Below, piece by piece: positions 1-64,000 of a stretch of 64,000 nucleotides of DNA (its first letter is position 1; the number at the start of each line of letters is the position of its first letter). The position numbers and the translations under genes were made by a program. The stretch spans positions 163,569 through 227,568 of the forward strand of contig PNKV01000005.1 of the NCBI GenBank assembly GCA_013822685.1, read 5' to 3'. The DNA comes from Leptothrix sp. (in: b-proteobacteria) (GTDB lineage Bacteria; Pseudomonadota; Gammaproteobacteria; Burkholderiales; Burkholderiaceae_C). Below the pieces are notes generated by a model that ran no database searches, was not told where the DNA came from, and saw only the letters and a list, made by a program, of their open reading frames with translations.

Positions 1-9840: not shown

Positions 9841-11445
9841 ATGAAAAAACATTTTGTACTGGCGATAAATAATATTGTCAAGTACGGAGATACGGATATT
9901 TTTCCGTTCCCATACGAAACAAGGTTATTCGACGATATGACCGATGAGGTCGCAATATCTCTCGTTGAGACCCACACTCACTTTGAAGCTCGCCTAATTG
10001 AAGCTCCTCCGGTAAACATCAGCACATTCTCCACTTTAGGCTATACAGGCTACAGGTGGTCGACGCAAATTGACCCCTATTGGAACGCGTACTTTCTTGG
10101 AGTAACGTTATCGCTAGCCGAAAAAATTGAGCAGGCGCGACTTTCCCCATCCAGCGTTTACTCATATCGATTCAAGCCAGACAATAGGGAATCCAGTCTC
10201 TTTGATAAATCGGTTACCTGGCGAAATTTTCAACAAGACAGTCTCGATTATTGCCGATCAAACGATCAGATTAAGTTCGTCGTTACCTGCGACATTGCAG
10301 ATTTCTATACCAGAATCTATCACCACCGGCTGGAAAACGCACTGGACAGAATCGATCGCAGTAAAGCAACATCATCAAAGATAAAGAAACTGATTCAGCA
10401 TTTCTCAGGCACCAACTCATATGGACTACCAGTTGGGGGAGCGGCATCCCGCATTCTCGCAGAACTGGCCTTGGACTCTGTCGATCGAATCCTATTCATC
10501 AACGGCATTGAATTTAAGAGATACGTCGACGATTTTGCCGTGTTTTGCACCAGCCGAGAGCACGCGCACTCCTCACTAACATTCATTAGTCGAAAGCTAA
10601 TGGAGAATGAAGGTCTTACGCTTCAAAAGCACAAGACAAGCATTATGTCGAAGGAAGAATTCGTATCTCTAACCGAAGCTAGGCTGAGAGGCTTTGACGA
10701 AGACGAGGGTTCCCCCATGAAGGCTAAATTCATGAGCCTCCCGATCCGATACGACCCCTATTCAGCCAACGCGACTGAACAATATCAGGAGATCAAGAAA
10801 TCATTAGCTGACTTTGATCTTCTTGGAATGCTTAGCTCGGAACTCCAGAAGTCGAAGATAAATCAGCCATTCACCAAGCAACTGGTAAGAGCCTTTGCTG
10901 CGGCTGACGACAAAATTCTCTCTGGCGCATTCAAGATTATATTCAACAACATTCTTGAGTTGTACCCCATATTTACAACCATTCTGCAGGTCGCAATAAC
11001 TCACTGGGGAAGAATTGACGCTGACACTAGACATGTAATTCGGAACTCCGTAATCAGGCTGCTCAGGGATGACTCATTCATTCTAAAGACCGAACTCAAT
11101 CTTGCCTACACAGTTAGACTTCTCTCGCAAGAGAACACCGTAGAGAACCAGACTCTGCTTGCGGATGTGTATCAAAGGAACAGCAGCAGTATTCTGTTAA
11201 CCTCATTGATTACTCAGGTAATGGGAAAATGGGAGGTGCACTTCTGGCTCTCCGATTTGCGCCGAACGTTTGCAACGATGAATCCCTGGCAGCGGCGGAT
11301 CTTCCTCGTATGCTCCTATTTGCTTGGAGACGAGGGCACTCACTGGGTACAACACAACAAGGCCCGGTTTAACTTCATTGAGTCGCTCTACCGCGATTGG
11401 GCTGGAAAGCGAAAGGGTCTTGGAAATCTTTCGGAGGCGCTGTGA
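9841..11445 (+). CDS. Reverse transcriptase, defence-type (UG/Abi/DRT-like), with alpha-helical C-terminal extension
   Basis: RT motif A (VVTCDIADFYTRIYHHRLENAL), motif B (SYGLPVGGAASRILAELAL), motif C (FKRYVDDFAVF); about 230-aa helical C-terminal region ending in MNPWQRRIFLVCSYLLGDEGTHW. Confidence 0.85.
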   Translation: MKKHFVLAINNIVKYGDTDIFPFPYETRLFDDMTDEVAISLVETHTHFEARLIEAPPVNISTFSTLGYTGYRWSTQIDPYWNAYFLGVTLSLAEKIEQARLSPSSVYSYRFKPDNRESSLFDKSVTWRNFQQDSLDYCRSNDQIKFVVTCDIADFYTRIYHHRLENALDRIDRSKATSSKIKKLIQHFSGTNSYGLPVGGAASRILAELALDSVDRILFINGIEFKRYVDDFAVFCTSREHAHSSLTFISRKLMENEGLTLQKHKTSIMSKEEFVSLTEARLRGFDEDEGSPMKAKFMSLPIRYDPYSANATEQYQEIKKSLADFDLLGMLSSELQKSKINQPFTKQLVRAFAAADDKILSGAFKIIFNNILELYPIFTTILQVAITHWGRIDADTRHVIRNSVIRLLRDDSFILKTELNLAYTVRLLSQENTVENQTLLADVYQRNSSSILLTSLITQVMGKWEVHFWLSDLRRTFATMNPWQRRIFLVCSYLLGDEGTHWVQHNKARFNFIESLYRDWAGKRKGLGNLSEAL

Positions 11446-12179
11446 TTTCCGAAATTACATTCTCCAAACGGTTCACTTCGTTCTGGAATGAAACACTTCC
11501 GAACGCGAATAACTACATTCGTCTAATAAATGGTGGGCAGGTTCAGGCCACGCATAAGCCCCTCAAGGCAGCACCCCGAAAGCAGAATGTCGCGCTAGTA
11601 AATGTCTTGGCGTTCGAAATCTACAGACGACTTACAGCCCAGAAGTCATCATTCTCGGTTGTGTCTTCCCCGTCGTTCTTTCGCGGTAGGCTTTTTGCGT
11701 CTAGCATGAAGAGCGCCAGAGAGTACGTAGATCGTTTTGGCACTCATCAGACGTACAAGCTACCTTTGTCGGCTGCAGAACAAAGTCAACTCAAAGAAAT
11801 AGTTCGCCTGACGAACTCGCGATACAACTGGCAACTGTCCCCGACAGTCGATCCGAGATTTGACGGATGCGGGTTCGTTGATCAATGCTACGGGGACATT
11901 ATCATCGGGCAGCGGCTAGTTGAGATAAAGTCTGGCGAACGGACTTTTGGCGTATCTGATCTTCGACAGCTGCTTGTGTACTGCACACTCAATCACTACT
12001 CCAGAGCTCCCGTTCAAATCGACTCTATCGAGATTTTCAACCCCAGGATGGGGGCATGCTTCTCTGAAAAGTTGGAGACCGTTTCGTTGCGTCTCAGCGC
12101 GTTGAACTCTCATGAGCTTTTTGCCGAGATTCAGAAGTACATCTCAGATGGGGCGTTCACAGAGGTCGTTGAAGGGTAG
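11442..12179 (+). CDS. Putative PD-(D/E)XK-fold nuclease, translationally coupled to the RT
   Basis: FDGCGFVDQCYGDIIIGQRLVEIKSGERTFGVSDLRQLLVYCTL fits D-x(n)-ExK plus QxxxY; GTG start overlaps the RT stop (GTGA at 11442-11445) with GGAGG just upstream. Confidence 0.65.
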   Translation: MISEITFSKRFTSFWNETLPNANNYIRLINGGQVQATHKPLKAAPRKQNVALVNVLAFEIYRRLTAQKSSFSVVSSPSFFRGRLFASSMKSAREYVDRFGTHQTYKLPLSAAEQSQLKEIVRLTNSRYNWQLSPTVDPRFDGCGFVDQCYGDIIIGQRLVEIKSGERTFGVSDLRQLLVYCTLNHYSRAPVQIDSIEIFNPRMGACFSEKLETVSLRLSALNSHELFAEIQKYISDGAFTEVVEG

Positions 12180-12185
12180 CAACGA

Positions 12186-12410
12186 ATGCCACAGCGGGCA
12201 GCGCTGAAGCCTACCCCCCGCTCAAGCGAGCGTCAATGGCAACCTATCAGGTCCGGGCCAGTGGTGAGTGGCGAAGTTGTTGCCCGCATGCAAGCCTTCG
12301 GGGCAGAAATCATCGGAGAAATGCAGTACGAAGTTTCCTACCTGCTGGCCTACATCCGAGGACCTGAAGGCATCATCGTCGCCCTTGCCGAACAATTGGG
12401 CCAGCCATGA
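12186..12410 (+). CDS. Small hypothetical protein
   Basis: 74-aa ORF overlapping the start of the DUF4256 gene by 4 bp. Confidence 0.45.
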   Translation: MPQRAALKPTPRSSERQWQPIRSGPVVSGEVVARMQAFGAEIIGEMQYEVSYLLAYIRGPEGIIVALAEQLGQP

Positions 12411-12952
12411 AATCACCCGAACGCAAACAACTCATCCAAATCCTAAAAACCCGCTTCGAGAAAAACATGCCCCGGCATGTCTGCACCGATTGGGCCGACG
12501 TGGCCGCCAAGCTTGAAGCCAACCCCGCCGCCCTCGAATCCCTGCAAGCCATGGAATCCACAGGTGGCGAACCCGACGTCATCGGCCACGACCCCAAGTC
12601 CGGCCAATTCACCTTCTGCGACTGCGCCCCAGAAAGCCCCACCGGCCGCAGAAGCACCTGCTATGACGGCGAAGCCCGAGCCGCCCGAAAAGAGAACAAG
12701 CCCGACCACAGCGCCATCGAAATGGCCGCCGCCATGGGCATCGACCTGCTGACCGAAGCGCAATACCGCGCCCTGCAACAGCTTGGCGACTTCGACTTGA
12801 AGACCTCCAGCTGGATCAAAACGCCACCCGAGGTGAGGGCCCTCGGCGGAGCCCTGTTCTGTGATCGGCGCTATGGCCAAGTCTTCGTTTATCACAATGG
12901 CGTGCAGTCGTACTACGCCGCCAGAGGCTTCCGGGGTTCACTTCAAGTCTGA
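12407..12952 (+). CDS. DUF4256 family protein
   Basis: LKTRFEKNMPRH...ESTGGEPDVIGHD...DCAPESPTGRRSTCYDGEA...GGALFCDRRYGQVFVYHNGVQSYYAARGFRGSLQV. Confidence 0.88.
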   Translation: MKSPERKQLIQILKTRFEKNMPRHVCTDWADVAAKLEANPAALESLQAMESTGGEPDVIGHDPKSGQFTFCDCAPESPTGRRSTCYDGEARAARKENKPDHSAIEMAAAMGIDLLTEAQYRALQQLGDFDLKTSSWIKTPPEVRALGGALFCDRRYGQVFVYHNGVQSYYAARGFRGSLQV

Positions 12953-13417
12953 TGAGGTGGCTTGCGCCACATCCACCCATGTGGCGTCTACCAACTGGGC
13001 AAGCCGCTCTGGCGAAACGCGCACCGCCGCATTCACAGCGCCTGCAGCAGGCAGCACCACCTCAAACCGCTTCAAGGACACATCCGCGAACACCCGCAGC
13101 GGATGAGGCAAGCCAAACGGGCACACCCCACCCACCGGGTGACTGGTCCACTGCACAACCTCTTCGGCATTCAGCATCTTGGCCTTGCCGCCAAAGTGTT
13201 CCTTGAAGCGCCGATTGTCCAGGCGGCAATCACCGCCCATCACCAGCAAGATCACTTCGTCTTTCAGCCACAGCGACAGCGTCTTGGCGATTTGCGCGGG
13301 CGTCACGCCATGCACCCGGGCCGCATCCAGCACGGTGGCGGTGGGCTCTGGCGTTTGCAGGATGGTGATGTCGGGCGCATGTTGGGCGAGGAAGTCTTGG
13401 ACGGATTGCAGGCTCAT
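12938..13417 (-). CDS. YbaK/EbsC-type aminoacyl-tRNA deacylase family protein
   Basis: MSLQSVQDFLAQH...PAQIAKTLSLWLKDEVILLVMGGDCRLDNRRFK...HPVGGVCPFGLP. Confidence 0.9.
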   Translation of the reverse strand: MSLQSVQDFLAQHAPDITILQTPEPTATVLDAARVHGVTPAQIAKTLSLWLKDEVILLVMGGDCRLDNRRFKEHFGGKAKMLNAEEVVQWTSHPVGGVCPFGLPHPLRVFADVSLKRFEVVLPAAGAVNAAVRVSPERLAQLVDATWVDVAQATSSDLK

Positions 13418-13533
13418 TCCCGCATTTTGGCAGCGGCCGATGCCGAGTCATCGCTGTGCGGTATTGACGTAATCAAGGCTTTGCCACAGACTGATTCGCG
13501 AAATTCATTTTCACGACAATCAGGGGGACCGCA

Positions 13534-14340
13534 ATGAATAAATCATTCGGCTTAGGCGTGGTCATCGCACTGGCGGCTTGCTCGGCCAATGCGGCTCAGA
13601 TCGTTGGCGGCACGCCTTCATTCACCGCTGTTCGGGCACAGATCGAGTCTGCTGGCTGCTCGATTGAGTTGGATCCGTCTTGCCTTGTGCAGACCTCTTT
13701 GGGCACCTCACTTGTAGAGGCCGGCTCCGAGCCTCGCGCTTACGGCAAGGTGCGGGCAGGCTTTGGCGTCAACGGGGCCTACGCATCGGTCAGCCTGGCG
13801 CAAGACCGCGAGGCCTACGCAGAATCAATTTGGAGCGATGCGTTTGTGGTGCACGGCGGCAGTGGCCAAGCCACCGCGCAAATAACTGTTCGCCTGGAGG
13901 GCGCCCTTGATGGCCTGGGGGAACCGGGCGGGCCAGGTTCCAACTCGTTTTACACGCTGTTCGCCAGCGACTCGGCCATCACGTGTGATTTTGATGAAAT
14001 AGCCTGCACCGGGAATGCCGCCATCCCCTTAATCGAATCGCTATCGGGTGTTCAGTACTTGAGTGCCAGCATTGAATTCACCTACGACAAGCCGTTCTAC
14101 CTGGCCAGTTATCTGGGCGCAGAGGTGGTTGGTGGCCAGACGGGCGTGGCTGATTTTTTTAACTCAGCCCACTTTGGCATCAGCGCACCCGTTGGTTCAA
14201 CGTTAGCCACAGGCTCCGGCACGCTGTACGAGCCGGCCTCATCAGTCCCAGAGCCCCAATCGGTTTTGATGTTCGCCACGGGGATGCTGGTTGCCTGGCG
14301 GGCGCGCTCCAAGCGCGCTGGCCGGGCATTGCCCATTTAG
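13534..14340 (+). CDS. PEP-CTERM sorting domain protein
   Basis: Signal peptide; C-terminus SSVPEPQSVLMFATGMLVAWRARSKR. Confidence 0.8.
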   Translation: MNKSFGLGVVIALAACSANAAQIVGGTPSFTAVRAQIESAGCSIELDPSCLVQTSLGTSLVEAGSEPRAYGKVRAGFGVNGAYASVSLAQDREAYAESIWSDAFVVHGGSGQATAQITVRLEGALDGLGEPGGPGSNSFYTLFASDSAITCDFDEIACTGNAAIPLIESLSGVQYLSASIEFTYDKPFYLASYLGAEVVGGQTGVADFFNSAHFGISAPVGSTLATGSGTLYEPASSVPEPQSVLMFATGMLVAWRARSKRAGRALPI

Positions 14341-14364
14341 TCAACCCTTGAGCGGAGAACATCG

Positions 14365-15261
14365 ATGAAGATCCCTTTCCTGTTGGCGGCCGTCGCGGCC
14401 ATGCACTGCCTGCCCTCGTGGGCCGACACCTACTCGTTTGCCGCGGTTAAGGACGCAGGGGTCAGTGCCTCGGACGTGCTCCAGGCCCAATACAACTACA
14501 CAGACGCCGCCTTTTTGAGCAACACCGGCTTGGCGTTGGCAAGCGGCAATGGCAATGCCGCCAAGGCCCAAACGCTGCTTGGTGTGAACCGGATTGATGT
14601 GGCCAACACCGTCCCGGTCGCGGATGAATTCATCCGCGAAACCGGCATTGGCGGGCCATTCGCCATCGCCTTGTCTGCCTGGACCGACAACTTTCTGATC
14701 ACAGGCGGAACAGGTTTGGGCACCGTGAAGATCAGCGCCAACGTGACAGGCCGTTTTGGCCAGGGCTTTGGCTCTGGCGGCGGCTACGGCTTGTGGTTGT
14801 CGACACCTGAAGAGTTGCAGACTGAGGTGACGCAGTTCTTGAACTCCGATCCCACGGCCTGGTTGCTGGAGACCATTGACGAGCCGGAAGATGGTGGCGA
14901 AACGCTGATGTTGTCTTACCTGGCCAATGTGCTGAAGCCGGGGCACACCGACCCCGGTCTGTCAGTGGCGCCCGGCAGCCAGTTTGGCGGTGTGTTCACC
15001 ACCGAAGTCCCGTTCACCTACGGAGAAACGTTTTCAATCGCGAGCGTTTTGTTTGGCTTTGCCAATGACACCGGCTCTTTGTCGGCAATGAACTCGGCCC
15101 ACTTTGGCATCTCGGTGCTGGACAACGCGGGCGCAACCGTGACAACGGGTTCCGGCATGGTGTACGCGGCGGCGGTGCCTGAGCCGCAAACCCAGGCCAT
15201 GTTGTTGGCTGGCCTGGCGGTGCTGGCGTGCGCCATGCGGCGCGGCTCTTCCAAGCGGTGA
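14365..15261 (+). CDS. PEP-CTERM sorting domain protein
   Basis: Signal peptide; C-terminus AAVPEPQTQAMLLAGLAVLACAMRRG; shares the NSAHFGIS...TGSG...VPEPQ C-terminal region with the preceding gene. Confidence 0.8.
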   Translation: MKIPFLLAAVAAMHCLPSWADTYSFAAVKDAGVSASDVLQAQYNYTDAAFLSNTGLALASGNGNAAKAQTLLGVNRIDVANTVPVADEFIRETGIGGPFAIALSAWTDNFLITGGTGLGTVKISANVTGRFGQGFGSGGGYGLWLSTPEELQTEVTQFLNSDPTAWLLETIDEPEDGGETLMLSYLANVLKPGHTDPGLSVAPGSQFGGVFTTEVPFTYGETFSIASVLFGFANDTGSLSAMNSAHFGISVLDNAGATVTTGSGMVYAAAVPEPQTQAMLLAGLAVLACAMRRGSSKR

Positions 15262-15265
15262 GGGT

Positions 15266-15718
15266 TCAAGCCCGCGCTGCCTCGCCTGCAGGGGCGGGCA
15301 GGGCCGATGCCGGCAACCCAAACACATGGTCAAACCCCAAGTTGAACAAGAAGGTGTAGACCATGAAGAACACCATCAGGCCCAAGTCATAAACAAAGGC
15401 CTCCCACAGGCTCAGCCCCAGCAGGTGGGCAAACAGCGGCACCAGCAGCACCACCAGGCCCAGCTCAAAGCCCAAGGCGTGCGCGGCACGGCGCAGCAGG
15501 CTGCGGCCTTTGGTGGGTTGGCGCGCTTCCCAGTACTCGAAGGCGGAGTTGTAGACCAGGTTCCACACCAGGGCGATGGCGGATGAGGCCACGGCGGCCA
15601 TGCCGGCATACAGGAACGAATCGCGCGTGGAGATGAACCACAGCAGCGCGCTGCTCATGCACACGGCAATCAGCTCGAAAAGTGACACGTAAACCAACTT
15701 GCGTTTGAGACCTTGCAT
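15266..15718 (-). CDS. PACE family multidrug efflux transporter
   Basis: Duplicated transmembrane pair domain: KRKLVYVSLFELIAV...LVWNLVYNSAFEYWE and ...HALGFELGLVV...YTFLFNLGFDHVF. Confidence 0.88.
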   Translation of the reverse strand: MQGLKRKLVYVSLFELIAVCMSSALLWFISTRDSFLYAGMAAVASSAIALVWNLVYNSAFEYWEARQPTKGRSLLRRAAHALGFELGLVVLLVPLFAHLLGLSLWEAFVYDLGLMVFFMVYTFLFNLGFDHVFGLPASALPAPAGEAARA

Positions 15719-15740
15719 GCCGTCAATGTATATCTAATTT

Positions 15741-15769
15741 TCTGAACATAAAAGTTAGAATGTTTCAGA
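15741..15769. promoter_or_regulatory. Candidate LysR operator in the PACE/lysR divergent promoter
   Basis: Near-perfect inverted repeat TCTGAACAT-N10-ATGTTTCAGA in a short AT-rich divergent intergenic region. Confidence 0.5.
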
Positions 15770-15791
15770 TAAATTGATAGATAGGGCGCGC

Positions 15792-16685
15792 ATGAAAACG
15801 GGGTTTGACAGTGACAACGTGACGATGTTTCTGGCGGTGTTGGACCAGGGCTCGTTCTCGGCAGCCGCTCGTGCGCTGGGCCGGGTGCCCTCGGCGGTGA
15901 GCATGGCCATCGCCCAGTTGGAGGCCGAACTGGACCTGGTCTTGTTTGACCGCACGGGCCGCGAGCCCACGGCCACCGCGGCGGCAAAAGCGCTGGAGCC
16001 GGGGGCGCGGCAACTGGCGCATCAACTGCGCATGCTCCAAGGGCAGGCCTTGTCCCTGCACCAGGGCCTGGAGCGGCGCCTGAGCATGGCCATCGCGCCC
16101 GAGTTGTTGACGGCCGCTTGGCAAGCGCCGTTGACCGTGCTGGCCAGCGAGTTCCCAGCGCTCGAGGTTGAGATCCTGACCGCGCCACAGGCCGACGCCC
16201 TGCAGATGCTGCACAGCGGCTGTGTGCAGCTGGCCCTGGTGTTCGAGCGCACGGCCATCGATGAGAAGGAAGGGTTTCAGGAGTTCAGCAGCGAAACCCT
16301 CACCGCCGTGATTGCGCCATCTTTGCTGGCCACCCTGGGCCGCAACAAGCGCCTGCGGCCGGCCGATCTGTTGAACCTGCGCCAGGTAGTGGTGGTGGGG
16401 CGCGACGAGGAGCAGGTGGACCCGCGCCTGCTGCTGTCCCGCCAGGTCTGGCGCACTGACAACCCGCAGACGGCGTTGAGCCTCGTGCAGTCCGGCCTGG
16501 GCTGGGCTTACCTGCCGCGTTCGCTCACCACACCGCACATGGGGCCAGGCTCCTTGGTGGACATTGGTTTTGCCAACATGTCCAACGAGGTGCGGTTGTG
16601 GGCCGATGTGGTGTGGATCAAGGAGCGGCCGCTGGGCTTGGGGGCGCAGCGCTACATTGAGCTGATGGCGCCAGGCTCACTCTAG
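15792..16685 (+). CDS. LysR family transcriptional regulator
   Basis: N-terminal HTH MFLAVLDQGSFSAAARALGRVPSAVSMAIAQLEAELDLVLFDRTGR; divergent from the PACE gene. Confidence 0.93.
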   Translation: MKTGFDSDNVTMFLAVLDQGSFSAAARALGRVPSAVSMAIAQLEAELDLVLFDRTGREPTATAAAKALEPGARQLAHQLRMLQGQALSLHQGLERRLSMAIAPELLTAAWQAPLTVLASEFPALEVEILTAPQADALQMLHSGCVQLALVFERTAIDEKEGFQEFSSETLTAVIAPSLLATLGRNKRLRPADLLNLRQVVVVGRDEEQVDPRLLLSRQVWRTDNPQTALSLVQSGLGWAYLPRSLTTPHMGPGSLVDIGFANMSNEVRLWADVVWIKERPLGLGAQRYIELMAPGSL

Positions 16686-16709
16686 GCGTTGCTTCAGTAT
16701 GCGTAGAGT

Positions 16710-17762
16710 TCAGGGAGCTCGCACGGCAACGAATCCACCAGCAATGGTTTGGCTGCCATAGCTGCTCAAAACATAAGTGCCAGCGACTTCTGTTCCAGCG
16801 GGGCCAAAAAGCTTTCCATTTATCTTGCCGGACAAGGCTTGCCCTGCAACATCGCAGGAAAACCGGTTCATTGCTATATCAATGGTGCCAGAGCAACTGA
16901 TGTCATAGACTGGTGTTTCTGGGTAATTGCGCAACATGAAACTCGCAATTGCTAATTTTTCGTTGTTGTTGTTGCCCCAATCTCGATTTCTAGTAAGCCA
17001 TATTTGCACTGTTTTGCTTGAAGTATCTATATTGATTTTCGCGCTCATGGTGGCTTGGTTGTACGAGTAGTTATAGCCGTCTCCCAGATAGCCTGGATAA
17101 GGGGTGAAATACGATTCCACCACTCCTTGGGCAATGCCGTTATACTCGCCAGAACTGAGAGCCTGCCTTGCATTTTCAGGCGTCTGATTTCCGAAAATAA
17201 AGCTGCCAACCGCTATCTTCTGACCAGACCAGTAACCCGTTTGCCTATCGCCAACGTACTTCCAATTGCCCGTGCCTGCGTACTTGTATGCAGTGCTGCC
17301 AGGAATTTGCAATGCAGCATCAAAATAGTGGCTGGTGCCCGATGTTGAGATCATGCCGCCAGCTTTGAATTGAAGTGTGGGCACTCCATTGATATCGAGT
17401 TCTTTTGACGTGAATGGGATAGGTATCGTGGGCTGCAGCACAAGAGCAGTCCCGAAAACACCATTACCAATGCTGCCGCTGTTTATTTTAATTGAACTCG
17501 GAATCTCGGCAAGGGCGGAGTTTATAGAGAATGAAATAGAAGGTGCATCCACGGTATCCATGTGGGTTGAATCTAGAAGTGACACCGCTGTCTGCGTTCC
17601 CAGATCAATAGAGAATGACCGTGCCGATTCCTCTGTATCAACTGAGGGGTCTTCACTTGAAGGCCTTACTGACGGCCTTGGCTCATTGTTAGCCCCTCCG
17701 CCTCCACATGCTGTGATAAAAATAGAAATGGCAACCAACGCCATCATGCTTGTATATTTCAT
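16710..17762 (-). CDS. Lipoprotein with TbpB-like C-terminal beta-barrel (Slam-substrate-like)
   Basis: Lipobox FITACGGGG; C-terminal LSGKINGKLFGPAGTEVAGTYVLSSYGSQTIAGGFVAVRAP resembles transferrin-binding-protein-like domains. Confidence 0.65.
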   Translation of the reverse strand: MKYTSMMALVAISIFITACGGGGANNEPRPSVRPSSEDPSVDTEESARSFSIDLGTQTAVSLLDSTHMDTVDAPSISFSINSALAEIPSSIKINSGSIGNGVFGTALVLQPTIPIPFTSKELDINGVPTLQFKAGGMISTSGTSHYFDAALQIPGSTAYKYAGTGNWKYVGDRQTGYWSGQKIAVGSFIFGNQTPENARQALSSGEYNGIAQGVVESYFTPYPGYLGDGYNYSYNQATMSAKINIDTSSKTVQIWLTRNRDWGNNNNEKLAIASFMLRNYPETPVYDISCSGTIDIAMNRFSCDVAGQALSGKINGKLFGPAGTEVAGTYVLSSYGSQTIAGGFVAVRAP

Positions 17763-17806
17763 AAGCCTCCCAATATGGATTGTTTTATATCATTTTTAAG
17801 CAATTG

Positions 17807-17830
17807 AAAAAACCCCTGATTCCGGGGTTT
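17807..17830 (-). terminator. Rho-independent terminator
   Basis: On the minus strand AAACCCC-GGAATCA-GGGGTTTTTT; downstream of the DUF454 gene. Confidence 0.6.
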
Positions 17831-17932
17831 GATTTGTCGTGCCGGATCAAGAAACAGGACTTCTCAGCAAGTCGACCGTCATTCGGGCTATGAACAGCGA
17901 ACCTCTCATTCGCCAAATCAAAGCCAGATTGA

Positions 17933-18346
17933 TCAGCGCTCGTCCGCGATGACGATCGGCGGCGCTGGCCGCATGCACAACCACAGGCCCACCACCAAAA
18001 AGGTGCCATACACGCTCCACCGCAGCCAATCAGGGATGGGCAGGAACCACAGCATCACGGCGCTGCACGACATCATGAAACAGGCCAACCATTTGGCCTT
18101 GGTGGGCACGGCGCCGTGTTCACGCCAATGGCGGATGGGCTGGCCGAAGGTGGGGTGGCTTAGCAAATGCGCCTCAAGCGCCGGCCAACCTTTGCCGGCT
18201 GCCCAAGCCGCCGCCAACACGAAAGGCACGGTGGGCATCACCGGCAGCACTGCGCCAATCACTCCCAGTGCCAGGAAGAGCACCGCCACCCCTCGCCATA
18301 ACCACCGGCGCGTGTCAGCGAGCAAAGGGATCTCCAGAAATGGCAT
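17933..18346 (-). CDS. DUF454 (YbaN) family inner membrane protein
   Basis: LFLALGVIGAVLPVMPTVPFVLAAAWAAGKG...WLSHPTFG-like segment ...PTFGQPIRHWREHGAVP. Confidence 0.88.
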   Translation of the reverse strand: MPFLEIPLLADTRRWLWRGVAVLFLALGVIGAVLPVMPTVPFVLAAAWAAGKGWPALEAHLLSHPTFGQPIRHWREHGAVPTKAKWLACFMMSCSAVMLWFLPIPDWLRWSVYGTFLVVGLWLCMRPAPPIVIADER

Positions 18347-18560
18347 GCATGGGCAAAGTCTAACCTCGTGTGCTTGGGGCCCTTATTCAAGGGGGAAACG
18401 AACAGTGGTGAAGCTGCCGTCCGCTAATAGGCAGTATTGGCAATAACCATACCCACGTCCGGACTTTTTCATTTGTCACTTTCCTTACAGTTTTGTTAAT
18501 TTTTACGGTAAACGTTGATTGTTAGATTTTCTCCGTCCAAACAAACGGCGGAGGATATTC

Positions 18561-19427
18561 ATGATCAAAGAGGAAGAGGAACTGCAGAGCCTGCCGAGGC
18601 TGTCGCGAAGACAGTTCACGGCTGCATTGGGCGCAGCATCGGCGCTGACTGGGGCCCCCGTGGCCTTGGCGCAGACCACCAGCCCGTCCCGGCTGGAACG
18701 TCTGAACGCGATGCTCAATTTGTTTGCCAGGGACACCTTGGCCGGCGTCAGCTCTTTTGCGGTGCCCGGCTCCGATCTCTACTCACTTTGGCAAGGCCAA
18801 TCCACTTGGCAGCCGGGTGGCGTCGCCGCTAAGAACGACGCCTTCCTGGTGTTCATGTTTAACAACTACTTGCCCTTGCCCCCGCCTTTGGGCACCAGCC
18901 TGTCGACCTCGTTGGGGGCGCCCTTGCGCGGCATCACGGTGCCCCTGCCCGATGGCACGAAGTTGGACGTTGGGTCGGCCGTGACGGAGCTGCTCAATGC
19001 CAAGGACAGCTTGCCGCTGGCCACGCTCGTGGCCCTGCTGCTCAACGCGGTGGCCTTGACCGTGCGGCCATCCAGCATCCTGGGCCCGTTCCTGTCGCCG
19101 TTCTCGCGCTTGTCCTGGAAGGACAAGGCGAAGGTGCTCGAGTTGTTTGAAAACCCCGGCCCCGAAGTGCTGAGTGCCATGGGCAACGTGCCCACTGGGC
19201 TGATCAAAACCGTGCTGGCCTACGTGCAGTTGATCGCCGTGGGGCTGTTGGCCTTTGCGGGCTTTGGCAGCTACAGCGAATGGGCCAACCTCGACCCCGC
19301 GACCCGCCAGTTGAAGTCACGCCCCGTGGGTTGGACTTTATCCAAGTACCAGCCCGATGGGCCGGTGGAAGGGTGGGATGAATTCCGTGGCTATTACCAA
19401 GACAGAAGGAGTGCAAGCGATGCGTGA
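18561..19427 (+). CDS. TAT-signal protein, probable partner subunit of the downstream GMC oxidoreductase
   Basis: Twin-arginine leader SRRQFTAALGAASALTGAPVALA; overlaps the downstream GMC gene; GGAGG upstream of the start. Confidence 0.65.
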   Translation: MIKEEEELQSLPRLSRRQFTAALGAASALTGAPVALAQTTSPSRLERLNAMLNLFARDTLAGVSSFAVPGSDLYSLWQGQSTWQPGGVAAKNDAFLVFMFNNYLPLPPPLGTSLSTSLGAPLRGITVPLPDGTKLDVGSAVTELLNAKDSLPLATLVALLLNAVALTVRPSSILGPFLSPFSRLSWKDKAKVLELFENPGPEVLSAMGNVPTGLIKTVLAYVQLIAVGLLAFAGFGSYSEWANLDPATRQLKSRPVGWTLSKYQPDGPVEGWDEFRGYYQDRRSASDA

Positions 19428-21195
19428 CGTGATCGTGATTGGATCGGGCGGCGGCGGCCCGGTCGTGGCCAAGGAGTTGGCTGCCCGTGGCCTGGACGTG
19501 CTGCTGCTGGAAGCCGGCCCCCGCAACGCCAAGGTCGAAGAGGCCTGGTCGCATTACGAGGACGACCAGAACAACCTGTTCAAGGGCGCTTTGCGTTGGG
19601 GCCCCGCGGCCCGTGCCAAGACCAACTGGTTCCGTGAGACACCTCAGCGCTCGTACATCACCCAGGTGGCGGGCGTGGGCGGCACCACCAACCACTATTT
19701 TGGCAACTGCCCCAGGTCAATGCCGGGCGTGTTCACGGGCTACGAAGGGGCCGACCGTGCGGCTTATGACGTGGCCCATCTGTTCCCTTTCACCTACCGA
19801 GAGCTGGTACCTTACTACCAGTGGGTGGAGCACACGCTGCCCGTGAAGACGGCGCCCATGGGCACCAAGGAGCAGGTGTTTTTCAGGGGGTGCGAAGGCA
19901 TTGGCTTGCCGGTGCAGACCACCAAGGACGCCACACGGGATGCGTTTCGGCCGCAAGAGAACTCGATCCTGCAGCCGCAGGGCAATGCCGGCCTGACCAC
20001 GAATGCTGCGCTGCTGCGGTATCCACAGGCGCAGGGCTGCACCTTCTGTGGCTATTGCTACCAGGGCTGCAAAGAGCCGATCCGGTCGCCAGCCAACCTC
20101 AAGGCCAAACGGGCCACTTCGACCAGCTATGTGCCCATGGCGCTCACGGCCGATTTGTGGATGCCCGGGGGCAAGGCGGTGTCACTCGTGGCCAATGCCT
20201 TTGTCACCAAGGTGCTCACCGCCACCGAGTCCGGCCAGGTGGTGGCCAAGGGGGTGACGTGGCGCGACACGGAAACCGGGCTGAGCTACACGGAGGACGC
20301 CAAGGTGGTTGTGATGTCGGCCGGGTGCGTGGAGGACCCGCGCCTGTGGTTGAACAGCGGCCTGCCCAATCCCAATGGCTGGGTGGGCAAGGGCCTGACG
20401 GACCATGCGCTGGATTGGGTGATTGGCGTCATGCCTTACGACACCAACTCATCCAAAGGGCCAGCCTCGGCGGCGAGGGCGGATTTCCCGGGCGTGGGTT
20501 GCGTGGAGAACGTGGGGCTGCCACCGGCCTTGCAAGGCCTGACGGCCAGCTTCAGCGACAGCGGCGTGCGGGGCGCCTACAACGTGGGCCGGGGTGAAAC
20601 CGGGCCGTGGACGGGCCAGACCGGCCGCGCTATGGGGCATGAGATCAAGGACCTGCTGTCCAACGTCAACCGCCTGCTCAATGTGCTGGTGTTGACGGAC
20701 GACGATGTGGAAGCACAGAACCAGGTCTCGTTGTCGTCCGTCTTCCCGCCGGACGAGCACGGCAAGATCCCCAAGGTCGAGATCCAGAAGCGCCAACGCA
20801 GCGCCCGCACCTTGAGCAACCGCCGCAAGCTGGCCGAGCGTGCCGCGCTGATCCTCAAGGCGGCGGGCGCCACCAAGGTCATCCGGCCTGACTTTCCGCC
20901 CTTGCTGCTGCACATGCAGTCGTCCATGCGCATGGGATCGGACGCGGCCACATCGGTGCTGGATGCGAATGCGGAGGCGCGGTGGGTGAAGCGCCTGTTT
21001 GTGGCCGACAACGCCGCGCTGGCCAATGCCTGCGGGGGCATGAACCCCACCTTGACCACGCAGGCCTTGGCCACTCGCACGTCGGAGAAGATCTTCCAGC
21101 TGTACTTCGGCGGCAGCCCGTGGGTGAGCCGTGAGGCGCCGTTGTCGTCGGTGGATGACCGCGTGACGCAGGCGGTGGTGCAGCGGGGGCTGTGA
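19420..21195 (+). CDS. GMC family oxidoreductase
   Basis: MRDVIVIGSGGGGPVVAKELAARGLDVLLLEAGP; GVGGTTNHYFGNCPR; C-terminal SMRMGSDAATSVLD...NACGGMNPTLTTQALA. Confidence 0.9.
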   Translation: MRDVIVIGSGGGGPVVAKELAARGLDVLLLEAGPRNAKVEEAWSHYEDDQNNLFKGALRWGPAARAKTNWFRETPQRSYITQVAGVGGTTNHYFGNCPRSMPGVFTGYEGADRAAYDVAHLFPFTYRELVPYYQWVEHTLPVKTAPMGTKEQVFFRGCEGIGLPVQTTKDATRDAFRPQENSILQPQGNAGLTTNAALLRYPQAQGCTFCGYCYQGCKEPIRSPANLKAKRATSTSYVPMALTADLWMPGGKAVSLVANAFVTKVLTATESGQVVAKGVTWRDTETGLSYTEDAKVVVMSAGCVEDPRLWLNSGLPNPNGWVGKGLTDHALDWVIGVMPYDTNSSKGPASAARADFPGVGCVENVGLPPALQGLTASFSDSGVRGAYNVGRGETGPWTGQTGRAMGHEIKDLLSNVNRLLNVLVLTDDDVEAQNQVSLSSVFPPDEHGKIPKVEIQKRQRSARTLSNRRKLAERAALILKAAGATKVIRPDFPPLLLHMQSSMRMGSDAATSVLDANAEARWVKRLFVADNAALANACGGMNPTLTTQALATRTSEKIFQLYFGGSPWVSREAPLSSVDDRVTQAVVQRGL

Positions 21196-21213
21196 GAAAG
21201 CTAAACTCAAGGC

Positions 21214-21753
21214 ATGTCCTTGTCCCATGCCTTGCTGACCTCGCTGCTTGAAAAGTCATCGTCGGGCTATGACCTGGCCCGACGATTCGACAAGTCGATC
21301 GGATTTTTCTGGCACGCCACGCACCAGCAGATCTACCGTGAATTGGCCCGCATGGAAAAGGCCGGCTGGATTGCGTCAGAAGCAGCGCCTGATGGCGGCA
21401 AGACCCGCAAACGCATCTACCAGGTGCTGAGCGATGGCCAGCAGGAGCTGCAACGCTGGGCGCGCGAGCCCGCTCCGCCCATGGACATGCGCGACGAGTT
21501 GATGGTGCGCCTGCGTGCCGATGCGGCCGTGGGGCCCTTGGGGCTGGATGTGGAGCTGGAGCGCCGTTTGGCCCTGCACCAGGCCAAGCTGCAAGCCTAC
21601 CGGGCCATTGAGCAGCGCGACTTTGGCGCGCACAAGCAGCCTTTGTCGCGCGAGGCGCAGATCCAGCATTTGATCCTGAAGACGGGGATCATGTATGAGC
21701 AAAGCTGGATCGATTGGTCGCGTGAGGCGATTGAAGTGCTGCGGCAGGCCTGA
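21214..21753 (+). CDS. PadR family transcriptional regulator
   Basis: HALLTSLLEKSSSGYDLARRFDKSIGFFWHATHQQIYRELARMEKAGWI and C-terminal Vir_act_alpha-like domain. Confidence 0.92.
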   Translation: MSLSHALLTSLLEKSSSGYDLARRFDKSIGFFWHATHQQIYRELARMEKAGWIASEAAPDGGKTRKRIYQVLSDGQQELQRWAREPAPPMDMRDELMVRLRADAAVGPLGLDVELERRLALHQAKLQAYRAIEQRDFGAHKQPLSREAQIQHLILKTGIMYEQSWIDWSREAIEVLRQA

Positions 21754-21849
21754 TAAACGGTTACTCATTCGTGGGCCAAACATTGGCCAAACGCGGTCCA
21801 TGCCTATAAATTATCTCCATGACCATTTGAATGGCTTGGGAGGAGAAAA

Positions 21850-23337
21850 ATGGACCGAGGGATTGATCGGGCGGTGGATGTGCTCATCGTGGGAGCAGGC
21901 CCCACGGGCATAGGCGCAAGCTGGCGCATCCAAGAGTTGCGTGAACTGGGCTTGAATGCCGTGCACGACTGGTTGCTGGTGGAGCAGTGCAGTGCGCCTG
22001 GCGGCATGGCCGCATCGTTCCGCGATGCCCAAGGTTTTACCTGGGATATTGGGGTGCATGTCATCTATTCGCACTACCCGTATTTCAATGAGTTTTTGAA
22101 AGAGGTGCTGGGCGAGGGCATCCTTCTGCATCCCCGCAAAGGCTGGGTCTGGCTCAAGGGAAACTACGTCCCTTTTCCTCTTCAAAATAACTTGCAGCGC
22201 TTGCCTGCCGATGATTTGCTGGCATGCGTGGCCAGCTTTCCGAACGCTGCCGCGGCCAACCCCGCACCTGCCAATTTCTCTCAATGGATCAGTCAGCACT
22301 TTGGCACCGGCTTGGCTGATCTGTTCTTTCTGCCTTATGCCTACAAGATGTGGGCTTACCCGGCCGAGCAGCTGGCCACCACATGGACCGAACGCAAAAG
22401 CAGCTCGAAGTACCAGAATGTGCAGCGGACCAGTTTGCTGCCCTTGGTTGAAAACCTCATCCGCCAGCAAGACACCCCGGGCTGGGATGGGGCCGTTCCT
22501 TTTCCTTACCCTGCCAAAGGCGGTGCTGGGGCGTTGTGGAGCAAGGCCTTTTCGCGCCTGCCCAAGGAGCACGCTCAACTGGGCAAGGGCGTGGTGTCCA
22601 TCGACACCACCTCCCGAGTGGCCACCTTGTCCAGCGGTGAGCGGGTGCGCTATGCCAGCCTGTTGAGCAGCATGCCGTTGGATGCTTTCGTGGATCGCCT
22701 GGATGAAGGCTTTCGTGCCCGGTTGCCCGCGCCCGTGTTGAAGCACAGCAGCAGCCACGTCATTGGCGTGGGCGTGCATGGTGCGGTGCCAGAGCATCTG
22801 CGCGATAAATTCTGGATCCAGTTTGCGCAACTCGATCTGCCTTTTTTCCGCATCTCGATCACGTCCAATTACTCGCCTGACAACGTGCCCTCGTCTGGGG
22901 ATTTCTGGTCATTGATGTGCGAGGTCAGCGAGTCGCCGCTCAAGCCCGTGAACCATCAAACGGTGGTGCCCGATGTGATCGCGGCGCTGAGGCTCGTGGG
23001 CCTGTTGAGCCCAGAGCATGAGATTGCCTCGATCTGGCATCGGCCCATCGCTTATGGGTATCCGGTGCCTTGCCTTGAGCGCGATGCTTATCTGGAAGAA
23101 GTACAGGCGCTGCTCAAAGAGAACGGCATCTACAGCCGCGGGCGCTTCGGGGGCTGGAAATACGAGGTGTCCAACCAGGACAATGCGTTCATGCAGGGCG
23201 TGGAGGCCATTGACAACATGGTGTTGGGCACTGAAGAGTTGACCTACATGCACCCTGAGCTGGTTTGCCGGACGATTGTTGACCGACAGGCCGGCCGCTC
23301 GTTTTTGAATCGACACAAAATGGTTCGGCCAGCATGA
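21850..23337 (+). CDS. FAD-dependent amine oxidase / UDP-galactopyranose-mutase-like protein
   Basis: VDVLIVGAGPTGIGASWRIQE...VEQCSAPGGMAASFRDAQGFTWDIGVHVIYSHY. Confidence 0.82.
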   Translation: MDRGIDRAVDVLIVGAGPTGIGASWRIQELRELGLNAVHDWLLVEQCSAPGGMAASFRDAQGFTWDIGVHVIYSHYPYFNEFLKEVLGEGILLHPRKGWVWLKGNYVPFPLQNNLQRLPADDLLACVASFPNAAAANPAPANFSQWISQHFGTGLADLFFLPYAYKMWAYPAEQLATTWTERKSSSKYQNVQRTSLLPLVENLIRQQDTPGWDGAVPFPYPAKGGAGALWSKAFSRLPKEHAQLGKGVVSIDTTSRVATLSSGERVRYASLLSSMPLDAFVDRLDEGFRARLPAPVLKHSSSHVIGVGVHGAVPEHLRDKFWIQFAQLDLPFFRISITSNYSPDNVPSSGDFWSLMCEVSESPLKPVNHQTVVPDVIAALRLVGLLSPEHEIASIWHRPIAYGYPVPCLERDAYLEEVQALLKENGIYSRGRFGGWKYEVSNQDNAFMQGVEAIDNMVLGTEELTYMHPELVCRTIVDRQAGRSFLNRHKMVRPA

Positions 23338-23972
23338 AGCAAGAGCCGATCTATGAGGTGGCCAAGCGCATTTTTGACGTGACGGTGGTCTTGGCCTTGC
23401 TGCCGCTGGTGTTGCTTGTGGTGGTGGTTTGCGGGCTTTTGATCCGCCTGCAAAGCCCGGGCCCCTTGCTGCTGTTCCAGATCAGGGAAGGGCGCCACGG
23501 GCGGTGCTTTGAGTTGCTGAAGCTCCGAACCATGCACATGGATTCCGAAGCGCGCTTGAAGCAGCACCTTGACGCAGACCCGCGCGCCCGAGAGCAGTGG
23601 GAGCGGTATCTCTGTTTGCCCCATGACCCGCGAGTGGCAGGGGCGGTTGCCAACTTTTGCCGCCGTTATTCGATTGACGAGGTACCCCAGCTTTGGAATG
23701 TTTTGTTGGGGCACATGAGCCTGGTGGGGCCGCGCCCCATGATCCCCGCCGATGCCCGAAGGTTCTTCAGCGAAGAGGTGCGCCAGCTGCGGCTGCAGGT
23801 CAAACCTGGCCTGACCGGCTTGTGGCAGGCCACGCGCGTCAGCAAGAAAGACATGCTGGACAGCATGGCCGTGCGGGATCTTGACTACCTGAAAAGACGA
23901 TCGTTGGTGCTGGACCTGTGGATCTGCTTGCGCACCTTCAAATCCGTTTTATCAGGCGGCGGTCAATATTGA
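23334..23972 (+). CDS. Sugar transferase (bacterial polyprenyl-phosphate glycosyl-1-P transferase core)
   Basis: KRIFDVTVVLALLPLVLLV...LKLRTMHMDSEARL...RRYSIDEVPQLWNVLLGHMSLVGPRPMIP...VKPGLTGLWQ. Confidence 0.93.
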   Translation: MKQEPIYEVAKRIFDVTVVLALLPLVLLVVVVCGLLIRLQSPGPLLLFQIREGRHGRCFELLKLRTMHMDSEARLKQHLDADPRAREQWERYLCLPHDPRVAGAVANFCRRYSIDEVPQLWNVLLGHMSLVGPRPMIPADARRFFSEEVRQLRLQVKPGLTGLWQATRVSKKDMLDSMAVRDLDYLKRRSLVLDLWICLRTFKSVLSGGGQY

Positions 23973-25189
23973 CCTGGCGTGGTGCCGGCCATTTTGGCCG
24001 TGAGGGCTGGCAGGGTGATACCGGGCTCGCCCTGCAAGGCCTGCTGCCATGCTTGCCAGGCTTGATCGACCAAGGCGGTGTAGCTTTGTTTGAACTGCTG
24101 CTTTGAAAAGCGCAGTGCGTTTTCGCGGCAGGCCTGGGGCGTGATGCTGGCCTCGTGCTGCTCAAACTCGGCAAGGGCTTGGCGAATGGCTTCAGGCGTG
24201 GCCTCATTGAACAGCACGCCGGTGGGTGCTTGGTGTTGCCCGAGGGGCCTGACGATCTCGGCCGTGCCGCCCCGGGCCAGGCCGATGACCGGTGCCCCGG
24301 CGGCCTGCGCCTCTGCCACGATGATGCCGAAGTCTTCTTCGGCCGCGAACACAAAGGCCCGGGCTCGCCCCATGTGGTCCGCCATGGCCTCGTCGCTCAC
24401 CCACCCCAGAAACTCGATGTTGGCACCGGCCCGAGCCCGAAGCCTTTGCTCTTGAGGCCCGTGGCCCGCCACGACCAGCCTGCGCTGTGGCGTTGCTGCA
24501 AAGGCGTCGATGACGGCATCCATGCGCTTGAACGGGTTCATGAACGACGCGCAGAAATAAAAGTCTTCGCGCGCGGCCGCTGGTTGAAAGCGATCGACAT
24601 CAACCGGCGGATAGATCTTGAGCGCATCGCGGCGGTAGGTTTTCCAGATGCGCCGCCTGATGTAGTCCGAGTTGGCGATCATCAGGTCGACGCCACTGGC
24701 GGCGCGCGCATCCCACCCGCGGATGCGGTGAAACAACCAAGACGCAAGCATGCGTTTCGGGCCGGTTTTGTACCCGAAGTTGTCCAGGTAATCCAGCAGC
24801 TTGTCCCAGGCAAAGCGGGGTGGCGAATGGATGTAGGAGATGTGCAATTGGTCGGGGCCCACTGTCACACCTTTGGCAAAGGCGTGGCTTCCGGATAAAA
24901 CGAGGTCGTAGCCCCGCAGGTCATGCAACTCAACCGCCAAGGGCATGAACGGGGCGAGCTTCCAGTAATGTTTCTTGGCTCCGGGAATGTGCTGCACAAA
25001 GCTGGTGTTGATTTTTCTGCCCGCGCCCAATTGCTGGCGCTGGGTGTCTGAAAAAAAATCAACCGTGACGAACAGGTCTGCCTTTGGATAGCACTCGAGC
25101 ATGTCGATCAACACCCGCTCGCCACCACCCAAAGTGACCAACCAGTCGTAAACAATCGCAATGCGAGGCGCCGATGAATTGAGCGCCAT
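23963..25189 (-). CDS. Glycosyltransferase (GT4-like)
   Basis: DWLVTLGGGERVLIDMLECYP...RRLVVAGHGPQEQRLRARAGANIEFLGWVSDEAMADHMGRARAFVFAAEEDFGIIVAEAQAAGAPVIGLARGGTAEIV. Confidence 0.92.
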   Translation of the reverse strand: MALNSSAPRIAIVYDWLVTLGGGERVLIDMLECYPKADLFVTVDFFSDTQRQQLGAGRKINTSFVQHIPGAKKHYWKLAPFMPLAVELHDLRGYDLVLSGSHAFAKGVTVGPDQLHISYIHSPPRFAWDKLLDYLDNFGYKTGPKRMLASWLFHRIRGWDARAASGVDLMIANSDYIRRRIWKTYRRDALKIYPPVDVDRFQPAAAREDFYFCASFMNPFKRMDAVIDAFAATPQRRLVVAGHGPQEQRLRARAGANIEFLGWVSDEAMADHMGRARAFVFAAEEDFGIIVAEAQAAGAPVIGLARGGTAEIVRPLGQHQAPTGVLFNEATPEAIRQALAEFEQHEASITPQACRENALRFSKQQFKQSYTALVDQAWQAWQQALQGEPGITLPALTAKMAGTTPGQY

Positions 25190-25192
25190 GGC

Positions 25193-25840
25193 TTACATGA
25201 AATGCCGTGCAAGCATGAATGCCTCGGCATAGGGGGCGCCAATTTGCAGTCCACGCGATTTCAAGCGCACCAGGAGGTCGTCGGCTTGCCGCCCAAACGC
25301 TTGCTCGGTGGGGTAGGCGTTCATGGCCGCCACTTTGCGTTGGGCATCTTCTTCATCCAACAAGACAAACATGTTGGGGCTGAAAGATGTGTCGTAGGCC
25401 TGATCGGTGGAGGTTGCAGTTTCAAAGAAAGCCACCGAGCGCCGGCGCCTGAATGGCCGAGTGCCAATCTCGACGGCCCGGCTGACTGCGCGATGCGCCT
25501 GATGAACGTCGTGCGGCCAATGCGTCAAGACCATGTCGCTCCACTCGATGTGCGGCAGCAGCGCGGCGTGGATTTGCTCGACATGCTGGTCGGCCGTCAA
25601 GTCAACCAAACCGGTATTGAGCATGAGCGCCTCTGCGTTCAATATCTCGCAGGCGTGCGCAAAGTGCTCGGCCAATTCGGCCTGGTGGGCAAGACCCCGG
25701 ATGTCACCCCTTTGCAAGGGCAGAACCACTTTGCAGGTGGCGCCTTCACGCACCCAACGGCTGATGGTGCCTCCGCAGCCAAGCGTTTCATCGTCGGGGT
25801 GAGCGATCACGACCAGGATTTTGCGGCCTTTCATTTCCAT
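25193..25840 (-). CDS. PIG-L family deacetylase
   Basis: ILVVIAHPDDETLGCGGTISRWVREGATCKVV...THWPHDVHQAHRAVSRAVEIGTRP. Confidence 0.92.
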   Translation of the reverse strand: MEMKGRKILVVIAHPDDETLGCGGTISRWVREGATCKVVLPLQRGDIRGLAHQAELAEHFAHACEILNAEALMLNTGLVDLTADQHVEQIHAALLPHIEWSDMVLTHWPHDVHQAHRAVSRAVEIGTRPFRRRRSVAFFETATSTDQAYDTSFSPNMFVLLDEEDAQRKVAAMNAYPTEQAFGRQADDLLVRLKSRGLQIGAPYAEAFMLARHFM

Positions 25841-26778
25841 GAAGTGCCATACCGGTGGTGAATGCCATACAGAGACAGCGCTGAATCAATTTGATGAGCC
25901 GGCAAGGCCTCGTACCACTTCAAGGATTCAGCCAGCCCCGTATCCCAGGGGGTGAATGAAACCTCGGGCAATAGTTTTTGCAGCGGTTTGATGTCGGCCA
26001 CCAATCGGGTGTTGGGCGTTTCGCCTCGGCGCATGTCGATGTGGGCAATGCCAGCGCGGTTGTCAAAATACTGGTTGACCGCCTCTGCCACGGCATTGAC
26101 GGTGATTTCTTGCCCCGTGCCGCAATCAAATGGCTCTGGCGTGAACGGTGCCCGCATGATATCGACCGTGATTCGGGCGGTGTCGCGCGAGTAAATCATA
26201 TCAACGGTTTGTTCACCATTGCCATAAATTTGAATGGGCAGCCCTCGCAAAGCCTGTGCAGCAAACACGGGCAGGATTTTACGGACAGGCGCCAGTTTTT
26301 GGCCCGGCCCATAAACATTCAAAAACCGCATGATCGAGACTTGAACCGGGTTGTGCCGGGTAAACAAGCGCGCCATTTGTTCAGCAGCGTGCTTGGTCAC
26401 CGTGTAGGTATTAAGCCAAACGCTGGGTTTTGACGACAAGAAAACCCGTGGCACCATGCATTTGACGGCAGCCTCCAGGACATTTAGCGCCCCCATGACA
26501 TTGACCTCCATGGAGCCGCGCAAATCGCACTCTAGCTCAGAGGTGCCCAGCCGGGCCGCAAAATGGTAAACCTCGTCAACGCCCTCAAGGCAAGGAATCA
26601 ACTCGCTCATTTGCATGATATCGGCTTGCAAATAAGTGACCTTGTTGCGCCGATGTTGATCCAGGTAATTTTCGGGCCAATAAATATCTATGGCCACGAC
26701 TTCGCACCCGCGTGTCAGTAATTCTTCTATGACCGCCTGGCCGAGAAACCCTTTAGCCCCGATGATTGCTGCACGCAT
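25831..26778 (-). CDS. NAD-dependent epimerase/dehydratase
   Basis: MRAAIIGAKGFLGQAVIEELLTRGCEVVAID...VYHFAA...YTVTKHAAEQMARLF...NVYGPGQ. Confidence 0.92.
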   Translation of the reverse strand: MRAAIIGAKGFLGQAVIEELLTRGCEVVAIDIYWPENYLDQHRRNKVTYLQADIMQMSELIPCLEGVDEVYHFAARLGTSELECDLRGSMEVNVMGALNVLEAAVKCMVPRVFLSSKPSVWLNTYTVTKHAAEQMARLFTRHNPVQVSIMRFLNVYGPGQKLAPVRKILPVFAAQALRGLPIQIYGNGEQTVDMIYSRDTARITVDIMRAPFTPEPFDCGTGQEITVNAVAEAVNQYFDNRAGIAHIDMRRGETPNTRLVADIKPLQKLLPEVSFTPWDTGLAESLKWYEALPAHQIDSALSLYGIHHRYGTSWK

Positions 26779-26858
26779 GAGTGCCTCCCAATTTGAATAA
26801 TAAAGCGCAAATTAAAATGCGCTGGTAGCTAAGATAGCACCGTCATTCAATGAAAGGC

Positions 26859-26878
26859 TACCCCTTGATTCAGGGGTA
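26859..26878. other. Short intergenic stem-loop
   Basis: TACCCCTTGATTCAGGGGTA; similar core to the CCCCTGATTCCGGGG hairpin at 17813-17827. Confidence 0.4.
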
Positions 26879-26938
26879 ATAATTTAAATGTAATATTTAT
26901 TAAAATACGTTATCTGATTTGAGAAAACGCACGCGGGT

Positions 26939-28213
26939 TTAAGCCAACGCTGGCCGAGGTGTAGCACCACGTGCAATGCGCAGGCCGACCAAGCTGGCTG
27001 AGGCAATGCCCAACACCAGCACAAACGAAGCACCATAAAAGATGCCGCTGGGGTGCCCGTGGTCCAGCATGGCGCCGAAGACGGGCGCGGCCACGGCAAA
27101 GCCCAGGTCCAGCCCCGAATAAACCGTGCCGTAGACGCGGCCTGTTGCCCCTGGGGGTGATGCCCGCTTGATGAGCATGTCGCGCGAAGGGCCGGCCAGG
27201 CCAGTGCCAAAACCCGCCAGCGCAGCCGCACCCGCGGCGACGTAGGGTGGCAACCAGCCCGTGGCTGTCAACAGCAATAGCAGGGCTGCGACGCTCATGG
27301 CGGCGGCAATGGTGCGTTCAAGCCGCGCGACTTTGGCCACCAAGAAGCCGCCCAGCACCATGCCTGCGGCGCCGCACAGCATGTAGCCGGTGACCACAAA
27401 TGCGGTGATCGACACCGGCAGGCCGTACATGCGCCCAAGGGCGGGGCTGGCAAAGCTTTGGATGGCGCTGAGCGCGGCCGTGGTCCAGAAGAAAAACGAG
27501 AAGCACAGCCACACCGAGGGCAGCTTCAGAAAAGCCATGGGGTGCTCGCTGGCGACAGGCTGAGTGGAGCTGGCCTTGTGCTCATGGCCCCAGCTGCCTT
27601 GGCGGTCGTCGATGGCGTCGCGGTTGAGCAGCAGCAAACCCAGCACGCCCAGGCCGATCAGGGCCGTGCCAAGGTAGGCGGTGCGCCAATCGCCCGCCCA
27701 GGTGCTGATGCCAATCAAAAACACCGGCGCCAAGGCCCAACCCAGGTTGCCCGAAATGCCATGGATGGAGAAAGCATGGCCCAGCCGGGGTGCCGACACC
27801 CGCTTGTTCAAGATTGTGAAATCGGCAGGGTGAAAAGGCGCGTTGCCCAAGCCGGCCAAGGCCGAGGCCAACATCAGGCCGTGATAACTGTGGGCCGAGG
27901 CAGCGGCCAGTGAGGCCGCCACGAAGCAGCCCAGAGCCGACAGCAAGACAGGGCGTGCGCCCACGCGGTCCACCAGGAAACCGGCCAAGGCCTGGCCCAC
28001 GCCAGAGATGACGAAAAACAGGGTGACCAGCAAGCCGAGCTGTGAGTAGCTCAGGCCAAAGTCGCGGATGAACAGCGGGAACAGCGGCGGCAGCAGCATG
28101 TGGTGGAAATGCGAGGTGCCATGGGCCAGGCCGATGAGGCCGATGGTCCGGAAATCCTGGGTGGGGCTGGTGGTTGGCGCGCTGCTCATGCCCAATTTTA
28201 AGGGCGCGGACAT
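26939..28213 (-). CDS. MFS transporter
   Basis: 12-TM pattern; GVGQALAGFLVDRVGARPVLL-type loop; actual start may be 28189. Confidence 0.9.
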   Translation of the reverse strand: MSAPLKLGMSSAPTTSPTQDFRTIGLIGLAHGTSHFHHMLLPPLFPLFIRDFGLSYSQLGLLVTLFFVISGVGQALAGFLVDRVGARPVLLSALGCFVAASLAAASAHSYHGLMLASALAGLGNAPFHPADFTILNKRVSAPRLGHAFSIHGISGNLGWALAPVFLIGISTWAGDWRTAYLGTALIGLGVLGLLLLNRDAIDDRQGSWGHEHKASSTQPVASEHPMAFLKLPSVWLCFSFFFWTTAALSAIQSFASPALGRMYGLPVSITAFVVTGYMLCGAAGMVLGGFLVAKVARLERTIAAAMSVAALLLLLTATGWLPPYVAAGAAALAGFGTGLAGPSRDMLIKRASPPGATGRVYGTVYSGLDLGFAVAAPVFGAMLDHGHPSGIFYGASFVLVLGIASASLVGLRIARGATPRPALA

Positions 28214-28280
28214 AACCGGTGGGCGTGCGGGCCATGGCGAGTGCCACTGCCGGGCGCGTACACTCCGCGGCTGCTACTTG

Positions 28281-29060
28281 ATGGGCGACCAGATGCTTTA
28301 TTCCGTGCGAATGTTGTTGATGTTTGTGCACTTTTTGGTGTCGGGCGTTTTGGGCATGCTGATCGGACTGTGTCGACCGTTTAACCCAGACAACAGCCGC
28401 CTCTGCGCGCGCATCTACTCTGTGCCGGCATTGCGGATCCTGGGCTTGAAGCTCGAGATGGACGCGCGAGGCTTGATGCAGCACCAGCGCTCATGCGTGA
28501 TCGTGGCCAACCACCAATCCAACTACGACTTGTTCGTGCTGGGCAGCTTGGTGCCTGAGCGCACCGTGACCATCGGCAAGAAGAGCCTGAAGTGGGTGCC
28601 CTTGTTTGGCCAGATCTACTGGCTGGCGGGCAACGTGCTGATCAACCGCGCCAATGCCGAGCAAGCCAAGCAGGCCATGCTGACCACCACCGATACGCTT
28701 CAGCACAAGGACACCTCGATCTGGGTGTTTGCCGAGGGCACGCGCAACCTGGGCAAGGGCTTGTTGCCTTTCAAGAAGGGCGCGTTCCAGATGGCCATCA
28801 ACGCGGGCGTGCCGATCATCCCCCTGTGCACCAGCAACTACAAGAACCACATGAACCTGAACCGTTGGCGCAGTGGCACGGTGAAGGTGCGCTCACTTGC
28901 GCCCATTCCCACCGCAGGGCTGAGCCTGGACGACATGCCCGCACTGATTGAACGGTGCCGGCTGCAGATGCAAGAATGCATTCAGAGCATGGACCGCGAG
29001 ATTGCGGCCGCTGATGATGAGAATTTGAAAGCAAGAGGCGGAGTGCGCGGCCAACATTGA
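28281..29060 (+). CDS. plsC: 1-acyl-sn-glycerol-3-phosphate acyltransferase
   Basis: CVIVANHQSNYDLFVLGSLVP (HX4D-like NHQSNYD), VFAEGTRNLGKGLLPFKKGAFQMAINAGVPIIPLC. Confidence 0.93.
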   Translation: MGDQMLYSVRMLLMFVHFLVSGVLGMLIGLCRPFNPDNSRLCARIYSVPALRILGLKLEMDARGLMQHQRSCVIVANHQSNYDLFVLGSLVPERTVTIGKKSLKWVPLFGQIYWLAGNVLINRANAEQAKQAMLTTTDTLQHKDTSIWVFAEGTRNLGKGLLPFKKGAFQMAINAGVPIIPLCTSNYKNHMNLNRWRSGTVKVRSLAPIPTAGLSLDDMPALIERCRLQMQECIQSMDREIAAADDENLKARGGVRGQH

Positions 29061-29102
29061 GCGCGAATACTGAGGCCTTCTGATCAACGATGGAGTGTTG
29101 TC

Positions 29103-30146
29103 ATGGAGGATGAAGCGCGCTGGGCCGCGGTGCTGGCCAAAGACAAGCAGCTGGATGGCGAGTTCGTGTTCGCGGTCAAGACAACCGGCATTTACTGCCG
29201 ACCCTCGTGCCCGGCCAAGCCTGCCAAGCGCCAAAACGTCGAGTTTTTTGACACCACGGTGCTGGCTCTTGGCGCGGGCTATCGTGCCTGCAAACGCTGC
29301 AAGCCCGATGGGCCGTCGCAAGAGCACACGCGGCACGATCTGGTGCTGCAAGCATGCCAGGCCATCGAGCAAAGCGAGTCCGGCTTGTTGCTGGACGACC
29401 TGGCCGCCAAGATGGGCCTGAGCCCGCACCACTTTCACCGCATCTTCAAGGCGGGCACCGGGCTGACGCCCAAGCAGTACCACAAGGCGGTGCAGGCCAG
29501 GCGCGTCACCTCGGCCTTGCAAGACGCCTCGTCGGTGACGGAAGCGCTGTACGACGCGGGCTTCAGCTCGTCGGGGCGTTTTTACGAAGATGCCGGGTCA
29601 AACCTGGGCATGTCGCCCAGCAGTTTTCAGCAAGGCGGGGCGGGCGAACAGATCCGTCACACGATCGAGCCTTGCTCGCTGGGGATGCTGCTGGTGGCGG
29701 CCACGCCGCGCGGCGTTTGTGCGATCGAGTTTGCTGATAGCCAGGATGCCTTGCTGGCGCGTTTGCAGGCCCGTTTCTCAAAAGCCGTGTTGCAAGCCGG
29801 GGACGAGCAGTTCAAGCAATGGGTAGCCCAGATACTGCGCTACCTGGACCAACCCACTGGCGCGCTTGATTTGCCGCTGGATGTGCAGGGCACGGTGTTT
29901 CAGCGGCGTGTGTGGAAGGCACTGCAAGAGATTCCCACGGGGCAGACCTTGAGCTACACCGAGTTGGCTCAACGCTTGGGCCAGCCCACGGCGGTGCGGG
30001 CGGTGGCCTCGGCCTGTGCCAACAACCAGATCGCCGTGGCCATCCCTTGCCACCGCGTGGTGCGAGCCGGTGGTGCGCTGGCGGGCTTTCGCTGGGGCCT
30101 GGAGCGCAAGGCCGAGTTGTTGCGCCGTGAGGGTGGTGAGTCGTGA
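29103..30146 (+). CDS. ada: Bifunctional Ada: methylphosphotriester sensor/AraC regulator and O6-methylguanine-DNA methyltransferase
   Basis: GIYCRPSCPAKPAKRQNVEFF...ACKRCKPDG; HTH; C-terminal AVAIPCHRVVRAGGALAGFRWGLERK. Confidence 0.95.
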   Translation: MEDEARWAAVLAKDKQLDGEFVFAVKTTGIYCRPSCPAKPAKRQNVEFFDTTVLALGAGYRACKRCKPDGPSQEHTRHDLVLQACQAIEQSESGLLLDDLAAKMGLSPHHFHRIFKAGTGLTPKQYHKAVQARRVTSALQDASSVTEALYDAGFSSSGRFYEDAGSNLGMSPSSFQQGGAGEQIRHTIEPCSLGMLLVAATPRGVCAIEFADSQDALLARLQARFSKAVLQAGDEQFKQWVAQILRYLDQPTGALDLPLDVQGTVFQRRVWKALQEIPTGQTLSYTELAQRLGQPTAVRAVASACANNQIAVAIPCHRVVRAGGALAGFRWGLERKAELLRREGGES

Positions 30147-30859
30147 TGGGTGCGGTGTTGCACGAACGCGTGGCCGCGCTGGATTGGGAGCGCATCCACA
30201 TGGCCCTTGACCAACGCGGTTTTGCCACCACGGGCCCGCTGCTGACGGCCGCCGAGTGCGGTGCGTTGGCGGGCTGCTATGACGACGAATCCTTGTTCCG
30301 CAGCCGTGTGGTCATGGGCCGCCATGGATTTGGTCGAGGCGAGTACAAATATTTTGATTACCCACTGCCCGATTTGATCGCCACTCTGCGAGAGGGCTTC
30401 TACCCGCGCCTGGTGCACGTGGCCAACCATTGGAATGAGCGGATGGGCGTGCCCACTCGGTATCCCGGCGATTTGCCGTCGATGCTGGCGCGTTGCCATG
30501 CCGCGGGCCAGAGCCGGCCCACGCCTTTGTTGTTGAAGTACGAAGCTGGCGACTACAACTGCCTGCACCAGGACTTGTATGGCGAGCATGTGTTCCCCCT
30601 GCAAGTGGCCGTGTTGCTGTCGCGGCCCGGCATTGATTTCACGGGGGGCGAGTTCGTGCTGGTGGAGCAGCGCCCCCGGATGCAAAGCCGGCCGCAGGTG
30701 GTGCCCTTGGTGCAAGGCGAGGGTGTCGTCTTTGCGGTACACCACCGGCCGGTGCAGGGCACGCGTGGCAGCTACCGCGTCAACCTGCGGCATGGCGTGA
30801 GTGAGTTGACGGGGGGCCGGCGCTTCACCACCGGGGTGATCTTCCATGACGCGGCTTGA
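30143..30859 (+). CDS. 2OG-Fe(II) oxygenase
   Basis: HxD motif CLHQDLYGEHVFPLQVAVLLS; GGEFVLVEQRPRMQSR; GSYRVNLRHGVS; overlaps ada (ATGA) and alkA. Confidence 0.88.
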   Translation: MMGAVLHERVAALDWERIHMALDQRGFATTGPLLTAAECGALAGCYDDESLFRSRVVMGRHGFGRGEYKYFDYPLPDLIATLREGFYPRLVHVANHWNERMGVPTRYPGDLPSMLARCHAAGQSRPTPLLLKYEAGDYNCLHQDLYGEHVFPLQVAVLLSRPGIDFTGGEFVLVEQRPRMQSRPQVVPLVQGEGVVFAVHHRPVQGTRGSYRVNLRHGVSELTGGRRFTTGVIFHDAA

Positions 30860-31748
30860 GTGCGTGATCCCTTTGCCAGCCAACTACCGGCATGCCGATG
30901 TGCTGGCTTTTCATGGGCGCGACGCACAGTCCACGGCAGAGCTTGTGCAAGGCCAATGCTTGCGCAAGGGCATCATGCTGCGGGGCTGCCCTGCCGTCGT
31001 CGAGATCGTGCTGGAGCAAGCCGAGGCGCGGTGCAGTTTGCTGGTGGACGGCCCTGAGTCTGCCGTGTCAATGGCCGAGCTGGAGGGCCTTTGCAAACGG
31101 CTGCTGGGCCTGCACATGGACGTCGATGCTTTCGAGGCCTTGCATGGCGAACACCCTGAACTGGGCGCACTGGTTTTGGCGCAAAGTGGTTTGCGGGTGC
31201 CCATGGCGGCCACGCCTTTTGAGGCATTGACCTGGGCCGTGACGGGGCAACAGATCAACGTGGGTGTGGCCTCGCAGTTGCGTCGGCGTCTGATCTTGCT
31301 GGGTGGGCGGCAGCATTCAAGCGGCTTGTGGTGCCACCCGGACGCGGTGGGTGTGGCCGCGCTCGCCGAGACGGCATTGCGCGAGGCCAAGTTCTCGGTC
31401 GCCAAGACGCAGACCATTTTGACCATCAGCCGGATGGCCAGCGAGGGGCGGTTGCCCTTGGACGATTGGATGGCCATGCCGCTGGTGGTGCCCGCCATGG
31501 AGGCAGCGCTCTTGTCCATCAAGGGTGTGGGCCCCTGGACGGTCAACTACACCTTGCTGCGGGGCTTTGGCCACGCAGATGGATCACTGCATGGTGACGT
31601 GGCGGTGCGCAATGCCTTGCAGCGCGTATTGGGGCAGACCGATAAATTGATGGCCGCGCAAGCCGAGGCTTGGCTCAGGCCCTTCGCGCCTTGGCGGTCT
31701 TTGGTGGCAGCGCACTTGTGGGCGTCACTTCGCTTTGCGGAAGGTTAG
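30846..31748 (+). CDS. alkA: DNA-3-methyladenine glycosylase 2 family protein
   Basis: PFEALTWAVTGQQINVGVASQLRRRL...LSIKGVGPWTVNYTLLRGFGHADGSLHGDVAVRNAL (HhH-GPD). Confidence 0.92.
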   Translation: MTRLECVIPLPANYRHADVLAFHGRDAQSTAELVQGQCLRKGIMLRGCPAVVEIVLEQAEARCSLLVDGPESAVSMAELEGLCKRLLGLHMDVDAFEALHGEHPELGALVLAQSGLRVPMAATPFEALTWAVTGQQINVGVASQLRRRLILLGGRQHSSGLWCHPDAVGVAALAETALREAKFSVAKTQTILTISRMASEGRLPLDDWMAMPLVVPAMEAALLSIKGVGPWTVNYTLLRGFGHADGSLHGDVAVRNALQRVLGQTDKLMAAQAEAWLRPFAPWRSLVAAHLWASLRFAEG

Positions 31749-32363
31749 GTTGTGGCGGATGTCCGGCCCGCCGGCCGTGGGCTTGAGCGCCTTCACGCCA
31801 TGAAAGCGCAGGCGTGATGGGCCACCCCACACCAGCACGTCGCCATCGTGAAGAGGCAGGGTGCGCAAGGGCTCCGAACGCTTGAGGCCACCCAACTGGA
31901 AGCTCGCCGTGGCGCCAATGGACACTGACACGATCGGCTGATCCATGTCTTGTTCGTCCCTGTCTTGGTGGACACCCAATGCGGCGCCGCTGCCATACCG
32001 GTTGATGAGGCAGGCGTCGGGCTCGAAGTGGTCAAAACCTGCTGCAGCGGCGGCTTGTTGGGCCAGGGACATGAAGCTGTCAGGCATGGCTGGCCAGGGG
32101 CGCTGGGTCAGCGGATCGGTGCGGCTGTACTGGTAGCCGGCGCTGGAGGAAGTCCACCCCCAAGGGCCGCAATTGGTCATGGCCACCGACATGCGCTTGC
32201 CGCCACCGACCTGCATGTGCCGGAAAGCCGCCTGTGCCGCGACCAGTTCGATCTGCGCGAGCAGAGGTGCGGTCTTGTCGATGAACGCAGGCAGCAAGAA
32301 GAACCCCTCGACCAGCTCGGTGCAAGAGGACTGGGGTTCAAAAAGGGATGATGGCGGCCTCAT
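31725..32363 (-). CDS. alkB: Alpha-ketoglutarate-dependent DNA repair dioxygenase AlkB
   Basis: MSVAMTNCGPWGWTSSSAGYQYSRTDPLTQRPWPAMP...NRYGSGAALGVHQDRDEQDMDQPIVSVSIGATASFQLGG...VWGGPSRLRFHGVK. Confidence 0.95.
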   Translation of the reverse strand: MRPPSSLFEPQSSCTELVEGFFLLPAFIDKTAPLLAQIELVAAQAAFRHMQVGGGKRMSVAMTNCGPWGWTSSSAGYQYSRTDPLTQRPWPAMPDSFMSLAQQAAAAAGFDHFEPDACLINRYGSGAALGVHQDRDEQDMDQPIVSVSIGATASFQLGGLKRSEPLRTLPLHDGDVLVWGGPSRLRFHGVKALKPTAGGPDIRHNLTFRKAK

Positions 32364-32393
32364 GACCGCCCAGTTTACGGCGGGCTTGGCCTG

Positions 32394-32666
32394 TCACTGA
32401 AAGCCGTCAAGCGGCATGTTTTCAGTGCGGCGCTCTTTGCGCTTTTCCCATTCGTCGCGCACGCTGGGGGCCATGGGCGCTGGCGTGTCGTCTTGAGAGC
32501 GGTAACGCCACAAGGTGGTCAGCACCGACGCCGCCAACAACAAAATCGCACTGCACATGCTGGGGCCGCTGAACCCGAAAATGGGAATCAGCGCCGCGCC
32601 GGCGAGGGCGTAGATGAAGGGCAGGATTTTGTAAAGCGACTCGGGGATCCACATGTTCGTTGCCAC
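32394..32666 (-). CDS. Small membrane protein, hypothetical
   Basis: 90-aa ORF with two hydrophobic segments. Confidence 0.6.
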   Translation of the reverse strand: MATNMWIPESLYKILPFIYALAGAALIPIFGFSGPSMCSAILLLAASVLTTLWRYRSQDDTPAPMAPSVRDEWEKRKERRTENMPLDGFQ

Positions 32667-32782
32667 GACTGGCTCATTGGTAACAATGTGTTCAGTCTCT
32701 CAGAACCACATGCCCATGGGTGTCGCAGAACCCCCTCATGCAAAGGGCTGGCGGCAATTTCCCGCAAATTACCGTGGGAAAG

Positions 32783-33247
32783 TCACGCTCCGGCAGGGCT
32801 CAGGCGCCGGCGCAAATCGCTCAAGGTGGTGCGCAAGGACATCAACTCCTGGTTGGTCATGTCTAATTGGCAGCCCACAGCTTGCGGGATTGCTTGAGCC
32901 TCGTTCTTCAACGCAAGGCCTGAGGCGGTCAAGGTCACGCGCACGCGGCGCTCATCTTGCTGATCACGCTGGCGTTGCACCAGGCCTGCAGCTTCCAGCC
33001 GTTTGAGCAGCGGCGTCAGGGTGCCGGAATCCAACTGCAAGCGTTTGCCCAAGTCGTTGACGGTGAGGTCGGCGTGCTCCCACAACACCATCATCACCAG
33101 GTATTGCGGGTAGGTCAGGCCCAGGGGTGCCAGCAGTGGTTTGTAGAGCTTGGTCATGGCCAGCGATGCCGAGTACAAGGCAAAGCAAAGCTGGCGATCC
33201 AGGATCAACAGGTCGTCAGACGGGCTGGTGGGAAGGGCATCAGGCAT
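32783..33247 (-). CDS. ohrR: OhrR-type MarR family regulator
   Basis: [42 protein letters not shown] (redox Cys) and [36 protein letters not shown]. Confidence 0.92.
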
Positions 33248-33269
33248 GACGCTATGTTAGCGAGCCCGC

Positions 33270-35249
33270 CTAAGCCGCGTCGGGATTGAGCTTTTCGATG
33301 GATTCGCTCAGTTCCAGCCAACGGTGCTCCAGGGCTTCAACCTGATCGCTGACGGTTTTGAGGCGCTTGCCCTGGTCAGCGCGCGCGGCGGCGGACAGCT
33401 TGGCATCGCCCAGCGCCGTGGTGAGGTCATCCCGCTCGGTGGTCAGCGTGGCCATCTGTTGCTCGACCTTCTTCAGGTCGTTCTTCAAGGGCTTGGCTTG
33501 TTCCAACAGCTTTTGGCGGGCAGCTTGATGGGCCTTGCGCTCGTCGCCAGCAGGCTCTTTGGCCGCGGCCTTGATCTGCTGTTGCTTGGCGGCCTGCTTG
33601 CCTTGGTCGCGCGCCTTCTTGGCCGCTTGGGCCACCTGCTTGCTCTGCTCTTGCAGCCACTTTTGATAGTCGTCCAGGTCGCCATCAAAGGGCTGGACGC
33701 CGCCGTGAGTGACCAGCCAGAACTCGTCGCACACCTCGCGCAGCAAGGCGCGGTCGTGGCTGACCAGCATGACGGTGCCTTCGAAGCCATTGAGCGCCAT
33801 GCTCAGCGCTTCGCGCGTGGTCAGGTCCAGATGGTTGGTGGGTTCGTCGAGCAGCAGCAGGTTGGGGCGTTGCCACACCACCAGGGCCAGCACCAAGCGG
33901 GCTTTTTCGCCGCCGCTCATCAGGCCAACAGCTTGGTTGACCATGTCGCCCGTGAAGCGGAAGCTGCCCAGGAAATCGCGCAGCTCTTGTTCGCGGCCTT
34001 GGGGGCCCAGGGTGCGGGCCAGGCGCACCATGTGCTCCAGCGGGCCTTCGTCCAGGCGCAGCACGTCCAGCTCTTGCTGGGCGAAGTAGCCGATGCTCAG
34101 GCCCTTGCCTTCGGTGACGGTGCCAGAGATGGGCGGCTGCATGTGCGCCAGTGTCTTGACCAGCGTGGATTTGCCCTGGCCGTTGGCGCCCAGGATGCCG
34201 ATGCGCTGGCCGGGCATGACCGAGCGGTTGATGTCGTGCACGATGACCGTGTCCTGGCCTTCTTCCGAGCGGTAGCCGCAGACCAGGTCGGACATGGCCA
34301 GCATGGGGTTGGGCAGGCTTTGTGGCTCGCGGAACTCGAAGTCGAAATCAGCGGCGCTGAGCACGGGCGCGATCTTTTCCATGCGCTCCAGGGCCTTGAC
34401 GCGGCTTTGCGCCTGCTTGGCCTTGGAGGCCTTGGCCTTGAAGCGTGCGATGAACTTGCTCAGGTGGGCGATGCGGTCTTGCTGCTTGGAGAAGGCCGCG
34501 GTTTGCTGGCTCATGCGCTCGGCGCGCATGAACTCAAACGCGGTGTAGCCACCGGTGTAGCGGGTCAGCTTGGCTTCATCCAGGTGCAGAGTGACCTTGG
34601 TGATGGCATCGAGGAACTCGCGGTCGTGGCTGATGACGATCATCGTGCCTTCGTACTTTTGCAGCCAGGCTTCCAGCCAGACGAGGGCATCCAAGTCCAA
34701 GTGGTTGGTGGGTTCGTCGAGCAGCAGCAGTTGCGAGGGGCACATCAGTGCGCGCGCGAGTTGCAGGCGCATGCGCCAGCCGCCCGAGAAGCTGTTGACG
34801 GGGGCTTCGAGCTGTTCAACAGCAAAGCCCAGGCCCAGCAGCAGGGCTTGGGCGCGGGCGGGGGCGTCGAAGTGGCCAACTTCTGCCAGCACGGCATGGG
34901 CTTCGGCCATGGCGTTGCCGTCTTCGGCTTGTTCAGCGCGGTCCAGCTCTTCGCGGGCGAGCATGAGGCGGGCGTCGCCTTGGAGCACGTATTCGGTGGC
35001 GGGGTCGTCGGTCTCGGGCATGTTCTGGGCCACTTCGGCCAGACCGCCTGGCTTCAGCCACGCTGCGGGGATGTCGACGTCGCCAGCGTCAGGCTGCAGG
35101 CGGCCGGCGAGCAGCGAGAACAGTGAGGATTTGCCCGCGCCGTTGCGGCCGATGAGGCCGACTTTCTCGCCTGGGTGCAAGGTGGCATTGGCCTGCTGTA
35201 AAACGACCTTGGTGCCACGCAGCAGGGTAATGTTCTTGATGACGATCAT
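33270..35249 (-). CDS. ABC-F family ATP-binding protein
   Basis: Two ABC domains: GRNGAGKSS / LLLLDEPTNHLDLDALVWLE and GANGQGKST / LLLLDEPTNHLDLTTREAL; no TM region; C-terminal coiled coil. Confidence 0.95.
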   Translation of the reverse strand: MIVIKNITLLRGTKVVLQQANATLHPGEKVGLIGRNGAGKSSLFSLLAGRLQPDAGDVDIPAAWLKPGGLAEVAQNMPETDDPATEYVLQGDARLMLAREELDRAEQAEDGNAMAEAHAVLAEVGHFDAPARAQALLLGLGFAVEQLEAPVNSFSGGWRMRLQLARALMCPSQLLLLDEPTNHLDLDALVWLEAWLQKYEGTMIVISHDREFLDAITKVTLHLDEAKLTRYTGGYTAFEFMRAERMSQQTAAFSKQQDRIAHLSKFIARFKAKASKAKQAQSRVKALERMEKIAPVLSAADFDFEFREPQSLPNPMLAMSDLVCGYRSEEGQDTVIVHDINRSVMPGQRIGILGANGQGKSTLVKTLAHMQPPISGTVTEGKGLSIGYFAQQELDVLRLDEGPLEHMVRLARTLGPQGREQELRDFLGSFRFTGDMVNQAVGLMSGGEKARLVLALVVWQRPNLLLLDEPTNHLDLTTREALSMALNGFEGTVMLVSHDRALLREVCDEFWLVTHGGVQPFDGDLDDYQKWLQEQSKQVAQAAKKARDQGKQAAKQQQIKAAAKEPAGDERKAHQAARQKLLEQAKPLKNDLKKVEQQMATLTTERDDLTTALGDAKLSAAARADQGKRLKTVSDQVEALEHRWLELSESIEKLNPDAA

Positions 35250-35324
35250 GGGAAGCGGAAACTCGGGATTCGGCCAGGGACGGCGCGGCAGTGTATCAAG
35301 CGCCGTATTTTTGGGCTTTTGGTG

Positions 35325-35540
35325 GGAGCGCGAGGTGGGGCTGAGGCGGTGGCTGGCAGGGCTCCTATGGTGGCGGTCCTCCGCGTTGCGAAGGACTGCT
35401 CTGCGGTGCTGCGCTCCTCGACGCCCCCGAAGTCGCCCTGCCAGCCACCCACCGCCTCATCCCTGATCACCTCGCTGGTGGCGTGGCACGAAAAAACGGT
35501 GGCACGCCACCAGCCCCCCGCCTCGCGCTACCAATAAAAG
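35325..35540. repeat. Structured intergenic element with nested inverted repeats
   Basis: TGAGGCGGTGGCTGGCAGGGC (35342-35362) vs GCCCTGCCAGCCACCCACCGCCTCA (35435-35459); inner hairpin TCCTCCGCGTTGCGAAGGA; separate hairpin GCTGGTGGCGTGGCAC-N9-GGTGGCACGCCACCAGC. Confidence 0.65.
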
Positions 35541-35544
35541 CGCA

Positions 35545-37041
35545 TCAGTCTTTGCTGGCCACCGCAACAGCAGGCGCCCAAGAACCACCCAAGGCGCGGA
35601 TCAGCCCGACAGTCGAAGTAGCCCAAGCTCCCCGCAACTGCACTGCCTGCCGCTCAATGGCCAACAAACTGCGCTGCGTGTCGATCAGCGTCAGATAGCT
35701 GTCTTCACCTGCGCGATAGCGCTTGTCGGCCAGATCGGCCGAGCGGCGTGCCGAGACCACGGCCTCGTCCAAGGCTTCAGTCTGGCTGCGCACGGCCGAC
35801 AGGCTGGACAGCTTGTCTTCCACATCGCCAAAGGCCGACAGCACGGTCTGGCGGTAACTGGCCACCGATTCTTCCAGCGAAGCTTCAGCGCGCGCTATGT
35901 TGGCCTTGTTGCGGCCACCATCGAACAAGGGCATCGACAACACGGCGTTCACCAGCCAGGTGCGGGCGTCCCACTTGAACAGATCTGACAGCTCATAAGA
36001 GGCATAGCCGCCATTGGCCGTCAGGCTCAATGCCGGGAAGATGGCCGAACGGGCCAGGCCCACACGCGAGTTGAAGGCCATCATCTGCGCTTGGGCGGCG
36101 GCCACGTCAGGACGGCGCTCCAGCAAGGCGGAGGGCAGGCCGGCCGGCACGGCTGGTACCGCCGCAGCCGCGGTCAGCGGTGCCGATGGCGCCGTGAATG
36201 CGGCGGGGGCCTTGCCCAGCAACAGTGCCAGCGCATGCTCGACCTGGGCCCGGTTGCCCTTCAGGCCGCGCGCCTCCGCCAGCGTGGTGTTGTACTCGGT
36301 GCGGGCACGCGCCGTGTCGAACTCGGAGATGTCGCCAGACTTGTAGCGCTTTTCGGTCAGCTGAAGGTTTTCGTTGCGCAAGCCCAAGGTCCGGTCCAAC
36401 AACTCAACTTCGGCATCCAGCGTGCGCAGTTGGAAATACGTTTGCGCCACGTCGGCCTGCAAGGCCAGCAGCACCGATTGGTAGGCCGCTTCGGTGGCCG
36501 CCGCGTCAAAGGTGGCGGCGTTGATGCTGTTGGTCACGCGCTGGAACAAGTCCACCTCGTAGCTCGCCGTCAACCCGGAACGCCATGCGGTGGCTGGACC
36601 GATGTTGGTGTTGGCAGGCATGCCCAGATCGACCGCGCTGGATTTTTGGCGCCCGACGCCAAAGTTGACGCCGACCTGGGGCAAGCGGTCGGCCTGGCTG
36701 CTGTTCAGCGCGGCCCGTGCGGCCTTCACCCGAGCGGCGGCGGCCGCCAGGTTTGGGTTGGCCGCCAGGGCTTGCTCTTGCAGTTGGTTCAGGGCGGGGT
36801 CGTTGAAGGCCAGCCACCATTGGCCACGTGTGTGGCCTTCAGCAGGCTCGGCGGCCTTCCACTGGCCCGCCGGGGCGGCGATGGCGGTGTCAGGCGTGCC
36901 TTCCTTGAAGCTGGTGGGCACGTCGATCTTGGCCTGTGGCGGCGTGGGCGCGGTGGCGCACCCGGCCAACACCAGGGCGGCCAGCAAAGGCGCCAGGGCC
37001 AGGCTTCTTCGGTTCATGGTGTTTGTGATTGGGCGATTCAT
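35545..37041 (-). CDS. RND efflux outer membrane lipoprotein (NodT family)
   Basis: MNRPITNTMNRRSLALAPLLAALVLAGCA lipobox; OEP repeats ...LLERRPDVAAAQAQM...YRAGEDSYLTLIDTQRSLLAIERQ. Confidence 0.93.
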   Translation of the reverse strand: MNRPITNTMNRRSLALAPLLAALVLAGCATAPTPPQAKIDVPTSFKEGTPDTAIAAPAGQWKAAEPAEGHTRGQWWLAFNDPALNQLQEQALAANPNLAAAAARVKAARAALNSSQADRLPQVGVNFGVGRQKSSAVDLGMPANTNIGPATAWRSGLTASYEVDLFQRVTNSINAATFDAAATEAAYQSVLLALQADVAQTYFQLRTLDAEVELLDRTLGLRNENLQLTEKRYKSGDISEFDTARARTEYNTTLAEARGLKGNRAQVEHALALLLGKAPAAFTAPSAPLTAAAAVPAVPAGLPSALLERRPDVAAAQAQMMAFNSRVGLARSAIFPALSLTANGGYASYELSDLFKWDARTWLVNAVLSMPLFDGGRNKANIARAEASLEESVASYRQTVLSAFGDVEDKLSSLSAVRSQTEALDEAVVSARRSADLADKRYRAGEDSYLTLIDTQRSLLAIERQAVQLRGAWATSTVGLIRALGGSWAPAVAVASKD

Positions 37042-37042
37042 G

Positions 37043-40000
37043 TCAATGGGCCTCCAGGGGCAGTGCTGCGGCTGGCGCCGTCTTTGGCTTTTCAAAGCGC
37101 TGCGCGAACTTGCGCAGCAGCACGTAGAACACAGGGGTCAGGAACAGGCCGAACAGGGTCACGCCCAGCATGCCGGCGAACACGGCCACGCCCATGGCAT
37201 GGCGCATTTCCGCGCCCGCACCGGTCGAGAAGACCAGGGGCACCACACCCATGATGAAGGCGATGGACGTCATCAGAATGGGGCGCAGACGCAGGTGGCA
37301 CGCTTCCAGTGCGGCTTCAACGATGCCCTTGCCCTGGTGTTCCAGCTCGCGGGCGAACTCGACGATCAGGATGGCGTTTTTGGACGCCAGCCCCACCAGC
37401 ACAAAGAGCGCAATCTGCGTGAACACGTTGTTGTCGCCATGTGTGATGTACACACCGGCCAGCGCGCACAGGATGGACATCGGCACGATCAGGATCACGG
37501 CCAGCGGCAGCGTCCAGCTTTCGTACTGCGCCGCCAGCACCAGGAAGACCAGCAGCACGCACAAGGGGAACACATACACCATGGTGTTGCCGGCCAGGAT
37601 CTCCTGGTAGGTCAGGTCGGTCCACTCAATGCTCACCCCTTTGGGCAAGGTGTCCTTGGCGATCTGCTCCATGATGGCCTGCGCCTGGCCAGACGACACG
37701 CCGGGGGCCGGGCCACCGTTGATGTCGGCGGCCACGTAGGCGTTGTAGCGCTGCACGCGGTCAGGGCCGTAGGAATCAGACACCGTCATCAGGCTGCCCA
37801 GGGGCACCATCTGGCCGCTGTTGCTGCGCGTCTTCAGTTGCGAGATGCCTTCGGCGTTGGCGCGGAAGGGCGCATCGGCCTGCACTACCACTTGGAAGGT
37901 GCGCCCGAACTTGTTGAAGTCGTTGACGTACAGCGAGCCCAGGTTGATCTGCATCGTGTCGAAGATGCTGCCCAGCGGCACGCCCAGCTGCTTGGCCTTG
38001 GTGCGGTCCACGTCGGCGAACAATTGCGGCACGTTGATTTGGTAGCTGCTGAACACGCCGGCCAGTTCAGGCGTCTGCCAGGCCTTCATTTGCAGGGCCA
38101 TCACGCCTTTGTACAACTCGTCGTAGCCCACGTTGCCGCGGTCTTCCACGAACAGCTTGAAGCCGCCGATGGTGCCCAGGCCATTCACCGAGGGTGGTGG
38201 GAAGACCATGATGAAGGCATCCTGGATGGCGCCCAGGCGCTTGTTCACTTCAGCGGCGATCTCGTTGCCCGACAAGCCGGGGCCCTTGCGCTTGGCGAAG
38301 TCGTCCAGCGTGTAGAACACGATGCCGGCGTTGGGGGCGTTGGTGAAGCCGTTGATCGACAGGCCGGGGAAAGCCACCGAATCGCTCACGCCGGGCACGC
38401 TCTTGGCGATGTCCGACATGCGGCGGATCACGGCGTCGGTGCGGTCCAGCGAGGCGGCGTCTGGCAACTGCGCGAAGCCGACCAGGTACTGCTTGTCTTG
38501 GGCGGGCACGAAGCCCGAAGGCACGGCCTTGAAGACGATGAAGGTGGCCACGCACAGCAGTCCGTAGACCACCATGGTCGCGGCCTTGCGGTTCAGCACA
38601 CCACCCACGCCCTTGGTGTAGCGGTGCGAAGCGCGGTCGAAACCTTTGTTGAACACGCGGAAGAAGCCACCCAGGGCCCAGTCCATGCCCTTGGCGAACT
38701 TGTCCTTGGGCGCGTCGTGCGGCTTGAGCAGCGCGGCGGCCAGGGCCGGTGACAGGGTCAGCGAATTGAAGGCCGAGATCACCGTCGAGATGGCGATGGT
38801 CAGCGCGAATTGCTTGTAGAACTGGCCCGTCAGGCCGGCAACGTAAGCGATTGGCACGAACACCGCGCACAGCACCAGCGCGATCGCGATGATGGGCCCC
38901 GACACTTCCTTCATCGCCTGGATGGTGGCGTCGTGCGGACTCAATCCGTTGGCGATGTTGCGCTCGACGTTCTCAACGACCACGATGGAATCGTCCACCA
39001 CGATGCCGATGGCCAGCACCAGGCCGAACAGCGACAGTGTGTTGATCGAGAAACCAAAGGCCAGCAACACCGCGAAGGTGCCCACGATGGACACGGGAAC
39101 GGCCAGCAAGGGGATCAGCGAAGCGCGCCAGGTTTGCAGGAAGACGATGACCACGATCACCACCAGCGCCACGGCTTCAATCAGGGTCTTGATCACGGCC
39201 TCGATCGACGCACTAACGAACTGCGTGGGGTCGTAGACGATGGTGTATTCGACGTCGGCCGGGAAGTCGCCTTTCAGCTCGTCCATGACCTTGCGCACGT
39301 CGGCCGACAACTGCAGTGCGTTGGCATTGGGCGCCTCGAAGATGCCCATGCCGATGGCCGGCTTGTTGTTCAGCAGCGAGCGCAGCGCATATTGTTGCGC
39401 GCCCAGTTCGATGCGGGCCACGTCGCGCAGCTTGGTCACGCCGCCTTCACCGCCAGTCTTGACGATGATGTCGCCGAACTGCTCTTCAGTCGACAAACGG
39501 CCGGAGGCATTGACCGACAACTGGAAGGGCGAGCCGGTGTTGGGCGGTGCGCCCACCACACCTGCGGCCACCTGCACGTTCTGCTCGCGGATGGCGGCCA
39601 CCACATCGGCGGCGGTCAGGCCGCGCTGCGACACCTTTTGCGGATCAAGCCACACGCGCATGGCGTAGTCGCCCGCACCGAACACCTGCACATCACCCAT
39701 GCCTGGCAGGCGAGCCAGCTGGTCCTTGATGTTGAGCGTGGCGTAGTTGCGCAGGTAGACGTCGTCGTAGGTGCCCTTGGGGGACAGCAAGTGCACCACC
39801 ATGGTCAGGTTGGGCGAACTCTTGACCGTGGTCACGCCGATCTGGCGCACCTCTTCGGGCAAGCGGGGCAGGGCGCGCTGCACGCGGCTTTGCACCTGGG
39901 TTTCGGCCTGCTCGACGTTGGTGCCGATCTTGAACGTGACGGTGAGCGTGAGCGCACCATCGGTCGTTGCCTGCGAGGACATGTAGAGCATGTTCTCGAC

Positions 40001-40219
40001 GCCGTTGATCTGTTCTTCCAGCGGGGCGGCCACCGTTTCGGCGATCACCTTGGGGTTGGCGCCAGGGAACTGCGCGCGCACCACCACCGAGGGCGGCACG
40101 ACTTCTGGGTATTCGGAGATCGGCAGGCGGAAGATCGCGATGACCCCCGCGATGAAGACCAGGATGGAGAGCACCGCCGCGAAGATCGGGCGGTTCACGA
40201 AGAATCTTGAGAAGTTCAT
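37043..40219 (-). CDS. RND multidrug efflux permease
   Basis: MNFSRFFVNRPIFAAVLSILVFIAGVIAIFRLPISEYPEVVPPSV...; GIVVDDSIVVVENVERN; 1058 aa. Confidence 0.96.
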   Translation of the reverse strand: MNFSRFFVNRPIFAAVLSILVFIAGVIAIFRLPISEYPEVVPPSVVVRAQFPGANPKVIAETVAAPLEEQINGVENMLYMSSQATTDGALTLTVTFKIGTNVEQAETQVQSRVQRALPRLPEEVRQIGVTTVKSSPNLTMVVHLLSPKGTYDDVYLRNYATLNIKDQLARLPGMGDVQVFGAGDYAMRVWLDPQKVSQRGLTAADVVAAIREQNVQVAAGVVGAPPNTGSPFQLSVNASGRLSTEEQFGDIIVKTGGEGGVTKLRDVARIELGAQQYALRSLLNNKPAIGMGIFEAPNANALQLSADVRKVMDELKGDFPADVEYTIVYDPTQFVSASIEAVIKTLIEAVALVVIVVIVFLQTWRASLIPLLAVPVSIVGTFAVLLAFGFSINTLSLFGLVLAIGIVVDDSIVVVENVERNIANGLSPHDATIQAMKEVSGPIIAIALVLCAVFVPIAYVAGLTGQFYKQFALTIAISTVISAFNSLTLSPALAAALLKPHDAPKDKFAKGMDWALGGFFRVFNKGFDRASHRYTKGVGGVLNRKAATMVVYGLLCVATFIVFKAVPSGFVPAQDKQYLVGFAQLPDAASLDRTDAVIRRMSDIAKSVPGVSDSVAFPGLSINGFTNAPNAGIVFYTLDDFAKRKGPGLSGNEIAAEVNKRLGAIQDAFIMVFPPPSVNGLGTIGGFKLFVEDRGNVGYDELYKGVMALQMKAWQTPELAGVFSSYQINVPQLFADVDRTKAKQLGVPLGSIFDTMQINLGSLYVNDFNKFGRTFQVVVQADAPFRANAEGISQLKTRSNSGQMVPLGSLMTVSDSYGPDRVQRYNAYVAADINGGPAPGVSSGQAQAIMEQIAKDTLPKGVSIEWTDLTYQEILAGNTMVYVFPLCVLLVFLVLAAQYESWTLPLAVILIVPMSILCALAGVYITHGDNNVFTQIALFVLVGLASKNAILIVEFARELEHQGKGIVEAALEACHLRLRPILMTSIAFIMGVVPLVFSTGAGAEMRHAMGVAVFAGMLGVTLFGLFLTPVFYVLLRKFAQRFEKPKTAPAAALPLEAH

Positions 40220-40231
40220 GGGATGGTGTCC

Positions 40232-41437
40232 TTACTTCTGGGCGCCAGCCGCCGGGCCGGATGCGCCACCCGCTGGGCCATCCATGGGCACGACTTGAGG
40301 GGCCACAGGCGCCCCGGGGCGCACACGTTGCAGGCCATCGACCACGATGCGCTCGCCTGCTTTCAGGCCAGAGCTGACCACGCGCAGGGTACCGACCTGA
40401 GTGCCCAATTGGATGGGGCGGTATTCGGGCACGTTCTTGTCGTTGACCACATACACGAACTTGCGGTTTTGATCGGTGCCGATGGCGCGTTCGGCCACCA
40501 AAGCCGACTCGGCGCCCGTGGGCGACGAGGTGCCCACCTGAACCCGAGCGAACAGACCAGGCGTCAACAGGCCATCCTTGTTGTCGACCAGGCCCCGCAT
40601 GCGCACGCTGCCAGCGACGGGGTCCACGCGGTTGTCCACGAACTCCAGCTTGCCTTCATGCGGAAAGCCTTTTTCATTGGCCAGACCAATGTGCAGTTTC
40701 ATCGCAGCTGGATTGGCGCGGGCCTGTTTGCCCAATTGCAGGTAGGTCGACTCGTCGCCATTGAAGCTCACGTACATCGGGCTGGCCGACACCACGGACG
40801 TCAACACTGTGTTGCCATCGACCAGGTTGCCCACCGTGACCTCGGCCTTGCCAACGCGGCCATCGAAGGGGGCTCGGATGGTGGTCCATTCGACGTTGAG
40901 CCGGGCGGTTTGCAGGGCGGCCTGGTCAGCGCGGGCGGCGGCGTCCAGCTGGCGCACATTGGCGGTGCGCTCGTCATAGTCGCGCTGGGCAATGGCGTTG
41001 TCGGCCAGCAGTTTTTTGGAGCGCTCTTGCTCGGTCTTGGCCAGTTCGGCCCTGGCTTGCGAACCGGCCACGGCGGCTTCGGCCTGGGCCAGTGCGGCGC
41101 GGTAAGGGCGGGGGTCGATCACGAACAGCACATCGCCCTTTTTGACCAGCATGCCGGGCTTGAGGTTGACGCTGTCGATATAGCCTGATACGCGCGGCCG
41201 CAGCTCGGCACGGTCGATGGCTTCGATCAAGCCTGAGAACTCGCGCTGCTCGGCCACGGGGCGCGACAGCACCTCAGCCACGCTCACGGGCATGGCGGGA
41301 GGCGCGCCGGCAGGGGCCGCGTGGGCATCTTGTTCTTTGCCGCAACCGCTCAGCAGCATGGTCAAAGCCGCCAGCATGGCCAGCGCAAAACCGGCTTGCG
41401 ACGGCCGTTTCAGGGAGGAGTCAAAAGTGGTCTTCAT
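40232..41437 (-). CDS. RND efflux periplasmic adaptor
   Basis: Lipobox LLSGCGKEQDA; RPRVSGYIDSVNLKPGMLVKKGDVLFVIDPRPY; TTIRAPFDGRVG. Confidence 0.95.
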   Translation of the reverse strand: MKTTFDSSLKRPSQAGFALAMLAALTMLLSGCGKEQDAHAAPAGAPPAMPVSVAEVLSRPVAEQREFSGLIEAIDRAELRPRVSGYIDSVNLKPGMLVKKGDVLFVIDPRPYRAALAQAEAAVAGSQARAELAKTEQERSKKLLADNAIAQRDYDERTANVRQLDAAARADQAALQTARLNVEWTTIRAPFDGRVGKAEVTVGNLVDGNTVLTSVVSASPMYVSFNGDESTYLQLGKQARANPAAMKLHIGLANEKGFPHEGKLEFVDNRVDPVAGSVRMRGLVDNKDGLLTPGLFARVQVGTSSPTGAESALVAERAIGTDQNRKFVYVVNDKNVPEYRPIQLGTQVGTLRVVSSGLKAGERIVVDGLQRVRPGAPVAPQVVPMDGPAGGASGPAAGAQK

Positions 41438-42306
41438 GATTGGCTCGGTTTCTTGGAAGGGTTGGAACTGGAAGAGGATGGGGTTGCGCGGTGTGCTGCA
41501 AGAAATGCGCTCAGCGCTGTCACACTCGGGTCGTCGGCGGTGATCTCGCAGCGCTCGCTGACGTTGTTCACATCGGCTGGGGGCAAGGTGACCTGGTCGA
41601 CCGGGATGCCGGCGTGCACCAGCTTGTTGGCGTAGGCCCGTGCCTCGTCAGAGAGCGGATCGCCTTCGGTGTGCATGATCAAAGCGGGGGGCAGCCCGGT
41701 CAGGCGGCTGGCCTGCAATGGGCTGGCATAGGGGTGCAGCCGGTCAGAAGGGTGGGGCAGGTAAGTGCGGTAGCTGCGCTCCAGGGCCTGGGCCACTTCG
41801 GCGGTGTCGGGCTGGTCGGCGGCATGGCGCATGGAGTCACAGCGCATGCTGGCATCAAGCATGGGCATCACCAGCACCTGGCCAGCCAGCTTGGGGCCTT
41901 GGCGATCGCGGCACACCAGGGCGGACACAGCGGCCAGATTGCCGCCAGCCTCGACGCCACCCACGAACAGGTGCGTGCCTTTCCAGAACAGCTTGCTGCG
42001 GTGGCTGTGCGTGAGTGTCAGCACCGCGTGCGCGTCTTCCACGGCGGCGGGAAAAGGGCGGTCCGGCGCTAACGCGTAGCAGGGCGCCAGCATGTTGATG
42101 CCGCAGTTGTCGGCCAGCACGCGGAAACAAGAATCGGTCGATTCGACGTCAGAGACGACAAAACCGCCTGGGTGAAAGAACACCAAGAGCGCGTCGCTGG
42201 CCTTGCCGGGCGCACCGCGGTACAGCCGCAAATGCAGCGGCCCGCTGCTGCCTGGCCATTCGAAGATTGCGTCTGGCGCGTCTGGTTTGACGGCTGATGG
42301 AGGCAT
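41434..42306 (-). CDS. Alpha/beta hydrolase (HSL/BD-FAE-like)
   Basis: LVFFHPGGFVVSDVESTDSCFRVLADNCG...LFVGGVEAGGNLAAV...GLPPALIMHTEGDPLSDEARAYANKL; the GXSXG position reads GGVEAGG. Confidence 0.8.
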   Translation of the reverse strand: MPPSAVKPDAPDAIFEWPGSSGPLHLRLYRGAPGKASDALLVFFHPGGFVVSDVESTDSCFRVLADNCGINMLAPCYALAPDRPFPAAVEDAHAVLTLTHSHRSKLFWKGTHLFVGGVEAGGNLAAVSALVCRDRQGPKLAGQVLVMPMLDASMRCDSMRHAADQPDTAEVAQALERSYRTYLPHPSDRLHPYASPLQASRLTGLPPALIMHTEGDPLSDEARAYANKLVHAGIPVDQVTLPPADVNNVSERCEITADDPSVTALSAFLAAHRATPSSSSSNPSKKPSQS

Positions 42307-42388
42307 GCGCGCTCACTGCGATGGTGAAAGAGGATGCAACTGTATTTGTTTGTAGCTTGGCGATAAACTGCTTGAATTCGAATTGACT

Positions 42389-42404
42389 GTTCAGGAATAT
42401 GAAC
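42389..42404. promoter_or_regulatory. Small inverted repeat overlapping the lysR leader
   Basis: GTTCA-GGAATA-TGAAC directly upstream of the lysR ATG. Confidence 0.35.
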
Positions 42405-42405
42405 A

Positions 42406-43323
42406 ATGGACAAGTTCAAAGCCATGGAAGCCTTTGTGAAGGTGGTGGATTCAGGCGGCTTCACCCGCGCGGCCGAGCTGATGCGGGCACCCAAAGCCAC
42501 CGTGTCAACGCTGATTCAAGACCTTGAGACGCAATTAGGCACGCGTTTGCTGCACCGCACAACGCGGAAGGTGACGGTCACGGCGGACGGCGCCTCGTAC
42601 TACGAGCGTTGCATTCGCATCCTGGACGATTTGCGTGAAGCGGACGAGTCACTGTCCGCGCGCCAGGGTGATCCGAATGGCCGGTTGCGGGTGGATGTGT
42701 TCAGCGCCATGGCCAGCTACCTGATGAGTTCAGGCCTGCCGGATTTTTTGGCGAAGCACCCCAGGATTCGCTTGGAAATGGGTTGCAGCGACCGGCCTGT
42801 CAACATGGTCAGTGAAGGTGTGGATTGCGTGATCCGTGCCGGCGAGGTCACCGATCCTTCGCTCATCGCGCGGCGCATCGGATCGATGTGGTTCGTGCCC
42901 TGCGCCACCCCCGCGTATTTAGCGCGGCATGGCGAACCGGCTCATCCCCAAGACTTGCACCAGCACACGCTGATCAACTACTTCCTGCACGGCTCAGGCA
43001 AGGTCACGCCCTGGGATTTTTCCAAGGACGGCGAGCGCATTGAATGGACGCCTGACGCACCCTTGTCGGTGAACGACTCAAAGGTCTATGAGGACGCCTG
43101 CCTGGCAGGGCTGGGCATCGGGACGGTGCCCAGCTTCGTGTACCAGCGCTACCAGCAGCAAGGATTGCTGCAGGGCGTTTTGACGGATTGGGTGAGCGAT
43201 CCGGTGCCGGTGTATGTGGTGTATGCCTCGAAGCGGCACTTGTCCACCAAGGTGCAGGCTTTTGTGGAATGGGTGGCCGAGTTTTTTGAGAACGCCCCAG
43301 GGTTGAGGCGTTCGGCAAACTAG
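42406..43323 (+). CDS. LysR family transcriptional regulator
   Basis: MEAFVKVVDSGGFTRAAELMRAPKATVSTLIQDLETQLGTRLLHRTTRKV; divergent from the RND operon. Confidence 0.94.
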   Translation: MDKFKAMEAFVKVVDSGGFTRAAELMRAPKATVSTLIQDLETQLGTRLLHRTTRKVTVTADGASYYERCIRILDDLREADESLSARQGDPNGRLRVDVFSAMASYLMSSGLPDFLAKHPRIRLEMGCSDRPVNMVSEGVDCVIRAGEVTDPSLIARRIGSMWFVPCATPAYLARHGEPAHPQDLHQHTLINYFLHGSGKVTPWDFSKDGERIEWTPDAPLSVNDSKVYEDACLAGLGIGTVPSFVYQRYQQQGLLQGVLTDWVSDPVPVYVVYASKRHLSTKVQAFVEWVAEFFENAPGLRRSAN

Positions 43324-43342
43324 TTGGGCTTGCGCCGTTCGC

Positions 43343-44041
43343 TCAACGGCGGAGCTTTCGGCCGGCGATTCCGATAGCAATCAAACCAGCCATGAGCATG
43401 AAGCCGGAGTGGGGTTCGGGGACTGAGGTGACCACGCCACCAACGGAAAAATATTTTCCTTGCCGAGCGTTGATGTCGGCAATGGCATGAGAACTCAGCT
43501 GGATAGACAGCTCAGCGCTGTAGTTGGGGTTCTGATTGACTAAAAGCGTTCCATATGAATTGCCTGATCCCAGATCATTAAAAATGTAGACGTTCGGGGC
43601 GGCCGATTCGGCAAGCAGTTGCTCTGCGGAGGTGGATACGTCAAAAATTTCGTACTTGAGTGGACTGAAAGGGAAGCTGGCCGAATAAGCCGTGAGCTTC
43701 AAGGTTGCTGATACCACCTGGCCAGTCAAGCCCGAAAGATCGAAAGAAAAGAAGTTGCGAACATCGTTGCCCAGAACATCGTTGTGCCCAGCAAAGTAGT
43801 TGTAATTGTTCGCAAAGTGTCCCAGCGTGTCGCTCCACCAACCGAGGTTCTCAGCGTTGGCTTCCGAGCCAATCGGTGAGTCACTGGTCGAGGCCACGAT
43901 GGACGATCCATCAAGCAATTTGATTTCAAGGACTTGGCCTGCAAACCCATCAGGCTGACTGCCGCCAAAGAGATAGGCGGAAGGACTTGCCATGGCGCAA
44001 GCGGAAAAAAGTGAACCCAGTAGGCCGATGTACGAACGCAT
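43343..44041 (-). CDS. PEP-CTERM sorting domain protein
   Basis: Signal peptide; C-terminus VTSVPEPHSGFMLMAGLIAIGIAGRKLRR. Confidence 0.8.
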   Translation of the reverse strand: MRSYIGLLGSLFSACAMASPSAYLFGGSQPDGFAGQVLEIKLLDGSSIVASTSDSPIGSEANAENLGWWSDTLGHFANNYNYFAGHNDVLGNDVRNFFSFDLSGLTGQVVSATLKLTAYSASFPFSPLKYEIFDVSTSAEQLLAESAAPNVYIFNDLGSGNSYGTLLVNQNPNYSAELSIQLSSHAIADINARQGKYFSVGGVVTSVPEPHSGFMLMAGLIAIGIAGRKLRR

Positions 44042-44153
44042 TATTTGAACTCCCTTTTTTTTGCTCAAAAACGAGCTTGCCGACTTTAATGCGTTGGCTT
44101 TGAGTTCGCATCACTAGGATGGGGGATTGTTGAATGCGCTGCGTTGGCTGAAC

Positions 44154-44183
44154 AAAAAAGGCGGCTGAATTGCTTCAACCGCC
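44154..44183 (-). terminator. Rho-independent terminator downstream of ahpF
   Basis: Minus strand GGCGGTTGAA-GCAA-TTCAGCCGCC-TTTTTT. Confidence 0.85.
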
Positions 44184-44207
44184 CACTCGCCGCGCGTTCT
44201 GCTGATT

Positions 44208-45770
44208 TCAGCCAGCCGCACGGATCAAGTGATCAAACGCGCTCAACGCCGCCTTCGCCCCATCACCCGCCGCGATCACGATCTGCTTGAAAGGCACCGT
44301 GGTCGCGTCACCCGCCGCGAACACGCCGGGCACCGAGGTGGCGCCGCGGTTGTCGACCACGATCTCGCCATGGCGTGACAGTTCCAGCGTGCCCTTGAGC
44401 CACTCGGTGTTGGGCACCAGGCCGATCTGCACGAACACGCCTTCCAGCGGCACCAGGTGTTCTTCGCCCGTGGCGCGGTCTTTGTAGCGCAGGCCATTGA
44501 CCTTGCCGTTGGCCCCGGTGATCTCGGTGGTTTGCGCGTTGGTGTGCACCGTCACATTGGGCAGGCTTTGGAGCTTGCGCACAAGCACCGCATCGGCCTT
44601 GAGCTGGTCGGCAAACTCGATCACGGTGACGTGGGCCACGACGCCCGCCAGGTCAATGGCCGCCTCGATGCCCGAGTTGCCGCCGCCGATCACTGCCGTG
44701 CGCTTGCCTTTGAACAGTGGGCCGTCGCAGTGCGGGCAATAGGCCACGCCCTTGTTCTTGTACTCCTGCTCGCCGGGCACGTTCACGTTGCGCCAGCGCG
44801 CGCCGGTGGACAGGATCACCGTCTTGCCTTTGAGTGAGCCGCCATTGGCCAGCTTGACCTCGATCAGGCCACCAGGCTGTGCAGCCGGGATCAGCTGCTC
44901 GGCGCGCTGCAAGTTCATGATGTCGACATCGTAGGTGCGGGCATGTGCTTCCAGGCCCATGGCGAACTTGGGGCCGTCGGTCTCGAGCACCGAGATGTAG
45001 TTCTCGATCGCCAGGGTGTCGTTCACCTGGCCACCGAATCGCTCTGCCGCCACGCCCGTGCGGATGCCCTTGCGCGCGGCATACACCGCCGCTGCAGCAC
45101 CGGCAGGGCCGCCCCCGATGATCAACACATCGTAGGGTTCCTTGGCACTGAGTTTGGTCGCTTCCTTGGCGGCGGCGCCCGTGTCCAACTTGGCCACGAT
45201 CTCTTCCACCGTCATGCGGCCAGAACCAAACACCTGGCCGTTCATGTAAACCATGGGCACGGCCATGATCTCGCGGGCGTTTACTTCATCCTGGAAGGCG
45301 CCGCCTTCGATGATCGTGGTTTTGACCTTGGGGTTGAGCACCGCCATCAGGCTGAAGGCCTGGACCACATCGGGGCAGTTGTGGCACGTGAGGGACATGT
45401 AGACCTCAAAATTGAAGTCGCCGTCCAGGCCCTTGATCTGGTCGATCACGCCCTGCTCGACCTTGGGCGGGTGGCCGCCCGTCCACAACAAGGCCAGCAC
45501 CAGCGAGGTGAATTCATGGCCCAGCGGCAGGCCCGCGAAACGCAATTGTGTTTCGCTGCCATCACGCCGCAACGTGAATGAGGGCCGACGAGCATCTTGG
45601 CCGTCGGTCTTCAAAGTAATCTTGTCGCTGCGCAAACCGACGATGGTCTGCAGCAGTTCGAGCGTCTCGCGAGACGTCTCGGAATCGTTCAGCGATGCCA
45701 CGATCTCGAACGGCTGGGTAACGCGCTCCAGGTAAGCGCCGAGTTGGGCCTTGAGGGTGTCGTCGAGCAT
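44208..45770 (-). CDS. ahpF: Alkyl hydroperoxide reductase subunit F
   Basis: [72 protein letters not shown]. Confidence 0.95.
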
Positions 45771-45854
45771 GGTGTGCATCCTTTAATCTTTAGTGCCCCC
45801 ATCAGGCCTCGTGAGTCCGACGGGGGCGTACAACAAATCAAACCGTCAAATCAA

Positions 45855-46430
45855 TCAGATCTTGCCGACCAGGTCCAGCGAAGGCGTCAGGGTCTTGGCG
45901 CCTTCCTTCCACTTGGCGGGGCAGACTTGGCCAGGGTTGGCGGCGGTGAACTGGGCAGCCTTCAGCTTGCGCACGGTTTCAGACACGTCGCGGGCAATTT
46001 CGTTGCTGTGGATTTCAGCGGTCTTGATCACCAGATCGGGGTTGATGATGAAGGTGCCGCGCAGGGCCAGGCCTTCTTCTTCGATGTGGACGCCAAAGGC
46101 GCGGGTCAGCTTGTGGGTTGGGTCGCCGATCAGGGGGAACTTGGCCTTGCCGACGGCGTCGGAGGTTTCGTGCCACACCTTGTGCGAGAAGTGCGTGTCG
46201 GTGGTGACGATGTAAACCTCGGCGCCGGCCTTTTTGAACTCTTCGTAGCTGTTGGCGGCGTCTTCAATCTCGGTCGGGCAGTTGAAGGTGAAGGCAGCCG
46301 GCATGAAGATCAGGACGGACCACTTGCCCTTCAGGCTTTCGTCAGAGACGGTGATGAATTCACCCTTGCCACCGCGGTTCACGAAAGCTTCGGTCTTGAA
46401 GGGTTGGACTTGCGTGTTGATCAGGCTCAT
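45855..46430 (-). CDS. ahpC: Alkyl hydroperoxide reductase subunit C
   Basis: MSLINTQVQPFKTEAFVN...VLIFMPAAFTFNCPTEIEDAANSYEEF...NPGQVCPAKWKEGAKTL. Confidence 0.96.
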   Translation of the reverse strand: MSLINTQVQPFKTEAFVNRGGKGEFITVSDESLKGKWSVLIFMPAAFTFNCPTEIEDAANSYEEFKKAGAEVYIVTTDTHFSHKVWHETSDAVGKAKFPLIGDPTHKLTRAFGVHIEEEGLALRGTFIINPDLVIKTAEIHSNEIARDVSETVRKLKAAQFTAANPGQVCPAKWKEGAKTLTPSLDLVGKI

Positions 46431-46550
46431 GGCTTGTTTCCTAGTTGGTTGGTGGTTGTTGAAAGAACATGAAGAATAGTAGGCCAGCTTGCGCATTGGC
46501 AAGATTGATTGATCAAATTTGAGTGATTGGCAGGGGCTATGCCCTGGCGC

Positions 46551-46910
46551 TCAAAGGCGCGAGCGAATCCACAACCCGTAGACCACCAGGTTGAACACCA
46601 CCATCAGGATGCCCAACACCAGTTGCACCGTGGGCGTGAGGCCATCGGGGTAGAGCAGTGACACGATGTAGTGGTCGATGAATCCGCCGTCGTAGCCTTG
46701 CTGCCCAGCTTTGAGGCGCAGGCGGTTTTCAAGGGGGGTGAGCGGGCAAATGCTGCTGGTGAACTCGACGTAGATGCCCCAGATCAGGGCCGGGACATGC
46801 AACCAAACCAGCGCCGGCCAGCGGAACAGCAAGCCTGCTCCGAAGATCACGAAGAACACGAAAGCCAGGTGGAAAACCACCAGCGAGCTGGCAAGGATGG
46901 CGTAGGGCAT
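46551..46910 (-). CDS. DUF2784 family membrane protein
   Basis: LASSLVVFHLAFVFFVIFGAGLLFRWP...ICPLTPLENRLRLKAGQQGYDGGFIDHYIVSLLYP. Confidence 0.92.
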   Translation of the reverse strand: MPYAILASSLVVFHLAFVFFVIFGAGLLFRWPALVWLHVPALIWGIYVEFTSSICPLTPLENRLRLKAGQQGYDGGFIDHYIVSLLYPDGLTPTVQLVLGILMVVFNLVVYGLWIRSRL

Positions 46911-48047
46911 TCAGCGATCATGCCCCAGGGCGCGCCGCGCTGCCAGGCTCAATGTGGCCGCGAACAACATCACCAGTGCCATGCCGGACGACAGGGTGTG
47001 CCATTCGGCCACCATGCCAATGAGGGGCGGGCCGGCCATCATGCCTAGATAGCCCAGGGCCGCCACCGCCGCGATGCCGTCAGCGGGCGCCACGCCAGGC
47101 ACCCGGGCCGCTGCGCTGAACAGCACGGGCACCACATTGGCCAGGCCGAGGCCAATCAGGGCAAAGCCCAGAAGCGCCACGATCGGGTTATCGGTCACCA
47201 AAGTGAGCGCCATGCCCAAGGCCGCCAGCGAACCGCAGATCTGCACCAGCCTGACCGACGACATCTGGGCCCGCACCCAATCGCCCGCAAAACGTGTGGC
47301 CGCCATGGCGCCCGAAAAACTGGCATAAGCCAGGGCGGCCGTGGAGGGCGCGGCCTTCAGCGACTCGTGCATGTACAGCACGCTCCAATCGTAGATGGCG
47401 CCTTCGCACAGCAGGCCCAGCGCCGCGAGCACGCCGATCAGGCCCAGCACGCCGCGCGGCAAGACCATGCCGCCGCCAGATTGCGCGTCGCGGCCAGCAT
47501 GCATGTGCAGGCAACCCCAGATGGTGAGCAACCCACACGCCACGCCTGCCGTCAACAAGTGCATGGGCGGGCTCACGCCCAGGCCTTGCATGGCGCTGCC
47601 CAGCCCTGCGCCGGCCATGCCACCCAGGCTGAACAGGCCATGGAAGCCGCTCATCAACGGCCGGTTGGCCTGGCGCTCGATTTCACTGGCGGCCACATTG
47701 ATGGCCACGTCAAACAGGCTGGCGGTGATCCCGAAAGTGAACATCAGCAGCAGCAATGCGGCGTAGTGGGTGGTGGCCAACAGCAGCGTGATGGCCAGCG
47801 CGGCAAGCAGCCCTGTCATGAGGGCCACGCTGCGGGGGCCCAGGCGGCCGACGATCCGGCCTGCTTGGGTCAGGCCCGTGATCGACCCAACACCTGCCGC
47901 GAGCATGGCCAGGGCCAGGGTCTGCTCACTCAAACCGTAGTGCGCCTTGACCGTGGGGACCTGCACGCCCCAGGTGGCGAACAGGGCGCCCGCCGCGAAG
48001 AACTGGCCCCGGATGGCCCAGGCGGAATGCGAGGCTTCAGCGGGCAT
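46911..48047 (-). CDS. MFS transporter
   Basis: 12-TM pattern; FFAAGALFATWGVQVPTVKAHYGLSEQTLALAML. Confidence 0.9.
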   Translation of the reverse strand: MPAEASHSAWAIRGQFFAAGALFATWGVQVPTVKAHYGLSEQTLALAMLAAGVGSITGLTQAGRIVGRLGPRSVALMTGLLAALAITLLLATTHYAALLLLMFTFGITASLFDVAINVAASEIERQANRPLMSGFHGLFSLGGMAGAGLGSAMQGLGVSPPMHLLTAGVACGLLTIWGCLHMHAGRDAQSGGGMVLPRGVLGLIGVLAALGLLCEGAIYDWSVLYMHESLKAAPSTAALAYASFSGAMAATRFAGDWVRAQMSSVRLVQICGSLAALGMALTLVTDNPIVALLGFALIGLGLANVVPVLFSAAARVPGVAPADGIAAVAALGYLGMMAGPPLIGMVAEWHTLSSGMALVMLFAATLSLAARRALGHDR

Positions 48048-48711
48048 CGTTGTTGGTCAGCCGCTGGATCTGGCGGTCTTGCAGGCCCGAGAACAGCGCC
48101 AGGGCCGTGGCCGCGCCAATGAGCGCGAAGAACATGTCCGACTGCGTGTCCCACTGATCGCCCTGAGTGCCCAGGAACTCGTCGGCCCCTTGGCCCATGG
48201 CCAGCGCCGCGCCCCACTCGATGAACTCGTAGGTGGCGCTGATGGCCAGCACGATGCAGACCACGATGAACGCGAGCATCTTGCGTCCGTTCACGTGCTG
48301 CCCACGGATCAGGATTTCACGCGCCACCAGGGCAGGGACCAGGCCTTGGAAGAAGTGGCCGATCTTGTCGTAAGGGTTGCGGTGCAATCCCAGCCAGTCT
48401 TGAATTTGAAAGCCCAGCGGAACGCGCGCGTAGGTGTAGGCCCCGCCGAGTATGAGCACCAGCGCGTGCGCGAAGATGAAGACGTAAAGCAGCGTGGTCA
48501 GCGGAAAGCGCTTGTAGCTGGCCCACAATATGGGCAAGGCGATGAGCACGGGGGTGACTTCCAGCACCCAGGTGGCGAAGTCGTAGGGCCGAAGGCCCGA
48601 TAGCCCGAGCAGGGCGATCAGCAGGGCCGACGCAATCAGCAGTGGTTTGGTGCGTTGTGGTGTGGCTTGGTCAAACAAGTTGCTGCCTCCAGGTTCGTGC
48701 GGCAGCAACAT
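48037..48711 (-). CDS. DUF2238 (YjdF-like) membrane protein
   Basis: YTYARVPLGFQIQDWLGLHRNPYDKIGHFFQGLVPALVAREILIR...YEFIEWGAALAMGQGADEFLGTQGDQWDTQSDMFFALIGA. Confidence 0.93.
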   Translation of the reverse strand: MLLPHEPGGSNLFDQATPQRTKPLLIASALLIALLGLSGLRPYDFATWVLEVTPVLIALPILWASYKRFPLTTLLYVFIFAHALVLILGGAYTYARVPLGFQIQDWLGLHRNPYDKIGHFFQGLVPALVAREILIRGQHVNGRKMLAFIVVCIVLAISATYEFIEWGAALAMGQGADEFLGTQGDQWDTQSDMFFALIGAATALALFSGLQDRQIQRLTNNDAR

Positions 48712-48750
48712 TGTCGTTGATCGGCTAGTTCAGGCCAGCTGACCAATCCC

Positions 48751-49632
48751 TCAGGCAAGGGTGATTTCAGCTGGGGAGATCACGCACACCGATGAGTCAC
48801 CACCACTGGTTTCCAGCCAGACCACTTCCAGTTCGGGGAATGCGCGCTCGAAGTTTTCGCGCTCGTTGCCGATCTCAAGCACCAGGATCGCCTCGGGCGA
48901 GAGATACCGGCCGGGATGGGCCTTCAAGGTGGCCAGCAGGGCGCGGGTGAAGTCCATCCCGTCATCACCCGAGGCCAGGGCGAGCTCGGGCTCGGCCAGG
49001 TACTCGGCGGGCAAGGCGCGCATGGACTGCGCGTTCACATACGGCGGGTTGCACAGGATCAGATCGTAGGGGCCCCGCGCCTGGGCCAGGCCGTCGCTTT
49101 GTATCAAGGTGATGCGGTCGGCCAGGTCATGCTTGTCCACGTTGATGCGCGCCACGGCCAAGGCATCGGCGCTGATGTCCAGGCCATCCACCGTCACGTC
49201 GGGGTAGGCCAGGGCCGCGATCACGGCCAGGCTGCCATTGCCAGTGCACAGGTCGAGCACGCGCAGGGTTCGTTCGCTCAGCCAATGGTCGATGCTGCCA
49301 TCGGCGATCAGCTCGGCGATGAAAGACCGGGGCACGATGGTGCGTTCGTCCACGTAAAAAGGCACGCCTTGCAGCCAGGCTTCCTGGGTGAGGTAAGCCG
49401 CGGGCTTGCGGGTCTCGATGCGCTGGGTGATGAGGGCATCGACCTCAACTTGTTGAGCCGCTTCAACAGACTGGTCGGCCACGCCATCCAGGTCGTCCAA
49501 AGGCAGGCCCAGCTTCCACAGCACCAGCCAGGCGGCTTCGTCAAAGGCGTTGATGGTGCCGTGCCCAAACGAAACACCCGCCTGGGTGAGGCGGGCGCTG
49601 GCGGTTTCGATCAGCTCAATGACAGTGCTCAC
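48751..49632 (-). CDS. prmB: 50S ribosomal protein L3 N(5)-glutamine methyltransferase
   Basis: [32 protein letters not shown]...[16 protein letters not shown] (NPPY). Confidence 0.94.
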
Positions 49633-50783
49633 GACAGCAGTCTTTCCAGGGTTTGGCGGTAGATGTTTTTCAAGGGTTCGATGTCGGCCACGGCCACGTG
49701 CTCGTCAATCTTGTGGATGCTGGCGTTGACGGGGCCGAACTCGACCACTTGCGGGCAGATCTGCGCAATGAAACGGCCATCGGAAGTACCACCCGTGGTG
49801 GACAGCTCCGTGCTCAGGCCGGTCACGTCTTTGATGGCGCCAGCGATGGCTTCGATCAGGCTGCCGGGACGCGTCAGGAATGGGCGGCCGCCCAAAGTCC
49901 AGTCGATTTCGAAGTTCAAGCCGTGCTTGGCCAACACGGCTTGCAGGCGTTCCTTCAAGCCATCGGGCGTGGATTCGGTGGAGAAGCGGAAGTTGAAGTC
50001 GACCACCAACTCGCCCGGGATGACGTTGTTGGCGCCCGTGCCCGCGTGGATGTTGGACATCTGCCAGCTGGTGGGCGGGAAGTGGTCGTTGCCCGGGTCC
50101 CAGGTGATGCCGGCCAGTTCGGCCAAGGCGGGGGCGGCCAGGTGGATGGGGTTCTGTGCCAGGTGTGGATACGCGATGTGGCCTTGCACGCCCTTGACGC
50201 GGAGCTTGCCCGACAAGGAGCCGCGCCGGCCGTTCTTGATCATGTCGCCCACGGACTTGACCGAGGTGGGTTCGCCCACGATGCAGCAGTCCAGGCGCTC
50301 ACCGCGTTGCGTCAGCCATTCGCAGACCTTGACGGTGCCATCGACCGAGGGGCCTTCTTCATCGCTGGTCAGCAAGAACGCGATGCTGCCCTGGTGTTGC
50401 GCATGGCTGGCGACAAATTCTTCCGTGGCCACCAGCATGGCGGCCAGCGAGGTTTTCATGTCGGCGGCGCCTCGGCCATAGAGCATGCCATCGCGGTGGG
50501 TAGGCACAAAGGGAGGGCTGGTCCATTGGTCCAGCGGGCCGGTGGGGACGACGTCGGTGTGTCCGGCGAACACCAGGGTGGGCGCGCCGTTGGCATGCCC
50601 TTGGCCGCGCTTGATGGCCCACAGGTTGGTGACCGGCGCATCGGTCGGGCCAAAGGTCAGAGTGTGGCATTCAAAGCCCAGGGCTTGCAGGCGTTCAATG
50701 AACACTTCCTGGCAAGCGCCATCGTGAGGGGTGACGGAGGAGCGGGCAATCAGCGCCTCGGTCAGGCGCAAGGTGGCGGTCAT
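49629..50783 (-). CDS. dapE: Succinyl-diaminopimelate desuccinylase
   Basis: [77 protein letters not shown]. Confidence 0.96.
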
Positions 50784-50805
50784 GGCAAGGCCTGGGTAAA
50801 AAAGC

Positions 50806-51993
50806 TTAGAAGCGGGTGGTTCCGAAACCACTGTGGCGGTCGTCGTTGTTCACGTCCAGCGTGATCTCTGTGAACGATGGACCTTCCTCGGTCTCTTCGG
50901 CCTTGGCGGTCAGTTTGGACGAGGCACCCTGGTCATTCTGCAGGCGCCACATCAAGTTGGTGGGCGAATCCGCATTGGCCAAGCCTTCTTCACGCGTGAT
51001 CAGGCCTTCGCCAATCAGGCGGGCAATGTCGTGTTCAAAGGCCTGCGAGCCTTCGGCCATGGATTTCTCCATGGCTTCCTTGACACCGGTGAAATCACCG
51101 CGCTCGATCAGCTCGGACACCAGCTTGGTGTTGAGCAAAACCTCGACCGCCGGGATGCGGCCGCCTGCCGTGGCGCGCAACAAGCGTTGCGACACGATGG
51201 CCTTCAGGCCCGAGGCCAGGTCGCTGAGCAAAGCCGGGCGTGACTCGGGCGTGTAGAAAGACAGGATGCGGCCCAGCGCGTGATAACTGTTGTTGCCGTG
51301 CAAGGTGGACAGCACCAAGTGGCCGGACAGCGCATACGAAATGGCCGCCGTCATGGTTTCGCGATCGCGGATTTCGCCGATCAGGATGCAATCAGGGGCT
51401 TGGCGCAGGGCATTGCGCAGGCCGACTTGCAGCGAAGCCGTGTCACGGCCCACTTCGCGCTGGTTGACCACCGACTTCTTGTTTGAGAACAAGAATTCCA
51501 TCGGGTCTTCGATGGTCAGGATGTGCCCGGTCATGCGCTGGTTGCGCAACTCCAGCATCGACGCCAGCGTGGTGCTCTTGCCCGAGCCGGTGGCGCCGGC
51601 CAGGATGATCAGGCCGCGCTTCTCCATCACCAGCGACGACAGAATTTCGGGCAGGTTCAGGGTTTCAAGCGGCGGGATCTCTGAAGGGATGTGCCGGAAC
51701 ACCGCCGCAATCGAGCCACGTTGCTTGAAGGCGCTGAGCCGGAAGATGGCCACGCCAGGAATCGTCAAACCCACGTTCAACTCGCCCGTGTCGTCCAGCT
51801 CTTCCATCTGCGTGGGCGAGAGCATCTCGGCCAGCAACTGCCGCGGCTGCGAAGGCTTGAGCGGCTGATCCGTCAGTTGCAGGATCTGCCCGTGGAGCTT
51901 GATGAGGATGGGCGTGGCGGCCGAGAGGAAGACGTCCGAGGCCTTCTTTTCAGCCATCAAACGCAGGACTCGTTCCAGGTTGCCTTCACTCAT
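50806..51993 (-). CDS. pilU: Type IV pilus retraction ATPase PilU/PilT family
   Basis: Walker [62 protein letters not shown]. Confidence 0.92.
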
Positions 51994-52021
51994 CAAGTGT
52001 CTCCTTGGGGATTGTTATCGG

Positions 52022-52846
<825 letters not shown>

Positions 52847-52871
52847 GCTTGAAACAATCAAAAAGTAGAAA

Positions 52872-54095
52872 TCAGAAAGACTGAATGAAGGCGCGGATGC
52901 GGTGCGCGGCTTCAAGGCATTCGTCCACGCCGGCCACCAGGGCCATGCGGATGCGGCCGGCGCCGGGGTTGAGGCCATTCGATTCGCGCGCCAGGTAACT
53001 GCCTGGCAGAACGGCCACATTGTATTGAGCCAGCAGTTCTTTCGCGAACCACTCGTCGCTGCCGCCACCGATGTGTGCCGGGATGCCGGCCCACAGGTAG
53101 AAGCTGGCATCGGGCAGGGCCACGTCCATCACTTCGGCCAGGATGGGGGTGACTTGCTCGAACTTCTGTCGGTACAAGGCGCGGTTTTCCACCACGTGGG
53201 CTTCGTCGTCCCAGGCGGCGGCGCTGGCACGTTGCACGGAAGGGCTCATGGCGCTGCCATGATAGGTGCGGTAGAGCAAAAAGGCCTTGATCAGCCCCGC
53301 ATCGCCCGCCACGAAGCCCGAGCGCAGGCCGGGCACGTTGGAGCGCTTGGATAAGCTGGTCAGCGCGATCAGGTTCTTGAAATCGCCGCGGCCCAGTTTG
53401 GCGGCGGCTTCCAGCCCACCCAGCGGTGCGGCGCCTGGCCCTTCGCGGAAGTAGATCTCTGAATAGCACTCGTCTGAAGCGATGACAAAGCCGAACCGGT
53501 CGCTCAGTTCAAACAGCTTGGCCCATTCGTCCAGCGGCATGACCGCGCCCGTGGGGTTACCCGGCGAGCAGACATACAGCAGCTGGGTGGTCGCCCAAGT
53601 TGATTCGGGGATGCTGGACCAGTCGGCCGCGAAATTGCGCGCTGGATCCGAGTTGGCGAAGACGACGCGGGCGCCGGCCAGCAGCGCCGCACCTTCGTAG
53701 ATTTGGTAGAAAGGATTGGGGCAGACCACCGTGGGGCCACCTTCATCTGCATGTCGACCAGGATCGATCACGGTTTGGGCCAGGGCAAACAGCGCCTCGC
53801 GCGAGCCATTGACGGGCAGGATTTGCGTGGCCGGATCGATCGAAAGCCCATACCGAAGTTGCATCCAGCGGGCGCAGGATTCGCGCAGCACCGGCTCGCC
53901 CGCCGTGGCCGGGTAGCTGGCCAAGCCGTCCAACGCGTCGGTCAAGGCTTGCTTGATGAAGGCCGGCGTGGGGTGTTTGGGCTCACCAATGCCCAGGCTG
54001 ATGGCGCGCAAGGCCGGATTGGGCTGCACGCCCGAAGTGAGTTGTCGCAGCCGCTCGAAGGGGTAGGGCTGCAGTTTGGACAGCAAAGGGTTCAT
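52872..54095 (-). CDS. dapC: Succinyldiaminopimelate transaminase
   Basis: [20 protein letters not shown]...[22 protein letters not shown] Lys motif [15 protein letters not shown]. Confidence 0.95.
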
Positions 54096-54152
54096 GCGGG
54101 GGATTATCCCAGCCCCTGGGCTGCCGGTGGCGCGGGTTAGCGCGGAAAGGGG

Positions 54153-55319
54153 TCAACGTTTGGAGGATGGTGCCATGACGACGCGGTCTCGGCCGGTTTT
54201 CTTGGCTTCGTACAGGGCTTGATCAGCGCGCTCAATGGTTTGGCTCAAGGCCGTGATGCTGTCGTGAACGGCCACACCCGCCGAAAAAGTGATGCGCAGC
54301 GTTGGCACGGTGGCCGACAGTGTGCAGCTGGCCATGGCGGCACGCAGCCGCTCAAGGGCAACCTGAGTTTTTTCCTGGCTGGTGTTGGGCATCAGGATCA
54401 GGAACTCTTCGCCACCCCAGCGGGCGATGGTGTCGGTGTCGCGCAGCACGGCCAATGAGGCTTTGGCGAACGAGCTCAAACTGTCATCGCCCACCCGGTG
54501 CCCGTGGCGGTCATTGACCTGCTTGAAGTGGTCCAGGTCGATCACGACCACGGTGAAACGTTCGCCATAGCGGTCAAAGCGCATCACGGCGCTTTCAAGC
54601 TTTTCCTGCATGTGGCGGCGGTTGTGCAGGCCGGTCAGCGAATCGTGGGTGGCCAATTGCTGAACCTGCTCCAAGGCGGCTTTGAGTTCGGTGCGTTGCT
54701 TGAAGAGCCGATTGCGCCAGCTTGAAATCTTGTACGCCGTGAAAATCAAGGGCGGCATGGTGCCCAGCAAGAGCTCGAAGCGAATCAACTCGAGCTTGGG
54801 TGGGTAGTAGTGGGGGTCGACATGCGACAGAACGCCCATGCAGGCGCCCAGCATCAACATGGCGGCCAAACCCACCACCACGGATTGCTTCGGGGTGTGG
54901 GTGTACATGCCAAACACCATGACCAGGGCAATCAGCACCATGACCAGGCCCCGGTCGAACGGGCCCAATGCGGTGTAGGCAAAACCGATGGCCAGCAGCG
55001 CGAAAATGTTCTGCGGAATCATCAACGCGGGATCTTTGAGCTGGCGGGTTTTACCGCTGCGCACCAGCCCGAAAAACACGGCATAGGCTGGAAAGGCCGT
55101 GGCCATCAACAAACCCGGCGCGAAGGCTTTGATCAGACCGATCTCCGCCACATAAGAGGCCGCCCAGCAGCAAATCACATACATCAAGGCGCACAGCAAG
55201 ATGGCCACCGTGCGCGAGCGCGTGACGCGGTCAGGCCCAAAGATGAAGGCCACCAGCCGGCTGACGCCATCGAGCAGCGGGTCGTCTTCTTGAAGGTGGG
55301 CTGAGCGTGGTTCGCTCAT
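54153..55319 (-). CDS. GGDEF diguanylate cyclase with N-terminal multi-TM sensor
   Basis: ARWGGEEFLILMPNTS; DLDHFKQVNDRHGHRVGDDSL; several N-terminal TM helices. Confidence 0.93.
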   Translation of the reverse strand: MSEPRSAHLQEDDPLLDGVSRLVAFIFGPDRVTRSRTVAILLCALMYVICCWAASYVAEIGLIKAFAPGLLMATAFPAYAVFFGLVRSGKTRQLKDPALMIPQNIFALLAIGFAYTALGPFDRGLVMVLIALVMVFGMYTHTPKQSVVVGLAAMLMLGACMGVLSHVDPHYYPPKLELIRFELLLGTMPPLIFTAYKISSWRNRLFKQRTELKAALEQVQQLATHDSLTGLHNRRHMQEKLESAVMRFDRYGERFTVVVIDLDHFKQVNDRHGHRVGDDSLSSFAKASLAVLRDTDTIARWGGEEFLILMPNTSQEKTQVALERLRAAMASCTLSATVPTLRITFSAGVAVHDSITALSQTIERADQALYEAKKTGRDRVVMAPSSKR

Positions 55320-56470
55320 GCCAAAGTCTCGACGGTGGGTTTGGCGCGGGCGGGGGGTGATGAGGCCAGCACACAGCGGTTGCGGCCTTGCCGTTTGGCC
55401 TCGTAGACCGCCTGGTCGGCCCGGTCCACCAGTTGTTCCAGGCTTTCACCGGGCTGGGCTTGGGCGATGCCGACCGAGAAGGTCAACTGCATCAGGGCAT
55501 GGTCCTTGAAGACGAGGGTCTCGACTGTTTGGCGCAGACGCTCCAGCGCGGTCAGGGCTTCGTTTTGGGTCAGCTGGGGCAGCATGAGCAGGAACTCTTC
55601 ACCACCCCAGCGCGCCAGCTTGTCGACCTGCCGCAGTTGCGGTGTGGTGCATTGGGCAAAGCCCCTGAGCGCCGTGTCGCCGGCGTGGTGGCCGAACCGG
55701 TCGTTGATGTCCTTGAAATGGTCCAAATCGATCAGGGCCACGCACATGGGCGCGCCAGTGCGCTCCATCAGTTTCAACTCGGCCTCGGCCATGTCGGTCA
55801 CCACACGGCGGTTCAGCAGGCCGGTGAGCATGTCGGTGGTGGCCATTTGCTCGACGGTGCGCACCGCGTCGCCCAGCTCCTGGGTTTGCCGCCCCAGCTT
55901 CACGCCGATGTCGGAGATCCATTTGCCCACCAGCGACAACATGAGAAGGGTGGACCCGCCCACGGCCAGGATGGCCCAGCTTTTGGTGATGGGGTAGCGA
56001 GCCGGGTCGTACACGGTCAAGATGATGGTGGCCAGGGCCAGCATGCCGACCGTCAAGGCGCCCAGCAAGAGCACACGCGCGGGCTTGAGCCGGAACATGG
56101 CCGCCACGATGGTCTGGCCGATGATGATGAGAACGTTGCTGCGGTGGTCGCCCAATTGCATGAAGGCGATCACGCAGATGGCGTTGCTGGCCAAGGCGTG
56201 CGGGAAGGCCATCACGGGGTCTTTGAGCCGCAGGCTCCAGCCCGAACGCACCAGGCTGAAAACTGCCACGAAGGTGATGGCGCCGCACAGGATCAGCCTG
56301 TTGGCCATGCGTTGGTCCAGCAGCCCAAGGTGGACCGAATGCAGCAAGATGCCAATCGTGACGGCATATAGCTGCAGGGTGGCCAGCACCAGCACCACAT
56401 AGCGCCGCGTGGGCTGTTGCCCAAGCGCCCAGTCAAGCCATGGTGTCTGCCAAGAAGGTGGTTTCATCAA
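55316..56470 (-). CDS. GGDEF diguanylate cyclase with N-terminal multi-TM sensor
   Basis: ARWGGEEFLLMLPQLT; DLDHFKDINDRFGHHAGDTAL; 4-bp overlap with the downstream GGDEF gene. Confidence 0.93.
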   Translation of the reverse strand: MMKPPSWQTPWLDWALGQQPTRRYVVLVLATLQLYAVTIGILLHSVHLGLLDQRMANRLILCGAITFVAVFSLVRSGWSLRLKDPVMAFPHALASNAICVIAFMQLGDHRSNVLIIIGQTIVAAMFRLKPARVLLLGALTVGMLALATIILTVYDPARYPITKSWAILAVGGSTLLMLSLVGKWISDIGVKLGRQTQELGDAVRTVEQMATTDMLTGLLNRRVVTDMAEAELKLMERTGAPMCVALIDLDHFKDINDRFGHHAGDTALRGFAQCTTPQLRQVDKLARWGGEEFLLMLPQLTQNEALTALERLRQTVETLVFKDHALMQLTFSVGIAQAQPGESLEQLVDRADQAVYEAKRQGRNRCVLASSPPARAKPTVETLA

Positions 56471-56566
56471 GTGGAGGGGTTGCCCCTGGGCTATCGGCAG
56501 ATGACAGCCATTCTTGACATTGTGTTACACCGACGGCCCCGCAATCGGGCCATCAGCGTGACTAAA

Positions 56567-57073
56567 TCAACCCAGCATGCCGGATTCAGCCGAGTGCTGG
56601 GGAAGTTCCACCTTGGGCAAAGGCTTCCAGCCTTTTTGGCGGTGCTCGACCACCACATTGGTGTAGATGCCGCCGCGCACGTACCACTTGGCGGTGATGC
56701 GCAGGTAACGCGGCTGGATGGCCTTGACGAAGTCGTCCAGGATGGCGTTGGTGACTTTTTCGTGGAAGGCGCCGTCATTGCGGTAGCTCCACATGTACAT
56801 CTTCAGGCTTTTCAGCTCGATGCACAGCTTGTCGGCGATGCACTCGATGGTGAAGTGGGCGAAATCAGGCTGGCCGGTCAGCGGGCAAAAGCAGGTGAAT
56901 TCCGGGATCTGGAACTGGATGACGTAGTCGCGCTGGGGGGCCGGATTGGGGAAGACGTCCAGCTTGCGCGTGGCGGCCGAAGGCGGGGTGGCGGGCTTGG
57001 CGCGTTCACCCACGGTGATGGTGTCGGCGGTGGCGCTCTTGGCGGCGCGGACGGAAGGGGCTTTCTTGGCCAT
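56567..57073 (-). CDS. queF: NADPH-dependent 7-cyano-7-deazaguanine reductase
   Basis: VIQFQIPEFTCFCPLTGQPDFAHFTIECIADKLCIELKSLKMYMWSYRNDGAFHEKVTN. Confidence 0.96.
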   Translation of the reverse strand: MAKKAPSVRAAKSATADTITVGERAKPATPPSAATRKLDVFPNPAPQRDYVIQFQIPEFTCFCPLTGQPDFAHFTIECIADKLCIELKSLKMYMWSYRNDGAFHEKVTNAILDDFVKAIQPRYLRITAKWYVRGGIYTNVVVEHRQKGWKPLPKVELPQHSAESGMLG

Positions 57074-57194
57074 GGTGAGCTGCGGTAGGAGGAGAAATCA
57101 GGGGAAGCGCCGATGCTATCATCCCAGACCCGAATGAATGCGCTGTTTTGCGTGTTTTTTCTTATAAATCAATGACTTAGTCGACTCAACACGC

Positions 57195-60100
57195 ATGCGC
57201 CTGAATTCGATCAAGCTGTCTGGCTTCAAGTCGTTCGCCGAGCCGACCACCTTCCAGTTGCCCGGGCAACTGGTGGGCGTGGTGGGACCCAATGGTTGCG
57301 GCAAGTCCAACATCATGGACGCGGTGCGCTGGGTGCTTGGCGAATCGAAAGCATCCGAGTTGCGTGGCGAGTCCATGCAGGACGTGATTTTCAATGGCTC
57401 GGGCAACCGCAAGCCGGCCAGCCGCTCCAGTGTCGAGCTGGTGTTCAGCAACGAAGACGCGCGCGCTGGCGGGCAGTGGAACCAGTTCACCGAGATCGCC
57501 GTCAAGCGCGTGCTGACCCGCGACGGCACCTCCAGCTACTTCATCAACAACCAGCCGGTGCGCCGCCGCGACGTGCAAGACGTGTTTTTGGGCACGGGTC
57601 TGGGGCCGCGCGCCTACGCCATCATTGGCCAGGGCACCATCAGCCGGATCATCGAATCCAAGCCCGAAGAGCTGCGCCTGTTTCTGGAAGAGGCCGCAGG
57701 CGTGTCCAAGTACAAGGAACGCCGCCGCGAGACCGAGCACCGCCTGAAGGACACGCGCGAGAACCTGACCCGCGTGGACGACATCCTGCGCGAGTTGAAC
57801 AACAACCTTGAAAAGCTGGAGCGCCAGGCCGAGGTCGCGAGCCGCTACAACGGTTTGCAAGAGCAGGGCACCTTGAAGCTGCACCAGCTTTGGTTCCTCA
57901 AGCACCGCGATGCATCGACGGAAGAGTCACGCATCAAGCAAGACATCCTGGGCGCCACCAATGCACTTGAAGGCCGCATGGCTGAGCTGCGCCAGGTGGA
58001 AGCCGAGCTGGAACACGTGCGCCAAGCGCACTACGAATCGAGCGACGAGCTGCACGCGGCGCAAGGCGCTTTGGCCGAGGCCAACCTCGAAGTCAGCCGG
58101 CTGGAAGAGCGCATCCGCTACGTGGTCGAAGGCCGCCAGAAGGTCGAGCAACGTCTATCCGAATTGAAGGGCCAAAACGACCAGTGGGCCGACCGCAAGG
58201 TGTCCGCCGAGGAAGAGCTGGAAACCCTGGCCGAGCGCATGGCCACCGCCGAAGAGCAAGCCGAGATCCTGGCCGCTCAGGCTGAAGAGCTGACGGCCAA
58301 TGTGCCGACCTTTGAAGACACCGTGCGCGCTGCTTCGCAAAAGGCGAATGAGCAACGTGGCGTGGCCGGGCAGGTGCAGCAGCAGATCCAGTTGCTGGCC
58401 GCCGAATCGCGCAACATCGACGATCAAGCGCGCCAACTGAACCTGCGGCGTGAGCGCCTGGTTGCTGAAAAGCAGACCCTGGCCGCGCCCGATGAGTTGC
58501 GCCTGACCGAGCTGACCCGCCAGCTGGAAGCCGGCCAGGAAGACTTGGCCGTGGCCGAGGCCCAACTGGGCGAGCTGACCGATTCGGTGCCCGCCTTGGA
58601 CGAGGCCCGCAAAGAACGCCAGAGCGATGCCAATGCCCAGGCCAGCAAGCAGTCCGAGCTGACCGCTCGCCTGGAGGCCCTGCGTGCCCTGCAGGAAAAA
58701 GTGCAGACCGAAGGCAAGCTCAAGCCCTGGTTGGCCAAGCATGGCCTGGAAGGCTTGCCTGGCTTGTGGACCAAGATCCACATCGAGAACGGCTGGGAAA
58801 ACGCGCTGGAATCCTCGCTGCGCGAGCGCTTGTCGGCCCTGGAAGTAGGCCGGGTTGAAACCGTCCGTGCTTTTGAAAACGACGCGCCGCCCGCCAAGTT
58901 GGCTTTCTACAGCCCACCGTCGGGCCAGATTGCCAACACCCACCAGACGCTGCCTCGCCTGTCTGACTTGCTGCGCTTGACCGACCAGGGTTTGAAAGCC
59001 TTGCTCAACGATTGGCTGGAAGGTGTTTACACCGCGGGCAGCCTGGAAGAAGCGCTGGCCAACCGCGGCAAGCTGACGCATGGCGAGGTCATCATGACCC
59101 AAGCCGGCCACACCGTCAGCCAGTTCGCGGTCAGCTTTTACGCACCTGATTCCGAGCAGGCCGGCATGCTGGCCCGCGCCCAGGAAATCGAAAGCCTGGA
59201 AAAGCAAGTGCGTGCCCAGGCCATCATGGCCGACGACGCGCGCGCAGCCCTGATCCGCGCTGAGGCGGCTTACACCGAGGCATCGCAGCGCCTGGTCACC
59301 GCGCGCCGCGACACCAGCGAGCTGCAACAACGCACGCACCAGGTGCAAGTTGAAGTGCTGCGCCTGACGCAGCAAGCCCAGCAAAGCAATGCTCGGCGCG
59401 AGCAGATTGTCAGCGAAGTGGGTGAGATCGATGGCCAGCTGGAAGAGCTGAACGAGCGCCGCGCCACCGGCGAGGCCCGTTTTGAAGAGCTGGACATGTC
59501 GCTGGCCGACGCGCAAGAGCGCCATGCCGAACTGGAAGAGGCCGTGATCGAGTCCGAGCGCAAGCTCAACCAGGCTCGTGAACAATCGCGCGCACTTGAG
59601 CGCCAGGCCCAAGAGGCGCAGTTCAGCGCCCGCAGCATGTCGGCACGCCGCGGCGAATTGCAGCGCGGCATCGAGACTGCGGTGCAGCAGATCCAGGCCA
59701 ACGAGGCCAGCGCCGTGACCCTGCACGAAGAGCACGCACGTTTGTCTGAGACGGCCGCCGGCACGGGGCTGGACGAAGCCCTGGCCGTGAAGCTGGAAAA
59801 AGAGAGCGCCCTGGGCCAGACCCGCAGCCGCTATGACGACCTGTCGGCCCAATTGCGCCGCGCCGACGAACAGCGCCTGGAGTTCGAGCGCAGCCTGCAG
59901 CCCTTGCGTGATCAGATCACCAAGCTGCAGCTCGAAGAGCAAGCCGCCTCATTGGGTGGTGCTCAGTACATGGAGCAGCTCACCGCCGCTGCCGTCGATC
60001 TGGAAGCCTTGGCCCGGAACATCGAAGAAAACGGCGTCAAGCTGCACGGACTGCAAAGCGAGATCGACCGCATCCAGCGCGAGATCAATGCCCTGGGCGC

Positions 60101-60710
60101 CGTCAACCTGGCGGCCCTGGACGAGCTGACCGCGGCCCGCGAACGCAAGGGTTTCCTCGATTCGCAGATGGCCGACCTGCTCGATGCCATCAACACCCTC
60201 GAAGACGCGATCCACAAGATCGACATTGAAACCCGCGACCTGCTGGCCGGCACCTTCAACACCGTCAACGAACACTTTGGCCGCATGTTCCCCGAGCTGT
60301 TTGGCGGCGGCACGGCCAAGCTGGTCATGACCGGTGATGAAATCCTTGACGCGGGCGTGCAGGTCATGGCCCACCCGCCCGGCAAGAAAAACAGCACCAT
60401 CCATCTTTTGTCGGGTGGCGAGAAAGCACTCACGGCGATCGCCCTGGTGTTCGCCATCTTCCAGCTCAATCCCGCGCCTTTCTGCCTGCTCGACGAAGTC
60501 GATGCGCCGCTGGACGACGCCAACACCGAGCGCTACGCCAAGCTGGTCAAACAGATGTCCAGCGGCACGCAGTTCCTGTTCATCTCGCACAACAAGATCG
60601 CCATGGAAATGGCCGAGCAGTTGATCGGGGTGACCATGCAGGAGCAGGGCGTGTCCCGCATCGTGGCCGTCGACATGGAGGCCGCGTTCTCGATGGCCCA
60701 GGCCGCATGA
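57195..60710 (+). CDS. smc: Chromosome segregation protein SMC
   Basis: MRLNSIKLSGFKSFAEPTTF...GVVGPNGCGKSNIMDAVRWVLGE; long coiled coils; LSGGEKALTAIALVFAIFQLNPAPFCLLDEVDAPLDDANTERY. Confidence 0.98.
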   Translation: MRLNSIKLSGFKSFAEPTTFQLPGQLVGVVGPNGCGKSNIMDAVRWVLGESKASELRGESMQDVIFNGSGNRKPASRSSVELVFSNEDARAGGQWNQFTEIAVKRVLTRDGTSSYFINNQPVRRRDVQDVFLGTGLGPRAYAIIGQGTISRIIESKPEELRLFLEEAAGVSKYKERRRETEHRLKDTRENLTRVDDILRELNNNLEKLERQAEVASRYNGLQEQGTLKLHQLWFLKHRDASTEESRIKQDILGATNALEGRMAELRQVEAELEHVRQAHYESSDELHAAQGALAEANLEVSRLEERIRYVVEGRQKVEQRLSELKGQNDQWADRKVSAEEELETLAERMATAEEQAEILAAQAEELTANVPTFEDTVRAASQKANEQRGVAGQVQQQIQLLAAESRNIDDQARQLNLRRERLVAEKQTLAAPDELRLTELTRQLEAGQEDLAVAEAQLGELTDSVPALDEARKERQSDANAQASKQSELTARLEALRALQEKVQTEGKLKPWLAKHGLEGLPGLWTKIHIENGWENALESSLRERLSALEVGRVETVRAFENDAPPAKLAFYSPPSGQIANTHQTLPRLSDLLRLTDQGLKALLNDWLEGVYTAGSLEEALANRGKLTHGEVIMTQAGHTVSQFAVSFYAPDSEQAGMLARAQEIESLEKQVRAQAIMADDARAALIRAEAAYTEASQRLVTARRDTSELQQRTHQVQVEVLRLTQQAQQSNARREQIVSEVGEIDGQLEELNERRATGEARFEELDMSLADAQERHAELEEAVIESERKLNQAREQSRALERQAQEAQFSARSMSARRGELQRGIETAVQQIQANEASAVTLHEEHARLSETAAGTGLDEALAVKLEKESALGQTRSRYDDLSAQLRRADEQRLEFERSLQPLRDQITKLQLEEQAASLGGAQYMEQLTAAAVDLEALARNIEENGVKLHGLQSEIDRIQREINALGAVNLAALDELTAARERKGFLDSQMADLLDAINTLEDAIHKIDIETRDLLAGTFNTVNEHFGRMFPELFGGGTAKLVMTGDEILDAGVQVMAHPPGKKNSTIHLLSGGEKALTAIALVFAIFQLNPAPFCLLDEVDAPLDDANTERYAKLVKQMSSGTQFLFISHNKIAMEMAEQLIGVTMQEQGVSRIVAVDMEAAFSMAQAA

Positions 60711-60741
60711 GCGAAGCGACGCAGAACCCAATACATTCCCC

Positions 60742-64000: not shown

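Follow-up and report, generated by a model that had tools for sequence, protein, structure and literature searches.

We assign the two-gene operon described here, with near certainty, to the DRT type 8 anti-phage systems, and its sequence predicts anti-phage activity for the present copy. The operon lies in a 64,000-nucleotide stretch of DNA, the whole of which is termed the window, and consists of a reverse transcriptase (RT) of the Drt8 family and an adjacent nuclease of the RTasPDDEXK family, with the catalytic residues of both intact. In searches with PADLOC-DB 2.0.0 of 2023, the RT matched Drt8 (PDLC03783; 527 bits, E 1.3e-158), its residues 2-524 aligning with profile positions 4-492 of 493, and the nuclease matched RTasPDDEXK (PDLC03797; 200 bits, E 9.1e-60), both scores being far above chance; the runner-up PADLOC model for the RT scored 118 bits (E 8.5e-35). 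NCBIfam and Pfam profiles gave generic (RVT_1) or sub-threshold RT matches alone for the RT and no match for the nuclease. Comparison with DRT type 8 as defined by these two PADLOC families reveals full-length matches to both, in adjacent, overlapping genes, and no defining difference; the present copy has a GTG start for its nuclease and is located within an integron-like cassette array. It is an ordinary, apparently intact member of the type.

The initial annotation had proposed that an RT for defence is coupled to a PD-(D/E)XK nuclease and had considered the pair a candidate undescribed system. The coupling is borne out by family, structure and co-occurrence, but the novelty of the system is not: Drt8 and RTasPDDEXK are both contained in the 2023 PADLOC release, the combination was therefore already in a public library, and DRT8 is published, Mestre et al. 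2022 reportedly being the source paper. The profile search against PADLOC that the annotation had suggested places the RT in a known subtype, Drt8, with this same nuclease, which is the outcome that it had itself named as telling against its proposal. A paper of 2025 defines DRT8 by its PD-(D/E)XK domain (PMC12596737), and two articles of 2026 report anti-phage activity with a mechanism that is not established (PMC13213688, PMC13314766). DRT8 is among the DRT types that lack a mechanism in recent reviews, and the comparative data yield concrete predictions for it, i.e. a priming residue (Y307), single-stranded DNA (ssDNA) as the substrate class of the nuclease, a pairing that is not due to chance, and natural loci in which the nuclease is interrupted.

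Architecture of the RT and the nuclease

The 534-residue open reading frame of the RT contains motifs A (CDIADFY) and C (YVDD) and a B-like motif (GLPVGGAASR), all as initially read. In the predicted model (pLDDT 90.3), an RT domain (residues ~1-285) is followed by a flexible linker (286-310) of low confidence and by a domain (~311-534) that is all-helical, mostly with pLDDT 84-97, in agreement with the helical C-terminal extension that had been claimed. The best Foldseek matches of the model are DRT4/UG15, DRT6, AbiA, Abi-P2 and AbiK, and the C-terminal helical-repeat domain is a feature of class 1 UG/Abi RTs (AbiK/AbiA/DRT4-like). The present system resembles AbiA/AbiK/Abi-P2, DRT4 (UG15) and DRT6 in this RT plus C-terminal helical fold, whereas no PD-(D/E)XK partner gene has been described for any of them; a conserved ncRNA was not seen at the present system or its relatives; AbiA differs further in carrying a HEPN domain.

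Table 1. Positions of the features of the operon and its surroundings in the window
Feature	Position	Strand	Details	Evidence
Drt8 RT gene	9841..11445	+	ATG start, 534 aa	PADLOC match, predicted fold, invariant active site
RT motif A, CDIADFY	10288..10308	+	catalytic D151	sequence; D151 invariant 53/53
RT motif C, YVDD	10522..10533	+	catalytic D230 and D231	sequence; both Asp invariant 53/53
DPYS motif with Y307	10753..10764	+	predicted protein-priming tyrosine	invariance, low-confidence linker, AbiA likeness
RTasPDDEXK nuclease gene	11442..12179	+	245 aa, GTG start; catalytic D152, E161, K163, with Q176, Y180	
Variable low-GC island of same-strand gene units, with operon	6605..12268	.		GC, L126 flank comparison
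attC-like site	7770..7835	+	R-box GTTAGGT	fold; family of L126 sites
Weak attC-like site	8852..8947	+	R-box GTTAGGC; upstream box overlaps preceding gene's stop	sequence
attC-like site just upstream of operon	9737..9802	+	R-box GTCAGGC, decayed	80% identity
3' remnant of glyoxalase-family gene at right edge of island	12269..12410	+		aligns to C-terminal part of longer gene at L126:6176-6589

The second gene is present as described, its GTG overlapping the RT stop by 4 bases (GTGA). Within it, GDIIIGQRLVEIKSG...LRQLLVY constitutes a PD-(D/E)XK core with a QxxxY motif of the RecB/Cas4 type, and the AF2 model (pLDDT 94.4), in which helices precede the PD-(D/E)XK core, agrees with that reading, as does conservation: D152, E161, K163, Q176 and Y180 of the nuclease are invariant in 53/53 homologues, together with D151, D230 and D231 of the RT. 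Sequence searches of the PDB and Pfam with the nuclease returned nothing useful, so that the fold search was decisive; the closest PDB folds were Dna2 (E 3e-4) and then, with weaker E-values, AdnAB, RecBCD, MGME1 and Cas4. The model supports placement in the Dna2/RecB/MGME1/Cas4 fold clan without close kinship, and TM-scores of at most 0.44 imply clan membership alone. The nuclease has in common with these nearest solved folds the PD-(D/E)XK core with its D, ExK and QxxxY elements, but differs from them in lacking a helicase and any sequence-level PDB or Pfam match.

Pairing and distribution

A single-sequence RT search of genome contigs gave no match, and an alignment of nuclease-linked RTs was needed to gather the relatives, 70 loci from GTDB genomes with hosts in the Pseudomonadota, Bacteroidota, Acidobacteriota, Actinomycetota and other phyla. 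Profile searches found the nuclease directly 3' of the RT at every locus whose RT is full-length and whose contig continues beyond it; the loci without a nuclease (L084, L089-L091, L093-L095) are contig ends or have truncated or unmatched RTs. The relatives having been found via nuclease-bearing RTs, this figure is valid for that clade only, within which the RT and the nuclease are one unit with obligate pairing. Among 399 genomes of the same order, 4/4 strong nuclease matches adjoin a Drt8 RT. The 4-base overlap recurs in 26 of the 67 measured pairs, and overlaps of 11-23 bases account for most of the others, with 11, 14 and 23 bases being common. The RT and nuclease distance matrices correlate strongly over 50 shared loci (Mantel r 0.964, versus at most 0.23 in 2000 permutations), which is a sign of co-inheritance and not of contact, since any co-inherited gene pair would correlate.

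The PADLOC Drt8 model is broader than this clade, in that it picks up RTs that lack this nuclease as well (L011, L013, L014, L015, L103-L105); a match to it alone does not, therefore, imply a nuclease. In a phylogeny of 61 RTs, those with the nuclease group to one side of one supported branch (99/97), at which, however, long branches meet, and the contig of L014 stops just after its RT. No recognisable nuclease partner adjoins the RTs of L103, L104, L105 and L013; at L104 a 244-residue gene lies ~230 bases downstream.

The RT tree is discordant with host taxonomy, which points to horizontal transfer. Copies of the operon are also present in viral contigs of IMG/VR, in the company of phage-type genes (L024, L025). 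Searches by tblastn with the nuclease against plasmids and phages, and with the RT against phages, gave no match, and the plasmid matches were by RT alone, at 25-37% identity. Weak RTasPDDEXK matches at L006-L008, beside which no RT was seen, were rejected as pairs, L008 being PDC-S61 and L006 also matching PDC-S61. The PDC-S61 proteins, a candidate defence family (L008:1114-1905, L006:1429-2133), share their PD-(D/E)XK part with RTasPDDEXK, and this shared part suggests that the nuclease family may be wider than the RT operons.

Priming and the role of the nuclease

The best explanation of these data, in which our confidence is about even, is untemplated, Y307-primed ssDNA synthesis coupled to a nuclease effector that is activated by infection. 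In the mechanism that we infer, the RT would be a class-1-like Abi/DRT polymerase making untemplated ssDNA covalently primed on its own Y307, the helical domain would guide the growing DNA strand, and the translationally coupled nuclease of the Dna2/RecB/Cas4 clan would be retained in the RT-DNA complex, or gated by it, until infection releases or activates it to attack phage and/or host DNA.

Y307 is predicted to be the priming residue on the basis of conservation, the structural model and analogy. It is conserved without exception in 53/53 sequences and in 8/8 RTs of the wider Drt8-model set, it is the only fully invariant Ser/Thr/Tyr within the low-confidence segment of the RT model, and it lies 76 residues past D231. 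AbiA has a flexible linker with a priming tyrosine at a place equivalent to that of the Y307 linker: its loop 290-310, which lies between the RT domain and the helical domain, carries the priming residues Y298 and Y303; Y298 is conserved and has the greater importance in vivo (PMC11077055). In DRT1 the priming residue is S402, 77 residues past D325 (PMC13275509). AbiK differs in priming from its N-terminal loop, at Y44 (PMC9508834), so that the position of the priming residue varies within the class. Protein-primed untemplated ssDNA synthesis is published for Abi enzymes, as is protein-primed untemplated synthesis for DRT4, and no conserved non-coding block was seen upstream of the RT among relatives 45-68% identical in the RT. 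DRT1, an RT with a nitrilase, resembles the present system in coupling an RT to an effector enzyme, and protein-primed untemplated synthesis has been published for it, but it differs in that its effector is fused, its priming residue is a serine and its RT is of class 3.

With respect to the nuclease, for which the fold model predicts ssDNA as the substrate, several observations bear on an effector role. At three loci the RT is intact and the nuclease is interrupted by a single in-frame stop (L032:8175-8177, L081:7781-7783, L092:7862-7864), which speaks against the idea that the RT is harmless only when the nuclease is present; these stops could be sequencing errors and are otherwise candidates for natural nuclease loss. 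Downstream of two other Drt8-model RTs there is instead an HNH-domain gene (L011:3068-3817) or a DUF6997 gene (L015:522-1349), the latter carrying an E-x-K-like motif. We count this presence of other genes in the place of the nuclease in favour of an effector role, as we do the listing of Cap17 effectors with DRT8 in a review table (PMC10952713), and, judged from gene content, a possible exchange of partners at both loci would make the two genes candidate partners. In DRT1, defence needs the active sites of both the RT and the effector (PMC13275509). Two points run counter to the effector view: by analogy with DRT3 and DRT9, where nucleases restrain rather than execute, the nuclease might have a restraining function, and the Drt8-model RTs of L103-L105 have no evident effector adjacent.

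The first of these points leads to the alternative, which we regard as possible but doubtful, that the nuclease trims or clears the ssDNA made by the RT until a phage factor blocks it, whereupon the accumulated DNA would be the toxic or phage-sequestering agent. A fold clan comprising Dna2, RecB, MGME1 and Cas4 suits ssDNA, the close coupling of the two genes suggests that RT and nuclease are made in nearly equal amounts, and RecBCD and ExoI restrain the products of DRT3 and DRT9, their loss being synthetically lethal (PMC13174585); the interrupted nucleases beside intact RTs, and the related RTs with different neighbours or none, argue the other way. A related proposal, also tentative, is that DRT8 is a self-contained system for making and breaking ssDNA, in which infection would tip the balance between Y307-primed random-DNA synthesis and degradation by the nuclease. 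If so, a Dna2/Cas4-type nuclease of its own would give the system the control that host nucleases supply in DRT3 and DRT9.

That the nuclease instead processes the product, freeing it from Y307 or sizing it to give the active molecule, with neither the RT alone nor the nuclease being toxic, is improbable in our view: pairing within the clade, the strict co-divergence of the RT and the nuclease, and the ssDNA-nuclease fold are in keeping with such a role, but the class-1 RTs AbiK, AbiA and DRT4 defend without a dedicated partner. A non-defence origin, i.e. an RT with a housekeeping function or from a mobile element (group II intron, retron or DGR) beside an unrelated neighbour, could appeal to the generic RVT_1 match but is extremely improbable, given that Drt8 leads the next family by >400 bits, that the RT lacks a maturase domain, as the initial annotation had stated, that an Rfam search of the window gave no match and thus no known intron or retron RNA, that the distribution is patchy and at odds with host taxonomy, and that the operon is found in viral contigs and in a cassette array. 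With retron and maturase models also far below their curated cut-offs, a retron or group II intron RT is not supported.

Genomic setting

An aspect that the initial annotation overlooked is that the operon is set in an integron-like cassette array. It forms the final unit of an island of 5.6 kb with a GC content of 0.39-0.52, compared with 0.60-0.69 in the flanks, in which same-strand genes are separated by attC-like sites (Table 1). A sister genome (L126) with flanks ~95% identical has entirely different genes at the same chromosomal site (~2685-6447), among them those for two hypothetical proteins of 345 and 299 residues and for a protein with a RelA/SpoT domain; the attC-like sites between them belong to the family seen in the window. 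The first attC-like site in the window folds well as bottom-strand DNA (z -5.6, versus -2.9 for the top strand); the decayed site just upstream of the operon is 80% identical over 71 nt to positions 7769-7839 and is of the same family as the sister-genome sites; the folding of the weak site is no better than that of shuffled sequences. No attC-like site was seen 3' of the nuclease, which may be explained by the island edge cutting into a gene of the glyoxalase family whose sister-genome version is longer.

None of the sites in the window matched a strict attC pattern, and the integron reading therefore rests largely on the sister-genome comparison; a BLAST search with one attC-like site against plasmids gave no match. 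From the arrangement of genes and sites, the island is likely a cassette array without an adjacent integrase and a true integron remnant. With this setting, the locus is a further case of a DRT defence operon of two genes located among integron-type cassettes.

Elsewhere in the genome, near the end of another contig, there is a full, intact intI (464 bits, with a cut-off of 265). It belongs to a chromosomal integron (L102, G000:C3:1-4421) that has three or more near-perfect attC sites of 94 nt, which differ in type from those near the DRT8 operon; the contig end cuts this integron. The cassette array of the operon also encodes a DUF4062 protein (window positions 7868-8857), possibly the product of another defence gene.
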